In this document: in pieces, positions 1-64,000 of the stretch
How the letters are laid out: each line of letters begins with the position of its first letter
How positions within the stretch are numbered: the stretch's first letter is position 1
Origin: Flammeovirgaceae bacterium BBD 1991-12
Lineage (GTDB): Bacteria; Bacteroidota; Bacteroidia; Cytophagales; Cyclobacteriaceae
Direction: 5' to 3'
NCBI GenBank assembly: GCA_001657315.1
Contig: LYSV01000011.1
Location: 1 to 64,000 of the forward strand
Length of the DNA: 64,000 nt
Notes under the pieces: model-generated
Seen by the model: the letters and a program-made list of their open reading frames with translations, nothing else
Databases searched by the model: none
What the model was told of the DNA's origin: nothing
Made by a program: the position numbers and the translations under genes

Positions 1-14
1 ATGATTATCTCCAT
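1..14 (-). CDS. Start of a gene after the LytS-type kinase, probably its response regulator (partial)
   Basis: Reading leftwards, an ATG at 14-12 follows a strong Shine-Dalgarno (AGGAGGA, complement of 19-25) with about 4 bases of spacing. The frame begins M-E-I-I and leaves the window. It lies 16 bases after the stop of the LytS-type kinase, the usual place of a LytTR response regulator. Only four codons are visible, so the product is inferred from position alone. Confidence 0.45.
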
Positions 15-30
15 AAATTCCTCCTATTTC

Positions 31-1074
31 CTATTTGTTAGCCGACACAGACAGTAGCGGCAATTTAACACTGAACAGAGCTGCAGCTTCACTCACTTCC
101 ACCGCCCGGCCTGAGAGCAGGCTGTACCGGGCTTTGATATTTTCCAGACCTACACCCGAGGACTCCTCCTTCAGAATATTCTTCTTTTTCAATGTGTTTT
201 CAATGATCAAAAAATTCTCTTTCTGAAAAATACGGATAGTCAGCGGTGCCTCTCCGGAGATCACATTGTGCTTGATGGCATTTTCCACCAACATCTGTAC
301 CCCCAGTGGAATAACACCTGAATTTTCATCAATGTCCGGGGCCAGCTCAAAGACAAGGCTGTCCTCATGCCTGATTTGCTGCAGAAAGATGTAGGAACGT
401 ACAAAGTTCAGCTCCTCCCCTAACCGAACGATCTCTTTTTCCCGTGTCTCCAGCACATAGCGGTATACTTCCGACAGCTTCTTGATGAATCTGGCGGACA
501 GGTCAGCATCCTCGTACACAAGATTGGTCAGCGTATTCAGGCTATTGAAGAGAAAGTGCGGGTTCACCTGATTCTTCAGCGACTCATATTTTGCCGTGAT
601 AGCCTCTTTCTTCATCTTCTCACTCTCTATGGCGAGGTTACGCCATGAAAGTAAGAAAGTGCGACTGTGAAAAACAAAAGTGATCAGCAGGGAGATCCCC
701 AGTGATAACGCAATCGCAAACACAGGACTGCCCATGCTGATGTTCAGAAATAGCTCCAACATCCACGACATGAACAATACAGCCAGTACTGTAAATCCCG
801 TGTGCGCAGCCAAGCTTATCACCAGACGTTTCACCGGTTCCTTCAGCCAGGACACATACAGACTTACCACATGATTAACAAATGAATTACCCTTGGCCAG
901 AACGATCCAGAAAATTGAAGAAACGAGAATGGCATATTTTAATTCGTGCATGTGTTCGGCCTCCCAGCAGTCAGGGCAGGTGATCAGACTGAACGGAACA
1001 CCTACCAGGGCCAGGAGCAGAATATCTTTGAACTGCCGCAGCCAGAACGAGCCTCCGTATTGTGATACCATCAT
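31..1074 (-). CDS. LytS/YehU-type sensor histidine kinase
   Basis: A 347-residue membrane kinase. Hydrophobic segments lie near residues 17-32, 46-60, 83-110 and 117-140. A short helical linker follows, then the His_kinase (PF06580) signature NPHFLFNSLNTL with presumed phospho-acceptor His173. The ATPase region includes GVQMLVENAIKHN and GVGLENIKARY, corresponding to N and G boxes. No separate ligand-binding domain is present, so the membrane part probably senses. It is third in a minus-strand operon, 29 bases after the DUF2306-like gene. The partial gene at the window edge is its likely response regulator. The stimulus is unknown. Confidence 0.9.
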   Translation of the reverse strand: MMVSQYGGSFWLRQFKDILLLALVGVPFSLITCPDCWEAEHMHELKYAILVSSIFWIVLAKGNSFVNHVVSLYVSWLKEPVKRLVISLAAHTGFTVLAVLFMSWMLELFLNISMGSPVFAIALSLGISLLITFVFHSRTFLLSWRNLAIESEKMKKEAITAKYESLKNQVNPHFLFNSLNTLTNLVYEDADLSARFIKKLSEVYRYVLETREKEIVRLGEELNFVRSYIFLQQIRHEDSLVFELAPDIDENSGVIPLGVQMLVENAIKHNVISGEAPLTIRIFQKENFLIIENTLKKKNILKEESSGVGLENIKARYSLLSGRAVEVSEAAALFSVKLPLLSVSANK

Positions 1075-1103
1075 TCCCTAATGATAGAAAAAAATCAGAT
1101 AAA

Positions 1104-1778
1104 CTACCCATTTATTGAGCTTCCTGATGTTCTGAATTTTCGACGGTAGCGCGCGATCCAGTATGAGATCAGTGGCACCCCTATGACTGAAGGCCAGCTC
1201 CATTGCAGCCACGTGGGCATAAAATTCATCACCTGACTGGAAAAGGCTGTAAGCGTAGCAATAAATCCCCCCAGCATACCGCCCATGTGCTGGTAGAGCC
1301 ATGTTTGAGGTTCATGAGCTCTCCTGAATAATTGCAGATTGTCCTTTGATATCAGCAGACCAAAGATACCAAAGCCGATCGCCAAAAAAGGAAAAGGTCC
1401 GGAAACTCCCCGGATGATAAGAACAACACCCCACGTAAAGAATGCTACATTGAAAACGCCATTTACCGTCATCGCCACCCAGTCGTACCACGCCGGTTGC
1501 TGTCCGTGGTGTAGCTTCTTCAGGGATCTCCACCGGTAAGCGCTGAATACGGAATAGTAGCTGAATACGGCTATCATCAGCAAAAACGGGATCCATTTTA
1601 CAGTAGACAGGAACAGCGCTGTAATAAAGATGACCGTCATAGACCAGAAGAAGGTTAAGCCCCAGAAGGCGTGGCTCCTCCCACCTTTTTTCACCACCAT
1701 GGCTATGGGGGCGACAAGCAATGCTGTCGCCCCCGCTGCTATATGGATGACCAGTGAGATCTTTACAAGTATTTCCAT
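1104..1778 (-). CDS. DUF2306-like integral membrane protein
   Basis: A 224-residue polytopic protein with about six or seven hydrophobic segments. It starts with HIAAGATALLVAPIAM followed by KGGRSHAFWG, a pattern of small Bacteroidetes membrane proteins related to DUF2306. No catalytic motif was recognised. Its ATG overlaps the stop of the upstream DUF2141 gene (ATGA, 1775-1778 region) and the kinase follows 29 bases later, so the three are probably translated from one message. It may be an accessory sensor or a target of the kinase; that is inference from position. Confidence 0.7.
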   Translation of the reverse strand: MEILVKISLVIHIAAGATALLVAPIAMVVKKGGRSHAFWGLTFFWSMTVIFITALFLSTVKWIPFLLMIAVFSYYSVFSAYRWRSLKKLHHGQQPAWYDWVAMTVNGVFNVAFFTWGVVLIIRGVSGPFPFLAIGFGIFGLLISKDNLQLFRRAHEPQTWLYQHMGGMLGGFIATLTAFSSQVMNFMPTWLQWSWPSVIGVPLISYWIARYRRKFRTSGSSING

Positions 1779-2194
1779 CAGTTCAGTGTAATAGTTAAAG
1801 CGATGTCTTCCTCTACCGTGAGCCGGGCATCGTTATAAGGCGCCGGACCGAACGCTGCCGGAGGGTTGTTGGAAAACCCATAACCTTCATCCGGTCCCAT
1901 GGCTCCGAAATCCAGCTCGCCGTTGCTGTTTTCATCGTGCACCACGGAGATAGCATATTCTCCCTTTGGCAGGCCTTCAATAATAAACTGGTCTCCATCA
2001 TGCTCCTCCAGCTTAAATTCAATGGACCGAACGGGCTCTTTAAGATAGTTGGCCGCCGAGTTGAACACACTTACCTGGAGCAGACCGGCTCTGTTCAGCA
2101 TACCTTTTACGTTCAGTGTGATGTTTACCGTATTCTGAGTGTAGGCGATCTGAGCCGCTACAAGTAGTCCGATGATGATCGTTAGCTTTTTCAT
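1778..2194 (-). CDS. Secreted DUF2141 domain protein
   Basis: A 138-residue protein with an N-terminal signal peptide (KKLTIIIGLLVAAQIAYTQ). The rest has features of DUF2141: LLQVSVFNSAANYLK, a central GEYAISVVHDENSNGELD loop rich in acidic residues, and a GYGFSNNPPAAFGPAPYNDA ending. DUF2141 proteins are small extracytoplasmic beta-sandwich proteins of unknown function. It heads an operon leading through a membrane protein into a LytS-type kinase, so an envelope or signalling role is possible. Confidence 0.85.
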   Translation of the reverse strand: MKKLTIIIGLLVAAQIAYTQNTVNITLNVKGMLNRAGLLQVSVFNSAANYLKEPVRSIEFKLEEHDGDQFIIEGLPKGEYAISVVHDENSNGELDFGAMGPDEGYGFSNNPPAAFGPAPYNDARLTVEEDIALTITLN

Positions 2195-2336
2195 AGTTGT
2201 ATTTTTTTGTTTCGTTTGATGATCAATTCTGATGCTAATGTCTGATGAATAGCCCGTGCAGGAAAAAATGAGTTACTGAACTGTGGAATTCCCAGGATGA
2301 GTTGTAAAAAAGCACTGAAATGCTGATTTTCATTTT

Positions 2337-2921
2337 GTGGAAAAAGATGGTGTCAAAACGTTTCATGCCCAGCACGGGGCTACGTGGCGGAAGTGGCTGG
2401 AAGAAAACCATGCCATGGAAAAGAGTGTGTGGCTTATCATTTACAAAAAGGACAGTGATGTGCCCAGCGTGTACTACGACGAAGCCGTGGATGAGGCACT
2501 GTGTTTCGGCTGGATCGACAGCAAGCCCAACAAAAGAGATGATAAAAGCTACTATCAGTTCTTTGCCCGCCGCAGTCCCAAAAGCAACTGGAGCCGGGTC
2601 AACAAACAAAAGGTGGAGCGACTGCTGGCCGAAAACCGGATGGCGCCCGCTGGGCTGGAAATGATCCGGATTGCCAAAGAAACCGGCACCTGGACTGCCC
2701 TGGATGCTATTGAAAACCTGGAGATCCCACACGACCTGACAGCAGAATTCAGCAACTATCTCTCCTCCGCAGAAAACTTCGAAAAATTCCCGCGATCCGT
2801 AAAGCGAGGCATCCTTGAATGGATCATCAACGCCAAAAGACCGGAAACAAGGAAGAAGCGTATAGTGGAAACAGCATCTCTGGCAGCGAAGAATGTGAGA
2901 GCGAATCAGTTTAGGAAATAA
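2337..2921 (+). CDS. YdeI/OmpD-associated family protein
   Basis: A 194-residue cytoplasmic protein. The N-terminal half has W-R-K-W-L-E-E-N-H, then VWLIIYKKDS and YDEAVDEALCFGWIDSK, followed by SYYQFFARRSPKSNWSRVN. These are hallmarks of the YdeI/OmpD-associated family. The C-terminal half carries the KRGILEWIINAKRPETRKKR segment typical of its second domain. The best start is GTG at 2337, because a stop codon lies in frame at 2316 and no ATG intervenes. The family is linked in the literature to peptide or bacteriocin resistance, but the biochemical role is unclear. It stands alone. Confidence 0.85.
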   Translation: MEKDGVKTFHAQHGATWRKWLEENHAMEKSVWLIIYKKDSDVPSVYYDEAVDEALCFGWIDSKPNKRDDKSYYQFFARRSPKSNWSRVNKQKVERLLAENRMAPAGLEMIRIAKETGTWTALDAIENLEIPHDLTAEFSNYLSSAENFEKFPRSVKRGILEWIINAKRPETRKKRIVETASLAAKNVRANQFRK

Positions 2922-3237
2922 GTCCTGAGTTATGAGTCATAAGTATTAAGTAGGCGGATAGGAAAGTGGTGTGCTCGTAATGCAGAACTTACAAGGTAGA
3001 GTGACTCCATGCTCTATGCTCTATGCTCTATGCTCTATGCTCCATGCTCCATGCCATCCAACCAGTTACCAGAAACAAGTACCCAGCTACCAGTCCACCA
3101 GCGTCCAGTGACCAGTGACCAGTCCACCAGTCCACCAGCATCCAGTCATCAAACTATATCCCTTCCTGTCAAATAACGCTTTAACGGGCTCATCTTTCTG
3201 TTACAAATTCGCTGAAAGAACTTAAACTACTGGAATC
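2922..3237. repeat. Heptanucleotide tandem-repeat tract between genes
   Basis: This 316-base gap contains no gene. From 3008 to about 3053 a 7-base unit (YATGCTC) is repeated six times plus a partial copy. From about 3060 to 3150 a second, degenerate 7-base pattern based on CCAGTSM recurs. Both have period seven, like the short tandemly repeated repetitive sequences known from other bacteria. The remaining part before 3238 is unremarkable leader for the metalloprotease gene. Confidence 0.8.
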
Positions 3238-5712
3238 ATGAAGACATATTCAATACTTCTGACGCTCACATTGTGCCTTTCTTTTTCGGTCGGCTGGACG
3301 CAAAAGAAGAAAAAAGGCAAAAAGGATCCGGAGCCTACGGAGGAGACTAAGAAAAAAAAGAACGGGAATAATAATGGTATCAAGCCCTATAAGGAAGTGA
3401 TCACCGACAGGGCGGTTTCAGACACCGGGCTTTTCACGGTACACAAGGTAGACGATAAATACTATTTTGAGATCGCAGACTCACTCATAGACCGGGAGAT
3501 ATTGGTGGTGAGCCGTATTTCCGGAACTATTGACGGCTTTAACTTTGGTGGAGCCGGTATGAAGGCGCGGGGACAGCAGGTATGGCGGTGGCAGAAGAAA
3601 GATAATCAGTTGCTGCTGCGGTCCGTTTCCCACAACAGTGTGGCCAACGAGGAAAAGCCCATCTACGAGTCCGTGCGCAACAACAACTTCGAGCCGGTGA
3701 TCATGGTGTTTAACCTGAAGGCGTTTGGAAAGGATTCGGCATCCTATGTGATTGAGATAAATGAATTGTTCACTACGGATATCCCCATGATCGGGCCGCT
3801 GCGCCAGAGCCAGCGCAAGGACTTTCAGGTGAAGGGGCTGGACAAGAAGCGCAGCCTCATCATGTGGTCGAAGAGCTTTCCGCTAAATACGGAGGTGCGC
3901 CATGTCCTCACCTACAACGCCTCAAAGCTGCCTTCCAATCAAAATACAGGCACACTTTCCATAGAAATGAACCAATCCATGGTGCTGCTGCCTAAAGTAC
4001 CGATGACGCCCCGGCTGTATGACCGCAGGGTGGGCTTCTTCAGCGTATCGCAGATCGACTACGGCATGGACGAGCAGAAGGCCACCACACGTCGCTTTAT
4101 TACCCGCTGGCGGCTGGAGCCCAAGGATATGGAGGCTTTCAAAAGAGGTGAGCTGGTGGAACCGGTGAAACCCATTGTATACTACATCGATCCGGCCACC
4201 CCGGTAAAATGGAGGAAATACATCAAGCAGGGAGTAGAAGACTGGAATGTCGCCTTTGCCGAAGCAGGTTTCAAAAATGCTATAATGGCCAAGGACCCTC
4301 CCAGCAAGGAAGAGGACCCGGACTGGAGCCCGGAGGATGTCCGCTATTCGGTGATCCGCTACACGGCGAACCCTATTCAGAATGCTCAGGGGCCGCATGT
4401 ACATGACCCCCGGTCCGGAGAGATCATAGAAAGTGATATCATCTGGTATCATAATGTGATGAACCTGCTGCGCAACTGGTTTTTTGTGCAAACGGCGGCG
4501 GCGAACGAAGATGCCCGGGGTGTTAAGTTTGACGATGATGTTATGGGCCGGCTGATCCGGTTTGTGTCTGCGCATGAAGTGGGGCATACGCTGGGTTTCC
4601 CGCACAATATGGGCGCCAGCTACTCCTATCCTGTCGACTCACTGCGGTCGCAGGGCTTTACGCAAAGAATGGGTACGGCGCCTTCCATTATGGATTATGC
4701 GCGATTTAACTACGTAGCACAGCCGGGCGACGGAGCAGCATTATATCCGGACATCGGCGAGTACGACAAATGGGCCGTGAAGTGGGGTTACACCCCTCTC
4801 CCGGATGCACAAAGCGCCGATGATGAAAAGGAAACACTACACCAGTGGGTAAAAGAACGCGCGGACAATTCTATGTATTGGTATGGACGGCAGGCATTCA
4901 ATCCCATAGACCCGCGGGCTCAAACGGAGGACCTGGGCAATGACGCCATGAAGGCCAGCGACTATGGTATCGCCAACCTGAAGAGGATTATCCCCAGCCT
5001 GGTATCCTGGACCAATGAAAATGGTAAGGATTATGATGACCTGCGTGAGCTGTATGGGCAGGTGCTGGGACAGTGGAACCGGTACAACGGCCACGTAAAG
5101 TCCAATATCGGCGGCCTGTATGAAACACATAAAACCTACGACCAGCAGGGCACAGTGTATGCATATGTACCCAAAGCCACACAGCAGAGGGCCATGAACT
5201 GGATGCTGAAAGAAACCTTCTCCACCCCTACCTGGATGCTGAACGAGAATGTACTGAACCGTATCGAGGGGGCCGGCACTGTGGAGCGTATCCGGCAGCT
5301 ACAGGTGCGTGCACTTAATCAGGTACTGGACGAGGGCCGGCTGGCCCGGTTGATCGAAGCGGAGGCTAAACTGGGTAACGCTACCTACACACCCATCGAA
5401 ATGATGCAGGATCTGCGTAACGGCCTTTGGTCCGAGCTCAGCAGGGGCCGCAGGATCGACACGTACAGGAGAAATCTTCAGCGTGCCTATATCGAGCGTC
5501 TGCACTATTTCATGACTGAAGAGCAGAAGAACTCTTTTGGCAACACCCGGGTAGACGTAAGTCAGTCGGATATCCGCCCACTGGTGAGGGCCGAGCTCAA
5601 AGCGCTGCAACGGCAGATAAGGGCAGCGGTAGGTAGGACATCTGACCGTATGACGCGCTATCATCTGGAGGATGCTTTGGAAAGGATTGATCTTATTCTT
5701 GACCCTAAATAG
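3238..5712 (+). CDS. Zinc-dependent metalloprotease with DUF5117/DUF4953 domains
   Basis: An 824-residue protein with a signal peptide ending near SVGWTQ, then a Lys-rich linker (residues 22-50). The middle matches the DUF5117/DUF5118 region of Bacteroidetes metalloproteases. The catalytic domain has HEVGHTLGFPH with zinc ligands His446, His450 and His456 and catalytic Glu447, plus the downstream PSIMDYARFNYV turn containing the Met of a metzincin-like Met-turn. The C-terminal helical part (about 630-824) is typical of DUF4953. It is probably exported to the periplasm or cell surface; substrate unknown. It lacks a T9SS sorting domain. Length is normal for the family. Confidence 0.92.
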   Translation: MKTYSILLTLTLCLSFSVGWTQKKKKGKKDPEPTEETKKKKNGNNNGIKPYKEVITDRAVSDTGLFTVHKVDDKYYFEIADSLIDREILVVSRISGTIDGFNFGGAGMKARGQQVWRWQKKDNQLLLRSVSHNSVANEEKPIYESVRNNNFEPVIMVFNLKAFGKDSASYVIEINELFTTDIPMIGPLRQSQRKDFQVKGLDKKRSLIMWSKSFPLNTEVRHVLTYNASKLPSNQNTGTLSIEMNQSMVLLPKVPMTPRLYDRRVGFFSVSQIDYGMDEQKATTRRFITRWRLEPKDMEAFKRGELVEPVKPIVYYIDPATPVKWRKYIKQGVEDWNVAFAEAGFKNAIMAKDPPSKEEDPDWSPEDVRYSVIRYTANPIQNAQGPHVHDPRSGEIIESDIIWYHNVMNLLRNWFFVQTAAANEDARGVKFDDDVMGRLIRFVSAHEVGHTLGFPHNMGASYSYPVDSLRSQGFTQRMGTAPSIMDYARFNYVAQPGDGAALYPDIGEYDKWAVKWGYTPLPDAQSADDEKETLHQWVKERADNSMYWYGRQAFNPIDPRAQTEDLGNDAMKASDYGIANLKRIIPSLVSWTNENGKDYDDLRELYGQVLGQWNRYNGHVKSNIGGLYETHKTYDQQGTVYAYVPKATQQRAMNWMLKETFSTPTWMLNENVLNRIEGAGTVERIRQLQVRALNQVLDEGRLARLIEAEAKLGNATYTPIEMMQDLRNGLWSELSRGRRIDTYRRNLQRAYIERLHYFMTEEQKNSFGNTRVDVSQSDIRPLVRAELKALQRQIRAAVGRTSDRMTRYHLEDALERIDLILDPK

Positions 5713-6008
5713 TTATTGGTTATTGGGGGTTAGATGATAGTCGGTCGTTGATGGTCCGGATACACTGAAGACTCGACGGACATGATTTGGGGTTCGGGGA
5801 GGTTGGGTTTTCTCTGTTCCCTGCCGTCATTCCGGTCTGCCGCAAAGGACAAGGGTTGGGACAGGTAGCTATCTTTTTACCCACGTTACAACAGGATAAT
5901 GCACAGGTTTACCTATTATTGTTTTCCTGAAACATTGACCCCAGGGAAGAGTATATATTTTGGGATTATCCGGTGTATGTGCTAAAATAACCTTATACCA
6001 TACCTCAT

Positions 6009-6813
6009 ATGTTCGCCAGGATTTTGTATCTGTCACTGATTTTTGTGGGTGTACACCATACCTCACCTGCACAGATTTTCCCGCTTCGGAATGCCCATGC
6101 GCACAATGATTATGAGCACAAACGCCCGCTTATGGACGCCCTGAAGTTTGGATTTACGATAGTGGAGGCCGATGTATATGCCGTGGATAACGAGCTGTAT
6201 GTCTATCATGATCTTCCCGCAACTATAGACAAAAAACGTACCCTGGAGAATGTGTATCTCGCTCTGCTGGCCAGCCATATCGAACGCAACGACGGACAGG
6301 TATATCCTGGTGACAATGGCCCCTTTTTCCTCATGGTAGATTTTAAAAGTGCCGCTAAGCCTACGTACAGGGTACTCGAACGCTACCTGCAAAAATACAA
6401 GCATATCTTTGCCAGCACGTCCGCTGAAGGTGATACAGGTCCCGTGCATGTATTTATTTCAGGGAACCGGCCGATCGATAGGGTACTGGCTGGTAACAGC
6501 GAATTCGCCGCTTTGGACGGACGCCCTGCTAACCTTGGGAAAAGTATTTCTCCGGCTCTTATGCCCATCATCAGTGATCATTATAAAAGACATGCTCGCT
6601 GGGACGGTACCGGGGAAATGCCGGCCAGGGATAAAGAGGCTATCTCCCACCTGGCAGAACGCGTGCATAAGGAGGGGAAAAAAACTGAGGCTATGGGCGA
6701 TACCTGATACGCCGGCAGCTTGGGAAGCCCTGCTCTCACTGGGTGTGGACTATATTAATACAGACCGGTTGCAGGCATACCACGAGTTCATGCAGCAACG
6801 GAGCTCTGAATAA
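6009..6813 (+). pseudogene. Glycerophosphodiester phosphodiesterase / PI-PLC-like protein, frameshifted
   Basis: The first frame (6009-6707) encodes a signal peptide and NAHAHNDYEHKRPLMDAL, then EADVYAVDNELYVYHD, matching the HNDY and E-D metal-binding motifs of secreted GDPD/PI-PLC-like proteins. It ends prematurely after KEGKKTEAMGDT. The family-like C-terminus (LRLWAIPDTPAAWEALLSLG, then VDYINTDRL) lies in the +1 frame and ends at 6813. The frames join at a run of seven A at 6678-6684; six would restore one protein of about 267 residues, the usual length. This could be an indel mutation, a sequencing error, or slippage on the A-run. Confidence 0.8.
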
Positions 6814-6904
6814 TGTGATGCTGTAGAGAACTACCGGGTGAGTGCTGGTTTTGCAAAGGGGAGTTTTCCGTACTGATCACGGTGAGCGTTGGATACCCGC
6901 ATTA

Positions 6905-6962
6905 CAAATGCTGGCGTCAATGCCCTGTAGTACTCAAAGGGTCCGCGTTGCAAACACGGACC
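6905..6962. repeat. Pair of REP-like hairpins with TTRCAAA cores
   Basis: Two small imperfect palindromes lie close together: GCATT-ACA-AATGC near 6909-6921, and GGTCCGCGTT-GCA-AACACGGACC at 6940-6962. They share the same centre (TTRCAAA), suggesting two related repeat units. They lie in the 235-base gap downstream of the broken phosphodiesterase and the convergent LytTR gene. No transposase is nearby. Confidence 0.5.
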
Positions 6963-7048
6963 AGTTTAAAGCTGGATAAGATCGTCTTATTTATCTGATA
7001 GAGTCCAAATGTTTTTTACACTAAGCTGGATACCTCCCTTGACCTAAA

Positions 7049-7801
7049 CTACCTGAAAAGAGCATGGTCATGGATATACCTGTTCAGTTCTTCTTCGTAG
7101 TTTTTACCTATTTTCAGCTCGCTTCCTGCCACCCATATATTTTTCAGGTGCAGGTTTTCAATGTAATCAACGTTAATGATATAGGATTTATGTATTCTGA
7201 TGAAGCGGCCTTTGGGCAGGACGTCGGCCAGTCTTTTTAGCGACAGCAACGTCAGGATACTGCGTTGATCCTCGAAATGAATCTTAACGTACTCCTGGTA
7301 ACCTTCTATGAAACATATCTTGTCCAGCCGTATACGGTGGATTTTGTAGTCTGATTTCACGAACAAAATGCCCTTGTTCAACGCCCTTTGTGTAGCCTCA
7401 CTGATATTTTGACTTTCATTTTTGTATTTCAGGGTCTTCATTTCCACCAGACCCCTGGCCTTTTCAGCCGCCTGTCTGAACCGTTCAAATTCTATTGGTT
7501 TGAGCAGATAATCCACAGCATTGAGCGCATAGCTTTCCAGCGCATGGTCAGAATAGGCAGTGGTGAAGATCACTTCTGTTTTATAGGTGCGTATGGTCCT
7601 GGAAAACTGCAGCCCACTTACCTGTGGCAAATTAATGTCCAGCAGGATAAGGTCTATTTCATCCAGGTCATTCTCCTCAAAGCAGTCGAGACAGTTGCTG
7701 TATTGCCCGGCCAGGGTCATGAACGGGAGCTGGTCAATATAATGTGTGAGTATATTCCTGGCATGTACTTCATCATCTACTACCAATGTCCGTAAAGTCA
7801 T
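7049..7801 (-). CDS. LytTR-family response regulator
   Basis: A 250-residue DNA-binding response regulator. The receiver domain occupies about residues 1-120, with acidic residues VVDDE near position 8-12, phospho-acceptor Asp55 in LILLDINLPQVSG, the TTAYSDHALESYALNAVDYLLKP segment and its Lys. The LytTR domain follows (about 145-245) with FVKSDYKIHRI, YVKIHFEDQR and FIRIHKSYIINVDYI. It starts 10 bases after the stop of the large sensor kinase, so the two form a cotranscribed pair. Target promoters are unknown; the TonB receptor gene beyond the kinase is a candidate. Confidence 0.95.
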   Translation of the reverse strand: MTLRTLVVDDEVHARNILTHYIDQLPFMTLAGQYSNCLDCFEENDLDEIDLILLDINLPQVSGLQFSRTIRTYKTEVIFTTAYSDHALESYALNAVDYLLKPIEFERFRQAAEKARGLVEMKTLKYKNESQNISEATQRALNKGILFVKSDYKIHRIRLDKICFIEGYQEYVKIHFEDQRSILTLLSLKRLADVLPKGRFIRIHKSYIINVDYIENLHLKNIWVAGSELKIGKNYEEELNRYIHDHALFR

Positions 7802-7811
7802 AATATATCGA

Positions 7812-10800
7812 TTAGATGGAAAGATTGATTTTCAGGTTTATCTCGAAGGTTTGAGCCTCTCTTTTGATGTCAAATTCATGTTGCCCGGGGTAGAACAGGT
7901 TCAACCTCCTGCGGGTATGCTCAATGCCCAACCCCTGGTGAAGATCACCGCCTTCCAGCACGCTACTCTGCCCGTAGCTATTTCTGGCATTGAATGTAAG
8001 TACATTGTTATCTATTGTTACTAAAATATAAATATAGCCGTTTTCATTCCATGACAGATCACTATGCTTAAAGCTGTTTTCCACAAAGTTGATCAATAAA
8101 AACGGGACAATTTCCTGATCTCCTATCTTCCCGGTGATGTTGAAGGTAACGCTCTCATCGCGGAAGCCTTTTTCTTTTTGAAGCGCCGCATACTGCCTTA
8201 AAAAATTAACCTCTTTTGCCAGCAGTACCCGGTCAGTGCTGCATTCATAGAGCATGTAGCGTAGCATTTTGGAGAGGTTGATCACAATATCCCCGGCCCG
8301 GGCAGGATCAAGGATACACAAAGAGTAGATGTTATTCAGCGTATTGAACAAAAAATGCGGTGTGATCTGGCTTTTAAGCAGACTCAGCTCCGACTGATAA
8401 TTCGCCAGTTTTATTTCTTTTTCCTTTCTTAAAAATGCCACACGCTGGTGATGGATCCAGAACGAAATAAGAGCGGCCAGCAGCGCCAGCAGAACGATGA
8501 ACCACCATGATTTCCAGAAGGGAGGCGGATTGACAATGGCAATGGTGCGGTAATCCCCAAAATCCAGGTTTTTTTCATTGTAGGCTTTTACCTCCAGGAT
8601 ATAGCTTCCATAGGGTACATTTTCATAAAAAATAAGGTTTTCCCTTGCATCCTGTATTTGCCACGCTTCTTCCCAGCCTTTGATCCGGTAGCTGATCCGG
8701 TTGGTTTCGGGGGTAACATAGCTGGGGAAATGCACGTTGAGCCTAAGGGATTTTTCTTTGTTTGAGAGCGTTATTTTGGTCAGGTCATCCACGTAACGCT
8801 CCTTGTAATAGAGCATCATTTTGGTTCTTCCTAGCTTTTGCTGCTTAAAGTTCATAGGGTCAACATACACCAGACCCCTGTTAGTGCCGAAGACCAACAG
8901 ACCGTTTTGCTTATGCAGCAAGCCATTTTTGGTAAACTCATTGCTGGGCAGGCCATCGTAAAAGTCGAATTTCTGGAGGCTGTCCCTGATGACATGATAG
9001 TACCACAATCCATTGACGGTGCTGATCCAGAGAGCACCCTCATGATCCTGTAATGTGGCATACGTACGGGCATGGTTTTCCGCTAACCTGTGATCGCTGA
9101 AGACCTGCAGCGTGGCGATATTCAGCCTGTACATACCTCCGGAGGAAGAAAGGAAATATTCCTCTGGTGTGTGCCCCGGCGTGATCTTGAAAATGTTGTT
9201 ACTCAGTGCAGGATTGACATCAGCAGGTCCTGGCTTCTCTACCCTGTCGGTGACAGGATCATAAATGAAAATACCATAGTTTTCGCTACCTAAAATGACC
9301 CGGCCATCGTTACTGAAGAACATGCACCGGGTCTTAATGGGATCCCTTGCCTGCTGGGATGGAGATATTCCGGACGACAGGTCAACAATCTCGCTGTGTC
9401 GCGTATAGGGATTGTATTTTACCACAAAGAACCAGAACGATATGTACAGGTTCCCCTGGGGATCTTCAATGATTTCGTATACCCTGCAGTGGCCCGGGTG
9501 ACCGTATTCGGCAGCCAGATCCCTGTACGCAGAAAGCAGGTCATTTTCCACCTGCCCGGTGGAGGGGTCGTAAAGGCTCAGCCCTTCGTAATGTCCGATC
9601 CACAGTTTACCGGTCTGGTCGAAGTGCAGCGCCCTGATGATGTTGCTGGGCAGCTCCTCCCTGATGATCCTCTTCAGGTTGAAGGCCGTATCAAATTCGA
9701 ACACGCCGTTTTCCTGTGATCCTACCCACGTATGCCCTTTTTTATCTTCAGTGATGGCCCTCACCGTGCCTATCTCTACCCAGCCATTCTTCAGCCTTAC
9801 CCGGTTCACTTTGCCAAAGAGTTCCCTGTTCCTATGATGGGAGAATATCCCCTTGTCCCTCGTGCCCACCCACAGAATGCCTTCATTATCCTCGTACAAC
9901 GACATAATATCGTTGCTGGGGAGCTTGTTTTGCTCATATGTATTGTAAGAGGCCTGTTCAACGATCAGCCCGGCATCAGTCCGGTGTTTAGCTTTGGCTT
10001 TCTTTAACCGGAAAAGTCCGTTATTCTCCGTGGCTACCCAAAGGGCGCTGTCACGGCTTACCACCACATCACGTATAAGCGTAATACTCGTCTTTGCCGG
10101 GGTTGAGTTTTGCAAAAGATCGTCCAGGAGATGGAGTATGGATTGCGCTACGGAGAATACCGAATCGACTCTGTCAGCATTGAAACATTCGTCTGTTAGT
10201 TCCCGTGTTGACATAAGCCGGGTCACGATCGGGCGTATTCGCTTTTGAGGGGTTACATACTCTTCCAGCTTTTTGTTCAGCCTGCCCAGCGTATGCCGCT
10301 GAAACAGGGAGTCCGCGGAGTCCCACAGATAGGCGTAGTCGGCTGAACTTAGCCAGATACGCTGCCGGCTGTCCTTTGTAAGGCGCAGGATGAGGTCATT
10401 TTCGGGGAGCGCTACAGGCCTGAACCGGGAGGATCGTGAAGAATACGCGACCAACACCTGGTTATAGCTGTCAAACATCCAGATGTGATCCTGGTCGTCC
10501 TCCACCAGTTGTGATATACGATTGCTGGCCGGGCCGTCACCCGGAGCAGAGGTAGCAAGGAATTGCCTGATCCTGTGCCCGTCAAAACGGTTGATCCCGT
10601 TCACTGTGGCAATCCAGATAAACCCGTACCTGTCTTTCAGAATATCGGTTACGGAATAGCTGGTGAGCCCCGTTTGAATGGGTAACGCGCTGAAGGTGGC
10701 AAAATCCGGAGGAACTGCCAGCTGCGTTTCTGCCCTTGCAGGCTGCTGCACAAAAATATATGCGCAAGGAAAAAGCAGGAAGGTAAAGGCCTTGAACATA

Positions 10801-10817
10801 CCGAACCGTTGGTCCAT
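7812..10817 (-). CDS. Beta-propeller sensor histidine kinase of LytS type
   Basis: A 1001-residue membrane sensor. After a signal peptide ending near QQPARA come many Reg_prop-type blades (for example GLTSYSVTDILKDRYGFIWI and LYEDNEGILWVGTRDKGIF) to about residue 650. A Y_Y_Y-like domain follows (about 690-765), then one membrane helix (WWFIVLLALLAALISFWI). The cytoplasmic kinase has QITPHFLFNTLNNIY with presumed phospho-acceptor His821 and ATPase motifs INFVENSFKHS and GLGIEHTRRRL. The architecture is that of a sensor-kinase half, with the LytTR regulator as a separate gene. The large periplasmic propeller probably senses a ligand. Divergent from the TonB receptor gene. Confidence 0.95.
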   Translation of the reverse strand: MDQRFGMFKAFTFLLFPCAYIFVQQPARAETQLAVPPDFATFSALPIQTGLTSYSVTDILKDRYGFIWIATVNGINRFDGHRIRQFLATSAPGDGPASNRISQLVEDDQDHIWMFDSYNQVLVAYSSRSSRFRPVALPENDLILRLTKDSRQRIWLSSADYAYLWDSADSLFQRHTLGRLNKKLEEYVTPQKRIRPIVTRLMSTRELTDECFNADRVDSVFSVAQSILHLLDDLLQNSTPAKTSITLIRDVVVSRDSALWVATENNGLFRLKKAKAKHRTDAGLIVEQASYNTYEQNKLPSNDIMSLYEDNEGILWVGTRDKGIFSHHRNRELFGKVNRVRLKNGWVEIGTVRAITEDKKGHTWVGSQENGVFEFDTAFNLKRIIREELPSNIIRALHFDQTGKLWIGHYEGLSLYDPSTGQVENDLLSAYRDLAAEYGHPGHCRVYEIIEDPQGNLYISFWFFVVKYNPYTRHSEIVDLSSGISPSQQARDPIKTRCMFFSNDGRVILGSENYGIFIYDPVTDRVEKPGPADVNPALSNNIFKITPGHTPEEYFLSSSGGMYRLNIATLQVFSDHRLAENHARTYATLQDHEGALWISTVNGLWYYHVIRDSLQKFDFYDGLPSNEFTKNGLLHKQNGLLVFGTNRGLVYVDPMNFKQQKLGRTKMMLYYKERYVDDLTKITLSNKEKSLRLNVHFPSYVTPETNRISYRIKGWEEAWQIQDARENLIFYENVPYGSYILEVKAYNEKNLDFGDYRTIAIVNPPPFWKSWWFIVLLALLAALISFWIHHQRVAFLRKEKEIKLANYQSELSLLKSQITPHFLFNTLNNIYSLCILDPARAGDIVINLSKMLRYMLYECSTDRVLLAKEVNFLRQYAALQKEKGFRDESVTFNITGKIGDQEIVPFLLINFVENSFKHSDLSWNENGYIYILVTIDNNVLTFNARNSYGQSSVLEGGDLHQGLGIEHTRRRLNLFYPGQHEFDIKREAQTFEINLKINLSI

Positions 10818-11024
10818 ACAAACCTAGTCGCCATGAGCTTACAACGTTGATCCACATATTTTACTAAAACATTATTTTTCTGTTAATCCTATTAGCCGTC
10901 AATCTGTTAAAGTCTACAGATTGATACGTTTAAATGATTTTTGAGCCCGTTCATTGACTTTGTCGGTTTGGCTTTTCCGCAATGCCTAGCTTGGCATAAA
11001 ATTTAAAATGAACCATAAGCTCAA

Positions 11025-14000
11025 ATGAAAAAAATTTACCGTTCTGTCTTGCTCTTTATGATCGGTTTTGCGCAGGGCGCTATCCTGCTGGCGCAGGGAA
11101 CCGATGCATCCATTTCCGGCTCCGTAGTAGGCCCGGGAAATGAACCGCTACCGGGTGCCACGGTAATGGTAAAGAACGAATCTACCGGGTTCCTTACCGG
11201 GACCATCACTAATATCGATGGCGTCTACAATATGAAGCAGATGCCGGTAGGAGGCCCGTATGTAGTGGAAGTATCCTATGTAGGGTATCAAAAACAGGTT
11301 AAAAAAGGGTATTCACTGAGCCAGGGAGAGAAGCTGAAAGTGAACTTTACCGTATCGGAATCGGCGGTGGAGCTGGAGGAGATCGTGGTAAGTGGCTCCA
11401 GTTTTAAAAGCCGGGACAGCCGGCTCTCCGCCGCTACTTCCGTTTCAGCCGCAGACGTAAAATCGTTGCCTGCCAACGACCGGAATTTTAACAACCTGGC
11501 GGCCCTTTCTCCGCTGGTAGGCGACGGCACGAATATCGCGGGTGCCAGCAGCCGGTCCAATGGTATCCTGATCGATGGTGTAAACGCACGAGAGGCCAGT
11601 TTCGGAGGGGCGGGTGATTCACCTTACCCGCTTTCGCTGGAGGCACTGCGCGAGTTCGAGGTAGTTACCAACTCCTACGATGTTATCGACGGTATGGGTG
11701 CAGCCGGCGCGATAAAAGCAGTCACCAAGTCAGGAACGAATGAATTCCACGGCAGTGTTTTTTCCTACTGGTGGGATACCCGCCTGGCGGCCGACCAGGA
11801 CCTGCGGGGGCGCGATGTACTGGGAGATACCAAAAACCAGCGGGGGTTTTCCATAGGTGGTCCCATTATCAAGGATAAGCTCCACTTTTTTGCTGCCTAT
11901 GACGGGGAGCGGTTTGAAGAGGATTTCGACCTCTGGTCACAAACGGATGAGGAGGGTGTGCTGCAAAGTAATAGTGGCGGCCGGATATCCGTGGCCGATA
12001 TGGAGCGTGCGCTTTCGATCCTTAGAACACCCCGGTACGGTGTGGGAGATGGCCAGCAGTATGGTTTTTTCCAGAGAACACGCAAGCTGGACACGTGGTT
12101 TCTGCGGCTGGACTGGCAGCTTAATGATATTCACCGGCTTACCTTCCGGTATAATACCAACAATTTCGAGCGGCCCAATATGAACAACAGCGATATTGGC
12201 CGTCATGGATTGATCTCGGCTTCCTACGATTTTATCAACAAGGGGGCGAACGGTATGCTGGCGCTTCGTTCGCAGCTGACCTCCAACCTCACCAATGAGT
12301 TCAAGATCGGGTATTTTTATAACGAGCGGGGTAATAAGATCACTACCGGGCGCCACCCGCAGCTTTGGATCCTGGGCCAGTCAGAAACGTCGCCCGGAGT
12401 GATGGAAGATTACACGCTGATCCCCCGGTACAACCGCTGGACTCCCGAGGACCAGACGAACCATTCATACAACATCATCAACAATACCTATTTCTCCGCC
12501 GGCCGGTGGAATGTAACGCTGGGTACGAACAACCTGATCACGAATAGCCAGGGCATTTACACCCACGATACCCAGGGCCGGTTTGATTTCTTCACGCTGG
12601 ACGCTCTGGAGCGAGGCGAGCCTGACCGGTACAGGAGAAAGTTCACCAACCCCGGGCAGGAGCTGATCGACCCGGTGGATATCTGGATGTATGATCTTTC
12701 ACTCTACGGGCAAATGTCGTCTGAGGTGCTGCCTAACCTGGAAGCTACGCTGGGGCTGCGCTATGACGTGAACATATTCGGTACGAAAGCTGACTATAAT
12801 GCTACGCTGGAGCAGGAGCTGGGCTTCAGGAACGATACCTCTCCCGTAGACTGGAATAACCTTCAGCCCCGCCTGAACCTGAACTGGGATGTGACCGGCG
12901 ACGGCAGAAATGTCATCAATGCCGGGGCGGGCTGGTTTGTAGGCCAGGTGGTGACCCGGCCCTACATTTACTCGCTTATCGATAATGGTATCCGCTATAC
13001 CGGCGTAGACGTTTTTCGCGGGGATGTGGATGAGAGCGGGAATCCCGTGGTGCTGCCTACCCCTGACTACGAGTTATACGACCGTGACTACAACAGTATT
13101 CCCGGCGAGGGACTGACCAACCGGGAGCTGTATCCCTCCCAAGGCAGCGCGGCGCAGGTAGTGAGGTTTGTGGATGAAGACTTTCAGCTGCCCATGTCAT
13201 TCCGTACCAGCTTCAGCTATCACCGTTATGTTACGGATTGGCTGCGGGTAGGCGCCAGCCTGTTTTACAGCAAAACGAACAACCTGTATACTATGGAAAA
13301 TGTAAACCTTCAGCGCGATGTGGAATTCCGGCTGGAAGGTGAAGGAGGCCGGGAAGTATATACCCCTCTGGCAGACTTTAGCATAGACAACCGGGGCGCC
13401 AGCAATTTCAGGACTGCACGGATCTCCAACCAGTTTGAAGATGCTTTGATGTTCACGAATGGTTATGAGAAAAGCTTTAAGTCCATAGTACTGGATGCTG
13501 CCCTGATCCTGCCGCGCAATGGAAAGCTGAACGTGAGCTATACCATGGCGGAAGCGCGCGGTGCGGACAGGTTCAGGAATGAGGACGACCAGCGCTTTAC
13601 CGGGGTGTCCTATTTTGATTATGATTTCATCAATGACGGCTTTTCCCCACAGGACTTCAGTGATAAGGTCCTGGTCAACCTGACCACTCCCAGGTTTGGA
13701 GGCACCACGGTAGGGGTATTCTTCAATGCCGTAAGACGGGGCCGATTTTCAGCCAATGTAACGAGGACGGACCTCAACGGCTCCAAAGTTCGCTCGGGCA
13801 CAGGATTTACAGCATTTATTTATGATCCCTACGATCCGCAGACGGTAGCGTTGCAGGGCGAAGAGTTTGCCGCTGACCTGCGCTCTGTATTTGAAAACGC
13901 CGCCCCGGAGATAAGGGAGTACCTGGAGGACAACATCGGCAGGTATGCCCAGCCCAATGGCGGACTGAAACCCTGGAGAAAGGAGATGAACGTGCGTGTA

Positions 14001-14246
14001 ACCCAGGAGATCCCCATAGTGAAGGAACACAGGCTGGTATTTAATGTGGATTTTTTCAATTTCCTCAACCTGCTGGATGAAGAATGGGGAGGGTATGACA
14101 ATATCATCAATGAAGACCTTTACAACATTGAAAGCTTCGACCCTGCTACCCGGCAGATACAATACAGCGTACGTACCAACTATGGCGAGGTAAGAAAGGA
14201 AGGGAACGGGTTTACGGTGATGATGGGCTTAAAGTATGAGTTTTAA
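11025..14246 (+). CDS. Oar-like TonB-dependent outer-membrane receptor
   Basis: A 1073-residue protein. A signal peptide ends near ILLAQG; a carboxypeptidase-like regulatory domain follows (about 28-115, ISGSVVGPGNEPLPGATVMV and VSYVGYQKQV). The plug (about 118-235) contains VKSLPANDRNFNNLAAL and GILIDGVNAREASFG. The rest is a long TonB-receptor beta-barrel with FGGTTVGVFFNAVRRGRFS late and a terminal aromatic residue (LKYEF). Length and arrangement match Oar-type receptors, which import or display large substrates. No SusD partner is adjacent, so a polysaccharide SusCD pair is unlikely. The divergent propeller kinase and LytTR gene are candidate regulators. Confidence 0.93.
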   Translation: MKKIYRSVLLFMIGFAQGAILLAQGTDASISGSVVGPGNEPLPGATVMVKNESTGFLTGTITNIDGVYNMKQMPVGGPYVVEVSYVGYQKQVKKGYSLSQGEKLKVNFTVSESAVELEEIVVSGSSFKSRDSRLSAATSVSAADVKSLPANDRNFNNLAALSPLVGDGTNIAGASSRSNGILIDGVNAREASFGGAGDSPYPLSLEALREFEVVTNSYDVIDGMGAAGAIKAVTKSGTNEFHGSVFSYWWDTRLAADQDLRGRDVLGDTKNQRGFSIGGPIIKDKLHFFAAYDGERFEEDFDLWSQTDEEGVLQSNSGGRISVADMERALSILRTPRYGVGDGQQYGFFQRTRKLDTWFLRLDWQLNDIHRLTFRYNTNNFERPNMNNSDIGRHGLISASYDFINKGANGMLALRSQLTSNLTNEFKIGYFYNERGNKITTGRHPQLWILGQSETSPGVMEDYTLIPRYNRWTPEDQTNHSYNIINNTYFSAGRWNVTLGTNNLITNSQGIYTHDTQGRFDFFTLDALERGEPDRYRRKFTNPGQELIDPVDIWMYDLSLYGQMSSEVLPNLEATLGLRYDVNIFGTKADYNATLEQELGFRNDTSPVDWNNLQPRLNLNWDVTGDGRNVINAGAGWFVGQVVTRPYIYSLIDNGIRYTGVDVFRGDVDESGNPVVLPTPDYELYDRDYNSIPGEGLTNRELYPSQGSAAQVVRFVDEDFQLPMSFRTSFSYHRYVTDWLRVGASLFYSKTNNLYTMENVNLQRDVEFRLEGEGGREVYTPLADFSIDNRGASNFRTARISNQFEDALMFTNGYEKSFKSIVLDAALILPRNGKLNVSYTMAEARGADRFRNEDDQRFTGVSYFDYDFINDGFSPQDFSDKVLVNLTTPRFGGTTVGVFFNAVRRGRFSANVTRTDLNGSKVRSGTGFTAFIYDPYDPQTVALQGEEFAADLRSVFENAAPEIREYLEDNIGRYAQPNGGLKPWRKEMNVRVTQEIPIVKEHRLVFNVDFFNFLNLLDEEWGGYDNIINEDLYNIESFDPATRQIQYSVRTNYGEVRKEGNGFTVMMGLKYEF

Positions 14247-14328
14247 GGAAATGGCGCTTATGTAGTGTCTGTAAGGACTCAATAATTTGAATACCAATGT
14301 GGTGTATTGGATCATGCTTAGTGAAACC

Positions 14329-14394
14329 TAGTGTCTTTGAGACTTAGTGGCTTGACAGCACAGTTATTTTAGCCACTAGGTCACGAAGACACTA
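14329..14394. repeat. Imperfect inverted repeat with 24-base arms
   Basis: The left arm (14329-14352) begins TAGTGTCTTT and ends TTAGTGGCT; the right arm (14371-14394) is its near-perfect reverse complement with about three mismatches. An 18-base loop separates them. It may be a REP/MITE-like intergenic repeat; no T-run follows, so it is less likely a terminator. Confidence 0.6.
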
Positions 14395-14510
14395 AAAAAT
14401 CACAAAGTCTCTAAACATAGCGAAGAACTGATCAAATTTATAACCATATAACATAGTTCTCTCGCGGGCTCTGTGTAGGTAGATCCACAAACATTCATAT
14501 TGATTTAAGT

Positions 14511-14550
14511 AGAAGGGGGCGCCTGTTATGAGGTGCCTTCTTTGTTTTGT
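14511..14550 (+). terminator. Terminator-like hairpin
   Basis: An imperfect stem (AGAAGGGGGCGCCT at 14511-14524 with AGGTGCCTTCT at 14531-14541) and six-base loop are followed by a T-rich tract TTGTTTTGTT. The orientation would end transcripts from the TonB receptor gene, although it lies about 265 bases after that stop codon. Confidence 0.5.
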
Positions 14551-14576
14551 TAGGGCGGGGGGCTCATGAGGGCTGA

Positions 14577-14609
14577 AACCTTCCTAAGCCTCAGAGGCTT
14601 AGGAAGGTT
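14577..14609. repeat. Perfect REP-like hairpin, copy 1
   Basis: AACCTTCCTAAGCCT (14577-14591) and its exact reverse complement (14595-14609) flank a three-base loop. A diverged copy lies at 15796-15828, on the other side of the MTHFR-like gene, so this is a dispersed repeat family. Confidence 0.75.
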
Positions 14610-14786
14610 GGCGTAATGATCTATGTGAAGCTTTTTATGTAATTAAAGTGCTTTTTATTCTCTTCGAACATTATTTCTCAACTATCTATTTTAATGTGTA
14701 TAAACGCAGAACACTTCAACAGGCTTTACCGTTAACCTTTTTGATTTTTTCATGAAATTACCAGCATTGCACATACTTAGTAGAAC

Positions 14787-15737
14787 ATGACATTTAAAGA
14801 CAGGATCCTCAACAGGGAAAGCGGGTTGATCTTTTACAGCTTTGCTCCGCCAAAGATCTCAACGGAAGAAACCAAAGTTGAAGCTATTGCCAGCAAGCAA
14901 ACGGAGCAGCTCTCAAAACTGGATATAGATGCGCTGATCCTGTATGATATTCAGGATGAAAGCCTACGCACAAATGAAGAGCGGACTTTTCCATATATAC
15001 CCACCATCGCACCGGATGACTACAGCAAAAAATACCTGGCTGAATTAAAAATTCCCAGGATAGTATATAAAAGCATTGCCAATCACACGAAGGAAATGTT
15101 CCATGACTGGCTACATAAGAACAGCGATCTGGAAAGTGTGGTTTTTGTGGGTGCCTCGTCGCAGCAACAGATCAGGCATACGAATTTTTCTCTCTCGGAC
15201 GCATATGATCTACGGGGGCAGAATTTCAGTCACCTGCTACTCGGTGGTGTAACCATACCTGAGCGACACAGAAAAAAGGGTGATGAACACCAAAGACTCC
15301 GAAACAAAACGGAGAACGGTTGCAGCTTCTTTGTTTCCCAATGTGTCTACGGTATTACTGAAGCTAAAAACCTGCTTTCCGACTACTACTATTTTTCGCT
15401 GGAAAACGGATATACTATGGCACCTGTTATTTTTACCCTCAGCCCCTGCGGTTCAATAAAAACGCTAAAATTTATGCAGTGGCTGGGCATTGAGGTGCCC
15501 AACTGGCTGTATAATGATCTGAAACACTCCCGGGATATTCTGGAAGCATCTGTGAGCACCTCTCTTAAAATAGCCGAGGAACTGCTCAACTTTTCGATTA
15601 AAAAAGGGATTCCTATCGGATTTAACATTGAAAGTGTTTCTATCAGAAAAGAAGAAATTGATGCATCGATCAGAATATTAAATAATGTCCTTGATATGGT
15701 GGTGCCTGCCGGGAGAGCTATGACAATACAATCGTAA
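14787..15737 (+). CDS. Methylenetetrahydrofolate reductase-like TIM-barrel protein
   Basis: A 316-residue soluble protein with the layout of the MTHFR/MetF barrel: GLIFYSFAPPKIS at the first strand, DIDALILYDIQDESLR at the second, HLLLGGVTIPERHRKKGDEH where MetF has its folate and FAD loop, and CSFFVSQCVYGITEAK resembling the FITQLFFD segment. GIPIGFNIESVSIRKEEID follows late. The Glu that acts as acid catalyst in E. coli MetF (in the SFEFFPP motif) appears replaced by Ser here (FYSFAPPK). The fold call is moderately sure; the reaction may not be methylenetetrahydrofolate reduction. The gene is bracketed by two copies of the same hairpin family. Confidence 0.6.
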   Translation: MTFKDRILNRESGLIFYSFAPPKISTEETKVEAIASKQTEQLSKLDIDALILYDIQDESLRTNEERTFPYIPTIAPDDYSKKYLAELKIPRIVYKSIANHTKEMFHDWLHKNSDLESVVFVGASSQQQIRHTNFSLSDAYDLRGQNFSHLLLGGVTIPERHRKKGDEHQRLRNKTENGCSFFVSQCVYGITEAKNLLSDYYYFSLENGYTMAPVIFTLSPCGSIKTLKFMQWLGIEVPNWLYNDLKHSRDILEASVSTSLKIAEELLNFSIKKGIPIGFNIESVSIRKEEIDASIRILNNVLDMVVPAGRAMTIQS

Positions 15738-15795
15738 ATTGTAGAAATCAATCGGGTCATTGTTTGGTGCCTGTTGGCACTTTCGTGAAGAAAAA

Positions 15796-15828
15796 AACCC
15801 TCCTAAGCCTTTGAGGCTTAAGAAGGTT
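15796..15828. repeat. REP-like hairpin, copy 2
   Basis: AACCCTCCTAAGCCT (15796-15810), a three-base loop and AGGCTTAAGAAGGTT (15814-15828) form a stem with two mismatches. It is a diverged copy of the perfect hairpin at 14577-14609. Confidence 0.7.
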
Positions 15829-15916
15829 GGTACTGTGAGATTATTTTCCTCGCCAAGGAAAAGATATTCCTAATAACTAAATAACCAATAACTCAGCAAC
15901 TCAATAACTATCTTAG

Positions 15917-16147
15917 CAGTACTTCCAGCTTTCTCAGCAACTGAATAACCTGCTGGAAACCGTACCGCCTACCCGTCTGAAAAACCGGCTGCTGCGGGTA
16001 CTGCTACAGTTCCTGATCGACGAGTGCCACGCGCTGCCGGTGGATTTTGATTGTATGATCATGGATTATTTTCTGCTGTTTGACTTTCTGACCGTGGTGG
16101 AGCAGGAGCTGGGGGAATGCTGTGGAGATGAGGAGGCTTTTTCTTAA
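15917..16147 (+). pseudogene. 5'-truncated gene remnant
   Basis: An open frame from a TAG at 15914-15916 to TAA at 16145-16147 reads LNNLLETVPPTRLKNRLLRV, then LLQFLIDECHALPVDFDCMI, MDYFLLFDFLTVVEQELGE and CCGDEEAFS. Codons are rich in CTG and GTG at third positions, unlike the AT-rich flanks, which suggests it was once coding. There is no start codon in the first 45 codons and no ribosome site, so it is probably the tail of a lost gene. The family was not recognised. Confidence 0.4.
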
Positions 16148-16243
16148 GGGGAAAACCTTACCCATAGCCTCTACAGTAAAACACATCCAAAAATTTTATG
16201 TTTTACATAAAAAATATTACCTTCAAAATAAAATTCATACGCA

Positions 16244-16804
16244 TTGAAGACTCGTCCTCTTAAGTTATCCATCTATTTTATCCAGGTCATCAAACTACTG
16301 ATTTCCATCTTCATGGTGGCGTTTACTGTTACTCTTATCTACAGTTTGATGAATACGGATGCATTTTCCGGACTGACCATTGAGGATGGATTCAGTCCGG
16401 GGCTTGACATCGGGAATTTTCGCATTTGTTCAGCCTGTGACAGTGACCAATATCTGGCTGTTTCAGCATTGAGCCCGGCCATGAAGTTTTGGCTACTGGT
16501 CCGCGGAATAATCCTTTTTTCGTTGGTTTTGAAGAGTTTACAGATTGTCTTACGCATCGTCCGGTCCATTCAGTCCAGATCATCGTTTTACGAAAAAAAT
16601 ATAACCGGCTTTCTCATCCTCAGCAAGCTGGGGCTGGTCATCGCTTTTTTCAGCAGTTTCAATTTCTTCATTCAAGGTGATGTAAGTGATGTGCAGTTTG
16701 CCATTCCATTGGGACCCATTGGCTACGTGCTTGCCTGCAAACTGCTGGCGGAGATCTTCAGGGAAGGGAAAATGCTGTCAGAAGACAGCAATTCAATTAT
16801 ATGA
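16244..16804 (+). CDS. DUF2975 membrane protein
   Basis: A 186-residue protein with four hydrophobic segments (about 12-35, 82-104, 120-138 and 150-168) and the order of DUF2975 proteins: a first helix, an extracytoplasmic loop with CSACDSD, then three helices. DUF2975 genes are commonly paired with a small YozG-type HTH gene, as here. The start is TTG at 16244; no in-frame ATG lies upstream, and the next Met is at residue 24 inside the first helix. Its stop overlaps the start of the HTH gene (ATGA at 16801-16804). Function unknown. Confidence 0.8.
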   Translation: MKTRPLKLSIYFIQVIKLLISIFMVAFTVTLIYSLMNTDAFSGLTIEDGFSPGLDIGNFRICSACDSDQYLAVSALSPAMKFWLLVRGIILFSLVLKSLQIVLRIVRSIQSRSSFYEKNITGFLILSKLGLVIAFFSSFNFFIQGDVSDVQFAIPLGPIGYVLACKLLAEIFREGKMLSEDSNSII

Positions 16805-17007
16805 AAATTGTTGTCACCCTCGATGTTATGCTTGCAAAGCGTAAAATGAAACTTAATGAGCTTTCGGAAAAGGTAGGTATTTCCGTGACCAATCTGTCGC
16901 TTCTCAAAACCGGCAAGGCCAAAGGCATTCGTTTCAGCACGTTGCTCGCTATTTGCGAAGTGCTGGACTGCGAGCCAGGCGATATTCTGACCATCGATAA
17001 AGATTAG
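16801..17007 (+). CDS. YozG-type XRE helix-turn-helix regulator
   Basis: A 68-residue protein made of one Cro/CI-type HTH: LDVMLAKRKMKLNELSEKVG, then SVTNLSLLKTGKAKGIRFST and LLAICEVLDCEPGDILTID. This matches the YozG family. The ATG overlaps the DUF2975 stop by four bases, giving translational coupling. It probably represses its own operon or a stress-related promoter; this is inferred from family behaviour. Confidence 0.9.
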   Translation: MKIVVTLDVMLAKRKMKLNELSEKVGISVTNLSLLKTGKAKGIRFSTLLAICEVLDCEPGDILTIDKD

Positions 17008-17010
17008 ATC

Positions 17011-17629
17011 ATGATCAACACCATTATTTCATCCTTAGGGCAAGTCATCCTTTTTTCACTGATCCCGTTCACCGTGTACCTGCTACGGAAGAAAAGTATG
17101 AAAGGGTTTTTCCATTACCTTGGTTTAAAGGCATCCAATACCAGAGCTAACTTACTGGCTTTATTAATTAATGCTGCTCCTTGCCTCACCTGTGGTTATT
17201 CTTTTATTTTTGGATGAACATTTTAAAAGTGCGTTAACTGACCCGTCAAGTGTCAGTGGCAGTATTCGCCAAATGGGATTTGGCCTGGAAGCCATTGCAA
17301 CCATCCTTGTGGTTGCACTTATCAAAACCGGTTTATCCGAAGAAATATTTTTCAGAGGATTTGTGGCAAAAAGGCTGATTGCTATTTCCAACTTCACGAT
17401 CGGTAATACTATTCAGGCGGTACTCTTTGGAGCCATTCATATCCTGCTTTTCCTGAGCATTACCAGCGACCCGCTTTTCCTTGCCATCAGCTTTATCATA
17501 CCTGCCGTGGGTGCTTATTTTAAGGTGATACTCAATGAAAAGATTGCGGGAGGAAGTATCCTGCCCGGGTGGATCGCGCATGGGTCGGCAAACCTTGTCT
17601 CTTACAGCGTAATTGCGTTTGTTTTATAG
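17011..17629 (+). pseudogene. CPBP-family intramembrane glutamic protease, frameshifted
   Basis: The first frame (17011-17217) gives an N-terminal membrane segment, then runs out of family-like sequence after RANLLALLINA. The second frame (17171-17629) gives the rest: LLLASPVVILLFLD, EEIFFRGF (Glu-Glu-x3-Arg motif), LFGAIHILLF (Phe-x3-His) and HGSANLVSY (His-x3-Asn). All catalytic motifs are intact. The frames cross between about 17155 and 17171, in TTATTAATTAATG, by a one-base shift. CPBP proteases are often linked to bacteriocin self-immunity or prenyl-protein processing. The ATG at 17171 could still start a shortened protein holding every active-site motif. Confidence 0.8.
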
Positions 17630-17781
17630 GAACATCGAAAAAAAGTCTGAAAACTGTAAAAGCTTCAGCACGCTTCGAAAGAACCTCAGGGCAGGAGGAA
17701 CAGATTATGACGATTCACCTGACTGACTTTAAGCTACCTTTGGTTTTCCGGATTAAGTCGCAATTTATCTTATCTGTCGAA

Positions 17782-17799
17782 ACAAATATGTATATTTGT
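17782..17799. promoter_or_regulatory. Palindromic operator of the Xre/RES module
   Basis: ACAAATAT and ATATTTGT are exact inverted arms separated by two bases. The dyad covers the -7 box of the module promoter, the arrangement expected for autorepression by the antitoxin. Confidence 0.6.
17791..17798 (+). promoter_or_regulatory. -7 promoter box of the Xre/RES module
   Basis: TATATTTG matches the Bacteroidetes -7 consensus TAnnTTTG exactly and ends 18 bases before the antitoxin ATG at 17817. No exact TTG is visible at the -33 position. Confidence 0.55.
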
Positions 17800-17816
17800 C
17801 GTATTAAAAAGTACAA

Positions 17817-18320
17817 ATGTCAAAATATAAAATAAAATCACAGGTTGTAACCAAGGCAAATGAGGAGCTGAAAATTTATGCGAAAGAATTTGCACGTGCC
17901 AGGGATATAAAACCAAAAGACATCAATTACCAGGTTTTTTTGCAGGACAAGCTATTGGTAGCTCATGCCGTTAAAAAAGGTGTAACCAGTGTATTGTTTG
18001 AGGAAATTAAAAAAAATTCGCCTTTTGACGATCGACAATGGTCGGATTTCCTCAATATCAATGTACGGACTTTACAAAGATACAAGAAGGCACAGGATCA
18101 TGTATTCAAGCCTATACAAAGTGAAAAAATATTTGAACTGGCAGAAGTTATCAATATGGGATATGAAGTATTTGATTCTTCTGAAAACTTCAACATTTGG
18201 TTAAATAGTCCGTCTACAGCGCTGGGTAATGAAAAGCCTGTTAATCTGCTTGACACATCATACGGTAAAGATCTGGTCCTTGCGGAATTAAACAGAATAG
18301 AATACGGCATATTTGTTTAA
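17817..18320 (+). CDS. Xre/MbcA/ParS-type antitoxin of a RES toxin
   Basis: A 167-residue protein with an N-terminal HTH-like part (about 40-100, LNINVRTLQRYKK) and a C-terminal toxin-binding region: IFELAEVINMGYEVFDSSEN, FNIWLNSPSTALGNEKPVNL, LDTSYGKDLVLAELNRIEYG. The last matches the DUF2384/MbcA-ParS pattern. It neutralises the RES toxin encoded next and probably represses the operon through the palindrome at 17782-17799. The last base of its stop codon is the first base of the toxin ATG. AT-rich composition here suggests horizontal acquisition. Confidence 0.9.
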   Translation: MSKYKIKSQVVTKANEELKIYAKEFARARDIKPKDINYQVFLQDKLLVAHAVKKGVTSVLFEEIKKNSPFDDRQWSDFLNINVRTLQRYKKAQDHVFKPIQSEKIFELAEVINMGYEVFDSSENFNIWLNSPSTALGNEKPVNLLDTSYGKDLVLAELNRIEYGIFV

Positions 18321-18778
18321 TGAAAGTATTCCGCCTAAGCAGGGAAAAGTACAGGAATGAACTATCCGGCTACGGAGCTTCTCTAAACGGTCAGAGGTGG
18401 AATTCCAAAGGAACTGAAGTAATTTACACTGCTGAATCCCGGGCCCTGGCAACCAGTGAGGTAGCTGTTCATATACCGATCGGAATTTTACCAAAAGACT
18501 ACTTTATGGTTGAAATTGAAATTCCATCCACAGTAAAGATCAGGGAACTTTCCACTACAGATCTACCGGATGGGTGGGATTCCATACCAAATCATCCGGG
18601 TAGTCAATATGTCGGGGATAAATTTGTTCTTGAAAATGAGTTTGCAGTGTTAAAAGTACCAAGTGTTGTAGTGAAAGGAGATTACAATTTTGTTATCAAT
18701 CCAAAGCATTCTGACTTTAAAAAAATTAAGATAACCGGAACATATCCTTTCCCATTCGACAAAAGGCTTTTCAGATAA
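18320..18778 (+). CDS. RES-domain toxin (NAD+-degrading)
   Basis: A 152-residue protein with the RES signatures: Arg in KVFRLSREKY, the G-x-RWNSKGTEVIYTAES block with its Tyr, and the Ser-Glu of ALATSEVAVH. RES toxins degrade NAD+ by an ADP-ribosyltransferase-like fold. Length is typical. It overlaps the antitoxin gene by one base, giving tight coupling. Activity in this strain is inferred from conserved residues only. Confidence 0.92.
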   Translation: MKVFRLSREKYRNELSGYGASLNGQRWNSKGTEVIYTAESRALATSEVAVHIPIGILPKDYFMVEIEIPSTVKIRELSTTDLPDGWDSIPNHPGSQYVGDKFVLENEFAVLKVPSVVVKGDYNFVINPKHSDFKKIKITGTYPFPFDKRLFR

Positions 18779-18795
18779 CAGGCTTATAATATTAT

Positions 18796-18823
18796 AGAGC
18801 CGTACCTCCGCCGGTACTCTTTT
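18796..18823 (+). terminator. Possible terminator after the RES toxin gene
   Basis: GTACC and GGTAC (18802-18806 and 18813-18817) form a small stem around TCCGCC, with possible extension by AGA/TCT and a bulge, followed by TTTT. It lies 20 bases after the toxin stop. Confidence 0.4.
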
Positions 18824-19230
18824 GTAAAGCATGCTCATTTTCATCGCAAACAGATATTTTCTGTGAAGGACACCTCATCCAGGTCCTGTAGACAGATATG
18901 ACCTGCTTCAGGCCTGCTCACCTTGTAAGAAGATCCATTGTATTCCAAAACAGGAGAACGGAGGACCCCAGAAGGAATATCTTAAAAACAAGTAGTTTAA
19001 ATTCGTATCGTTCCTGGCTTACCATAGCTTTCTGTTTTACTGTAAAGCTATTGTCTTACCAAGCTGTTTTTGTGATAATTCGACGGAGCCGGAAGTATAT
19101 GGGATGAATAGGGAAGGTTGGTGGATGAAGCAAATTCTGGATACATAAGTATCTGTAAGTCTGACCTTTGGGCAACTCACTGACAAAAACTATCTGTTTA
19201 TCAATACCGGCAATATCCGTATTTCCGGGT

Positions 19231-19340
19231 CAACTCACCCCTTGCTCAAACTTCGTTTGACCGGTTCCCCTCTCTAAGCTTAGAGAGGGGATATTCCACC
19301 CCTCCGATCGTTATCGGAGGGGTGGAATTGGGGAGAGTTG
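19231..19340. repeat. Multi-stem palindromic element
   Basis: An outer stem (CAACTCACCCC at 19231-19241 with GGGGAGAGTTG at 19330-19340, one mismatch) encloses three hairpins: TCAAAC/GTTTGA (19246-19260), a perfect 24-base palindrome CCCCTCTCTAAG plus its complement (19267-19290), and a stem with 15-base arms (19294-19308 and 19313-19327). The order is that of a cloverleaf-like fold, yet it is not a tRNA. It is probably a MITE/REP-cluster-like repeat. Confidence 0.75.
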
Positions 19341-19436
19341 GACCTAAGAATATAAAAACGGCCCTATCACAGGCGCAGGATAGCAAAAGACCCATTTGCA
19401 ACATCTATCACCACAAGCTTTTCTTCCCGGCACAGA

Positions 19437-20132
19437 TCACAGTGTTTTGATCCGCTGCATAAGCGTGTTTTTATAGCTGTCGCTTATGGGTATGATCTTA
19501 TCGGCGATCTGCAGGTTCGTGTGGTCTATGTTGTCTATTTTGCTGAGATTCACTACATAGGACCGGTGTACCCGCAGAAAGCGATCGGGCGGCAGTTTAT
19601 CAGCTACGGATTTAAGTGTGGAATAAACAGTGTATACCTTTTCGGCGGTGTGGATCTTCACATAATCTCCGTAGGCCTCACACCACCTGATCCCGTTCAG
19701 ATCAAGGTTGACCAACAGGGAATCTACCTTGATGAAAATGTTGGTCAGCGAGCTGTCCTGTGCTGTGGTGCCGATATTGGATTTTGCACGAAGTACAGCT
19801 TTCAGGAACCTGCTGTAGTCATTGACGGGTTTCAACAGGAAATCACACACTTCAAAGTCAAATGCGTCCAGGGCATATTGTTTTTTGCCACTCACAATAA
19901 TTATTTCTGGTTTATGCTGCAATGATTCCATGAGTTTCAGCCCTGACAGGGTAGGCATTTCCACATCCAGAAAGACCATGTGTGTATTTCCCTGGTTAAT
20001 GTATTCGATAGCCTCCACGGGATCATTAAATGCTTCCTGCAGCTCAAGGAAATTGGTGCGTTCTATCAACTGCCGCAGGATCTCAATAGAGACCGGATCA
20101 TCATCAACTACCACACAACGAATGTTATCCAT
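19437..20132 (-). CDS. LytTR response regulator of the GTPase operon
   Basis: A 231-residue response regulator from the ATG at 20132. The receiver has VVVDDDPVSIEIL, phospho-acceptor Asp56 in MVFLDVEMPTLSG and a VCDFLLKPV lysine segment; the LytTR DNA-binding domain (about 130-228) has IFIKVDSLLVNL, DYVKIHTAEKVYTVY and RFLRVHRSYVVNLSKI. The chosen ATG overlaps the kinase stop by eight bases; an in-frame TTG at 20153 is less likely. It is the last gene of the six-gene operon and the presumed output of the hybrid kinase upstream. Confidence 0.93.
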   Translation of the reverse strand: MDNIRCVVVDDDPVSIEILRQLIERTNFLELQEAFNDPVEAIEYINQGNTHMVFLDVEMPTLSGLKLMESLQHKPEIIIVSGKKQYALDAFDFEVCDFLLKPVNDYSRFLKAVLRAKSNIGTTAQDSSLTNIFIKVDSLLVNLDLNGIRWCEAYGDYVKIHTAEKVYTVYSTLKSVADKLPPDRFLRVHRSYVVNLSKIDNIDHTNLQIADKIIPISDSYKNTLMQRIKTL

Positions 20133-22020
20133 GATCTGTTTTGATTTGTTCAACTACTGTTTTCGAATGAGCATGCAGGTTTTTCAACCGGTCTTTCAGG
20201 TTTATATGTGTCCCACCACTGATCTCTTTTTCAATAACGGACAGTTCATCGAAGGGCTCCTTCATTCCAACAAAACTAAAATGTGTTTTAAGTTTATGAG
20301 CAAGCCTTTGTAATCCTGAAAACTCGCCTGCATCCAAATGCTCCAGCATCTGCCTGGTGGAGGTGGAAATTTCCGAGCATAACATGTCCAGCATTTCGTG
20401 AAATTTCTCCTGGTCGTTGGCGTAGATCTTTTGCAACTGACTGAGGTCATATCTTTTGTAATGCTCACTACCCAGCAGTTGGTTTATCTTTGCCTTTACC
20501 TTATCGCTTTGCAACGGTTTTTGAATAAACAGGGCATTGGAGTACCGTTGGATCGTTTTTGTTAACGTAGCCTGATGCTCACCACTGACGACCAACACCG
20601 GTTTTGAGGACTTTTGTGCTTCCAGCAGGTCCAAAACAGGCACACAGGTTTCTTCACCCAGATGATAATCCGTAATGATAAGATCATGATCGTGTATTAC
20701 TTCAATCGCCTCCTCCACACTGCTTGCCAGCGAAGTACTGAGCCCTTCTTCTCCAAGGATCTCTTCCAGTATCATGCCATTGATCGGATCATCCTCAACG
20801 ATCAGAACACGCCTTGCCTTTTCCAGTCCCTGGTCATCGCCAGGCTGGTAAGTAATGGCATCATTTTCTTCGTGGAAGTCAAAAGGAAGTACAAATCTGA
20901 AAGTGCTGCCTTTGTTCACCTGGCTTTCAAGATAGATGTCACCTTCCAGGAGCTCCACCAGGTTTTTGGTGATGGAAAGCCCAAGCCCCGTACCTCCGTA
21001 CTTCCTTGTTGTGTCCCTGGTACCCTGTCTGTAAGGCTCAAATATTTCTTCATGCAGGCTCCTGGGTATTCCTTTGCCGGTATCCTCTACCTTAAAGGCT
21101 ATGTATAGCCGGTCATCAATAACGTCTACAAGGTTTACATGCAATTTCACATGTCCCTGACGAGTGAATTTTACAGCATTCCCTACCAGGTTATACAGGA
21201 TCTGTGACAATTTCTGTATGTCACCTTTCAGTTTTTCAGGCAGCTGTCGCTCAATGTGGTATTGCAGGTGAACGTCTTTCTCACCAGCCGTATATTTAAA
21301 AGCGTGGACCACCGCATCGACAAGGGGGATAAGCTCGAAGTCTACGCTTTCCACCTTCAGATTGCCCGATTCAATTTTAGAAATGTCCAGCACATTGCTC
21401 ACCAGGTGGATCAGATGGGAGCTTACACTATGAAGCGCCTTAATATGTTTTTTTATCTGGCTTATGGAATTGCTCCTGCTCAGCACTTCGGTAAGTCCTG
21501 CGATGGCGTTCACAGGGTTCCTTATTTCATGATTGATCTGGGAGAAGAACTGTGCTTTTGCTTTCTGAAGCCGTTCTATCTCCTCATTTTTGAATTTGAG
21601 CAGCTCATTTTCATGCTTTACACGCTCATTTTCCAGGAGCTGCTTTTCGCGGTTTATTTCAGACTCGTTCCGTTCCTGCTGTACCACAGTAAGGTTTTCA
21701 TAGTGGTCCGTAAAGTCGAAGAGCTGACACACCATCATATCAGGAGAGTCAGCAGGCACATCCAGGATCAGGTCGAAATAGTAATCTTTGCCTCCATAGG
21801 GCATGTTCACACAGGAATACACAAGCTGGTCACTCGCAGACAGGGTAGGGAAAACATCCCTGAGCGACTCAAGGAACGGACTTATACTGAAAATGCTCTC
21901 TTCGTTTAAAACGGGGATAAGGGTATCTGAGGAGTATAAAATATTACCAGTATCCCGTGAGAAGAGAACAAGCTGCATCCGCCGGTCCAGGTAATCACTT
22001 TTATACTTTTCTATATTCAT
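20125..22020 (-). CDS. Hybrid histidine kinase with receiver and Hpt domains
   Basis: A 631-residue soluble kinase. An N-terminal PAS-like region (1-110) is followed by a coiled coil (about 112-155). The HisKA domain has FFSQINHEIRNPVNAI with His164; HATPase motifs are LVGNAVKFT, VEDTGKGIP and YGGTGLGLSI. The receiver has RVLIVEDDPINGM and phospho-acceptor Asp451 in LIITDYHLG. A C-terminal Hpt domain carries His575 in AHKLKTHFSFVG. This is a complete His-Asp-His relay, able to feed the Asp of the following LytTR regulator. No membrane segment is present, so input may come from the neighbouring GTPase/Roadblock proteins. It overlaps the GTPase gene by four bases. Confidence 0.95.
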   Translation of the reverse strand: MNIEKYKSDYLDRRMQLVLFSRDTGNILYSSDTLIPVLNEESIFSISPFLESLRDVFPTLSASDQLVYSCVNMPYGGKDYYFDLILDVPADSPDMMVCQLFDFTDHYENLTVVQQERNESEINREKQLLENERVKHENELLKFKNEEIERLQKAKAQFFSQINHEIRNPVNAIAGLTEVLSRSNSISQIKKHIKALHSVSSHLIHLVSNVLDISKIESGNLKVESVDFELIPLVDAVVHAFKYTAGEKDVHLQYHIERQLPEKLKGDIQKLSQILYNLVGNAVKFTRQGHVKLHVNLVDVIDDRLYIAFKVEDTGKGIPRSLHEEIFEPYRQGTRDTTRKYGGTGLGLSITKNLVELLEGDIYLESQVNKGSTFRFVLPFDFHEENDAITYQPGDDQGLEKARRVLIVEDDPINGMILEEILGEEGLSTSLASSVEEAIEVIHDHDLIITDYHLGEETCVPVLDLLEAQKSSKPVLVVSGEHQATLTKTIQRYSNALFIQKPLQSDKVKAKINQLLGSEHYKRYDLSQLQKIYANDQEKFHEMLDMLCSEISTSTRQMLEHLDAGEFSGLQRLAHKLKTHFSFVGMKEPFDELSVIEKEISGGTHINLKDRLKNLHAHSKTVVEQIKTDHG

Positions 22021-22505
22021 TGCAGCATGGCTTTGCCCAGATCATAAAAGGCATTCTCAACGCTGATCCCTGTTTTAGCACTGGAATACAAAATATTGAA
22101 TGAAGATAGTTCACCTTTGAGCGAATCCAGCGAGTTTTCGGTGAGCAAGTCAATTTTGTTGCCTACTAACCGGATGGGGGCGACAGGCAGGGTCTTACGT
22201 ATCTGGTCGATCTCACTGCTGAGATTTTCATAGGTTGAAGGTCGTGTAACATCGAACACGTAAAGAATGCCGTGAGCACCGAGCATATAGCTTTTGTATA
22301 CTCTTTCATTTTTTACTTCTCCGGCAATATCCCAGATAAGCATGGTAAGTTCCACACCATGGATATCCACCACCTTTTTATCCACTTTTACCCCAATGGT
22401 AGTCTGGTACTTCTCGTCGAAGATCTGGTGGATGAAGCGTTTGATCAATGAAGTCTTGCCGACCCCGAAATGTCCCAGCAGGATTATTTTTTTATTTAGA
22501 ATCAT
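22017..22505 (-). CDS. Ras/Rab-like small GTPase
   Basis: A 162-residue single-domain GTPase with all motifs: P-loop GHFGVGKTS (Lys17, Thr18), switch I TTIGVK, switch II WDIAGE (Asp59, Gly62, with Glu63 where Ras has catalytic Gln61), NKID (116-119) and SSAK (141-144). The layout is closer to eukaryotic Rab/Arf-like and MglA-type proteins than to translational or Era/Obg GTPases. There is no C-terminal prenylation Cys. It overlaps the Roadblock-like gene by 14 bases and the kinase by four bases, so coupling is strong. It is probably a molecular switch controlling the kinase. Confidence 0.93.
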   Translation of the reverse strand: MILNKKIILLGHFGVGKTSLIKRFIHQIFDEKYQTTIGVKVDKKVVDIHGVELTMLIWDIAGEVKNERVYKSYMLGAHGILYVFDVTRPSTYENLSSEIDQIRKTLPVAPIRLVGNKIDLLTENSLDSLKGELSSFNILYSSAKTGISVENAFYDLGKAMLQ

Positions 22506-23322
22506 TTAATGCCTGATCGAAATACCTCTGAACGGATTCGCTAAGCTGGGAGTTTTCCTGGTTTTCGCGCTGATCCTGGTTCAGTATTTTAGCTGCAAAA
22601 TCAAGTATGAGGTTATCAAGTCTGTTTTTGAAAGTAGCATTCCACCCTCCGGCCACCGCGGCTACCACGTAAAAACTCCGAAAGGAACGGATGGCGAGCT
22701 TAAAGGTTTCGTACTCAATGTTTTCAAGGTCCTGGTGCTTTTCATAGGCATCTTCGGCAAATGCTTTAATGGCCGTAAGCATGCCGGCCACCATATCATT
22801 GTCTACACTTTTGGACCGGGTATAGCTGCCCACCAGTATGCCAGAGTCTTTTTGCACCACCAGGATCTGCTCCAGTGTAGGCTCCAGCAGGTCTTTGGTG
22901 ATCGTTGCGCTGGGCTTTGCGCCACCAAACCACGCCCGGACACGAGCTATGAGATTTTTCCATGAAAACGCAGCGTCAAGTTGCCTGTCAATACGCTCGG
23001 AGAGCAGCTCAAGCTCTTTGACCACGTATTTTTTTATCATTTTACCGATAATTGGATACAGCGCTTCGATCACTTCTTCACGTGAATCCCTGATCTGATC
23101 GCGAATGGATTGGGTGACCTCTTCTCCAAAGAGCGTTGAGAAATTGCGTTTTATATGAACGACCTGATCATCCAGTATGGGCTGTACCCGTGTTTCCAGT
23201 TGCTCCCTGTCCTCTATTTTTTCATCTGTTAACCGTAGCTGTTGGTTGATAGCCTGCCACTCCTCTTTCTCATCTTCCAGAAGGATCTGCTTGAGTTTAT
23301 GATAGAGAAGTGCTTTTGACAT
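22492..23322 (-). CDS. Roadblock/LC7-like domain protein
   Basis: A 276-residue protein with two parts. The N-terminal 120 residues are charged and helical (EEWQAINQQLRLTDEKIEDR, EEVTQSIRDQIRDSREEV). The C-terminal part (about 145-255) reads EQILVVQKDSGILVGSYTRS, NDMVAGMLTAIKAFAEDAY, SFYVVAAVAGGWN, the pattern of a Roadblock/longin-like alpha-beta fold as in MglB and related GTPase regulators. Adjacent to a Ras-like GTPase, it is probably its activating or docking partner. There is no signal peptide or membrane segment. The domain call rests on pattern resemblance by eye, so a related longin-type domain is possible. Confidence 0.7.
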   Translation of the reverse strand: MSKALLYHKLKQILLEDEKEEWQAINQQLRLTDEKIEDREQLETRVQPILDDQVVHIKRNFSTLFGEEVTQSIRDQIRDSREEVIEALYPIIGKMIKKYVVKELELLSERIDRQLDAAFSWKNLIARVRAWFGGAKPSATITKDLLEPTLEQILVVQKDSGILVGSYTRSKSVDNDMVAGMLTAIKAFAEDAYEKHQDLENIEYETFKLAIRSFRSFYVVAAVAGGWNATFKNRLDNLILDFAAKILNQDQRENQENSQLSESVQRYFDQALNDSK

Positions 23323-23387
23323 ATGACAGGTTTACTTGAAATGGATAAAAATGGTCTGGACCGTGGCTATTTCTTTTTTACCGGCTG

Positions 23388-23708
23388 TTATTTTAATTTT
23401 TCCGCCAGCTCAACGAGTAATGCCGACAGATCCGCTTTGGCCGTGGTGGATGCTGCGAGCTGATCAACGGATTTTGTCAAATCTTTGATAGACGACTCCA
23501 CTTCATTTTTAAGGTTCCTGATCTCAGCCTCAAGCTTCTTGTTGGCCTCGGCCCACATTTTTTCATTACTTTCCTGCAGCGTATTGATATGGTCCTTCAG
23601 TTGCCTGAACTCACTCTCGTACTCCTTGATGTTCTCTCCAAAGATGATCTCCTTGATAGCATCCAGCTTCTTGTCCACTGGAATTTTTTCTTTGCTGTTA
23701 TCACTCAT
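23388..23708 (-). CDS. Small coiled-coil protein
   Basis: A 106-residue highly charged helical protein. Heptad-like hydrophobic spacing runs through EYESEFRQLKDHINTLQESN and KLEAEIRNLKNEVESSIKDL. No signal peptide or membrane segment. It follows the peptidoglycan-binding gene by one base and precedes the Roadblock gene by 65 bases. It may be a scaffold linking the envelope protein to the GTPase module; no sequence family was recognised. Confidence 0.8.
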   Translation of the reverse strand: MSDNSKEKIPVDKKLDAIKEIIFGENIKEYESEFRQLKDHINTLQESNEKMWAEANKKLEAEIRNLKNEVESSIKDLTKSVDQLAASTTAKADLSALLVELAEKLK

Positions 23709-23709
23709 G

Positions 23710-24339
23710 CTACTTCGTCTTTAATACTGTAATGGTTTCTTTATCAGTTATGCCGGAGGGATAAAGGTTGGCATCCCGTTGTAATGATTTAATGGCATTT
23801 TCAGTCTCAGGGCCGAAGGTGCCGTCCAATGGAATGTCATAGCCTTTATCGATCAGGATCTTTTGAATGTCGTACACCTCGTTTGATCTGTCACCGGGTT
23901 TGAGATAAAGGTATCTGGCGTTTTCATGAAAGAAATAGTTGCGAGGGGCCAGTCCTGTTTCTATGATCTTCTGAATGGCGGGGTTATCATACCCCTGTTC
24001 CTTCAGGTCTGCTGAATAGATCAGCAGTTTCTCCATCTTCATGGTGGTAGCTGTAAGATGGGTATAACGTGTTGAGGCTTCCCGGGCTTCCTCCGAATCA
24101 CCGGGATATTGCACATCTATCCCTTTTTGGAACCACATCCTTCTGGCAAATGCGCCCAGCTCATAGCAGTTCCTGTAATACTGATCAAGCAATAACGGGT
24201 CATAATAGTTGGGATCTATACTGTCGCTTGCCGTATATGAGTGATCGAAAGGGGGTCTGTAACGTTGATAATTCTCATATTGAAAATAGGCAATCACTAT
24301 CAGGCTCAGTGATATTATGAGCATTAGCAATCTCTTCAT
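23710..24339 (-). CDS. Membrane-anchored peptidoglycan-binding domain protein
   Basis: A 209-residue protein with an N-terminal membrane helix (LLMLIISLSLIVIAYF), a periplasmic helical region (about 25-140) and a C-terminal PG_binding_1 domain (about 145-207: LYLKPGDRSNEVYDIQKILI, IPLDGTFGPETENAIKSLQR). The anchor lacks a lipobox Cys, so it probably stays in the inner membrane with its wall-binding domain outside. As first gene of the six-gene operon it could sense the cell wall for the GTPase/kinase module; this role is inference. Confidence 0.85.
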   Translation of the reverse strand: MKRLLMLIISLSLIVIAYFQYENYQRYRPPFDHSYTASDSIDPNYYDPLLLDQYYRNCYELGAFARRMWFQKGIDVQYPGDSEEAREASTRYTHLTATTMKMEKLLIYSADLKEQGYDNPAIQKIIETGLAPRNYFFHENARYLYLKPGDRSNEVYDIQKILIDKGYDIPLDGTFGPETENAIKSLQRDANLYPSGITDKETITVLKTK

Positions 24340-24488
24340 AACCGCTCTCCTTACCGATAAAAGTACTCAAATTACATTTTTTGTGCGTAATCTACGAATT
24401 TATCTGATGTTATCGACTTAATGAGTAGTTACATTTTTTCTTTTCAAAGAGCATTGTCTGATTTTTACATTCCATACAGCTCGCAAAT

Positions 24489-24695
24489 ATGGGGTACCTC
24501 GATGAAGCCAACAATTTCATGTGGAAAGTGACCGAACCTTTTGCATTGTACAATACAGGTCAAAACTGGTTGTTATTTGCCCGTTACTGGTTAAGAAATG
24601 ATTTCAGGGCTTTCAGGCTCGACAGAATAGTAACATTGAGCCTGCCTGATGAAAAATTCAAGCCCCAAAACCATGACCCTTCGGTAATTTTTTGA
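24489..24695 (+). pseudogene. Remnant of a YafY-type WYL-domain regulator
   Basis: The 68-residue frame reads VTEPFALYNTGQNWLLFARY then WLRNDFRAFRLDRIVTLSLP, which matches the C-terminal WYL domain of YafY-family transcription factors. The N-terminal HTH and most of the WYL domain (together about 170-230 residues) are missing, and the last residues diverge from the family ending. It is therefore a truncated relic. The NmrA gene that follows, with a dyad operator ahead of it, was probably its target. Confidence 0.6.
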
Positions 24696-24713
24696 AAAAC
24701 ACTACGCCACCCC

Positions 24714-24729
24714 TGACACATAGCTGTCA
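24714..24729. promoter_or_regulatory. TGACA-N6-TGTCA dyad before the NmrA gene
   Basis: Exact five-base inverted arms separated by six bases lie 44 bases before the NmrA start. This spacing fits a dimeric HTH regulator such as the WYL protein whose remnant lies just upstream. Assignment is inference. Confidence 0.45.
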
Positions 24730-24772
24730 CAAAGAGGGGTTATTCTTGCCTGGAATTTAAAATATAACACTT

Positions 24773-25633
24773 ATGAATATAATCTCAGGTGCATCAGGAC
24801 AGGTCGGTTCCCATATCGTCAAAGCATTGATAAACAGTGGTTCGCCAGTCAGGGCAATTGTAAGAGATCAAAATACCGTTTTCGATAGCAAAACAGAAGT
24901 CAGAACAGCAGATCTTTTCAATCCAGCACAATTGACGGATGCCATGGAGGGAGGCACAACTGCTTTTCTCCTGACACCGGAAGATCCTACTTCCCATGAT
25001 CTTATTGGAGATACAAAACGGATAATTGATAGTTACAGACAGGCCATTCGTTCAAATGGTATCAGCAAAATTGTTGGCTTGTCCTGTGTAGGTGCTCACA
25101 TTGAAGAAAACACAGGAAACATTCTGATGTCCAGAATGCTCGAGCATGGATTTGACGACCTTGATATTGACAAAATATTTATTCGTCCATCATATTATTT
25201 CAGCAATTGGTTAGGTTTTAGGGAAACTATTGAGCAATACGGTATTCTGCCAACATTTTTTCCGGAGAGTTTACAAATTGATATGAATTCACCTGTTGAT
25301 ATAGCTCAATTCATTGCAAAAGCAATGACAACTCAATATCAATCAAAGGACAAAAAGATATTTGAACTGGTCGGCCCACAAAAGTACAGCTCCCGCCACG
25401 TAGCTGAAACATTTTCGAAGCTACTTAATAAGAATACAGAAGTACAATCTATTCCGAGAGAAGAATGGAATGAAACGCTTGCCACTGCCGGTTTTACACA
25501 AAACACATCAGCAAACCTGATGGAGATGACACAAGCTGTTATTGACAATGTTGTAACCCCTGAGCACCATGAAAAGACGGTTAAATTGTCAACAACATTA
25601 GAACAGTATTTAAAAGAACGACTGAATAAATGA
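24773..25633 (+). CDS. NmrA-family NAD(P)-binding protein
   Basis: A 286-residue atypical SDR. The nucleotide-binding glycine motif is SGASGQVGSHIVKAL near residues 5-19; further family traits are VRAIVRD, TTAFLLTPED, KIVGLSCVGAH and a late HVAETFSKLLNK. NmrA-like proteins are NAD(P)H-dependent quinone or carbonyl reductases or redox sensors. The catalytic Tyr-x3-Lys of classical SDRs is not apparent. It stands in a monocistronic unit after the WYL remnant and converges on katG. Confidence 0.88.
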   Translation: MNIISGASGQVGSHIVKALINSGSPVRAIVRDQNTVFDSKTEVRTADLFNPAQLTDAMEGGTTAFLLTPEDPTSHDLIGDTKRIIDSYRQAIRSNGISKIVGLSCVGAHIEENTGNILMSRMLEHGFDDLDIDKIFIRPSYYFSNWLGFRETIEQYGILPTFFPESLQIDMNSPVDIAQFIAKAMTTQYQSKDKKIFELVGPQKYSSRHVAETFSKLLNKNTEVQSIPREEWNETLATAGFTQNTSANLMEMTQAVIDNVVTPEHHEKTVKLSTTLEQYLKERLNK

Positions 25634-25724
25634 AACTACGGCCTTGTCGGGCTTCAGCATGACGAGGGTGACCTGTGAATCCGGGTTCGAAATCCGTTTT
25701 CCAGAATTTCAATAGATACGTCAT

Positions 25725-25757
25725 AAAAAAGGTGGCCCGTTGCCAGACCACCTTTAA
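25725..25757 (-). terminator. katG terminator (possibly bidirectional)
   Basis: AAAGGTGG (25728-25735) and CCACCTTT (25748-25755) form a perfect stem with a 12-base loop; on the minus strand it is followed by a run of T, ending katG transcription. It may also stop readthrough from the NmrA gene. Confidence 0.75.
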
Positions 25758-25794
25758 ACATTAAATAACTGTTTTCATCCTTTCAGCCTGCTAA

Positions 25795-28089
<2,295 letters not shown>

Positions 28090-28335
28090 TTATTTATAAA
28101 TTTTATATCCTTATTAGCTAAGCTTATGACATTAGCTCAGCTGTGATGTGTATTTAATTTACGGAATCGGGGCTGGTTTAACAAGGTATTGGAGTATCAA
28201 ATGACACTTCTTGATTTAGAATGTTCTTGCAAAGTAAAGGTGAACCGTCGGGTATAACCTACCTGAAATAATCCAACCCCATTGGGTTATCAGTGATGAG
28301 CAATTCAATTGAGGTCATAACTTCGTAAAAACAAT

Positions 28336-28352
28336 GTTCGCTTTATGCGAAC
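28336..28352. promoter_or_regulatory. Operator-like dyad before higB
   Basis: GTTCGC and GCGAAC are exact arms with five bases between. It lies just upstream of the -7 box, 27 bases before the toxin ATG, a plausible binding site for the HigA antitoxin. Confidence 0.55.
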
Positions 28353-28360
28353 TTATTAAT

Positions 28361-28368
28361 TAACTTTG
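28361..28368 (+). promoter_or_regulatory. -7 promoter box of higBA
   Basis: TAACTTTG matches TAnnTTTG exactly and ends 10 bases before the higB start, predicting a very short leader. No exact -33 TTG is present at the usual spacing. Confidence 0.5.
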
Positions 28369-28378
28369 TTGTAAGTAC

Positions 28379-28711
28379 ATGAAAGTACATATTATTAAAT
28401 GGAGATCCATTGAGAGTTTTGTTGTAAACAATGCAAGGTCCAGGGCTTCATTCGAAAAATTCAAGGAAGCAGTAAAGGCAGCTGATTGGGAGTCCATTCA
28501 CGATGTAAAGAAAACATTTGGTTCAGCAGACGTAATTGATAACAACCGGTTAGTGTTCAATGTTGGAGGTAATAATTACAGGCTAATATGTTCTTACTGG
28601 TTTGGTCCCAAAATGATCCATCTTTATGTAAAGTGGATAGGCACGCATGCAGATTATTCAAAGCTTTGCAAGCAGAATTTACAGTACACCGTAGACGATT
28701 TTAAAGAATAG
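28379..28711 (+). CDS. higB: HigB-family toxin (mRNA interferase)
   Basis: A 110-residue protein of the HigB_toxin family (PF09907): NRLVFNVGGNNYRLICSY, then HLYVKWIGTHADYSKLCKQ. These proteins cleave translating mRNA on the ribosome. The toxin is first and the antitoxin second, which is the reversed order characteristic of higBA. The dyad at 28336-28352 and exact -7 box suggest autoregulation. Confidence 0.93.
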   Translation: MKVHIIKWRSIESFVVNNARSRASFEKFKEAVKAADWESIHDVKKTFGSADVIDNNRLVFNVGGNNYRLICSYWFGPKMIHLYVKWIGTHADYSKLCKQNLQYTVDDFKE

Positions 28712-28728
28712 CAGAAGCAGAACCAACT

Positions 28729-29175
28729 ATGAAAGCATATACTATCATACGATCGGAAGATCAGTACGTTAAGTACTGCAATGACCTGGAAAAGCTTACC
28801 AACAAGTATCAGAATAAGCCGTCCGATGAGCTATTGGACATGATTGATACCATTACCCTGTTAATCGAAAAATACGATGAAGAACATTCTCAGCTTAAGG
28901 AAATAGACCCAATTCAATTGATACGGGTTTTGATGGCGGAAAACGCTTTCTCTCAAAAAGACCTGGTCAAATTGCTCCGTATATCCAGGGGGCATCTTTC
29001 TGACATTCTAAACTACAAAAAAGGTCTTTCCAAAAATGTAATTCGTCTTCTTTCGGAAAGATTTAAGGTGCGGCAAAGCGCTTTTAATAAACCTTATAAG
29101 CTTAAAGTGGAAGTCAATAAGCATTACCGCAACGCCAGCATGATGAATTCAAGAAAGGATCTTGAGAGAGCGTAG
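28729..29175 (+). CDS. higA: HigA-like XRE antitoxin
   Basis: A 148-residue protein. The N-terminal helical half (KYCNDLEKLTNKYQ, LLDMIDTITLLIEKYDEEH) resembles HigA antitoxins of this HigB family; the Cro/CI HTH lies at about 70-125 (NAFSQKDLVKLLRISRGHLS, DILNYKKGLSKNVIRLLSER). The last 25 residues are basic and divergent. It follows the toxin by 17 bases. It should neutralise HigB and repress the operon. Confidence 0.92.
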   Translation: MKAYTIIRSEDQYVKYCNDLEKLTNKYQNKPSDELLDMIDTITLLIEKYDEEHSQLKEIDPIQLIRVLMAENAFSQKDLVKLLRISRGHLSDILNYKKGLSKNVIRLLSERFKVRQSAFNKPYKLKVEVNKHYRNASMMNSRKDLERA

Positions 29176-29357
29176 ATTCCTAACAAAACGAAACGTCGGG
29201 GATTCTTCGGAGTGGACGATGCAAAATTAACGACCCGATAGATTCCCCACGGGATCCTGCGGGGCTCGCAGAGTCCTGCGGACCCACGGTGTTCTCTGAA
29301 CGGATATTTACTCTGTTACACTGCGCAAATTCCTGAACGACAGTGTAGGGAAAAGAG

Positions 29358-30236
29358 TCACTCAAACAATCCCGAGCTCAGATAGCGGTCCCCGCGGTCA
29401 CAGACGATGAAAACGATCACACCCTTATCCAGCCCAGAAGCTACTTGCAAGGCAGCTGTCAAAGCGCCACCACTACTCATGCCGGACATAATGGCTTCCT
29501 CCCGGGCCAGCCTGCGAGCCATATCACGGGCCTCATCTTCGCTAACGTCTATAGTGCGGTCCACACGCTCCGCCTCGAATATTTTGGGCAGGAACTCGGG
29601 AGACCAGCGTCTTATGCCAGGGATCCTCGAGCCTTCCGTAGGTTGTGTGCCTACGATCTGTACATCGGTACTTTGCTCCTTCAGGTATCGCGATACCCCC
29701 ATAATGGTACCGGTAGTTCCCATAGCAGATACAAAATGAGTAATCTTACCCTCCGTGTCCCTCCAGATCTCCGGACCAGTGGTACGGTAGTGCATTTTAT
29801 AATTGTCCGGATTGGCAAACTGGTTCAGGATGTGATACCCTTCCTTTTCAGCCATCTCTTCTGCCAGTTCACGGGAGTACTCTATGGTACGGTCGCCAGG
29901 AGTAAGTATTACCTCCGCGCCATATGCCTGCATGGCCTGTCGTCTTTCGGCAGTGGCCGTTTCAGGCATCAACAGGGTCATATGTACGCCCATGGACTGT
30001 GCGATCATGGCCAGAGCAATGCCGGTGTTACCGCTGGTAGCTTCCACCAGCCGGTCGCCTTCTTTTATTTCGCCCCGGTCCAGCGCACCCTTGATCATAC
30101 TGTACGCGGCGCGATCCTTTACACTTCCGCCGGGGTTCTGCCCTTCCAGCTTACCGTAAATGGTCACATTGGGATAAGGATTCAGCTTTTCAATTTTCAC
30201 CAGCGGTGTATTGCCTATTAGATCAAATAAGGTCAT
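29358..30236 (-). CDS. cysM: Cysteine synthase B (O-acetylserine sulfhydrylase)
   Basis: A 292-residue PLP enzyme that makes cysteine from O-acetylserine and sulfide or thiosulfate. It has the N-terminal DLIGNTPLVKIEKL, PLP-binding Lys40 in NPGGSVKDRAA, the phosphate-binding ATSGNTGIALA loop and GTTGTIMGVSRYL. CysM-type length, with no C-terminal extension. It begins five bases after cysE, so the two genes form an operon for two successive steps of cysteine synthesis. Confidence 0.93.
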   Translation of the reverse strand: MTLFDLIGNTPLVKIEKLNPYPNVTIYGKLEGQNPGGSVKDRAAYSMIKGALDRGEIKEGDRLVEATSGNTGIALAMIAQSMGVHMTLLMPETATAERRQAMQAYGAEVILTPGDRTIEYSRELAEEMAEKEGYHILNQFANPDNYKMHYRTTGPEIWRDTEGKITHFVSAMGTTGTIMGVSRYLKEQSTDVQIVGTQPTEGSRIPGIRRWSPEFLPKIFEAERVDRTIDVSEDEARDMARRLAREEAIMSGMSSGGALTAALQVASGLDKGVIVFIVCDRGDRYLSSGLFE

Positions 30237-30241
30237 GTGTA

Positions 30242-31057
30242 TTATTTAATAATGATAAGGTCAGGTGATTCTCCTTCCTGATGCAGGCTCACCTGATAGT
30301 AAACTTTGGAGTGGGCAGGTACACTACGGGTGAGCCATACATTACCGCCTATCACGGAGCATCGACCAATGGTGGTATTACCTCCGAGTATGGTAGCCCC
30401 GGCATAGATCACCACGTGGTCTTCAATGGTTGGGTGCCTTTTCACCTCTGCATCGTGCTTGTCTACACTCAGTGCCCCAAGTGTTACCCCCTGATATACT
30501 TTTACATGATCGCCAATGATGGTCGTCTCACCGATCACCACTCCAGTACCGTGATCAATACAAAAGTGTTGACCGATCTGTGCGCCGGGATGTATGTCGA
30601 TGCCGGTACGGCTGTGGGCATGTTCGGTAATAGAGCGTGTAATGTTCATCACCCCCAGTTCCTGAAGCCGGTGCGCCACCCTGTAGGCAGCTATGGCATA
30701 AAACCCGGGATAGGAACGGATCACCTCCTCACGGGTTTTGGCGGCAGGATCACCTTCATAGGTAGCCTGAATATCCTTTTGCAAAAGATCGTACAGCTCA
30801 GGGATGAATTGAAAAAAAGCGTTTGTTACCCTTTTGCGGTCCGTATCCACCACTTCCTTCAGCAGGGTATCCAGCCGCACCCTGAGCTGTTCAAATCCAT
30901 CACTCAGCTTCTCGATCTTATCTATTGACCGGCTGGCAAAATTGGGAAAGAGCAGCCCGAGTAATGATTCGAAAAAACCAACCACCTCTTCCGACCGGGG
31001 GCACTTGTCACATTCCTGATGGGCGTGGTATATTTTGTTCAAAAAGGATTCGTCCAT
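30242..31057 (-). CDS. cysE: Serine O-acetyltransferase (EpsC/CysE type)
   Basis: A 271-residue enzyme converting serine and acetyl-CoA into O-acetylserine. The N-terminal helical part is followed by a left-handed beta-helix with hexapeptide repeats: GIDIHPGAQIGQHFCIDHG, TGVVIGETTIIGDHVKVYQG, HVVIYAGATILGGNTTIG. The Asp-His catalytic pair (DIHPGA and HGTG) is present. The start is ATG at 31057; a TTG 12 bases upstream is less likely because the -7 box lies immediately before it. The operon continues into cysM. Confidence 0.92.
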   Translation of the reverse strand: MDESFLNKIYHAHQECDKCPRSEEVVGFFESLLGLLFPNFASRSIDKIEKLSDGFEQLRVRLDTLLKEVVDTDRKRVTNAFFQFIPELYDLLQKDIQATYEGDPAAKTREEVIRSYPGFYAIAAYRVAHRLQELGVMNITRSITEHAHSRTGIDIHPGAQIGQHFCIDHGTGVVIGETTIIGDHVKVYQGVTLGALSVDKHDAEVKRHPTIEDHVVIYAGATILGGNTTIGRCSVIGGNVWLTRSVPAHSKVYYQVSLHQEGESPDLIIIK

Positions 31058-31076
31058 GACTTCTTTCAAACGAGTA

Positions 31077-31084
31077 CAAAAGTA
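31077..31084 (-). promoter_or_regulatory. -7 promoter box of cysE-cysM
   Basis: On the minus strand TACTTTTG matches TAnnTTTG exactly, ending 19 bases before the cysE ATG. This supports the ATG rather than the upstream TTG as start. Confidence 0.5.
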
Positions 31085-31171
31085 AGAATGTTCGCCTGAA
31101 GGGGAGAAGAGTTTGGACTGGTTTGGTTTTTTTTCTTTGGAAAGACTTTGATGGATGTTGGAGAGCTTGTC

Positions 31172-31234
31172 AGTTTCGGGTTGATGAGTTGCCGGTTGTC
31201 CGGTTGAATCGTGGACAACCGGCCACCCGAAACT
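31172..31234. repeat. Nested inverted repeat downstream of the first permease gene
   Basis: Outer arms AGTTTCGGGT (31172-31181) and ACCCGAAACT (31225-31234), and inner arms GCCGGTTGTCC (31191-31201) and GGACAACCGGC (31213-31223), are all exact complements. It could act as a terminator for the permease gene on the minus strand, though no T-run follows. Related GCCGGTT/AACCGGC stems occur at 36961-36997. Confidence 0.6.
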
Positions 31235-31241
31235 AAATTAG

Positions 31242-33896
31242 TTATTCATACTTCAGCGTATCTGCTGGATTGATAAGAGCCGCCTTCACAGTATGATAGC
31301 TAACCGTAATGAGGGCAAAGAACAGGGCTGCCAGCAGGGAAACCAGAAACAAGGGCCACCCCATGGCGATGGCAAACTTGAAATCGCCCAGCCACTGCTT
31401 CATTACCCACCACGATGCCGGTACAGACAGTACGAAGGACAATATGGCCATGAAAACAAAAGGCCGGTTCATCATCATGAGGATGTCCTGCATTTCAGCT
31501 CCCAACGCCTTACGGATACCGATCTCCTTCGTGCGGTTAAGGGCATTGATACCGGCAAGACCAAACAGGCCCAGACAGGCAATGAGGATGGCAAACAGCG
31601 TGGACAGCCACATGATATTACTCCACTTTTCATAGGATTCATATTGCCGTGCCACATCTTCATCCAGAAAGGTGTAGTCAAAGGGCTTGTCTTCTGCCAG
31701 TTCCTTCCATGTGGAACGAAGATAATCAATGGTAACAGGCATATTTTCAGGGCTGATCTTTATGATCATAGTGGTGATCTTACCTTCCTCCGGGTCAAGG
31801 TGCAGGAACATGGGTTCAATGTATTCTTCCAGCGACAGAAAATGATAGTTTTCCACCACACCGATGATCTTCCAGCCTCCAAGGCTGTCTTCCCGCCAGT
31901 TCAGGGTCTCGTTAAGCGGATCGTCCCATCCCATGTCAGCCACCAGCGCCTCGTTTACGATCAGCGTTTTTTTACGATCAGTAATGATCTTATCGTCAAA
32001 ATCACGACCTGTTTTAATGCTAATGCCTAATGTTTTGATATAATCGGGGTCTACGCGATAGTTGAAGGCCTGATATAATTTACCATCTATGTAGTAACCA
32101 TTCTGTGACCACCCCTGACTGAACGAAGAGTTGGTCCCACTTACCCGGATAACATCCGGATTATCAGCCACCCGGGTTTTGAATCTTTCCAGCAACTGCT
32201 CTCCCTCATCGGACCAGCCAGTATAGGTGGGGATGACCAGGATCTGCTCCTGATCGTAGCCAAGGTCACGGGTGGTGATGTAGTTCATTTGGCGGAACAT
32301 AATGACGGAGCAAATGATCAAAAAAGTGGAGATGGCAAACTGCACCACTACCAGTGGACGGGTAACGGATGTCTTCACCCGTGATGACCGGCGCGCACCG
32401 AGCATGGAAACAGGCCTGAATGCAGACAACACCAATGAGGGATAAACACCGGCCAGCAGACCAATGGCAGCGCCAAAGGCTACGATAGCTATGCCGATCT
32501 GTGAGGCGTTGGCAGCAAGTGTTATGGACTTACCCGTATAATCATTGAACCAGGGCAGAAATACGATCAGCAACACCACAGACATAAGCATGGCCACAAG
32601 AGCTAACAGGAATGATTCGATCATGAACTGGCCGATGAGCTGTTTTCTGCCTCCGCCAACCACCTTTCTTATGCCTACCTCCAGACTTTTGCCAGCGGCA
32701 CTGGTCATGGCAAGAGCAATGTAGTTAATGCACGCAATGATCAGGATCAATATAGCTATGCCGGACAGGATCAACCCGTACTGAGGGTCGCTGACACGGG
32801 CCCAGTTTACCTCCGGATAGAGATGGATACCTTTAAGGTTAAGCGCTTCATAACGTGACTCTCCCGAAGGCTCGTAGCCTGCCTCTATATCGGAATCTAT
32901 CTGGGGCTGAACGAACCGGACATAAATATCCTTCAAAGAGGACCCGAACTGAGAAAACTGTGACTCATCTTCCAGCATGACAAAGGTGGGGGTGTTCCAC
33001 GACTGCCATTCGTCTATATTCTTATCATAATATGGCCTATGCTCTGCCCGGATGATTGCAGCCTGATAGTTAAGACTCGAGTTTGAGGGAGCGTCTTCAA
33101 TAACGCCAACTACCGTAAATACTTTTGATTCATTGTAGATGCTCAGCTCCACCTCCTGACCTATGGGATCCTCATCGCCGAAATATTTGAAGGAAGTCGA
33201 TTCAGTTAGCACGATCTCACTTTTATCCTTCAGAAATCCCTGACGGTTCCCCGTTATGGCTTTGAAATCAAACATATGAAAGAAATCCTGATTCACATAA
33301 GTGATGTATTCGCGAAAGGTTTTTTCACCTGCATTAAAAATCACACTGGCTCCGGCGTTGAATCCTGTTGCCCGGACCACCTCAGGCAGCTCCTCTTTTA
33401 GCGTGGGGGCAAGCCCGGTCTGCAGCCAGGCTGATTTAAATACTGTACGGCCGTCCTTATCCGGCTTGTACTTGGTCCTGACCTGATGCACCCGGAAGAT
33501 ACGCTCCTTGTTTTGGTGAAACTGATCAAAGCTCTTTTCATCCTGAGCAAACAACCAGATCAATACACCAAAAGCAATGGCTATACTCAGCCCGAAGGCA
33601 TTGATGAAAGAGTAGAGTTTACTTTTCAGCAGACTTCTTGTCCCTATCCTTACGTGATTTACGAACATAATGGTATCTATTATTTTGAGTTTTGCCTTGT
33701 TGCGAAGTATAATCTCCGGCCGGATGAATCTCACAGCGTTCCACGAATACCTGCGGCACGCCCGTTTCTCCCCTACCTCCTCGATATCAGTATAGAACTG
33801 CTCCTCAAGATCATCCACTATGCCCTCAAACAAATCAGCAGGACAGACCCTCTCGAGAAGATCAGTGATCTTGCCGGGCGGTGTGATGCGCTTCAT
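31242..33896 (-). CDS. FtsX/MacB-type ABC permease with N-terminal permease prefix domain
   Basis: An 884-residue membrane protein. Residues 1-90 are a cytoplasmic prefix (GKITDLLERVCPADLFEGIV, DDLEEQFYTDIEEVGEKRA) typical of permeases paired with PadR regulators. Then come a membrane helix, a large periplasmic MacB_PCD-like domain, three helices, a second periplasmic domain and three helices ending in TLKYE. These proteins belong to ABC systems of mechanotransmission or lipoprotein/peptide-export type. No ATP-binding subunit is encoded nearby. Its ATG overlaps the stop of the PadR gene by four bases. Confidence 0.92.
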   Translation of the reverse strand: MKRITPPGKITDLLERVCPADLFEGIVDDLEEQFYTDIEEVGEKRACRRYSWNAVRFIRPEIILRNKAKLKIIDTIMFVNHVRIGTRSLLKSKLYSFINAFGLSIAIAFGVLIWLFAQDEKSFDQFHQNKERIFRVHQVRTKYKPDKDGRTVFKSAWLQTGLAPTLKEELPEVVRATGFNAGASVIFNAGEKTFREYITYVNQDFFHMFDFKAITGNRQGFLKDKSEIVLTESTSFKYFGDEDPIGQEVELSIYNESKVFTVVGVIEDAPSNSSLNYQAAIIRAEHRPYYDKNIDEWQSWNTPTFVMLEDESQFSQFGSSLKDIYVRFVQPQIDSDIEAGYEPSGESRYEALNLKGIHLYPEVNWARVSDPQYGLILSGIAILILIIACINYIALAMTSAAGKSLEVGIRKVVGGGRKQLIGQFMIESFLLALVAMLMSVVLLIVFLPWFNDYTGKSITLAANASQIGIAIVAFGAAIGLLAGVYPSLVLSAFRPVSMLGARRSSRVKTSVTRPLVVVQFAISTFLIICSVIMFRQMNYITTRDLGYDQEQILVIPTYTGWSDEGEQLLERFKTRVADNPDVIRVSGTNSSFSQGWSQNGYYIDGKLYQAFNYRVDPDYIKTLGISIKTGRDFDDKIITDRKKTLIVNEALVADMGWDDPLNETLNWREDSLGGWKIIGVVENYHFLSLEEYIEPMFLHLDPEEGKITTMIIKISPENMPVTIDYLRSTWKELAEDKPFDYTFLDEDVARQYESYEKWSNIMWLSTLFAILIACLGLFGLAGINALNRTKEIGIRKALGAEMQDILMMMNRPFVFMAILSFVLSVPASWWVMKQWLGDFKFAIAMGWPLFLVSLLAALFFALITVSYHTVKAALINPADTLKYE

Positions 33897-34225
33897 GACC
33901 TGGCTATCTTTAGTTCAGGCATGAGTTTCCAGAGCTTGAGCCGCTGTTCCTGTAGCACCTGCAATACACTTATCCCGGAGCTGGTCAGCTCGAAATACCG
34001 TTTTCTCCTTCCTCCTCTTTCACTGGTTGCACCGCCCATGTGTGACTTCACCAGCCCTTTATCTTCCAGACGATACAGTGTTACATGAACAGCGCTTAGG
34101 TTGAGCTTTCGGTCCAACTGCTCCTTTACCTCCTGTACAATGGCATTGCCATAGGCTTCTTCTTTTAGTATACCAACCATGGTCAGCATCAATTCCTCAA
34201 ACTCACCCAGATATGTTTTACCCAT
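33893..34225 (-). CDS. PadR-family transcriptional regulator
   Basis: A 110-residue winged-helix regulator: YLGEFEELMLTMVGILKEEA, YGNAIVQEVKEQL, LSAVHVTLYRLEDKGLVKSH and the GGRRKRYFELTSSG wing. The start is ATG at 34225 (MGKTYLGEFE, the usual family beginning); an upstream in-frame start would overlap the promoter repeats. It precedes and overlaps the prefix-domain permease gene, the standard pairing in which PadR represses the operon. Confidence 0.92.
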   Translation of the reverse strand: MGKTYLGEFEELMLTMVGILKEEAYGNAIVQEVKEQLDRKLNLSAVHVTLYRLEDKGLVKSHMGGATSERGGRRKRYFELTSSGISVLQVLQEQRLKLWKLMPELKIARS

Positions 34226-34245
34226 TTGTATATAAAATGTAAAAG
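34224..34245. promoter_or_regulatory. Direct repeat 1 at the padR start
   Basis: ATTTGTATATAAAATGTAAAAG overlaps the padR start codon and its ribosome site. It recurs, with three differences, at 34275-34296. Two such copies suggest a regulator binding site, plausibly for PadR itself. Confidence 0.5.
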
Positions 34246-34274
34246 TAATGAACAAGTATAGTCGTTTTTCTTCT

Positions 34275-34296
34275 ATTTGTATATAATTTGTTAAAG
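34275..34296. promoter_or_regulatory. Direct repeat 2 upstream of padR
   Basis: A 22-base copy (ATTTGTATATAATTTGT then TAAAG) of the repeat at 34224-34245, with start points 51 bases apart (about five helical turns). The promoter is expected between or within the copies. Confidence 0.5.
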
Positions 34297-34448
34297 AAAT
34301 ATCGGCAATATGGCGAGTTACGGGTTGCCAGTTGATCAGTGAGTGCGTTTAACCGGACTACTCGCAACCCACAACTATATTTCCAGCAGGAAGAACAGGA
34401 CGCTCATCCACCGTGGCATGAATAGTCCTGTTTTTTCCTTCAACCAAT

Positions 34449-36869
34449 TCACTCATACTTCAAAGTTTCGGCCGGATTGAGCAGCGCCGCCTTCAGGGTT
34501 TGGAAGCCTACGGATAAAAATGCAATAAAAATAACCCCAAAACCTGCCCCCAGGAACAGCAACGGGTTAATACTTATGCGATAAGGAAAAGACTGCAGCC
34601 AGCTATTCATTAGCCACCACGCCAGAGGCCATGCGATCAGGTTGGAGATAATGACCAGTTGAATGAAGCCTCTTGATAAGAGCATGACGATATTGGGCAC
34701 GGTAGAACCCAGCACTTTACGAATGCCGATTTCCTTGGTGCGCTGGATGGTGAGAAAAGAGGCCAACCCAAACAATCCCAGACTGGCAACAAAAATGGCG
34801 AGTAGTGAAAAGAGCCCGAACACCTGCCCAAACTGCCGGTCTTTCTCATATTGCTTGTTGAAAAACGAATCCAGGAAGAAGTAGTCGATAGGGTTGCCCG
34901 GGAAAAAGGCCTCCCATGGCTCTTTCAGTCCTGACAGAACCTCGCGGTGATCACCTGATCCGATCTTAAAGGAATAAAAGGAGCTGCTGGGCACCAGACG
35001 AAACGCCAGAGAAGCAACCTTACTTTTCAGTGACATTTGATGATAGTTCTCCAGCACTCCGGCAATCTCCAGGGTATCACCCCCCAGCCGTAACTTTTCT
35101 CCTATGGCTGACTCCGGATCTTCAAATTCAAGGGATTCTACGAGCTCCCGGTTCAGGAGAACACGCTCCCGGTCATTGGGAAAATCCTTGCTGAAATTTC
35201 GTCCGGCCACCATTTTCAGGTCAAAAGCTCCTACGTAGTCGTGATCAATACCTACGTTATAAACGGTAATGCTACTCTCAGGTCCCCCCTGCAGCCTCCG
35301 AATAGTCCTTGTCCAGAATATTTCGTCTCCCGGTACGTTCGAGGCGGCGGTCATTTGTTGCACGCCGGCTATTTTCAGTGCTTCAAGCTTAAAAGCTTCC
35401 AGGTTTTCTTCATAAAGTGAATCCGTGATGCCCGGCCCTTCAATAACCAGCGTTTGGTGAATATCAAAGCCCAGCTCGCGGTTTTTCATATAGTTCAGCT
35501 GCTGATATACGATCACCGTACCACTGATCAAAATCACAGATGCAGCAAACTGAAACACCACCAGACCCTTTCGCATGATGTTACCGCCAGCGCTTCTTAT
35601 CACCTTGCCTTTAAGTACGGCTACTGGCTTGAAAGAAGAGAGCACCAGGGCAGGATAAGATCCCGAAAGGAAGGTACCTACCAGGAACAAAGTGGAAACC
35701 AATATCCAGAAATCGACATTCAAAATATAGCTCACCGGAATATTACGGCCGGCCAGATCCGCAAAACCGGGCCAGCTCAGGCGTACAACCAGAACGGCGA
35801 TCAGTGTAGCCAACAGATTGATCAGGAAGGACTCGGCCATAAACTGTTTGATCAGCTGTCCTTTTTCAGCACCCATCACCTTTCTCACTCCTACCTCATT
35901 GGCCCGCTCAAAGGACTTGGCTGTGGACAGGTTAATATAATTCACCCAGGCGATAATGAGGATGAAAAATGCAATAATGGTAAGAAAATATACGGAATCC
36001 CCATCACCCTGTTCATCAGGTTCGGATTCCTGTAATAAATTGGAATACAGATGGATGTTCCTCAGCGGCCTGAGAATGAATTCCTGACTGTAGTTGTATT
36101 TTTCCCAGTTCTCGCCTCTCTCCTCTTCCAGATATAGGTCCCATTTGGCCTGAAGGTCAACAATATCCGCCTGGGGATCCACCATTACATAGGTATTGAA
36201 ATCGTACCAACCCCAGGCAGTCTCAGAGGCGTTGTCCGTACGGTCATTCAATGTCTGGTAGGAAAAGAGAAAGTCAAATTTGATATGGGAGTTTTGAGGC
36301 ACGTTTTCCAGTATACCGGTGACTTCAAACTCTATGTCCCCATCCCATTCAATGGTTTTACCCATGGGGTCTTCATTATCAAAATACTTCTCCGCAGCTC
36401 TTTCTGTGATCACCACCTTATTGGGACCTTCCAGGCAGGTTTCAGGATTCCCTTTTAGCAGGTTGAAATCAAAGACCTCAAAAACGGCGGGATCAGTGAT
36501 CTGCATCTTTTCCTCACGGAAGGAAATGAATCCCCGTTGAGGGCTTTCATAGGAGATCACCCCACTGACAGGAAAGAGCCTTGTAAACTGTTTCACCTCT
36601 GCGAAATTATCCCTTAGTGCCGGACCTACTGCCGGTACAGCAGCAGCACACTCTACGGTTTTTTTGCCGTTTTGAATGGTGTTGTACTGTATTCTGTAAA
36701 TGTTATCGATGTCAGCATGGAAAGTGTCATAGCTCTTTTCATACTTGACATACTGAAGAATGAGCACACTGGCTGATAATCCGAGGGACAGCCCCAGAAT
36801 GTTCAGCAAAGTAAAAGACCTGTGTTTCAGGAAGTTCCTGACCGCCGATTTGAGATAGTTTCTGATCAT
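34449..36869 (-). CDS. FtsX/MacB-type ABC permease
   Basis: An 806-residue membrane protein without a prefix domain. Start: MIRNYLKSAVRNFLKHRSFT then a first helix (LLNILGLSLGLSASVLILQY), MacB_PCD-like periplasmic domain, three helices around residues 290-410 (FLTIIAFFILIIAWVNYINL), a second periplasmic domain, and three final helices with KEIGIRKVLGSTVPNI. It ends NPAETLKYE. It is a paralogue of both neighbouring permeases. It lies 193 bases upstream of the PadR gene in the same orientation and may be a separate transcript. Confidence 0.92.
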   Translation of the reverse strand: MIRNYLKSAVRNFLKHRSFTLLNILGLSLGLSASVLILQYVKYEKSYDTFHADIDNIYRIQYNTIQNGKKTVECAAAVPAVGPALRDNFAEVKQFTRLFPVSGVISYESPQRGFISFREEKMQITDPAVFEVFDFNLLKGNPETCLEGPNKVVITERAAEKYFDNEDPMGKTIEWDGDIEFEVTGILENVPQNSHIKFDFLFSYQTLNDRTDNASETAWGWYDFNTYVMVDPQADIVDLQAKWDLYLEEERGENWEKYNYSQEFILRPLRNIHLYSNLLQESEPDEQGDGDSVYFLTIIAFFILIIAWVNYINLSTAKSFERANEVGVRKVMGAEKGQLIKQFMAESFLINLLATLIAVLVVRLSWPGFADLAGRNIPVSYILNVDFWILVSTLFLVGTFLSGSYPALVLSSFKPVAVLKGKVIRSAGGNIMRKGLVVFQFAASVILISGTVIVYQQLNYMKNRELGFDIHQTLVIEGPGITDSLYEENLEAFKLEALKIAGVQQMTAASNVPGDEIFWTRTIRRLQGGPESSITVYNVGIDHDYVGAFDLKMVAGRNFSKDFPNDRERVLLNRELVESLEFEDPESAIGEKLRLGGDTLEIAGVLENYHQMSLKSKVASLAFRLVPSSSFYSFKIGSGDHREVLSGLKEPWEAFFPGNPIDYFFLDSFFNKQYEKDRQFGQVFGLFSLLAIFVASLGLFGLASFLTIQRTKEIGIRKVLGSTVPNIVMLLSRGFIQLVIISNLIAWPLAWWLMNSWLQSFPYRISINPLLFLGAGFGVIFIAFLSVGFQTLKAALLNPAETLKYE

Positions 36870-37066
36870 GGTGTAAGAAGTTTAGGATAATGAATATACT
36901 GGAAAAACAAGTGAAGAGTTACATCTTAAGGGGGTAAGTGGGCCATTGAGTTGTTGAGCTGCCGGTTGTGGATATAACGGGACAACGGATAACCGGCAAC
37001 CCATTAAAAACGATGACAGACGGTTATCTACCCGTCACAAATACTCTCCGATACCGTCGGTGACGA

Positions 37067-39517
37067 TTATTCATACTTCAACGTTTCTGCAGGCTGCTTC
37101 ATGGTTGTTCGTATGGCATGCCATGAAATGGTACACAACGCGATCATAACCGTCAACCCACCGGTGACGGCAAATACTCCGGGCCCTACGCTGATGCGAT
37201 AAGCGAAGGTTTCCAGCCAGCCAGAGGTCACGTAGACCGTGAGGGGAATACTCACGAACATGGCTATAAGTATAAGATAAACGTATTCTCTGGAAAGCAA
37301 TACCAGAATCCGTTGCTGTGACGCTCCCAGCACCTTTCTGATGCTTACCTCCCTGGTACGGTTTTCCATGTTCAGGGAAGCAAGAGCGAACAGGCCCATA
37401 CAGCCTATGATAATGGCAAGAGCGGCAGCAATAGTAACGATCCGGGAGAGGTTCTGCTCCTGATCATATTGAGCAGCCAGGGTCTGATCTACAAAGGTAT
37501 ATTCAAATTCCTCGCCACCGGTCACTTTCTTCCATGCATTTTCCAGAGAGGCCAGGCCTTCCTTAACCTGACCGGCCTGTAGCCTGGCAAATACCTTTGG
37601 CAACGGATTGCTGCCAATACCGATATTCTCAATACCCTCCATGACGATCATGGGATTGATCACCATCACTAAAGGATCCACTGCTCCATGCAGGGAATTG
37701 TAATTAAAATCTTCTACCATGCCAATGATCTCATGATCCCCAAACTTATCCCCGGGAAGCTTCTGTCCTACTATCGCCTCCGTCATGTTGAAGGCCTCGG
37801 CAAACGCACGGTTCACCACCATGGACCGGCGTGCATCAGAAGTATGGTCATCGGTAAAACCTCTGCCCTCAGTGATGCGGATATTTGCAGTGGACATGAA
37901 ATCCTCGTCCACCACCAGCATATCAAAAGTGCGGTAATTGCCGCTGTTATCCGTGAAGCCCACATTGGTCCAGCCACCTGAGCCAAAGGTATGATTGGCA
38001 ATACCTGTGGTCATAACACCGGGTTTTCCATTCAGTTCATTGCACAGTAGCGTTCCCTTTTCAAATCCTACCCTCAGGCGTTTCATGAGCCCTTCTCCCG
38101 AGGGTATGTTCATCTGCACTACTGCCAGTTGATTCTTATCAAAGCCCAGATTTTTGTTCTGCAGGAAGTTTAGCTGATCTTTCATGAGTAATGTGGTGCT
38201 GATCAGGAAGATGGTGAGCACAAATTGTATGCCTACCAAAGCTTGTCTGAGTGCTGGTCTGCCACCGGTACCGGTAAGCTTTCCCTTTAGAATGGCTACA
38301 GGTCTGAAGGCGGACAGCAACAAGGCCGGGTAGCTGCCGGAAATAATACCGATCACTACCATTAGCACCGCCAGGGTAAGCCAAAGAGAAGTGTTGAACT
38401 CAAAAACCAGTTGCTTACCAGAAAGCTCATTGAATAAAGACAGATTGGACATAGCCAGTAGTAGTCCCAGCAAGGTAGCGATCATGGCCATGATAACTGC
38501 CTCACACAGGAATTGCAGGATCAACTGGCTTCTTTGCGCCCCCACAACCTTTCTTACACCCACCTCTTTCGACCGGTTGACCGATCTGCTTATGGAAAGT
38601 GCCACAAAATTAACACAACCCAAAAAGAGGATGAGCAGGGCAATGCCTCCGAGAATATAGGCATACTGCGGATCACTAACAGGTGCGATACCGGCGGGCA
38701 TATCGTTATTCAAATGAATGTCCAAAAGAGGCTGAAGACCAATAGTATACTCACCTTCCACATAATCCTCTCCCAGCACCTGCTGCATCATTAAGGGAGT
38801 TTTGGCAATAACCTCTTCTGCCTGCTGATCTTCTCTGAGTACCACATAGGTTTCAGGCATTACGTGGTACCAACTGCCAAGCTCCCGCTCACCCACGAAA
38901 ATATGATTATTGAGTTCAGATATGAGCAGTTCAAATTGAACACTGGAATTACCGGGCACATCATCTACCACTGCTTTCACCGTAAAAATGCGCTCACCGT
39001 CGCCAGGATCCATGATAAGTGTCTCTCCTACGGCCTGATCCATACCGAAATACTTCTGAGCAACCGAACGGGTGATGACCACGGCATCCTTATCGTTCAG
39101 CACCTGCTTCGGTTTACCATAGAGGGCTTCAAAATCAAAGACATCGAAAAATGATGGGGTAACCACGGTTACCTGCTCGTTAAACTGGTCTACGCCTACC
39201 TCTACAACCTGATTAGTCTGATTAATGCGCACATATCCGGCTACTTCGCTGAAATTTTCTACCAGGGCAGGCCCCAGAGGATAGGGCGTGACTGTATTGA
39301 AGAATTGCTCATTTTCACCATAGTCTTCAAATACCCATGCACGGTAAATGCGGTCCGCTTTGGAGTGAAAGTCATCGAATGTCCACTCATCTTTTACGAA
39401 AAGCACTATGAGTATACAACAGGCGATACCCGTTGACAGTCCGGTAAGTGTAATGAAGGAGTGCAGCCTGGATTTCCAAATGTTCCGCCAAGCGACCCGG
39501 AGATAGTTTTTAAACAT
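37067..39517 (-). CDS. FtsX/MacB-type ABC permease
   Basis: An 816-residue permease with the same architecture: one N-terminal helix (LTGLSTGIACCILIVLFV), a large periplasmic MacB_PCD-like domain, FtsX triple-helix core (YILGGIALLILFLGCVNFVA; KEVGVRKVVGAQRSQ), a second periplasmic domain and a second FtsX core (REVSIRKVLGASQQRI), ending QPAETLKYE. It is 197 bases upstream of the 806-residue paralogue. The ATPase partner must be encoded outside the window. Substrate unknown. Confidence 0.92.
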   Translation of the reverse strand: MFKNYLRVAWRNIWKSRLHSFITLTGLSTGIACCILIVLFVKDEWTFDDFHSKADRIYRAWVFEDYGENEQFFNTVTPYPLGPALVENFSEVAGYVRINQTNQVVEVGVDQFNEQVTVVTPSFFDVFDFEALYGKPKQVLNDKDAVVITRSVAQKYFGMDQAVGETLIMDPGDGERIFTVKAVVDDVPGNSSVQFELLISELNNHIFVGERELGSWYHVMPETYVVLREDQQAEEVIAKTPLMMQQVLGEDYVEGEYTIGLQPLLDIHLNNDMPAGIAPVSDPQYAYILGGIALLILFLGCVNFVALSISRSVNRSKEVGVRKVVGAQRSQLILQFLCEAVIMAMIATLLGLLLAMSNLSLFNELSGKQLVFEFNTSLWLTLAVLMVVIGIISGSYPALLLSAFRPVAILKGKLTGTGGRPALRQALVGIQFVLTIFLISTTLLMKDQLNFLQNKNLGFDKNQLAVVQMNIPSGEGLMKRLRVGFEKGTLLCNELNGKPGVMTTGIANHTFGSGGWTNVGFTDNSGNYRTFDMLVVDEDFMSTANIRITEGRGFTDDHTSDARRSMVVNRAFAEAFNMTEAIVGQKLPGDKFGDHEIIGMVEDFNYNSLHGAVDPLVMVINPMIVMEGIENIGIGSNPLPKVFARLQAGQVKEGLASLENAWKKVTGGEEFEYTFVDQTLAAQYDQEQNLSRIVTIAAALAIIIGCMGLFALASLNMENRTREVSIRKVLGASQQRILVLLSREYVYLILIAMFVSIPLTVYVTSGWLETFAYRISVGPGVFAVTGGLTVMIALCTISWHAIRTTMKQPAETLKYE

Positions 39518-39916
39518 GACAGCTTGAGTTTTTTTGACCTTAGGAAACGGATATTTAAGATTTCGTTTTTTATTCCAGATTTAAAATAACAATGACCCCA
39601 CTTCGGGAATTGGTGTAGTCAACCGTCGATAATATGTAGTGAAATGAGCCTGGGTGAGATCACCACCAAAATATAGCTGATCCCTCAGCCATCTGATCCT
39701 CTCGGGGCTCTGGACCCTGCCAATGAAGGTTTACCTGGGTATACCCCTCTCCGGTTTCCGTCAGCGAAAGGCTGGCAGACGCCGTCCATTCCATCCACAT
39801 ATACAGTTCCGGCGGCAATATATCTCTCTGGCAACCGACAAGAACTATAACAACAAAAACAAAGGAGGCTGCCTGTGCTCAGGGCAGCCTCCCTTCTCAA
39901 TCTTTAAATACTTGTT
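39518..39916. other. 399-base intergenic region with terminator
   Basis: No convincing gene. The minus strand contains an open stretch resembling a lipoprotein (VVIVLVGCQRDILPPELYMW) but it has no start codon and overlaps a strong terminator, so it was not called. The promoter of the 816-residue permease lies near 39520-39600. Confidence 0.5.
39855..39892 (-). terminator. Intrinsic terminator of the T9SS metalloprotease gene
   Basis: GGAGGCTGCC (39864-39873) and GGCAGCCTCC (39883-39892) pair perfectly around a nine-base loop; on the minus strand the stem is followed by TTTGTTTTTG. It begins 25 bases after the metalloprotease stop. Confidence 0.85.
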
Positions 39917-42256
39917 CTATCTTTTGATCATTATCTTCCTTGTCTCATTGAGCCCGTTAGAGGTTTTGAGATTCACAAAATACAAACCTTCCCTGAGCTG
40001 ACTGACATCAATACTTTCAGATAGCTGGCCATCCACATTTTGCCACTTCAGCTCTCTCATTATGCGTCCACTCATATCGTAGAGGGTAAAGTTTACTTCT
40101 GCCACCTCATCCATATCAATGGTTATGTTCAACTGATGATGGGTGGGATTTGGAAAGAGACGCAGTACCTCACCTTCCAGTTCAAAGGTACCTCCACCGG
40201 AATTTCTCAAACCATTCAGCATCGTAATGGAATTACCTGCGGACCGGACTCCGGAAGAGGCAGTAATGGTGACCTGGTCAATGTATATTTCATCTCTGTT
40301 GGCACTGGCATCACACTGGAACCTGAACTGTGCATTGGACGGAAAATTGTACTCACCGGCGTTGATGGAAATATTGGCCACATAGAAATTGCCATTGGTA
40401 AAAGAAGATCCGCTGGCATAGGCGGCTATGGTGTTCCATACAGATCCGTCAAAATATCGCACCCAAAAATCTTCCCCCGACTCCATGCCATTGGGATAGA
40501 AGTAAAATTCGATATCGATCTGGCTGTAGGTGCTCACGTCGAACGTTCCGGATGTCATGGATGAAGCAACACCGGAGTTATCACGGATGCGGATGGAATA
40601 ATTGCCTTCATAAGAGAATGACCCATTGTATCTTGCGGCATCACTACCACCATCTGTCCAGCCATCCCAGCCGGTTTCAAAGAAGCTTTGAAGCAACGTG
40701 ACAGCACCAGGTCCGCCTGATGATCCGCCTTCCACACAATAGCTAACAGACTCGGACGATCCAAAAGCACCGCCTGAGGCAATCACATTACTACCGGCAT
40801 CTTCCAGTGCGTAGGATCCGCTACCATAGGCACAACAGATCCCATCACCGTAACTGTCATTAATGGTAAAAACATAGTTACCATCACCAAAATCAAAAGT
40901 TTCCGTGATGGTCTGTCCATTGGTACTGTATCCACTGCCTGATGCTACCGTAGTACCATTCCTGGTCAGACTCCAGCTGGTTTCGGATGGATAATTGTCC
41001 AGTACGAGCGTAAAGGTTACCGGCGCTGTTCTGCAATTGCTGCCTGTAGTAGTTACCGTAAGGTCCGGGGAATAATCGCCACTACCTGATGCGCACCGCG
41101 CCCGGACTTTTGTACTATAGGTTGTGCCAGGATCGAGTCCGCTAGCATTGTAGGATGTACCGGTAGCGTTGAAAATATTACCATCAATGCTTACATCATA
41201 GGACACTGCCTCCGCCACGGCATTCCAAGACAATGTAAAACCATTGTCACCTACATTCGATGAAGCCAGACCACCCGGCGGGGGAAGCAGACATCCATCG
41301 ACAATGGTACCCAGGCCCTCCCTTGGCCCTCCCGGAGCAAAAATGGCGTCCATTCTGGCTTTCTGGCCCATAGAGAACATGAACATACAGGCGTCATCCA
41401 CGTAATCCATGTAGTTCATGAACTGATCACTGGTAAACCCGCCATTGTTGGTACAGGACCGGGATGGATAGTTGGGACAACCATAATTGGGCCCTCCTGC
41501 CACAGGCGTATCAGCCACAAAATCATCCACGCTGCAACCCCCATCACCCCAGATATGCCTGAGATTCAGATAGTGGCCAACTTCATGGGTTGTAGTGCGG
41601 CCTTTGTCAAAAGGAGTGGAAAGGTAAAATCCTGTGCCCTTATCGGAGCTACCAAAATACTGAGGACTCACCACAATACCGTCGGTAGCCGGGCTGCCTC
41701 CCGGAAACTGCGCATACCCCAGTATACCTCCTCCGATATTACATACCCACACATTCATATTACCAGCTGGGTCAATGGGGTCTACACCTCCCTGAGACGA
41801 TCTCTTCATGGCATCATTTGTTCCCCACGAGGACCGTGTACTTGCCTTACGGGTCACCTGTACCAGAGTAAACTCAATTTCCACATCAGCAGCAGTGAAC
41901 TCCACAGGCACACCGCTTACATCACTGTTCAGCTTTCTGAAATCCTCATTGAGCACATCGATCTGCGACTAGATCTGAGCATTACTGATGTTCTCCTGAG
42001 GTCTGCCGGTATTGTAGATCACGTGCACAATGACTGGAATAGCAAGGATGCCGGTTCTGGCATTGGCTTTGTCTTTGCTGTTCTTCAAAAACTCCAGCGT
42101 CCTTTGCTCTATCAGATCACGTCTCTTTGCAATTTCAGGATCCTGATTCTGTTGTTCCAGCACGGTCTCTGCCGCACAGTTTCTCGGTGGATGCTGTGCC
42201 TGAAGTTTAAAAAAAATGCACAACAGCAACGACAAAAAGAGTAGTCTTCCTTTCAT
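39917..42256 (-). pseudogene. M43-type metalloprotease with T9SS sorting domain, broken by an amber codon
   Basis: The frame from 42256 encodes a signal peptide (LLFLSLLLCIFFKLQAQ) and propeptide, then hits TAG at 41971-41969 in the codon series AQI-stop-SQIDVLNEDF, and continues uninterrupted to 39917. Without the stop it is 779 residues: an M43 (cytophagalysin/pappalysin-like) domain with HEVGHYLNLRH (zinc ligands His224, His228, His234; Glu225), a fibronectin III domain (about 330-415), a jelly-roll-like region and a C-terminal Por/T9SS sorting domain (LFPNPTHHQLNI to the end). CAG-to-TAG is the simplest explanation. A GTG at 41956 would restart translation only without signal peptide. Confidence 0.85.
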
Positions 42257-42527
42257 TTTGATTTTGGGTTTAGGTTGAAAAAAACGATTTATAGTACTAA
42301 ATTTTGAAAATTTTTGACCTAATATTTAAAACAAGCTTGTTATAAATTAATCAGTTAACTTCAATAATAGTACCACAATATCCATTTTAGTTAAGAATTA
42401 TCATATTTCCTATGAAAAAATTATGAAATCACCATCGCGGAATATATTCGTTCAGTATGATGAAAAAAACAAATTGGACAAACATTACACAGAACTTTTT
42501 GTTGTAACACCAACACAGTCGTTGTAG

Positions 42528-43415
42528 ATGGGAAATTATTCGATAAAAGAGCTGGAAAAACTGTCTGGTATCAAGGCGCATACAATACGGATATGGGAGA
42601 AGAGGCATAATATCATTGAGCCTTCCCGTACCCAGACCAATATCCGGTACTACTCCGACGAAGACCTTAAGAAGATCCTGAATATATCCATCCTCAATAA
42701 CAATGGATATAAAATATCGGAAATAGCCAGCCTGACCAGGGCCGATCTGGTAGAAAAAGTAAAAAAGCTATCCGAGGAAAAGTCGGACACCGGTATCTAC
42801 ATTGATCAGTTGACGCTAAGTATGATCGATTTTGATGAGGCCAGATTTGAGAAACTTATCTCCACTTTTATTCTGAAACTTGGATTTCAGCGTACAATGC
42901 TGGAAATAGTTTATCCTTTTTTGACAAAAATCGGAGTACTGTGGTTATCCAATAACATCAGCCCCATTCAGGAGCACTTTATCACCAACCTGGTTCGTCA
43001 GAAAGTGATAGTAGCTATTGACGGCTTGAATGTACATGTCCGGGAATCTACTAAAAAAGTGGTCTTTTTTCTTCCTGAAAATGAAATGCACGAGATAGGG
43101 CTTTTGTTTTTTCATTATTTATTGAAGGATATGGGGTTCAAAACATATTATCTAGGACAGTATGTACCATTGAACGATCTGGAGGAGAGTGTAAAAATGC
43201 TTAAGCCGGATACCATGATCTGCTCAGTATCCTACAGCCCTTCAGCAAGGCAATTGTTAAGGTACCTGGATGGACTAAATGAAAGATTTGCCGATACAGA
43301 TATCTACGTAACCGGCCAGCCACTTCTGGAACAAGGCATCTCCAAATACGAAAATCTTCATTACTTCAAAGATGCCATTCACTTGAAGGAGATCTTCACT
43401 ACATTCATCGACTAG
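42528..43415 (+). CDS. CarH/LitR-like MerR regulator with cobalamin-binding domain
   Basis: A 295-residue regulator. The N-terminal MerR HTH (1-75) has YSIKELEKLSGIKAHTIRIW and RTQTNIRYYSDEDLKKI. The middle four-helix bundle contains Trp139-x9-Glu149-His150, and the Rossmann-like B12 domain has ENEMHEIG with His188 as presumed lower cobalt ligand. These match the AdoCbl-binding motifs of the light receptor CarH. The residue after the Trp is Leu140, whereas T. thermophilus CarH has His132, the ligand formed after illumination. It stands directly upstream of sigma factor and carotenoid genes and probably represses them in the dark. Confidence 0.9.
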   Translation: MGNYSIKELEKLSGIKAHTIRIWEKRHNIIEPSRTQTNIRYYSDEDLKKILNISILNNNGYKISEIASLTRADLVEKVKKLSEEKSDTGIYIDQLTLSMIDFDEARFEKLISTFILKLGFQRTMLEIVYPFLTKIGVLWLSNNISPIQEHFITNLVRQKVIVAIDGLNVHVRESTKKVVFFLPENEMHEIGLLFFHYLLKDMGFKTYYLGQYVPLNDLEESVKMLKPDTMICSVSYSPSARQLLRYLDGLNERFADTDIYVTGQPLLEQGISKYENLHYFKDAIHLKEIFTTFID

Positions 43416-43722
43416 AAAACGTTATCACTATTTAACGTCCTGTTTTCTCGCATTCCGATTCGCATTCACAGAACCCTGCGGACCTGGTGAGGAGTCTTGT
43501 GGATCCCCTTTTTCTGATTTCACCTCAAGCATTAGCTATTAACGGTTGCTTTTTTTAAAACAACAACACCAAGGTACTGAACCAAAGCATCCATTACGTG
43601 TTTCACGTAATTCCTGATTTAAGACGCAACACTTACACAGCGCGGTCACATTCCTGAGAAATTTGGGTTGAAAGAAAAAACTTCTTTTCACACAATAAAA
43701 AACCCGATTAAACGCTACACGC
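43416..43722. other. 307-base gap before the first ECF sigma gene
   Basis: No gene. It holds an exact dyad ATTACGTG-TTT-CACGTAAT (43593-43611), and near the end a single ATTAAAC half-site (43707-43713) with a weak partner TTTTCAC at the same 14-base spacing as the operators further downstream. Confidence 0.5.
43593..43611. promoter_or_regulatory. Inverted repeat upstream of the first ECF sigma gene
   Basis: ATTACGTG and CACGTAAT are exact arms with a TTT spacer, 112 bases before the sigma ATG. A protein-binding dyad is more likely than a terminator because no T-run follows. The binding protein is unknown. Confidence 0.45.
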
Positions 43723-44307
43723 ATGACGAAGAAGGAATTTGACGAGCGTATTGCTTCAATAAAAGAAACCCTCGAGGCAGTGGCGAGGAAATTCACCACT
43801 GACTATCAGGGCGTTCAGGACCTTGTACAGGACACCATTCTCAAGGCCCTCACCTACAGGCATCACTACAAACAAAACACAAATTTCCTGGGCTGGATCT
43901 ATACGATCATGAGAAGCGCATACATAGACAGATACCGTAAGGATCAGCGCATGAGAACGTCCATTGACGTAACGGAAGAGCTCTATTACCTGAATATTGC
44001 AGATACCCATACTTTCAACCGACCGGATAACAGCTATGAGTACGGTTATGTGATAAAGTGCATTGATGAGGTAGATCCCATGCTAAGCATCCCTTTCAAG
44101 ATGTATATGGAGGGATTTAAATATCATGAAATTGCAAGTATCCTGAATATACCTTTGGGTACGGTGAAAAACAGGATATTCCATGCCCGCAAAGAGATCC
44201 AGAAAAAGCTGTCACCTGAAAATACCACCTACAAAAACGGATCCGTTGGAACAGACCGGGTGAAAACCGAAGTATTGAACACGTCTGATTCGAAAAATGA
44301 CGGCTGA
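43723..44307 (+). CDS. ECF-type RNA polymerase sigma factor
   Basis: A 194-residue sigma-70 family protein. Region 2: DLVQDTILKALTYRHHYKQN and FLGWIYTIMRSAYIDRYRK; region 4: EGFKYHEIASILNIPLGTVK followed by NRIFHARKEIQKKL. A C-terminal tail of about 30 residues (after KKLSPEN) is not part of the fold. No anti-sigma factor gene is adjacent. It is close in sequence to the next gene, so a recent duplication is likely. It lies between the CarH-like gene and the carotenoid genes. Confidence 0.93.
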   Translation: MTKKEFDERIASIKETLEAVARKFTTDYQGVQDLVQDTILKALTYRHHYKQNTNFLGWIYTIMRSAYIDRYRKDQRMRTSIDVTEELYYLNIADTHTFNRPDNSYEYGYVIKCIDEVDPMLSIPFKMYMEGFKYHEIASILNIPLGTVKNRIFHARKEIQKKLSPENTTYKNGSVGTDRVKTEVLNTSDSKNDG

Positions 44308-44406
44308 TCATTTAAAAGAATTGTAGAAATGAACGGGCACACTGAATGTGTCATTCAAAAGGATCCAACAGTACAACTTGCTAAAAGTTAGATGTTTAAA
44401 CTTGTT

Positions 44407-44434
44407 GTTTAACATATAACTAAAAATATTAAAC
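44407..44434. promoter_or_regulatory. Upstream CarH-like operator
   Basis: GTTTAAC-N14-ATTAAAC. It lies just before the -33 box of the second sigma promoter and has the same length and spacing as the copy at 44471-44498. The 21-base centre-to-centre spacing (two helical turns) fits a MerR-type oligomer. A GTTTAAAC palindrome at 44394-44401 may be an extra half-site. Confidence 0.65.
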
Positions 44435-44441
44435 AAAATCA

Positions 44442-44471
44442 TTGCATCTCCGATCGGATTGGTTATATTTG
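44442..44471 (+). promoter_or_regulatory. Promoter of the sigma-crtI-crtB-idi transcript
   Basis: TTG at 44442-44444 (-33) and TATATTTG at 44464-44471 (-7, exact TAnnTTTG) are separated by 19 bases, the optimal Bacteroidetes spacing. Transcription should begin near 44477, inside the downstream operator. Confidence 0.75.
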
Positions 44472-44498
44472 TTTAACGTTAACAAACAAACATTAAAC
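44471..44498. promoter_or_regulatory. Downstream CarH-like operator
   Basis: GTTTAAC-N14-ATTAAAC overlaps the last base of the -7 box and covers the predicted start site. Binding here would block RNA polymerase. Same architecture as 44407-44434, with start points 64 bases apart. Confidence 0.65.
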
Positions 44499-44501
44499 AG
44501 T

Positions 44502-45008
44502 ATGGCTTCAGTAGAGTTCAACCATCAAATAGCCTCACTGCAAGAGACTTTGGAGCTGTTTACCAGAAGATTCACCAAGGATCAGGAAGAATCAGAAGAT
44601 CTGATACAGGACACGATCCTGAAAGCGCTGACGTACAGAGACAAGTTCAAGCAGAATACAAATTTGAAGGGTTGGCTTTATACCATAATGCGCAACACTT
44701 TCATCAACAACTACAGAAAGTCGCAGCGCGCTCGTACGACACTTGATGATACCAAAGAGTCCTATTACCTCAATGTTCCGGATAACTATACCTTTAATAC
44801 GCCGGATGGTAGTTATGAGTATAAGGACATTATGAAATGTGTCAGTGAAATCAGGGAAGATCTGCTCATCCCTTTCAAAATGCACACGGATGGGTATAAA
44901 TATCATGAGATAGCCGAACATCTTAACATACCCATTGGCACAGTGAAGAACAGAATCTTCCATGCCAGAAAAGAAATTCAGAAAAAATTAGTAGCTTATG
45001 CTTATTAG
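44502..45008 (+). CDS. ECF-type sigma factor heading the carotenoid operon
   Basis: A 168-residue sigma factor. Region 2: DLIQDTILKALTYRDKFKQN and LKGWLYTIMRNTFINNYRK; region 4: DGYKYHEIAEHLNIPIGTVK and NRIFHARKEIQKKL. It shares long identical blocks with the gene at 43723. The ATG at 44502 is chosen because a TTG 60 bases upstream is part of the -33 box. It ends nine bases before crtI and so is probably cotranscribed. It may extend light activation to other promoters, as ECF factors do in other light-carotenoid systems; no anti-sigma is visible. Confidence 0.92.
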   Translation: MASVEFNHQIASLQETLELFTRRFTKDQEESEDLIQDTILKALTYRDKFKQNTNLKGWLYTIMRNTFINNYRKSQRARTTLDDTKESYYLNVPDNYTFNTPDGSYEYKDIMKCVSEIREDLLIPFKMHTDGYKYHEIAEHLNIPIGTVKNRIFHARKEIQKKLVAYAY

Positions 45009-45017
45009 GAAATAAGC

Positions 45018-46496
45018 ATGACAAAAAAAATTGCTGTAATTGGATCGGGCTTTGCAGGACTATCGGCGGCGTGCTGTCTGGCGGACGCAGGCTGTGATGT
45101 AACAGTTTTCGAAAAGAACAGTACCCCCGGGGGCCGCGCAAGGCAATTTACCTCCGAGGGTTTTGTTTTTGATATGGGGCCCAGTTGGTACTGGATGCCA
45201 GATGTGTTTGAGCAGTTCTTCAACAGGTTCGGCAAAAAAGCTTCAGACTACTATGATCTCAGACGTCTGGATCCTTCATACAGAATTTATTTCTCCGATG
45301 CGCAGCCTGTAGATATCCCGGCAAGTCTTGATCAGCTTTATGAGTGGTTCGATGAACTGGAGCCCGGAAGTAGTATTCAGCTCAAAAGATTTTTAAAAGA
45401 GGCGGCTTACAAATACGATGTGGGCATCAATGACCTGGTGTATAAACCGGGCCAATCCTTGTCGGAATTTGCAGACTCGAGATTGATCAAGGGCATTTTC
45501 AGGCTGCATGTTTTCCAGTCAATTTCCTCCTATATACGTAAGCATTTCAAACATCCCAAGCTGGTACAGCTCCTTGAGTTTCCTGTACTGTTTCTGGGGG
45601 CCATGCCCAGCAAGACTCCGGCACTTTACAGCCTGATGAATTATGCCGACATTGCCCTGGGCACGTGGTATCCTATGGGTGGGATGTATGAGATCGTAAA
45701 GGCGATGCATGATCTGGCGGTTTCACTGGGCGTTAAATTTCACTTTGATTCTCCCGTAGAGCAGATACAAATGAATGCTGTCCGGGCCAGGGGTCTTATT
45801 GTCAATGGAGAAACCAGAACCTTTGACTTCATAGTGGGTGGAGCGGACTATCATCATGTAGAGCAGCACCTGCTCCCTGAAAAATTCAGAATGTATGATG
45901 AAAAATACTGGGATAAACGTGACATGGCTCCATCAAGTCTTATCTACTACCTGGGCATCAACAAAAAGCTGGACAATCTCAGGCATCACACACTGTTTTT
46001 TGACGAATCCTTTGAGGCGCATGCAAAGGAGATCTATGAAAATCCCAAATGGCCTTCCAGGCCCCTGTTCTATGTATGCTGTGCCTCAAAAACAGATCCC
46101 ACATCAGCACCGGAGGGGATGGAAAATGTGTTCATTCTTATCCCAACCGCGCCTGGACTGGCGGATACACAGTCAACAAGAGATGGCTACTTCGATATTG
46201 TCATGGATCGAATGGAGGGACTGACAGGGCAAAAGATCAGGGACCACATTGTGTATAAAAGAAGCTATGCTCACAGGGATTTTACAGGCGATTATAATGC
46301 ATATAAAGGAAATGCCTATGGTCTAGCAAACACTTTGAGGCAAACGGCGTTATTAAAACCGTCAATGATCAATAAAAAAGTAAAGAACTTGTACTACACT
46401 GGCCAGTTAACTGTGCCAGGGCCCGGCGTGCCTCCGTCATTGATCTCAGGACAGGTGGTAGCCGGAGAAATCATGAAAAAAATCAACGCCCAATGA
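45018..46496 (+). CDS. crtI: Phytoene desaturase CrtI
   Basis: A 492-residue FAD-dependent desaturase that converts phytoene to lycopene or intermediates. The N-terminal dinucleotide fold is IGSGFAGLSAACCLADAG and DVTVFEKNSTPGGRARQF; the C-terminal signature LTVPGPGVPPSLISGQVVAG is typical of CrtI family members. Other landmarks are FDMGPSWYWMPDVFE and YYLGINKKLDN. Length is usual. Its ATG follows the sigma stop by nine bases and its stop overlaps crtB (ATGA). Membrane-associated. Confidence 0.96.
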   Translation: MTKKIAVIGSGFAGLSAACCLADAGCDVTVFEKNSTPGGRARQFTSEGFVFDMGPSWYWMPDVFEQFFNRFGKKASDYYDLRRLDPSYRIYFSDAQPVDIPASLDQLYEWFDELEPGSSIQLKRFLKEAAYKYDVGINDLVYKPGQSLSEFADSRLIKGIFRLHVFQSISSYIRKHFKHPKLVQLLEFPVLFLGAMPSKTPALYSLMNYADIALGTWYPMGGMYEIVKAMHDLAVSLGVKFHFDSPVEQIQMNAVRARGLIVNGETRTFDFIVGGADYHHVEQHLLPEKFRMYDEKYWDKRDMAPSSLIYYLGINKKLDNLRHHTLFFDESFEAHAKEIYENPKWPSRPLFYVCCASKTDPTSAPEGMENVFILIPTAPGLADTQSTRDGYFDIVMDRMEGLTGQKIRDHIVYKRSYAHRDFTGDYNAYKGNAYGLANTLRQTALLKPSMINKKVKNLYYTGQLTVPGPGVPPSLISGQVVAGEIMKKINAQ

Positions 46497-47329
46497 AGCA
46501 ATTGTTTGACAAGGTTTCGTCAAAATGTAGCCGGCTCGCTACCCGGTCCTACAGCACCTCTTTTTCCTTAGGTATCCGATGTCTGTCACCGGAATTGAGA
46601 GACCCCATATGTGGTATTTACGGGTTTGTACGTTTTGCCGACGAAATAGTGGACACATTCCACGATTACAATAAAACCGAGCTGTTGGAAAGGTTTAAAA
46701 CCGACACCTATCAGGCCATAGAAGATGGCATAAGCCTGAATCCTATTCTCAACAGCTTCCAGCACGTGGTCAGGAAGTACAATGTAGATCACGACCTCAT
46801 CGATCAGTTTCTGTACAGCATGGAAATGGACCTGACGGAACAGCAGTATGACCAGGAGAAGTTTGAAATCTATATCCTGGGCTCAGCAGAGGTAGTGGGG
46901 CTGATGTGTCTGAAGGTTTTTTGTAAAGGTGATCAGAAGCAATATGACGAATTAAAACCTTATGCCATGAAGCTGGGGTCGGCTTTTCAAAAGATCAATT
47001 TCCTGCGCGACCTGGAGGCAGACTATGTGGACATGGGGCGGACCTATTTTCCCGGACTCGAAATGTCGGAGTTCAATATGGAAAACAAACGGACCATAGA
47101 AGAGGATATAGAAGAGGATTTCAAAATGGGCTTCGAGGGGATTAAAAGGCTACCCCGCAGCGCAAAATTCGGTGTTTATCTGGCCTATGTTTACTATTAC
47201 AACCTCTTTAAGAAGATCAAAAAGACACATCCCGCTCATGTATTGAATCAAAGAATCAGAATTCCCAACCAACGAAAGCTGTCCATTCTTTGTTATTCCT
47301 ATGTCAAACATCGCTTAAACCTCATCTGA
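46493..47329 (+). CDS. crtB: Phytoene synthase CrtB
   Basis: A 278-residue enzyme that condenses two geranylgeranyl diphosphates into phytoene. Two Asp-rich motifs bind magnesium diphosphate: RFADEIVDTFHD (about residues 44-55) and NFLRDLEADYVDMGRTYFP (about 169-187). The SYSTSFSLG start motif is present. Its ATG overlaps the crtI stop and its TGA overlaps the idi ATG by one base. Confidence 0.96.
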   Translation: MKQLFDKVSSKCSRLATRSYSTSFSLGIRCLSPELRDPICGIYGFVRFADEIVDTFHDYNKTELLERFKTDTYQAIEDGISLNPILNSFQHVVRKYNVDHDLIDQFLYSMEMDLTEQQYDQEKFEIYILGSAEVVGLMCLKVFCKGDQKQYDELKPYAMKLGSAFQKINFLRDLEADYVDMGRTYFPGLEMSEFNMENKRTIEEDIEEDFKMGFEGIKRLPRSAKFGVYLAYVYYYNLFKKIKKTHPAHVLNQRIRIPNQRKLSILCYSYVKHRLNLI

Positions 47330-47856
47330 TGAAGGAACATGTGGTACTTGTGGACGGCCAGGACAGGACGCTGGGAACTATGGAGAAGCTGGAGGCACAC
47401 CAGCGTGGTGTCCTTCATCGCGCTTTCTCGGTTCTGGTATTCAATACACGTGGTGAACTTATGTTGCAAAAAAGAGCTCAGGATAAGTACCACTCAGGCG
47501 GGCTTTGGACCAATACCTGCTGCAGCCACCCCCGAATGAATGAAACCGTAGAGTACGCTACACGCCGACGCCTGCAGGAAGAGATGGGAATAGACGTACA
47601 ACCCGTATTCCTTGATAAATTTATCTACAAAGCAGAACTGGACAGGGATCTTATTGAATACGAACTGGATCATGTCTATACGGCCATCTATGATGGTGAT
47701 CCCTTACTGAACTATGATGAGGCAGAAGACTGGAGGCTTGTCTCCCTGGATGAGCTTCGTGATCATATGGCCCAATACCCTGATGAATATACAGCGTGGT
47801 TCAAGATCATTATGAACCGGTATGTTCAAACTTCACACATTTTGGAGATCGTGTAA
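47329..47856 (+). CDS. idi: Type 1 isopentenyl-diphosphate delta-isomerase
   Basis: A 175-residue Nudix-family enzyme interconverting isopentenyl and dimethylallyl diphosphate and so feeding carotenoid precursors. The active-site Cys lies in LWTNTCCSHPR; the Nudix-like helix is RRRLQEEMGID; catalytic Glu is in the YELDHVYTAI region. ATG at 47329 overlaps the crtB TGA by one base; reading from an upstream Met would extend into crtB. After it a 232-base gap separates the photolyase group. Confidence 0.95.
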   Translation: MKEHVVLVDGQDRTLGTMEKLEAHQRGVLHRAFSVLVFNTRGELMLQKRAQDKYHSGGLWTNTCCSHPRMNETVEYATRRRLQEEMGIDVQPVFLDKFIYKAELDRDLIEYELDHVYTAIYDGDPLLNYDEAEDWRLVSLDELRDHMAQYPDEYTAWFKIIMNRYVQTSHILEIV

Positions 47857-48088
47857 ACATAGCATCCCGCGGGCTGTTATTTAGTTAGTTGCATTATGGG
47901 AGTTTGCCGGGATAATGTTGCTCCAAAGACTCTTTAGCTTATAATGGCAGTGACGCAGAATGATCTGTGAGGACACTGACCGTTGGAGAAGGAGACAGTA
48001 GTAATACGAAATGTGTTCCTGCCCTTAAGGAGCTGGCCTTATCGATTTGGTTTACCCCGAATATGTATTAAAAATCAAATGTTGTTTT

Positions 48089-48265
48089 ATGTTTTCACTG
48101 TTTAAATCAGACCCTGTAAAAAAGTTAAAGAAGAAAAAATCTCAATTGCTGGAAGAGGCCATGCAGGTGCAGCGTTCGGGTGATCTCAAGCTATACGCAA
48201 AAAAAATGGAAGCCATAGAGGAGCTGGAGCGCGAGATCCAAAAGCTACAGGGCACGGATGAGTAA
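48089..48265 (+). CDS. Lacal_2735 family small protein
   Basis: A 58-residue protein beginning MFSLFKSDPVKKLKKKKSQ with two charged helices (LLEEAMQVQRSGDLKLYAKK, MEAIEELEREIQKLQ). This is the Lacal_2735 (DUF6435) family, common and uncharacterised in Bacteroidota. ATG at 48089 fits the family start. The last eight bases overlap the photolyase gene, so it is its translational partner. Confidence 0.85.
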   Translation: MFSLFKSDPVKKLKKKKSQLLEEAMQVQRSGDLKLYAKKMEAIEELEREIQKLQGTDE

Positions 48266-49562
48266 GCCTCTTTTGAATATATTCTGGTTCCGGCGCGATC
48301 TCCGGCTTGAAGACAATCGGGGCCTGTACGAGGCTCTTAATGATGATCTTCCGGTCCTGCCAGTCTTTATTTTTGATTCCAATATTCTGGATGACCTGGA
48401 AGACAAGTCAGATGCACGTCTCAGCTTCATTCATAAAGAGGTAACTGCCATTAATGAGACGTTGAAGGAAAAAGGGAGTGGTATCCGGACTTTTTACGGA
48501 AACCCCACCGAGATCTGGAAAAAGATCCTGGAGGAACACAACATCAAAACCATTTTCCTGAACAGGGATTATGAACCCTACGCGACAAAGCGGGATGAAG
48601 AAGTCAAAAAGATAGCTGATGAAAAAGGAGTTGAATTCAAGCTCTTTAAGGATCATGTCATTCTGGAGCCTCACGAGGTATTGAAGGATGATGGCAGTCC
48701 TTATGTTGTATTCACCCCATTCAGCAAAAGGTGGAAGGAAGAACTGACGGAAGAGGATCTCATTTCTGTACCCTCAGCACTTTACTTTACCAATTTTGTA
48801 CAGATGTCCAATACACCGGTAACTGCACTTTCTACCATGGGTTTTCAGACCTCTGATATCGAAATTCCGTCCGGTACACTGGAGGATGCCCTGCTGGAAA
48901 AGTACGCAGAGCGCAGGGATCACCCGGCAATAGAAGGTACGTCACGCCTGGGTATACACCTCCGGTTTGGCACGATCAGTATCCGTAACATAGCACAGCG
49001 GGCCGAAAAAAAAAGCGGCACCTTTCTCAATGAGCTGATCTGGCGTGAGTTTTACCAGATGATACTCTGGCATTTCCCCCGGGTGGTGAACGAGAATTTC
49101 AAAAAACAGTACAATAGCGTCCCATGGCGTAATGATCTCAATGAATTTCAGGCGTGGTGTGAGGGTAAGACCGGCTATCCTATTGTGGACGCCGGTATGC
49201 GTCAGTTGAATGAAACGGGTTATATGCATAACCGTGTCAGGATGATCGTGGCCAGCTTTCTGACCAAACATCTGCTGATAGACTGGCGCTGGGGAGAGGC
49301 TTATTTTGCCAAAAAACTATTGGACTACGAACTGGCATCCAACAACGGAGGTTGGCAGTGGGCCGCAGGCACTGGCACGGATGCACAGCCCTATTTCCGC
49401 ATTTTCAATCCGGAATCCCAAACCCGCAAGTTCGACCCGGAATTAAAGTACATTAAAAGATGGGTGCCTGATTTTCAGGAACTGGCCTATCCAAAACCTG
49501 TAGTAGATCATAAATATGCCCGTGAACGTTGTCTGGAAACTTTCAAGGAGGCATTGTCATGA
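48258..49562 (+). CDS. Cryptochrome/DNA photolyase
   Basis: A 434-residue flavoprotein. The N-terminal antenna domain starts with NIFWFRRDLRLEDNRGLYEA; the FAD domain has GTSRLGIHLRFGTISIRNIA, LIWREFYQMILWHFP, TGYPIVDAGMRQLNETGYMH, NRVRMIVASFLTKHLLIDWR and NNGGWQWAAGTGTDAQPYFR. This is the class I CPD photolyase pattern; the enzyme repairs pyrimidine dimers using blue light. A sensory cryptochrome role cannot be excluded. The gene overlaps Lacal_2735 by eight bases and the SDR gene by four bases (ATGA). Confidence 0.95.
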   Translation: MSKPLLNIFWFRRDLRLEDNRGLYEALNDDLPVLPVFIFDSNILDDLEDKSDARLSFIHKEVTAINETLKEKGSGIRTFYGNPTEIWKKILEEHNIKTIFLNRDYEPYATKRDEEVKKIADEKGVEFKLFKDHVILEPHEVLKDDGSPYVVFTPFSKRWKEELTEEDLISVPSALYFTNFVQMSNTPVTALSTMGFQTSDIEIPSGTLEDALLEKYAERRDHPAIEGTSRLGIHLRFGTISIRNIAQRAEKKSGTFLNELIWREFYQMILWHFPRVVNENFKKQYNSVPWRNDLNEFQAWCEGKTGYPIVDAGMRQLNETGYMHNRVRMIVASFLTKHLLIDWRWGEAYFAKKLLDYELASNNGGWQWAAGTGTDAQPYFRIFNPESQTRKFDPELKYIKRWVPDFQELAYPKPVVDHKYARERCLETFKEALS

Positions 49563-51004
49563 ACATTCTGCTGACAGGATCCACCGGATATATCGGCAGG
49601 AGACTGTTGCCGGCCCTGGTACATCAGGGACACCATGTTATTTGCATAGTCAGGGATAAACGGCGCTTCGACTATGATGACTTTGATGAGACTTTTCTGG
49701 AGCATATCACCGTACTGGAGGCAGATCTAAGCCGCGAAAGTGACCTGACAAGGCTACCCGGTGAGATTGATGTGGCGTATTACCTCATTCACTCCCTCAC
49801 ACAATCCTATGGCCGTTTTGAAGAGACCGAACAGCTTACCGCGAGCAACTTTGTGCAATACATCACCAAAACAAAGTGCAGGCAGGTCATTTACCTTGGC
49901 GGTATAGCCAACGACGACAACCTTTCCAAACATCTTGCCTCCCGGAAAAACGTAGAGAATGAGCTGATCAGATCCAACATACCCGTGACGGTATTGCGGG
50001 CAGCTATAATAATTGGTTCGGGAAGTGCATCCTTTGAGATCATCCGAGACCTGGTAGAAAAGTTACCCGTTATGATCGCTCCCAAATGGTTGAAGAGTAA
50101 GTGCCAACCCATTAGTATAAGGAATGTGATCGGGTACCTGACGGGTGTTATGCTAAACGAAAAAGCATACAATAAGGTATTTGACCTTGGCGGCCCTGAC
50201 ATCCTTTCCTACAGGGAAATGCTGTTAAAGTACGCCCGGGTAAGGCGGTTAAAAAGACTGATCATTTCCGTACCCGTACTTTCTCCAAAAATATCCTCAC
50301 TCTGGCTTTATTTCGTTACTTCTACAGCCTACACACTGGCCAGAAATCTTGTAGACAGTATGAAAAACGATGTGATCGTTCAAAACCACGGGATCCATGA
50401 GGTAGTCCCTATCACGTTATTGTCCTTTGAGGAATCACTCAGGAGAGCTTTCAGCAAGATCAGCCAAAAGAGTGTGATCTCCAGCTGGAAAGACGCTATT
50501 TCCCACCATGCCCTGGACAAAAACTTTCTGGATTATGTGGAGGTACCTCAATACGGCTGTTTTCATGACGTCCGCAAGGTGGAATTCAAACGCAGTACGG
50601 CTGACGTCCTGAAAAATGTATGGCAGATCGGTGGGGACCGTGGCTGGTACTTTGGCAATTTTCTGTGGAAGATAAGAGGGGTGATGGACCAGCTCGCCGG
50701 TGGTGTTGGCTTGAGAAGAGGGCGCAGGGACCAGCTGGATCTCAAGGCGGGTGATTCGCTGGATTTCTGGCGTGTGCTACTGGCGGACCGAAAGAAAATG
50801 CACCTGCTGCTTTATGCCGAAATGAAGCTTCCCGGAGAGGCATGGCTTGAATTCAGGATCAGGGATTGTCCGTCAGGCAAAATGCTCGTACAGCGCGCTA
50901 CCTTTCGCCCCCTGGGATTATGGGGCAGGGTTTACTGGTACCTGGTAGCCCCCTTTCACAACATCATTTTTCCAAAAATGGCCAAAAACATAGTGACATA
51001 CTGA
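49559..51004 (+). CDS. SDR oxidoreductase with C-terminal DUF2867
   Basis: A 482-residue protein. The N-terminal NAD(P)-binding SDR domain (1-295) has TGSTGYIGRRLLPALVHQGH and VIYLGGIANDDNLSKHLASR, then VTVLRAAIIIGSGSASFEII. The C-terminal DUF2867 part (about 310-475) has QYGCFHDVRKVEF, GGDRGWYFGNFLWKIRGVMD, GDSLDFWRVL. The two-domain form is often found beside photolyase and carotenoid genes; its reaction is unknown. Start ATG at 49559 overlaps the photolyase stop. Confidence 0.9.
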   Translation: MNILLTGSTGYIGRRLLPALVHQGHHVICIVRDKRRFDYDDFDETFLEHITVLEADLSRESDLTRLPGEIDVAYYLIHSLTQSYGRFEETEQLTASNFVQYITKTKCRQVIYLGGIANDDNLSKHLASRKNVENELIRSNIPVTVLRAAIIIGSGSASFEIIRDLVEKLPVMIAPKWLKSKCQPISIRNVIGYLTGVMLNEKAYNKVFDLGGPDILSYREMLLKYARVRRLKRLIISVPVLSPKISSLWLYFVTSTAYTLARNLVDSMKNDVIVQNHGIHEVVPITLLSFEESLRRAFSKISQKSVISSWKDAISHHALDKNFLDYVEVPQYGCFHDVRKVEFKRSTADVLKNVWQIGGDRGWYFGNFLWKIRGVMDQLAGGVGLRRGRRDQLDLKAGDSLDFWRVLLADRKKMHLLLYAEMKLPGEAWLEFRIRDCPSGKMLVQRATFRPLGLWGRVYWYLVAPFHNIIFPKMAKNIVTY

Positions 51005-51017
51005 TTGTTTTAATGAT

Positions 51018-51494
51018 ATGAAGGTTTACACATTAAAACGGAAACAGTTCCTTCCCATTCCGCTGGAGGAGGCATGGGATTTTTTCTCTTCGCCCCGGAA
51101 CCTGAAGGAGATCACCCCACAGCATATGAAGTTTGACATTAAGTATATTTCCGGAGGGGACCGTATGTATGCCGGTCAGATCATACGATATATTGTGAAT
51201 GTACTTCCCGGAATACCCGTGAAATGGACAACCGAGATCACACATGTAAATGAACCTTTGTATTTTGTGGATGAACAACGGTTTGGCCCGTATGCATTAT
51301 GGCATCATCAGCACCACTTCAGAGCGGTGGACGGCGGTGTGGAAATGGTGGACGAAGTGAATTATGCCATTCCTTTCGGATTTTTGGGGCGGTTTGCCAA
51401 CTGGCTGTTTGTTGGCAGACAGGTAAACGCTATCTTTGACTTTCGTTTTGAAATATTAAAAAACCTGTTCAGAGATAAAAAAGTGGCAGCATGA
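51018..51494 (+). CDS. SRPBCC (START-like) ligand-binding protein
   Basis: A 158-residue protein of the SRPBCC fold: YTLKRKQFLPIPLEEAWDFF, SSPRNLKEITPQHM, VKWTTEITHVNEPLYFVDEQ, FGPYALWHHQHHF, and VDEVNYAIPFGFLGRFANWL. These small helix-grip proteins bind hydrophobic ligands; the carotenoid context suggests a pigment or membrane-lipid ligand, an inference only. It follows the SDR gene by 13 bases and overlaps crtZ by four. Confidence 0.88.
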   Translation: MKVYTLKRKQFLPIPLEEAWDFFSSPRNLKEITPQHMKFDIKYISGGDRMYAGQIIRYIVNVLPGIPVKWTTEITHVNEPLYFVDEQRFGPYALWHHQHHFRAVDGGVEMVDEVNYAIPFGFLGRFANWLFVGRQVNAIFDFRFEILKNLFRDKKVAA

Positions 51495-51961
51495 GCATTT
51501 GGGTCATTGTTCTTTGTGCGTTGATCACCATTGGCACCTTCCTGTTTATGGAGTTTGTAGCCTGGTTTACCCACAAGTACATTATGCATGGATTTCTTTG
51601 GACATGGCACAAATCACATCATACAAAACATGATCATACCTTTGAGCGGAATGATCTGTTCGCCGTGGTTTTCAGCCTGCCCAGTATAGCGCTCATTATG
51701 ATATCCACTTCCTTTTACCCCTCGCCCTATCTGACCGCTGCAGGGATCGGCATATTCTGCTACGGCGCCTTCTATGTTATATTCCACGACATCATCGTGC
51801 ATCAAAGAATAAAGTGGAGACCCAAAAAGAGAAGCAGATACCTGGATCGAATGATCAGGGCACATTATATACACCACAAGGTGAGAACCAAGGAAGATGC
51901 CGAGGCTTTTGGTTTTTTATATGCTCCGAAAAAATACGAGGATGCCAACGTACATGAGTAG
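51491..51961 (+). CDS. crtZ: Beta-carotene hydroxylase CrtZ
   Basis: A 156-residue di-iron membrane hydroxylase that adds 3-hydroxyl groups to beta-ionone rings. His clusters are FTHKYIMHGF (His-x4-His), WHKSHHTKHDH (HxxHH), FHDIIVHQR (His-x4-His) and HYIHHKVR (HxxHH). Three or four membrane helices. It is last in the photolyase-SDR-SRPBCC group, overlapping SRPBCC by ATGA. Its product implies a hydroxylated carotenoid such as zeaxanthin, which needs a lycopene cyclase not found in this window. Confidence 0.95.
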   Translation: MSIWVIVLCALITIGTFLFMEFVAWFTHKYIMHGFLWTWHKSHHTKHDHTFERNDLFAVVFSLPSIALIMISTSFYPSPYLTAAGIGIFCYGAFYVIFHDIIVHQRIKWRPKKRSRYLDRMIRAHYIHHKVRTKEDAEAFGFLYAPKKYEDANVHE

Positions 51962-52003
51962 TTTCTGAGCAATTCCAGTTTACCATCATCCACGGCCAAC
52001 AGA

Positions 52004-53083
52004 TCATCCACTACCTTTTGCCCTTTTATAGAGTTTTGCAGGGGGTACAATAAAAACAGACAGATTGAAGTAAACGGTAGTACGTACATCCAGCTCGATG
52101 AGACTATTTCTTCGGTTTTCACGAGGCTCTGAAAGAAAAATATTGAGAGGTACCCTGTAGCCTGCCGTCGCACCTACCCATAGCCAGTCGTATACCTCTC
52201 TTTCCACCCTCAGATGGGACCGCACAGATGACCGCCTGAACTCCAGCCCGGTAAACCCGGCCAGCACACTATCCTGCACATGGTAGCTGGCACCCTGCAG
52301 CTCAGCCGTGGCATAAAAATGAAAGGTATTGGAAGGTGAGTAGCGAAGTTTAGCACTTTTTGGAAGTAGTAATTCAAGCCCCCAATGCAATGAAAAGTCA
52401 TTGTTGTAAATCAGTAGTGGAAAAACGGCAGGCTGCCCCAGGTCATAACCGAAGGATATCCCATACCCCAGCTCTTTATTGGGATTTGCCCGCTTACCGT
52501 AGATAACCGCAAAGGAAGATTTGAGCTGGTCGAGGAAATTCCTGAACTGTGGTTCATCACTGTTCAGAGAATTATTGAGAAAGACAAAAAGGAAACGTTC
52601 ATTTTCCAGGTCCTTTTTAAAATAAAAGCTTGACATGATCCGTTTCAGGGATTTGTCTTCAAACCGTTCGAAAAAAGGATGCCCGGGCTGTGATATTCTG
52701 TCAAACTTAAACTGCTCATGACGGTACCCAAAACCTCCGATCAGGTTGACTTCTTTTTTAAGGATGACCGGGAATTTGAATTTGACCTGACGGATCAGAT
52801 TTTGTGTTACCCTTGCACCTGCATCCCCCACCAGTCCGGACATTGCATCGATATTGAAGTTGCTCAATGCTTCCCATTCCAGCTCTATGAATTTAGGTCT
52901 GGGCTTGAAACGCTCAGCCGCCTGCTGCATCTTTTGAGTGCTTTTTATAGTGATCCTTTCATCCTGCTGAGCCTGGAGGATATCAGGGGCCATCACCGCC
53001 AGTACCACCAATAGTCTCCAAAAAAATCCGTTGCCACAGAACGATGAAGTTCTGAAGCTCTCAAAATCAAACAATAAAAACAC
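52004..53083 (-). CDS. DUF6268-type outer-membrane beta-barrel protein
   Basis: A 359-residue secreted protein. A hydrophobic signal (WRLLVVLAVMAPDILQAQ) is followed by a beta-barrel of alternating strands such as VNLIGGFGYRHEQFKFD, YGISFGYDLGQPAVFPLLIY and TFHFYATAELQGASYHVQ, matching DUF6268. Start is GTG at 53083; a TTG three codons later is possible. It probably sits in the outer membrane. Function unknown. It converges on crtZ with 42 bases between the stops. Confidence 0.75.
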   Translation of the reverse strand: MFLLFDFESFRTSSFCGNGFFWRLLVVLAVMAPDILQAQQDERITIKSTQKMQQAAERFKPRPKFIELEWEALSNFNIDAMSGLVGDAGARVTQNLIRQVKFKFPVILKKEVNLIGGFGYRHEQFKFDRISQPGHPFFERFEDKSLKRIMSSFYFKKDLENERFLFVFLNNSLNSDEPQFRNFLDQLKSSFAVIYGKRANPNKELGYGISFGYDLGQPAVFPLLIYNNDFSLHWGLELLLPKSAKLRYSPSNTFHFYATAELQGASYHVQDSVLAGFTGLEFRRSSVRSHLRVEREVYDWLWVGATAGYRVPLNIFLSEPRENRRNSLIELDVRTTVYFNLSVFIVPPAKLYKRAKGSG

Positions 53084-53294
53084 AACTCTACCAATATAGA
53101 AAATTCATAGCACTTACTGCACCTGTTTCTGCCTTGACATTGGGATATGTAAAGAACCTGTCAAACGGGAAAATGGTTATTGCATTACTTGTCAGGTATG
53201 GGGAATAACAGAGAGAACCGGCTTCCCTCAGGCTAAGTGTGTAAGAGGTAAAAACAGGAACGGAGATCCGGTAAAGATCAATCCCAAACTTTTC

Positions 53295-53302
53295 TATATT
53301 TG
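53295..53302 (+). promoter_or_regulatory. -7 promoter box of pyrR-pyrB
   Basis: TATATTTG is an exact TAnnTTTG match ending eight bases before the TTG start of pyrR, predicting an almost leaderless transcript. No -33 TTG is seen at normal spacing. Confidence 0.5.
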
Positions 53303-53309
53303 CAATGGT

Positions 53310-53861
53310 TTGAGCACACAACGTAAACTGATCTTTAATTCCGACCTTCTGAGTATCACTGTCAGCAGGCTCTGCCATCAGCTTATTGAGGTTCACGGAA
53401 ACTTTGAAGACACTGCCGTACTAGGGTTGCAGCCCAGAGGGATCTATCTGGCGCAAATGATCCACAACCGGCTGGAGAAGGAAACGGGGCATCCTATTGA
53501 CCTCGGTTATCTGGACACCACCTTTTACCGGGATGATTTCAGAAGACGGGAAACACCGGCAAAAGCGAACAGTACCAGGGTGGATTTCATCATTGAGGGG
53601 CAGAACGTTGTGCTGATCGACGATGTGCTTTTTACAGGCAGGTCCGTCAGAGCCGCACTGGACGCTATGATGGCTTTTGGAAGGCCCAGAAGTGTAGAGC
53701 TGCTGGTGCTGATAGACAGAAAATACGCCAGACATCTGCCGATATCCGCCGACTATGTGGGGCAGTATGTCAATACCATTGAATCGCAGCGGGTGCTGGT
53801 GGAACTGGAAGCACAGGGATTTAAGAAAAACAGGATCTGGTTGGTCAATAAGGAAAACTAA
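53310..53861 (+). CDS. pyrR: PyrR bifunctional regulator / uracil phosphoribosyltransferase
   Basis: A 183-residue PRTase-fold protein. The PRPP-binding motif is VVLIDDVLFTGRSVRAAL; other traits are AVLGLQPRGIYLAQMIHNRL, YLDTTFYRDDFRRRE and the conserved late LIDRKYARHLPISADYVG. In Firmicutes PyrR attenuates pyr mRNA and converts uracil to UMP. The start is TTG at 53310; an ATG at 53305 in another frame stops at once. It precedes pyrB by two bases. No attenuator hairpin was seen upstream. Confidence 0.93.
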   Translation: MSTQRKLIFNSDLLSITVSRLCHQLIEVHGNFEDTAVLGLQPRGIYLAQMIHNRLEKETGHPIDLGYLDTTFYRDDFRRRETPAKANSTRVDFIIEGQNVVLIDDVLFTGRSVRAALDAMMAFGRPRSVELLVLIDRKYARHLPISADYVGQYVNTIESQRVLVELEAQGFKKNRIWLVNKEN

Positions 53862-53863
53862 AT

Positions 53864-54787
53864 ATGTCGCAATTAAGTCAGAAACATCTCCTTGGCATAA
53901 AAAACATTAACAGAGAGGACCTGGAACTGATATTTGAGACGGCGACCAAATTCAAGGAAGTGATCAACCGGCCTATCAAGAAGGTTCCTTCCTTACGTGA
54001 TATTACCATTGCCAATGTATTCTTTGAAAACTCCACCAGAACACGGCTGTCATTTGAGCTTGCAGAAAAAAGGCTTTCTGCTGATGTGATCAATTTTTCA
54101 TCATCTACCAGTTCAGTAAAAAAAGGCGAGACACTGTTGGATACGGTCAATAACATTCTGGCAATGAAAGTAGACATGGTGGTGATGCGACACAGCAGCC
54201 CGGGAGCACCACATTTTCTGTCCCGGCATGTGGATGCCAATATTGTCAATGCCGGTGACGGAACCCACGAGCACCCCACACAGGCACTGCTTGACACCTT
54301 TTCCATTCACCAGAAGTATGGATCCCTCGAAGGACTGAAAGTGGCCATTATTGGAGACATACTTCATTCCAGAGTGGCCATCAGTAACATCTTTGCGCTT
54401 CAGAAACTGGGTGCGGAAGTGATGGTTTGCGGGCCGAATACGCTGCTTCCGAAGTACATATCCTCCCTTGGAGTAAAAGTGGAACTGGAAGTGAAAGAAG
54501 CCTTAAAATGGTGCGATGTGGCGAATGTTCTGCGAATACAGCTCGAACGGCAACAGATCAAATACTTTCCTTCTCTTAGGGAATACTCGCTGTATTACGG
54601 CATCAACAAGCAGCTGCTGGATGGATTGAACAGGGAGATCACCATCATGCACCCCGGCCCCATTAACCGTGGCGTGGAACTCAACAGCGACGTAGCCGAT
54701 TCTGACCATTCCATCATTCTGGAGCAAGTGGAAAACGGAGTAGCTGTAAGGATGGCAGTGCTCTACCTGCTGGCAGGGGTGAATTGA
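53864..54787 (+). CDS. pyrB: Aspartate carbamoyltransferase catalytic subunit
   Basis: A 307-residue enzyme forming N-carbamoyl-aspartate in pyrimidine synthesis. Carbamoyl-phosphate loop ENSTRTRLSFELAEKRL (Ser-Thr-Arg-Thr-Arg), HPTQALLDTFS, MVVMRHSSPGAP and MHPGPINRGVE are all present. Length typical. It starts two bases after pyrR, giving a regulator-enzyme operon. A regulatory pyrI gene is not adjacent. Confidence 0.96.
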   Translation: MSQLSQKHLLGIKNINREDLELIFETATKFKEVINRPIKKVPSLRDITIANVFFENSTRTRLSFELAEKRLSADVINFSSSTSSVKKGETLLDTVNNILAMKVDMVVMRHSSPGAPHFLSRHVDANIVNAGDGTHEHPTQALLDTFSIHQKYGSLEGLKVAIIGDILHSRVAISNIFALQKLGAEVMVCGPNTLLPKYISSLGVKVELEVKEALKWCDVANVLRIQLERQQIKYFPSLREYSLYYGINKQLLDGLNREITIMHPGPINRGVELNSDVADSDHSIILEQVENGVAVRMAVLYLLAGVN

Positions 54788-54843
54788 ATGGACTGATGAC
54801 TGAATAATTGATCAGCAAGTAGACACCTTGCTGTCGCAGCATA

Positions 54844-54871
54844 GAAAAAAAGGATCCTTATTCAAGGGATC
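54844..54871 (-). terminator. Terminator of the carboxypeptidase-like-domain gene
   Basis: On the minus strand GATCCCTT-GAAT-AAGGATCC with one bulge is followed by seven T (complement of 54844-54851 region). It begins at the stop codon of the gene and ends it efficiently. Confidence 0.6.
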
Positions 54872-56162
54872 ACTGATTATTCATAAACAACCGGAAAATA
54901 TCCCGATCCTTATACAACTCTTCATATGTCTGGAATTCATCCGGCAGGGGAATGATACGCAGGCCGTTCATTTTAAAAAACTGCTGTGACAGTGGCTGGT
55001 CCGAACTAAGGTCGTTCACCATATCCTCTTCCAGCTCATCACCGTTGGTCTCCCAGAACGCGGGATCATAGTTGATGACCGGATTTACCATCTCATTATA
55101 AATGATCATCCGTTGATCGTAATTAAGCCGCCGGACCTCATTTGCCCTGAACTCTCCTCCTCTGATCTGCAGCCGCTCTTCGGTCCTTTTATCTCCCGCC
55201 ATACCGTTAATGGTCATCGAAACCTTATTCAGATAATACCGGTCCCCTACTTTGATAAAGTCGATACCAAACTCCGAGGAATTCAGCTCATCACATTCCA
55301 TATCCAGCAGATCAGTCAGGCGATTATGTTTCACCTTCAACCCTATGACGGCATAGTCATCCGCATTGATGAATATCTTTCCGTAATAGTTCTCTCTGTC
55401 TGCTTCAGACGCAAAACCTATCACAAATACATTATGCCCCTGATATGTGGTAAGACTGTCCGTAGTAAAGGTAAAATCCCTTTGTTTTTTACCCAGGGGG
55501 CCATTGTACAGATATTCACTCCTCGCCTTTAGCAGCTTGTCAACTCTCAGCACCCTGCTGGAAGAATCACATCCTGAACTGACGGTATACACGCTTCTCC
55601 TTATATTTTTCCACTGTGCAAGGTCATAGGAGAACAACTTGTTTTTCCTGTAGTAGGCGGACTGGTAGCCAGCTACATGCAATACACCATAGGCTTCTGT
55701 GAAGCCCAGATATCGCTGGTCCTGCAATATTTCTTCCCTGTAAAACGCGAACAGATAATAGGGGTCTTCACGAAAGTGTACCTTCAGCATTTTTGAGGCA
55801 TTATTTACAAGGTCCTCCGCTGTTTCCTTTTCTGCTTTCACCAGCACCTCTTCCAGCAGAGTAATTTTCGGGGTAAGCAACACCTCTCTTACATCACGGT
55901 CTACCATGGTCCTGAGTGTGGAACGATATTCATCATACCCTATGCTGGAGATGATAATAGCCTTGTCCAGCTCCATTTCATCCACCTTTAGTACAAAATT
56001 CCCACTACCATTGGCGCTGAAAGCATACTGCTGGGCAGGGAAAAACACGGTGGCATAGGGGACTGGCCTCCCATCTTCGGCATCACGAATAGTAACAGAA
56101 AGTGTATGCTGACTGAAAGTGGTGAGAGGAAAAATAAAACCAAGGAATAACAGGTATCTCAT
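54870..56162 (-). CDS. Secreted protein with carboxypeptidase-like regulatory domain
   Basis: A 430-residue exported protein. After a signal peptide (RYLLFLGFIFPLTTFSQ) comes a carboxypeptidase-like beta-sandwich (about 18-105: LSVTIRDAEDGRPVPYATVF, IIISSIGYDEYRSTLR, ITLLEEVLVKAEKETAEDLV). The remaining 320 residues are beta-rich with YYLFAFYREEILQDQRYLGF and GHNVFVIGFASEADRENYYG, seen in many Bacteroidetes surface proteins. No TonB barrel follows, so it is not a receptor. Start is ATG at 56162; a TTG at 56177 is less likely. Function unknown. Confidence 0.85.
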   Translation of the reverse strand: MRYLLFLGFIFPLTTFSQHTLSVTIRDAEDGRPVPYATVFFPAQQYAFSANGSGNFVLKVDEMELDKAIIISSIGYDEYRSTLRTMVDRDVREVLLTPKITLLEEVLVKAEKETAEDLVNNASKMLKVHFREDPYYLFAFYREEILQDQRYLGFTEAYGVLHVAGYQSAYYRKNKLFSYDLAQWKNIRRSVYTVSSGCDSSSRVLRVDKLLKARSEYLYNGPLGKKQRDFTFTTDSLTTYQGHNVFVIGFASEADRENYYGKIFINADDYAVIGLKVKHNRLTDLLDMECDELNSSEFGIDFIKVGDRYYLNKVSMTINGMAGDKRTEERLQIRGGEFRANEVRRLNYDQRMIIYNEMVNPVINYDPAFWETNGDELEEDMVNDLSSDQPLSQQFFKMNGLRIIPLPDEFQTYEELYKDRDIFRLFMNNQ

Positions 56163-56267
56163 AGCAGACCGTCGCAATTGATCACAAGTTAAAGATTAAA
56201 CGGTCAATTACGCTACATATTGACCATGAATGCCCGACCTTTTTTACGATATGACAAAGCATCTTGT

Positions 56268-56275
56268 TAGCTTTG
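56268..56275 (+). promoter_or_regulatory. -7 promoter box of the beta-synthase gene
   Basis: TAGCTTTG matches TAnnTTTG and ends 19 bases before the ATG at 56295. The -33 region is T-rich without an exact TTG. Confidence 0.45.
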
Positions 56276-56294
56276 TAAAAAAACTGCTGCTGAC

Positions 56295-57665
56295 ATGTAT
56301 TACAATTCCATCATTGAGACCATTGGCAATACTCCTTTGGTTAAACTTAACAACCTTACCCATGGGATCAGGGGAACGATACTGGTGAAGGTGGAGTATT
56401 TCAACCCAGGAAACTCCATGAAAGACAGAATGGCACTGAAAATGATCGAGGACGCCGAAAAAACCGGGGTGTTAAAACCCGGCGGAACGATCATCGAAGG
56501 GACTTCCGGTAATACAGGTATGGGATTGGCACTCACAGCCATAGCCAAAGGTTACAAATGTGTTTTTACGCTGGCTGACAAGCAATCACAGGAAAAGATA
56601 GATATCCTGAGAGCCATGGGGGCTGAGGTGATCGTTTGTCCTACCAATGTACCACCAGAAGATCCCAGAAGCTACTATTCAGTGGCAAAAAAACTGAATG
56701 AAGAAACGCCCAATTCGTTCTATCCGAATCAGTATGACAACATGTCAAATACAGCAGCTCACTATGAAACCACCGGGCCTGAGATATGGGAACAGACAGA
56801 AGGTAGAATAACCCACTATGCAGCAGGGGTGGGTACCGGCGGGTCTATGTGCGGCACAGCGAAATTTCTGAAGGAGCAAAACCCTGAAATTGTTACCGTA
56901 GGCATTGATACCTACGGATCTGTTTTCAAAAAGTACAAGGAGACCGGCGAGTTCGATGAAAATGAGGTTTATCCCTACCTGACAGAAGGTATTGGCGAAG
57001 ACATCCTCCCCCAAAATGTCGACTTTTCCCTCATCGATCATTTTGTAAAGGTAACTGACAAGGACGGAGCCATCATGACCCGCAAACTTGCACGGAGTGA
57101 AGGGCTTTTCATCGGCTGGTCCTGCGGCGCCGCCGTTCATGGAGCGCTGGAATATGCCCGTGAACATCTGAAAGAAGATGATATGATGGTGATCATACTT
57201 CCGGACCATGGCACAAGGTACCTGGCAAAAGTTTATAACGACAACTGGATGAAGGATCATGGCTTTATCGAATCCCGGGAGTTTGCTACAGCAAACGATA
57301 TCATCCGTCATAAAAATGGTTCTGACAGCCTGTTTACGGTAGAGGTAACTGCGAAAGTCGGCGATGTAGTGCAAAAGCTGAACCAGGAGGGCATAGATCA
57401 GATCCCGGTGGTCAGGGAAAATCATTTTGTAGGGAGCGTCAGCACCTCAAGGTTACTGGAGAAATTGATCGAACACCCTGAGATCAAGCATCAGCATGTA
57501 GAAGAGGTTATGGACAAACCGATCCCGTTTGTGGCTCTGGACAATACGCTGGACGTACTCTCCTCAATGATCAACAAGGAAAACAAGGCCGTACTGGTCC
57601 GTGATGATCATCATGAGGTACATATTATCACTCAACACGATATTTTAATGGCCATGACAAACTAA
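56295..57665 (+). CDS. PLP-dependent beta-synthase with CBS domains (cystathionine beta-synthase-like)
   Basis: A 456-residue enzyme. The PLP domain (1-320) has ETIGNTPLVKLNNL, PLP Lys43 in NPGNSMKDRMALKM, EGTSGNTGMGLALTAIAKGY and GVGTGGSMCGTAKFLKEQ. The C-terminal pair of CBS motifs (about 335-456: VGDVVQKLNQEGIDQIPVV, VEEVMDKPIPFVALDNTLDV) can bind adenosine ligands. There is no N-terminal heme domain. It makes cystathionine from serine and homocysteine, or acts as cysteine synthase; sequence alone does not settle which. The window also holds CysE-CysM for the other route. Confidence 0.92.
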   Translation: MYYNSIIETIGNTPLVKLNNLTHGIRGTILVKVEYFNPGNSMKDRMALKMIEDAEKTGVLKPGGTIIEGTSGNTGMGLALTAIAKGYKCVFTLADKQSQEKIDILRAMGAEVIVCPTNVPPEDPRSYYSVAKKLNEETPNSFYPNQYDNMSNTAAHYETTGPEIWEQTEGRITHYAAGVGTGGSMCGTAKFLKEQNPEIVTVGIDTYGSVFKKYKETGEFDENEVYPYLTEGIGEDILPQNVDFSLIDHFVKVTDKDGAIMTRKLARSEGLFIGWSCGAAVHGALEYAREHLKEDDMMVIILPDHGTRYLAKVYNDNWMKDHGFIESREFATANDIIRHKNGSDSLFTVEVTAKVGDVVQKLNQEGIDQIPVVRENHFVGSVSTSRLLEKLIEHPEIKHQHVEEVMDKPIPFVALDNTLDVLSSMINKENKAVLVRDDHHEVHIITQHDILMAMTN

Positions 57666-57731
57666 TTGAAATGGATGTTGTTATAAGCATAACAGGTTGA
57701 TAACATGTTAATGTAAGTAAGTTTTGGGATC

Positions 57732-57763
57732 AGCCCCGTTCCACTTGGAACGGGGCTTTTTTT
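57732..57763 (+). terminator. Intrinsic terminator of the beta-synthase gene
   Basis: AGCCCCGTTCC (57732-57742) and GGAACGGGGCT (57747-57757) are exact complements with a four-base loop and are followed by six or more T. A textbook rho-independent terminator. Confidence 0.92.
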
Positions 57764-58106
57764 GCTCCACGAGCCAAAAACGGACTTTTTTTTGAATATT
57801 CTCCACACTGCCACCATCCGTTTTCACCTCCAGGCAATACCTTATGAACTTCACACCGTCCTTTTTATACAATGGCTCGTGAGGGGCTTTGTAAAGGCCC
57901 AGGAAATAAAAAATTTTTTTGTATGCGGTTGGTAAAGTCAGTGTTCGGCATAAAACAGGCCATACATTTACATGCAAAAAAATTGATGTAACCCTGGCTC
58001 AAACTATCAAATGAGTTGATTTTCAGGCTTACTGGCCAGACCTGATCCCAAATCGAACATAATTGTTTAAAATATTACATCGAATGAGATGGCTTACCTG
58101 AATTAA

Positions 58107-58114
58107 TATCTTTG
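58107..58114 (+). promoter_or_regulatory. -7 promoter box of the TPR-HisKA gene
   Basis: TATCTTTG matches TAnnTTTG exactly, ending 11 bases before the ATG at 58126; the transcript would have a very short leader. Confidence 0.45.
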
Positions 58115-58125
58115 TCTTTGCAAAA

Positions 58126-59643
58126 ATGAGGGTGTTTATGAGGCTATTGGTGTTTTTGGTGTTCATGGTTTTCTTCTCATTGCCCGCCTACCCACAACAT
58201 TCCCAAACAGACAGTCTGACCTATGCGCTGGAAGAGACCTCACAAAGTGTGGACAGGATAAATATCCTGAACGAACGTGCATTTTGGTACATTCATCAGG
58301 ACCCCGGGCTGGCCATTGTGGATGTAAGGGAGGCATTGAGGCTCTCCAACATGTTGTCCTACGATGAGGGAATTGCCCGGGCCCATAATGTGATGGGCGG
58401 AATACACTGGAGTCAGGGAGAATATGACCAGGCGCTCGATTCCTATTTTTTGGCATTGAAAAAGTATGACCTGCTGGAAGACCGTCTGGGATCTGTAAAA
58501 TGCTACAACAATCTGGGACTCATTTATCATAGGCTGGGTGATTATAAAAAGGCGCTGGAGTACCTGAAAAAAGCCCGGTTAGGTGCAGAGGGTATAAGCA
58601 GACCATTGATGATCTACATCAACCTCGGAGAGTTATTCATATCGCTGGGAGACGTAGACAGCGCAGAGTTCTACATTCAAAAGGCTTTCGACCACCCCGG
58701 GATATCGGAACAACCCAGACCCCTCAGACTGGCCTACCGGGGAATGGCTGACATTTACCTGAAAAAAGGCGAGTATGGACTGGCGTTGGAAAATGCATGG
58801 CTGGGCCTTAAAGAATCCAGACGTTCGGCAGAAAAAAGGAGCATCGCTACCGCCTATGAACAGCTGGGCCACATATATTATCTTCTGTCAGAGCCGGACA
58901 GCTCTTCCCACTATTATGAGGCTGCGCTGGAACTTGCCTCGGATATCAGTGCTCGCGACATTCAGATCCATATTTATCAGTCGATTTCCGGGATCTATTC
59001 CGATCATCAGGATTTCGAGTCAGCACTCGAATATTTCAGGCACTATGCAGCACTTAGGGACACCATGTTCAACGAACGACGCGCCGGCCTGATCGCGAGG
59101 CTCCAGACCGAGTACGAAACGGATCTGCTGATCAGGGAAAGGGAAAATGCTGAAGCAACGATAAGAAGCCGGAACGTGGTGATCATTGCCACGGTACTGC
59201 TGCTGTTCATCTCTCTTGCACTGGCGTACGGCCTTTACCGGCAGAAAGTGGCGGCAAGAAAATTCAACACCCTGCTAAAGACAAAAACCAACCAGATCAG
59301 TCGGCAAAACCTGATGATCAGGTCACAGTCAAAAGAGCTGAAGTCACTCAATCTTAATCTGCAGGAGCTGAACAACAACCTTGAGGAAAAGGTGAGATCG
59401 AGTACGCAAATGCTTCAACGCAAGAACAAGACGCTGGCCGACTATGCCTATGCCAGTGCCCATGAGCTAAGGGGACCTGTGGCATGTGTTCTTGGCCTTT
59501 CCAATATCCTTCAGTCTTCCACGCTGGCGGATGAGGAACGGGAAGTGGTAGAGCACCTGAAAAAGGCCACAGACGAGTTGGATGAGGTGATGAGATCACT
59601 ACGTGAAAGGCTGGAAGCAGATGAACAGCTTGATCGCCAATAG
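58126..59643 (+). CDS. TPR signalling protein with HisKA domain but no ATPase domain
   Basis: A 505-residue protein. Signal peptide to about PAYPQ, then six or seven TPR-like repeats (about 40-325, for example YNNLGLIYHRLGDYKKALEY and YEQLGHIYYLLSEPDSSSHY), a membrane helix (VVIIATVLLLFISLALAYGL), a coiled coil (about 380-435) and a HisKA-type segment YASAHELRGPVACVLGLSNI with His446. Only 60 residues follow, without N or G boxes, and the frame stops cleanly at TAG 59641-59643. It cannot autophosphorylate alone; it may be a dimerising phosphotransfer or inhibitory partner. Confidence 0.88.
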   Translation: MRVFMRLLVFLVFMVFFSLPAYPQHSQTDSLTYALEETSQSVDRINILNERAFWYIHQDPGLAIVDVREALRLSNMLSYDEGIARAHNVMGGIHWSQGEYDQALDSYFLALKKYDLLEDRLGSVKCYNNLGLIYHRLGDYKKALEYLKKARLGAEGISRPLMIYINLGELFISLGDVDSAEFYIQKAFDHPGISEQPRPLRLAYRGMADIYLKKGEYGLALENAWLGLKESRRSAEKRSIATAYEQLGHIYYLLSEPDSSSHYYEAALELASDISARDIQIHIYQSISGIYSDHQDFESALEYFRHYAALRDTMFNERRAGLIARLQTEYETDLLIRERENAEATIRSRNVVIIATVLLLFISLALAYGLYRQKVAARKFNTLLKTKTNQISRQNLMIRSQSKELKSLNLNLQELNNNLEEKVRSSTQMLQRKNKTLADYAYASAHELRGPVACVLGLSNILQSSTLADEEREVVEHLKKATDELDEVMRSLRERLEADEQLDRQ

Positions 59644-59757
59644 CTATTCGTTCCTCACGGGCTGTCGTTGGCTTGGTTACTGATTATGATTATCATTTGT
59701 GAATTGCTGAAAATCCGACTATAGTTGTAGTACCTGCCTGCAGGACAATCAGGGCAA

Positions 59758-60345
59758 TCAGATCAGTACCACCCTGCGGCTGGGTAGTAGTTCCATAAGG
59801 TCAGGCGGAGGACCAAAATGCCGGTCCATAAAACCATTCAGTTCGTCCAGTGTACGGGAGGACAGCAGATGCTGGATCTCTTCCAGCGCGGCACCACTGA
59901 TCATGTATGGCATCTGCCCCATCTCCATTTTATCGCCCCTGCACTGTGCATAGAGCTGAAACTCCCCCAGTTCATTCATGGAGGTTTCCTTAAGCAGGCA
60001 ATGGCTTATCCACTCCTGAGGGTTACCAGGATTCTCCATCATTATTTCCATGCGCCGTGACATGTCCACATTCTCCATGAAGAAGTTTTCCACATTTTGA
60101 ATTGACTCGACGGACATCTCTCTCCTCACACGATCAGCACATTCAAAGCAGATGGCGTATTCAAAGATCACATCACGCACTTTATAACCTTCGTACTGCC
60201 GTATGGCCTTCTCAATAAAATACTCAGTGTCCTTTTCCAGCAGGTATTTGTCACAGTCGATGCAATGATCAAATAATGCACCTGAAGAAAAAGAATAAAA
60301 CTCACCTGGAATATCAACCGTATGTTCAGAATGACCCTTGTTCAT
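59758..60345 (-). CDS. Uncharacterised protein with two CxxC pairs
   Basis: A 195-residue cytoplasmic protein of unknown family. Two CxxC motifs, FDHCIDCDKYLL (about residue 28-31) and ICFECADRVR (about 68-71), could hold one zinc. The middle is acidic and Met-rich (ENVDMSRRMEIMMENPGNPQ); the end, GPPPDLMELLPSRRVVLI, is typical of a conserved C-terminus. No neighbour suggests a role; it converges with the TPR gene. Confidence 0.75.
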   Translation of the reverse strand: MNKGHSEHTVDIPGEFYSFSSGALFDHCIDCDKYLLEKDTEYFIEKAIRQYEGYKVRDVIFEYAICFECADRVRREMSVESIQNVENFFMENVDMSRRMEIMMENPGNPQEWISHCLLKETSMNELGEFQLYAQCRGDKMEMGQMPYMISGAALEEIQHLLSSRTLDELNGFMDRHFGPPPDLMELLPSRRVVLI

Positions 60346-60445
60346 CTTGACAAATCTAAGTGAATTGAAGATGAAATGCTTTAAAGTTTTTTTCAGAATT
60401 GGAAACCTTACTTAACTGTTACAGTCTTTCGACAAAGTCAACCTT

Positions 60446-61192
60446 ATGAAAACGCTTAAAAAACTACCCTTCCTGCTCTCCGTTACGTTTACTCTGGCAC
60501 TCGTATCACTCTCCGGGTGCTATATTTCCCTCGACGATGATGATTTTCACTGCGTCCGGGGCCGCGGCGCTCTGAAAACAGAAACCTACAATTTATCCGA
60601 GTTTTCCAGCATTTCAAATTCCATCAGTGCCGCCATCTTCATCACCACGGGAAGCGCCAACCACCGAGTGGTCGTGAGCGCGAGAGGGAATGTGCTGGAT
60701 GACCTTAACGTCCGTACCCGTGGAGGGGAGCTGATCATAGGATCAGACCGCTGTGTGGAGAATGGTGACGTGGAAATCGATATTTTCATGGCCGAACTGG
60801 AAGGCCTGTTCAATTCCGGATCGGCCAGTATATCCGGTACCAATACCTGGGAAACCAATCATCTGGTACTGAACCTGAGTGGCTCAGGTAAGATAGATGC
60901 TCAACTGGACGTTAATAGCGCCGATGCTTCAATAGCAGGTAGCGGAGATCTTGAACTGTCCGGCACAGTTCGTGAAGTAGACCTGTCTATTGCCGGCTCT
61001 GGCAATATGGAGGCCTTTGGTCTGGAAACGGCTACCTGCGACATCAACATAGCCGGTTCTGGAAATGCCGAAATATTTGCATCCGAGGAGCTGACCGGTA
61101 CCATCAGTGGCAGCGGCACTATCCGCTATAAAGGCAGCCCCAGTGTAAAAGTCAACATTACCGGCTCTGGTCGCGTGGTTGACAACAATTAG
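60446..61192 (+). CDS. Head-GIN (DUF2807) lipoprotein
   Basis: A 248-residue lipoprotein. The signal ends in a lipobox VSLSGC. The rest is a DUF2807/GIN beta-helix with repeating Gly-Ser-Gly turns: SNSISAAIFITTGSANHRVV, LVLNLSGSGKIDAQL, DASIAGSGDLELSGTV, CDINIAGSGNAEIFASE. Such proteins are surface or periplasmic and of unknown function, sometimes described as putative autotransporter adhesins. It stands alone and is divergent from the CxxC protein. Confidence 0.92.
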   Translation: MKTLKKLPFLLSVTFTLALVSLSGCYISLDDDDFHCVRGRGALKTETYNLSEFSSISNSISAAIFITTGSANHRVVVSARGNVLDDLNVRTRGGELIIGSDRCVENGDVEIDIFMAELEGLFNSGSASISGTNTWETNHLVLNLSGSGKIDAQLDVNSADASIAGSGDLELSGTVREVDLSIAGSGNMEAFGLETATCDINIAGSGNAEIFASEELTGTISGSGTIRYKGSPSVKVNITGSGRVVDNN

Positions 61193-61369
61193 AGGTTGGT
61201 GAGTGGTTGATGGTTGGTTTCCCGTCACTGTTCGTGCAAAATTGCAGGAGTATGGAAGAATTTCAGGTTTCAGATCTTTCAGACCACTGATTTTCGATCC
61301 TGGTCTCCATCAACACCAGAGCGTGTACAATTCTTAACCATACTATTAAATTTTGGTTAAATTCGTAAT

Positions 61370-61768
61370 ATGAAGATGTGCATGGCAGCTTTACTGATAT
61401 TTTGGATAGCAGGCGCTCATGCGCAGGAAAAACTTCAGTTCGGGGACACCCCTACCACCAATACTGATCCTAAATACAAGTCAAAGCACAAGGATCACAG
61501 GCAAAAAAAACTGATCCATTGGGTTAAGCCAAATGCCAGGGGATTGCTTATCGGAAACAAATGTTTCGACGAAGTGACCAACAAAATGGGGTTCATCTAT
61601 CTCATACAACCAAAAGGGCAGCCCGGTAATAAAAGTGAAATGGGCAGGCTCACTCGTAATTTTTTCGCCAAAACAGGTATTCTCTTTCGCAATGGCCCTT
61701 TCTGGAAGTTTAAGCTAAAAAAGAAGACCAAAGACTGCCGCCGGCAGACAGGTGATTTTACGGGATGA
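61370..61768 (+). CDS. Small secreted basic protein
   Basis: A 132-residue protein with a signal peptide (ALLIFWIAGAHAQ) and a Lys-rich body (KYKSKHKDHRQKKLIHWVKP). A central segment, ARGLLIGNKCFDEVTNKMGF, and a late PFWKFKLKKKTKDCRRQTGD contain two Cys that could form a disulfide. The family was not recognised. It is transcribed convergently with trmH. Confidence 0.7.
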   Translation: MKMCMAALLIFWIAGAHAQEKLQFGDTPTTNTDPKYKSKHKDHRQKKLIHWVKPNARGLLIGNKCFDEVTNKMGFIYLIQPKGQPGNKSEMGRLTRNFFAKTGILFRNGPFWKFKLKKKTKDCRRQTGDFTG

Positions 61769-61818
61769 CTGTATGGAGCAGAAGCCCCGGGAACAAGTCT
61801 TGAGAACGCCTGTCAACA

Positions 61819-62556
61819 TCAACGCACGAAACGGGTAATATTGTCACAAATGATGGCCGTGGCCATAGCCACATTTAGCGACTCTGCAGCGCCGTAACGG
61901 GGAATGGTAATTCGACAGGTGACCCTTTCCATTACCTTTTCTGAAATGCCCCGGGCCTCATTCCCAAGGAGCAATATACCCGAGGGAGCAAATTTTACTT
62001 CGTGGATGTTCTCACCCTCCATAAAAGCTCCATAAACAGGGACGCCCGCTTCATCCAGATACTTTTCCAGGGAAGCATAGTATACATTTACCCTGCAAAA
62101 AGATCCTTTTGATGCCGCTATGACCTTCGGATTATAAAATTCAGCGGTTTCATCCGACGCCACAATTTGCCGAATACCATACCAGTCGGCCGTCCTGATG
62201 ATCGTGCCCAGATTACCAGGATCGTTGACGCCATCCAGCACCAGGGTGTAGCCCGTGGAAACCTCAACCGGAGTATTTGGCTTCATTTCCACTACCGCCA
62301 GCGCCGCATTGTTGGTAACAAAGGTACCTGCCGATGCAAGCATCTTTTCCGTGACCACATCATGCTTCACTGGCGTAATCTCCGGAGCATAATCATGCAT
62401 AAACTTCTCCGTTACCAGTAACTGATGTACTTTAAAATCTGATTTCAGCACCTCCAATACACTTTTTTCTCCCTCTACCAGAAACAGTCGTTCCTGCCTG
62501 CGGTATTTTTTTAATTGCAGTGATTTGAGGAACTTCGTAGTTGCTTTTGATATCAT
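61819..62556 (-). CDS. TrmH/SpoU-family RNA 2'-O-methyltransferase
   Basis: A 245-residue SPOUT enzyme. An N-terminal substrate-binding domain (SLQLKKYRRQERLFLVEGEK) is followed by the knotted catalytic domain with motif 1 LDGVNDPGNLGTIIRTADWY, motif 2 ILLLGNEARGIS and motif 3 IPRYGAAESLNVAMATAII. It methylates a ribose 2'-OH in tRNA or rRNA; target unknown. ATG at 62556 gives the usual start (MISKATTKFLKSLQ); an in-frame extension to 62643 lacks family sequence. It diverges from the TamL gene with 16 bases between the starts. Confidence 0.94.
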   Translation of the reverse strand: MISKATTKFLKSLQLKKYRRQERLFLVEGEKSVLEVLKSDFKVHQLLVTEKFMHDYAPEITPVKHDVVTEKMLASAGTFVTNNAALAVVEMKPNTPVEVSTGYTLVLDGVNDPGNLGTIIRTADWYGIRQIVASDETAEFYNPKVIAASKGSFCRVNVYYASLEKYLDEAGVPVYGAFMEGENIHEVKFAPSGILLLGNEARGISEKVMERVTCRITIPRYGAAESLNVAMATAIICDNITRFVR

Positions 62557-62572
62557 AACTGACCCGTTTATA

Positions 62573-64000
62573 GTGAGGATAGTTCGCCGCTCACCATTCC
62601 TTATTGTTTTGATATTTCTCCTTTCGGGGTGTCTTGGGACCAAATATCTTAAAGAAGATCAAAAATTACTCTACAAGCAAAAAATAAAGGCTCCACAGGA
62701 AATAAACCGTGAGGAGCTGGCCCAGCTTTATGTACAGCAGCCTAACCGTCAGTTTCCCATCATCCCTTTTTCTCCCTATGTCTGGTTCTACTATCATGGT
62801 CTGGAACGATACAACTCGATCGATTATGTTGAAAAAAAAGACGGCATACGAAAAAAGTGGAATACAAAGATCGAAAATGCAGCCGGACATAATAAAAAGA
62901 TCAATCGGTACAGGCGCAGGATGAATAAAAAAATAGCCAAAGTGGACAAGATCGTTGAGGAGGGCAATGTATGGATGCGTTGGGGTGAGCCGGTCTCTGT
63001 ATATAATCCTGCAAATACTTCAGCAAACATAGACCGTTTTGAACTATACCTGTCTTCAAAAGGCTATTTTCTGGCAGGTGTGGATAGTACGGTCAAAGTA
63101 CTTCCCAAACGAGTGGTTGTAACGTACAATATCAAGCCGCGGGAGCCTTATACCATTGATACCGTTTTTTTCCAGGTACCCGATTCAGCTATTCTTCAGT
63201 TACTTGCAGAACACGAGGCGGCGAGCAGGCTGAAAAAGGGAGATAATTATGACCAGAATAACCTGACGAAGGAAAGGGAACGGATCGACTTATTGCTGAA
63301 AGACAACGGATATTTTGATTTCAGTAGGCAATATGTTGAATTTGACGTGGACACCGCTTTTAACGGATCAAAAAAAGTAGCCATTCAGACCAGAATAAGT
63401 GGATCGGCTGCGGACAGGGATCATAAAGTGTTTACGGTAGACTCCGTCAATTTTACAACTGATGCCAATATCAGTGCCATACCCGATTCACTGAGAACAA
63501 ATGAAGTGCACGAGGGGGTAAACTACCGGTACTTTGAAAAAAAGTATAGCAAAAAAGTATTGGGGCGCCGTGTTTTTATTAAAAAAGACAAGCTGTACAG
63601 CCGGTCCAATACTTTCGGTACGCAGCGTCAGCTTGCCAACCTGGACATCTTCCGCTTTATTAACATTAACTATGACTCCACCGGAGGCAGACTGGTGGCT
63701 AATATTTTCGCCAGTCCTCTGAACCGGTACCAGTGGTCCAATGAAGTGGGTGTGAATGTAACACAGGGTTTTCCAGGCCCTTTTTACAACGTTTCCTTTA
63801 AAAAAAGGAATATCTTCCAGGGTTTGGAGATCCTGGAATTGAACGGGCGGATCGGTATAGAAGGCGTAGCACCGGCCACTCAGATCGATGATGTCTACGC
63901 CAGTACGGAAATAGGAGCCAACGCGGCTCTGACCTTTCCACAGTTCGTTTTTCCTATTGGTAAAAAATTGAAGGAAAGCCTTGGAAGCTTTAACCCCAAA
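62573..64000 (+). CDS. tamL: TamL-type outer-membrane assembly lipoprotein (partial)
   Basis: An open frame of 476 codons to the window end. Start is GTG at 62573 because no ATG is in frame upstream; it yields a lipoprotein signal (FLIVLIFLLSGC, lipidated Cys20). Then KYLKEDQKLLYKQKIKAP, VWMRWGEPVSVYNPANTSA, POTRA-like segments (RVVVTYNIKPREPYTIDTVF, ERIDLLLKDNGYFDF) and the start of a barrel (SNEVGVNVTQGFPGPFYNVS). This matches the Bacteroidota lipoprotein form of the BamA-family protein TamA. It acts in outer-membrane protein insertion with TamB. The end is missing. Confidence 0.85.
   Translation, partial: MRIVRRSPFLIVLIFLLSGCLGTKYLKEDQKLLYKQKIKAPQEINREELAQLYVQQPNRQFPIIPFSPYVWFYYHGLERYNSIDYVEKKDGIRKKWNTKIENAAGHNKKINRYRRRMNKKIAKVDKIVEEGNVWMRWGEPVSVYNPANTSANIDRFELYLSSKGYFLAGVDSTVKVLPKRVVVTYNIKPREPYTIDTVFFQVPDSAILQLLAEHEAASRLKKGDNYDQNNLTKERERIDLLLKDNGYFDFSRQYVEFDVDTAFNGSKKVAIQTRISGSAADRDHKVFTVDSVNFTTDANISAIPDSLRTNEVHEGVNYRYFEKKYSKKVLGRRVFIKKDKLYSRSNTFGTQRQLANLDIFRFININYDSTGGRLVANIFASPLNRYQWSNEVGVNVTQGFPGPFYNVSFKKRNIFQGLEILELNGRIGIEGVAPATQIDDVYASTEIGANAALTFPQFVFPIGKKLKESLGSFNPK

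Follow-up and report, generated by a model that had tools for sequence, protein, structure and literature searches.

A six-gene cluster of a Flammeovirgaceae bacterium matches the predicted Group 1 Rup module, with a most likely longin-domain partner for its GTPase

In gene content and motifs, a six-gene cluster of Flammeovirgaceae bacterium BBD 1991-12 matches a Bacteroidota variant of the predicted Group 1 Rup module. The 276-residue partner of its Rup GTPase is most likely a longin-domain protein and not a Roadblock protein, an assignment that is new here. Positions below refer to the window, the 64,000-nt stretch of contig LYSV01000011.1 that was analysed.

Layout and conservation of the gene cluster

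The ORF check places all six open reading frames on the minus strand within 19437-24339, in the following order: a 209-residue peptidoglycan (PG)-binding protein (23710-24339), a 106-residue coiled-coil protein (23388-23708), the 276-residue longin-like protein (22492-23322), a 162-residue Rup/Rab-like small GTPase (22017-22505), a 631-residue cytosolic hybrid histidine kinase (20125-22020) and a LytTR response regulator (19437-20132 from an ATG start, or 19437-20153 from a TTG start). The coordinates bear out the single-strand order given in a preliminary description of this DNA, together with its overlaps of 14 bases (276-residue protein and GTPase genes), 4 bases (GTPase and kinase genes) and, given the ATG start of the regulator, 8 bases (kinase and regulator genes). 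The remaining intergenic gaps measure 1 base between the PG-binding and coiled-coil genes and 65 bases between the coiled-coil and 276-residue protein genes. Wall binding and a phosphorelay are joined in one coupled gene set with a Ras/Rab-like GTPase and a partner from the roadblock/longin superfold, as had been proposed.

The PG-binding protein matches Pfam PG_binding_1 (4.5e-14; about 23722-23889) and has a hydrophobic N-terminus. It alone has a strongly hydrophobic stretch (19 residues with a mean hydropathy of 2.02, the other five proteins reaching at most 1.19) and is probably a single-TM, periplasmic protein. The best 25 of 72 matches of the coiled-coil protein are weak, fall short of cut-off and point mostly to coiled-coil families. 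The GTPase matches Pfam Ras (1.4e-34), and its best solved relative is Rab14 (3.2e-25). Its G3 motif, DIAGE, lacks the catalytic Gln, which is absent from 29 of the 31 aligned GTPases including that of the window and kept in the other two.

Group 1 Rup systems, as portrayed in the consulted parts of Wuichet and Sogaard-Andersen (2015, PMC4316618), comprise a coiled coil, a conserved-domain protein often fused to OmpA, a Rup GTPase and an output enzyme whose N-terminal part carries an invariant Gln, histidine kinases being among the outputs. By 2015, according to the same parts, none of the Rup proteins had been studied experimentally, and the conserved-domain partner was left unassigned. The window shares with these systems a Ras-superfamily GTPase shorter than 240 residues that is not coupled to MglB and has no Gln in G3, a nearby coiled coil and conserved-domain protein with OmpA-fused homologues, and an output module with an N-terminal Gln, which comes from our own alignment and may differ from the Gln in the published logo. 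It departs from that account in its separate PG_binding_1 protein, which replaces the OmpA fusion, and in the added LytTR regulator; this arrangement, found in the window and some relatives, is new here. The preliminary view of an undescribed system therefore does not hold, since the Group 1 module, histidine-kinase outputs included, had been predicted in 2015. What goes beyond the description, in the parts consulted, is the assignment of the conserved domain to the longins and of the output N-terminal domain to a PAS-like fold, along with phosphatase, stand-alone PAS and adenylate cyclase outputs in relatives.

The core order is kept in relatives, as the preliminary description would predict. 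In 31 of 33 loci, the window counted in, the gene after the homologue of the 276-residue protein is the GTPase gene (of the 31 GTPase matches, 10 are to sequences already in the profile used), so the cluster reflects more than chance. Among the 22 loci found via the longin protein, the GTPase gene comes next in 20; among 12 further loci outside the class, it comes next in 5, lies divergently nearby in 4 and was not found in 3 within the stretch of DNA examined. A coiled-coil-like gene lies upstream of the longin gene in 21/33 loci. Only 9/33 loci, the window among them, carry an upstream PG-binding homologue and only 7/33 a LytTR gene among the following genes, and the input and output of the module therefore vary. 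A kinase domain is encoded downstream in 17/33 loci, a cyclase at L021 and L022, and a SpoIIE-type phosphatase with a PAS-like domain at L051, while some loci close with a lone PAS-like protein that lacks an enzyme part. Nostoc, Mesorhizobium and Rhizobium have the same gene layout, but with a longin protein that is fused to OmpA, and the 276-residue protein is homologous to these fusions.

Fold of the 276-residue partner

The longin reading is based on a structural search that favours longins and on the distribution of profile matches in blind searches. In the AlphaFold2 (AF2) model, residues 1-146 form a helical N-terminal region, and residues 147-276 (about 22495-22884, minus strand) form a longin-like domain, also recognised by Foldseek. 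Secondary-structure elements in residues 149-274 follow the order b-b-a-b-b-b-a-a, as in longins, a correspondence of order only that leaves aside the packing of the last helix. The model is of moderate confidence (mean pLDDT 58.5; 52-82 in 10-residue blocks over residues 151-276). Its top Foldseek matches are clathrin-adaptor chains and Mon1-Ccz1 (4p6z_S, 1.8e-4; AP2 core 2vgl_S, 2.6e-4; Mon1-Ccz1 entry 5ldd, 2.6e-4), placing the protein within the roadblock/longin superfold, as claimed earlier. Roadblock entries rank lower (3l7h, 2.2e-3, rank 16; a chain of the MglA-MglB entry 6izw, 6.5e-3, rank 50), with a gap of only about tenfold in E.

Blind profile searches covered 32 genomes (a first set of 21 and a further set of 11) at E<=10. 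Inside the gene for the 276-residue homologue fell 5 of 20 matches to the FUZ/MON1-longin profile, all below curated cut-offs, and 0 of 22 matches to Robl_LC7; these genes are mutually homologous, so the matches are not independent trials. PF19036 gave 19 matches in the 21 genomes, 4 of them in the gene (G013, G237, G385 and G023) and the best (G208:C45, 0.026) outside it, and a single match, in the gene, in the further 11. PF19031, searched in the 21-genome set only, gave 9 matches with 2 in the gene (G385 and G141). Neither profile matched in the window's own genome at E<=10, and the window's protein has no Pfam longin match. The curated longin cut-off was passed in 0/21 and 0/11 genomes, the best score in any scan, that of the L052 protein, being 19.5 bits versus 26.1, and sub-threshold longin matches occurred in 3/14 and 2/14 control genomes.

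Robl_LC7 has no match in the 276-residue protein at E<=1 and none in its genome at E<=0.001; at E<=10 the genome contains four sub-threshold matches, all outside the gene. On these negatives and the 32-genome result a Roadblock identity was rejected; the earlier label "Roadblock-like" lacks support in the sequence and gives way to the longin assignment that the fold search favours. The profile check called for at the outset thus turned against Roadblock and spoke for longin only through sub-threshold matches in relatives.

When 32 longin proteins were scanned against Pfam, Fuz_longin_1 ranked first by members (6/32, best E 0.0012) and Intu_longin_1 third (4/32, 0.014) among the 25 of 102 families listed, but the scan proves little by itself because DUF6120 (5/32, 0.00072) and isolated matches such as that to Herpes_UL46 (0.00053) score equally well. 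Among ten proteins scanned singly, one (L052) matched both longin families. Among PDB sequences, neither the protein alone nor a 9-row profile retrieved anything useful; a 32-row profile ranked AP-4 sigma, a longin-fold protein, first (E 0.18), closely followed by unrelated proteins.

The wording of the preliminary description suggests an MglA-MglB polarity system, or a conservon-like one with a Roadblock partner; either would account for the shared superfold and for the 6izw and 3l7h entries in the fold search. As in MglA-MglB, a small GTPase adjoins a partner of the same superfold; the window partner, however, is not Roadblock by profile, and its GTPase carries Asp in G3 and has Rabs as best solved relatives, whereas MglA is reported to have Thr in G3 (PMC3000849, as consulted in part). 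Actinobacterial conservons likewise combine a small GTPase, a histidine kinase and a same-superfold partner in one operon, but with an MglB-type Roadblock protein, CvnB, in the portions of PMC13343842 consulted; the 276-residue gene has no Robl match, and the window instead pairs a longin-like partner with a Rab/Rup-like GTPase. We regard this alternative as very improbable.

The longin-like domain resembles the first longin domains of the tri-longin RabGEFs Mon1-Ccz1 and Fuzzy-Inturned in both profile and fold, and its partner GTPase is Rab-like. Those GEFs are described, in the parts of PMC12383261 and PMC7703760 used here, as heterodimers with three longin domains per subunit that need a Y-K/R motif in switch 1 of the substrate (PMC12383261). 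By contrast, the window has a single gene with one longin-like domain, the only copy that its own profile finds in the genome, and a GTPase without Y-K/R. The Tyr occurs in 30/30 GTPases, the Lys in that of L053 only and the Arg in none (L010 lacks the stretch). The missing motif, with Lys in 1/30 GTPases, would suit a scaffold, in which the longin protein, without regulating nucleotide state, tethers the kinase and the GTPase to a coiled coil anchored at the wall, and the GTPase sets the timing of assembly or localisation, in a polarity-like manner, instead of that of kinase activity. Roadblock/longin dimers are described, in the sections of PMC10933270 considered, as platforms in frequent direct contact with small GTPases, for which they serve chiefly as GEFs and occasionally as GAPs, and the loci ending in a PAS-like protein with no enzyme also fit. 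The frequent downstream enzymes (kinase domain, cyclase and phosphatase) suggest instead that an enzymatic output is controlled, and we consider the scaffold rather unlikely.

The hybrid kinase and its PAS-like domain

The kinase comprises, on the minus strand, a PAS-like domain (21661-22020), a HisKA-HATPase module (20881-21561; Pfam HisKA and HATPase_c), a receiver (20485-20808; Response_reg) and an Hpt domain (20128-20397), the last matched weakly (1.2e-4, 22.7 bits, under the cut-off of 24.6). The regulator matches Response_reg (3.4e-19) and LytTR (3.9e-21). All four residues of a His-Asp-His-Asp relay are present: H164, D451 and H575 in the kinase and D63 in the regulator (TTG numbering). 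PADLOC matches in the kinase and receiver parts (best PDC-M43B, 4.9e-8, and PD-T4-6, 2.6e-5) are read as generic and a defence system was rejected; the 276-residue protein had no PADLOC match.

The preliminary description held that the kinase has no membrane or classic sensor domain. The first part agrees with its lack of a strong hydrophobic segment; the second is corrected by the N-terminus, which is modelled as a PAS-like domain (pLDDT 88.3), a feature new here, with PAS domains, several from sensor proteins, as fold matches. After the GTPase gene, 25/33 loci encode a PAS-like domain, on various enzymes or alone, 9 of these 25 matches being members of the profile used, and the profile matches 24 other effectors, 8 of them profile members. 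The domain ends in a conserved Gln, found at position 114 or 115 in 29/29 aligned effectors and at 115 in 25/29. Because relatives of the domain stand alone or sit on a phosphatase, it is probably the docking domain of the GTPase. The N-terminus of the rhizobial cyclase matches the PAS-like profile weakly (score 20.9, against a maximum of 15.8 in 20 column shuffles; probability 5 percent) and aligns with the Nostoc-type profile over only 38 columns, not full length; we treat this as suggestive.

PAS domains often bind ligands, and the sensor proteins among the fold matches would suit a PAS-like domain that senses a ligand of its own, the relay and the GTPase module being merely co-transcribed. 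The recurrence of the domain after the GTPase on different enzymes or alone, and its invariable Gln, argue against such separate signalling, which we judge improbable.

A candidate route from the envelope to transcription

We favour, as reasonably probable, a Group 1 Rup variant in which a signal passes from the wall through the coiled coil and longin protein to the Rup GTPase, and on through the PAS-bearing kinase and a His-Asp-His-Asp relay to the LytTR regulator. The membrane-anchored PG-binding protein and the coiled coil would supply envelope input. The longin protein, probably a homodimer like MglB, may serve as regulator or platform of the GTPase, which by family would be the switch. 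We infer that the GTPase acts directly on the kinase, whose PAS-like N-terminus would read its nucleotide state. The effector Gln may complete the active site of a GTPase that has no Gln of its own, an idea that draws on the consulted parts of PMC4316618, and the effector would therefore double as an off-timer. Phosphate would then move from His164 to Asp451 and His575 and to the LytTR regulator, changing transcription.

With the partner read as a longin protein, the cluster can be put as a concrete biochemical proposal, in which a Rab-like GTPase of bacteria works with a longin regulator and with a PAS effector from which the missing catalytic Gln may come. The reading also touches the origin of the Rab-longin partnership. 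A 2024 paper repeats, in the part consulted, the view that archaea are the source of the roadblock/longin families (PMC10933270). Here, a bacterial operon would have a Rab-type GTPase and a MON1/FUZ-like longin regulator drive phosphorelays and cyclic-nucleotide enzymes. Given the reported strong similarity of Group 1 Rup GTPases to the Rab/Ran/Ras/Rho group of eukaryotes (PMC4316618, in the passages used), Rab switches and their longin controllers might, as a tentative and on balance unlikely proposal, have entered eukaryotes together as a bacterial pair, rather than longins having arisen solely from prokaryotic Roadblock proteins.

Gene content of the operon and its neighbourhood

The six minus-strand open reading frames of the operon (19437-24339) lie at the coordinates and in the order of the preliminary description, and re-measuring reproduces the overlaps of 14, 4 and 8 bases reported there; the remaining intergenic gaps are 1 and 65 bases. 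Pfam matches comprise PG_binding_1 in the first protein, Ras in the GTPase, HisKA, HATPase_c, Response_reg and a weak Hpt in the hybrid kinase, and Response_reg plus LytTR in the regulator. The 106-residue protein gives weak, sub-cut-off Pfam matches, mostly to coiled-coil families among the matches listed, and the best Pfam match of the 276-residue protein (22492-23322, minus strand) reaches only E 0.14. The phospho-acceptors H164, D451 and H575 of the kinase and D63 of the regulator (numbered from its TTG start) are all in place. The genome holds a single copy of the 276-residue family (profile search, E≤10) and of the GTPase (E≤0.01), and no Robl_LC7 match at E≤0.001.

Just downstream of the operon, adjoining plus-strand genes for an Xre/MbcA-type antitoxin and a RES-domain protein (17817-18778) probably form a RES/Xre toxin-antitoxin pair. 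A long minus-strand open reading frame at 25795-28083 resembles catalase-peroxidase (KatG), as judged by eye.

Fold of the 276-residue protein

The AlphaFold2 model of the 276-residue protein has a mean pLDDT of 58.5; across residues 151-276, ten-residue blocks range from 52 to 82, with 7 of the 13 blocks at 73 or more, and the predicted order of elements in the longin-like domain is β-β-α-β-β-β-α-α. Among the best 50 of 818 Foldseek matches to the PDB, the top entries are the clathrin-adaptor chains 4p6z_S (1.8e-4) and 2vgl_S (2.6e-4), which we take to be sigma subunits, and Mon1-Ccz1 (5ldd, 2.6e-4), followed by Fuzzy-Inturned (9rs8, 1.2e-3). Roadblock entries rank lower: 3l7h is at rank 16 (2.2e-3) and chain C of MglA-MglB (6izw) at rank 50 (6.5e-3). 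Because this gap is only about tenfold in E-value, the fold search alone favours longin over Roadblock but falls short of proof. As a control, the PAS-like domain of the kinase run through the same pipeline retrieves PAS-type entries, with no longin or Roadblock title among the best 50 of 769. The helix pattern of the model is consistent with a longin domain, since longin domains, according to the accessible part of PMC10933270, lose the N-terminal helix of Roadblock and gain a C-terminal one: a C-terminal helix is modelled at 258-274 (block 261-270 at pLDDT 82), and ahead of the first strand there is only a helix of low confidence (42-54).

In blind whole-genome searches of 21 genomes, Fuz_longin_1 (FUZ, MON1, HPS1) gives 19 matches, 4 of them inside the longin gene on the right strand, and Intu_longin_1 gives 9, 2 of them in that gene. 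The chance expectation, from gene length over two-strand genome length, is about 0.001 of 19 matches, although the matches are homologous genes and hence not independent trials. Every longin-profile match stays below the curated cut-off, the strongest of the 19 falls outside the longin gene, and the copy in the window scores with neither profile. In 11 further genomes the single Fuz_longin_1 match lies within the longin gene. The Roadblock-like label previously attached to this protein is not borne out: none of 12 Robl_LC7 matches in the first search and none of 10 in the further genomes falls within the gene, and Foldseek places Roadblock entries below longin entries.

Distribution and layout of a Group 1 Rup module

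The operon had been put forward as an undescribed system; the module is in fact already set out as a Group 1 Rup small-GTPase system in the available text of PMC4316618, which states that experimental characterisation of any Rup protein was still lacking. The word "longin" is absent from its main text, and no longin assignment for the 276-residue family appears among the literature matches listed, from a search outside which most subscription papers lie. The term "Rup GTPase" is confined to a single publication in the literature searched. Longin and roadblock domains are tabulated jointly as present in bacteria in the accessible portion of a 2016 review (PMC4917890), and longins are proposed in excerpts of PMC3521125 to derive from prokaryotic Roadblock-type GAP domains.

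Querying genome contigs with the GTPase returned 18 loci, of which 10 (46-87% identity) carry a 276-residue homologue immediately upstream and 8 (27-33%) the GTPase match alone. The spread of the family is wide yet patchy: profile searches find it in 10 of 58 relatives, among them 3 of 15 genomes of the genus (own genome counted), and in 12 and 14 of 395 genomes sampled from the class and the phylum, respectively. Homologues occur in 4 of 72,556 plasmid records (tblastn; Nostoc, Mesorhizobium and two Rhizobium). Three of these plasmid loci were fetched and read. In each, the homologous part forms the N-terminal region of a large OmpA-type protein and a Rab-like GTPase comes next; after it stands a hybrid kinase with Hpt in Nostoc or an adenylate/guanylate cyclase in the rhizobial loci. 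One rhizobial longin-OmpA protein (L021, 7830-10895) shows, by eye, about four similar tandem repeats between the membrane segment and the OmpA part.

Across 33 loci, window included, the longin gene is followed by the GTPase in 31 and the GTPase by a PAS-like effector in 25, counts to which the profile members themselves contribute 10 and 9. A coiled coil precedes the longin gene in 21 loci and a PG-binding gene in 9. The genes that come next include a kinase domain in 17 loci and LytTR in 7 (slightly further downstream also in L005, L061 and L063), and in 4 loci an OmpA part that BLAST can detect is fused to the longin protein. All six parts stand in order in 4 of the 33 loci; besides the window these are L001 (Fulvivirga sp. 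M361), L006 (Agaribacillus aureus) and L048. The PG-binding and kinase genes of L005 are each broken into two open reading frames, with an extra gene ahead of LytTR. For the loci found via the GTPase (L001-L010) the longin gene is the test, and it is present in 10/10; for the 22 found via the longin protein the test is the GTPase, present in 20 (exceptions L058 and L062). The L010 GTPase lacks an open frame before about residue 55. Outside the class, 12 more loci (11 genomes) have the GTPase next in 5 cases and divergent nearby in 4; the other 3, all from one genus, have none at E≤0.001 within the fetched stretch (about 12 kb). The longin-OmpA genes of L086 and L092 are preceded by a small gene (7103-7546 and 4116-4559, respectively) with weak similarity to the longin profile and a match to the coiled-coil reference as well.

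Effector domain, glutamine pattern and putative signalling

The kinase was previously described as lacking a classic sensor domain, a view at odds with the PAS-like fold modelled for its N-terminal residues 1-143 (pLDDT 88.3). Several loci encode a related PAS-like domain as a stand-alone protein of about 125-139 residues, and L051 carries one on a SpoIIE-type phosphatase; profile comparison relates the domain to the Nostoc-type kinase N-terminus (E 8.4e-5, probability 60 percent) and weakly to that of the rhizobial cyclase. In L054 the stand-alone PAS-like gene is followed by a gene for an LpxK-type lipid A kinase (6453-7514), and genes of similar size come next in L055 and L056.

The catalytic glutamine of the GTPase G3 motif is absent in 29 of 31 GTPases, and a glutamine is found at position 114 or 115 in all 29 aligned effectors. 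The L056 and L057 GTPases retain the G3 glutamine (DIAGQ), contrary to the Group 1 rule. PMC4316618, as far as its available text goes, proposed that the glutamine is supplied in trans and also put forward a conservon-like signalling complex.

According to the accessible text of PMC12383261, tri-longin GEFs act on substrates whose switch 1 must carry a Y-K/R motif. Judged from sequence, a mechanism copied from Mon1-Ccz1 is unlikely, because the GTPases keep the tyrosine (30/30) but only one has the lysine. The longin protein may instead work as a GAP, as a platform or as a different type of exchange factor. A putative chain, which would run from the wall through the longin protein, the GTPase and the PAS-kinase to the LytTR regulator, is drawn from gene order, domain identity and the glutamine pattern.
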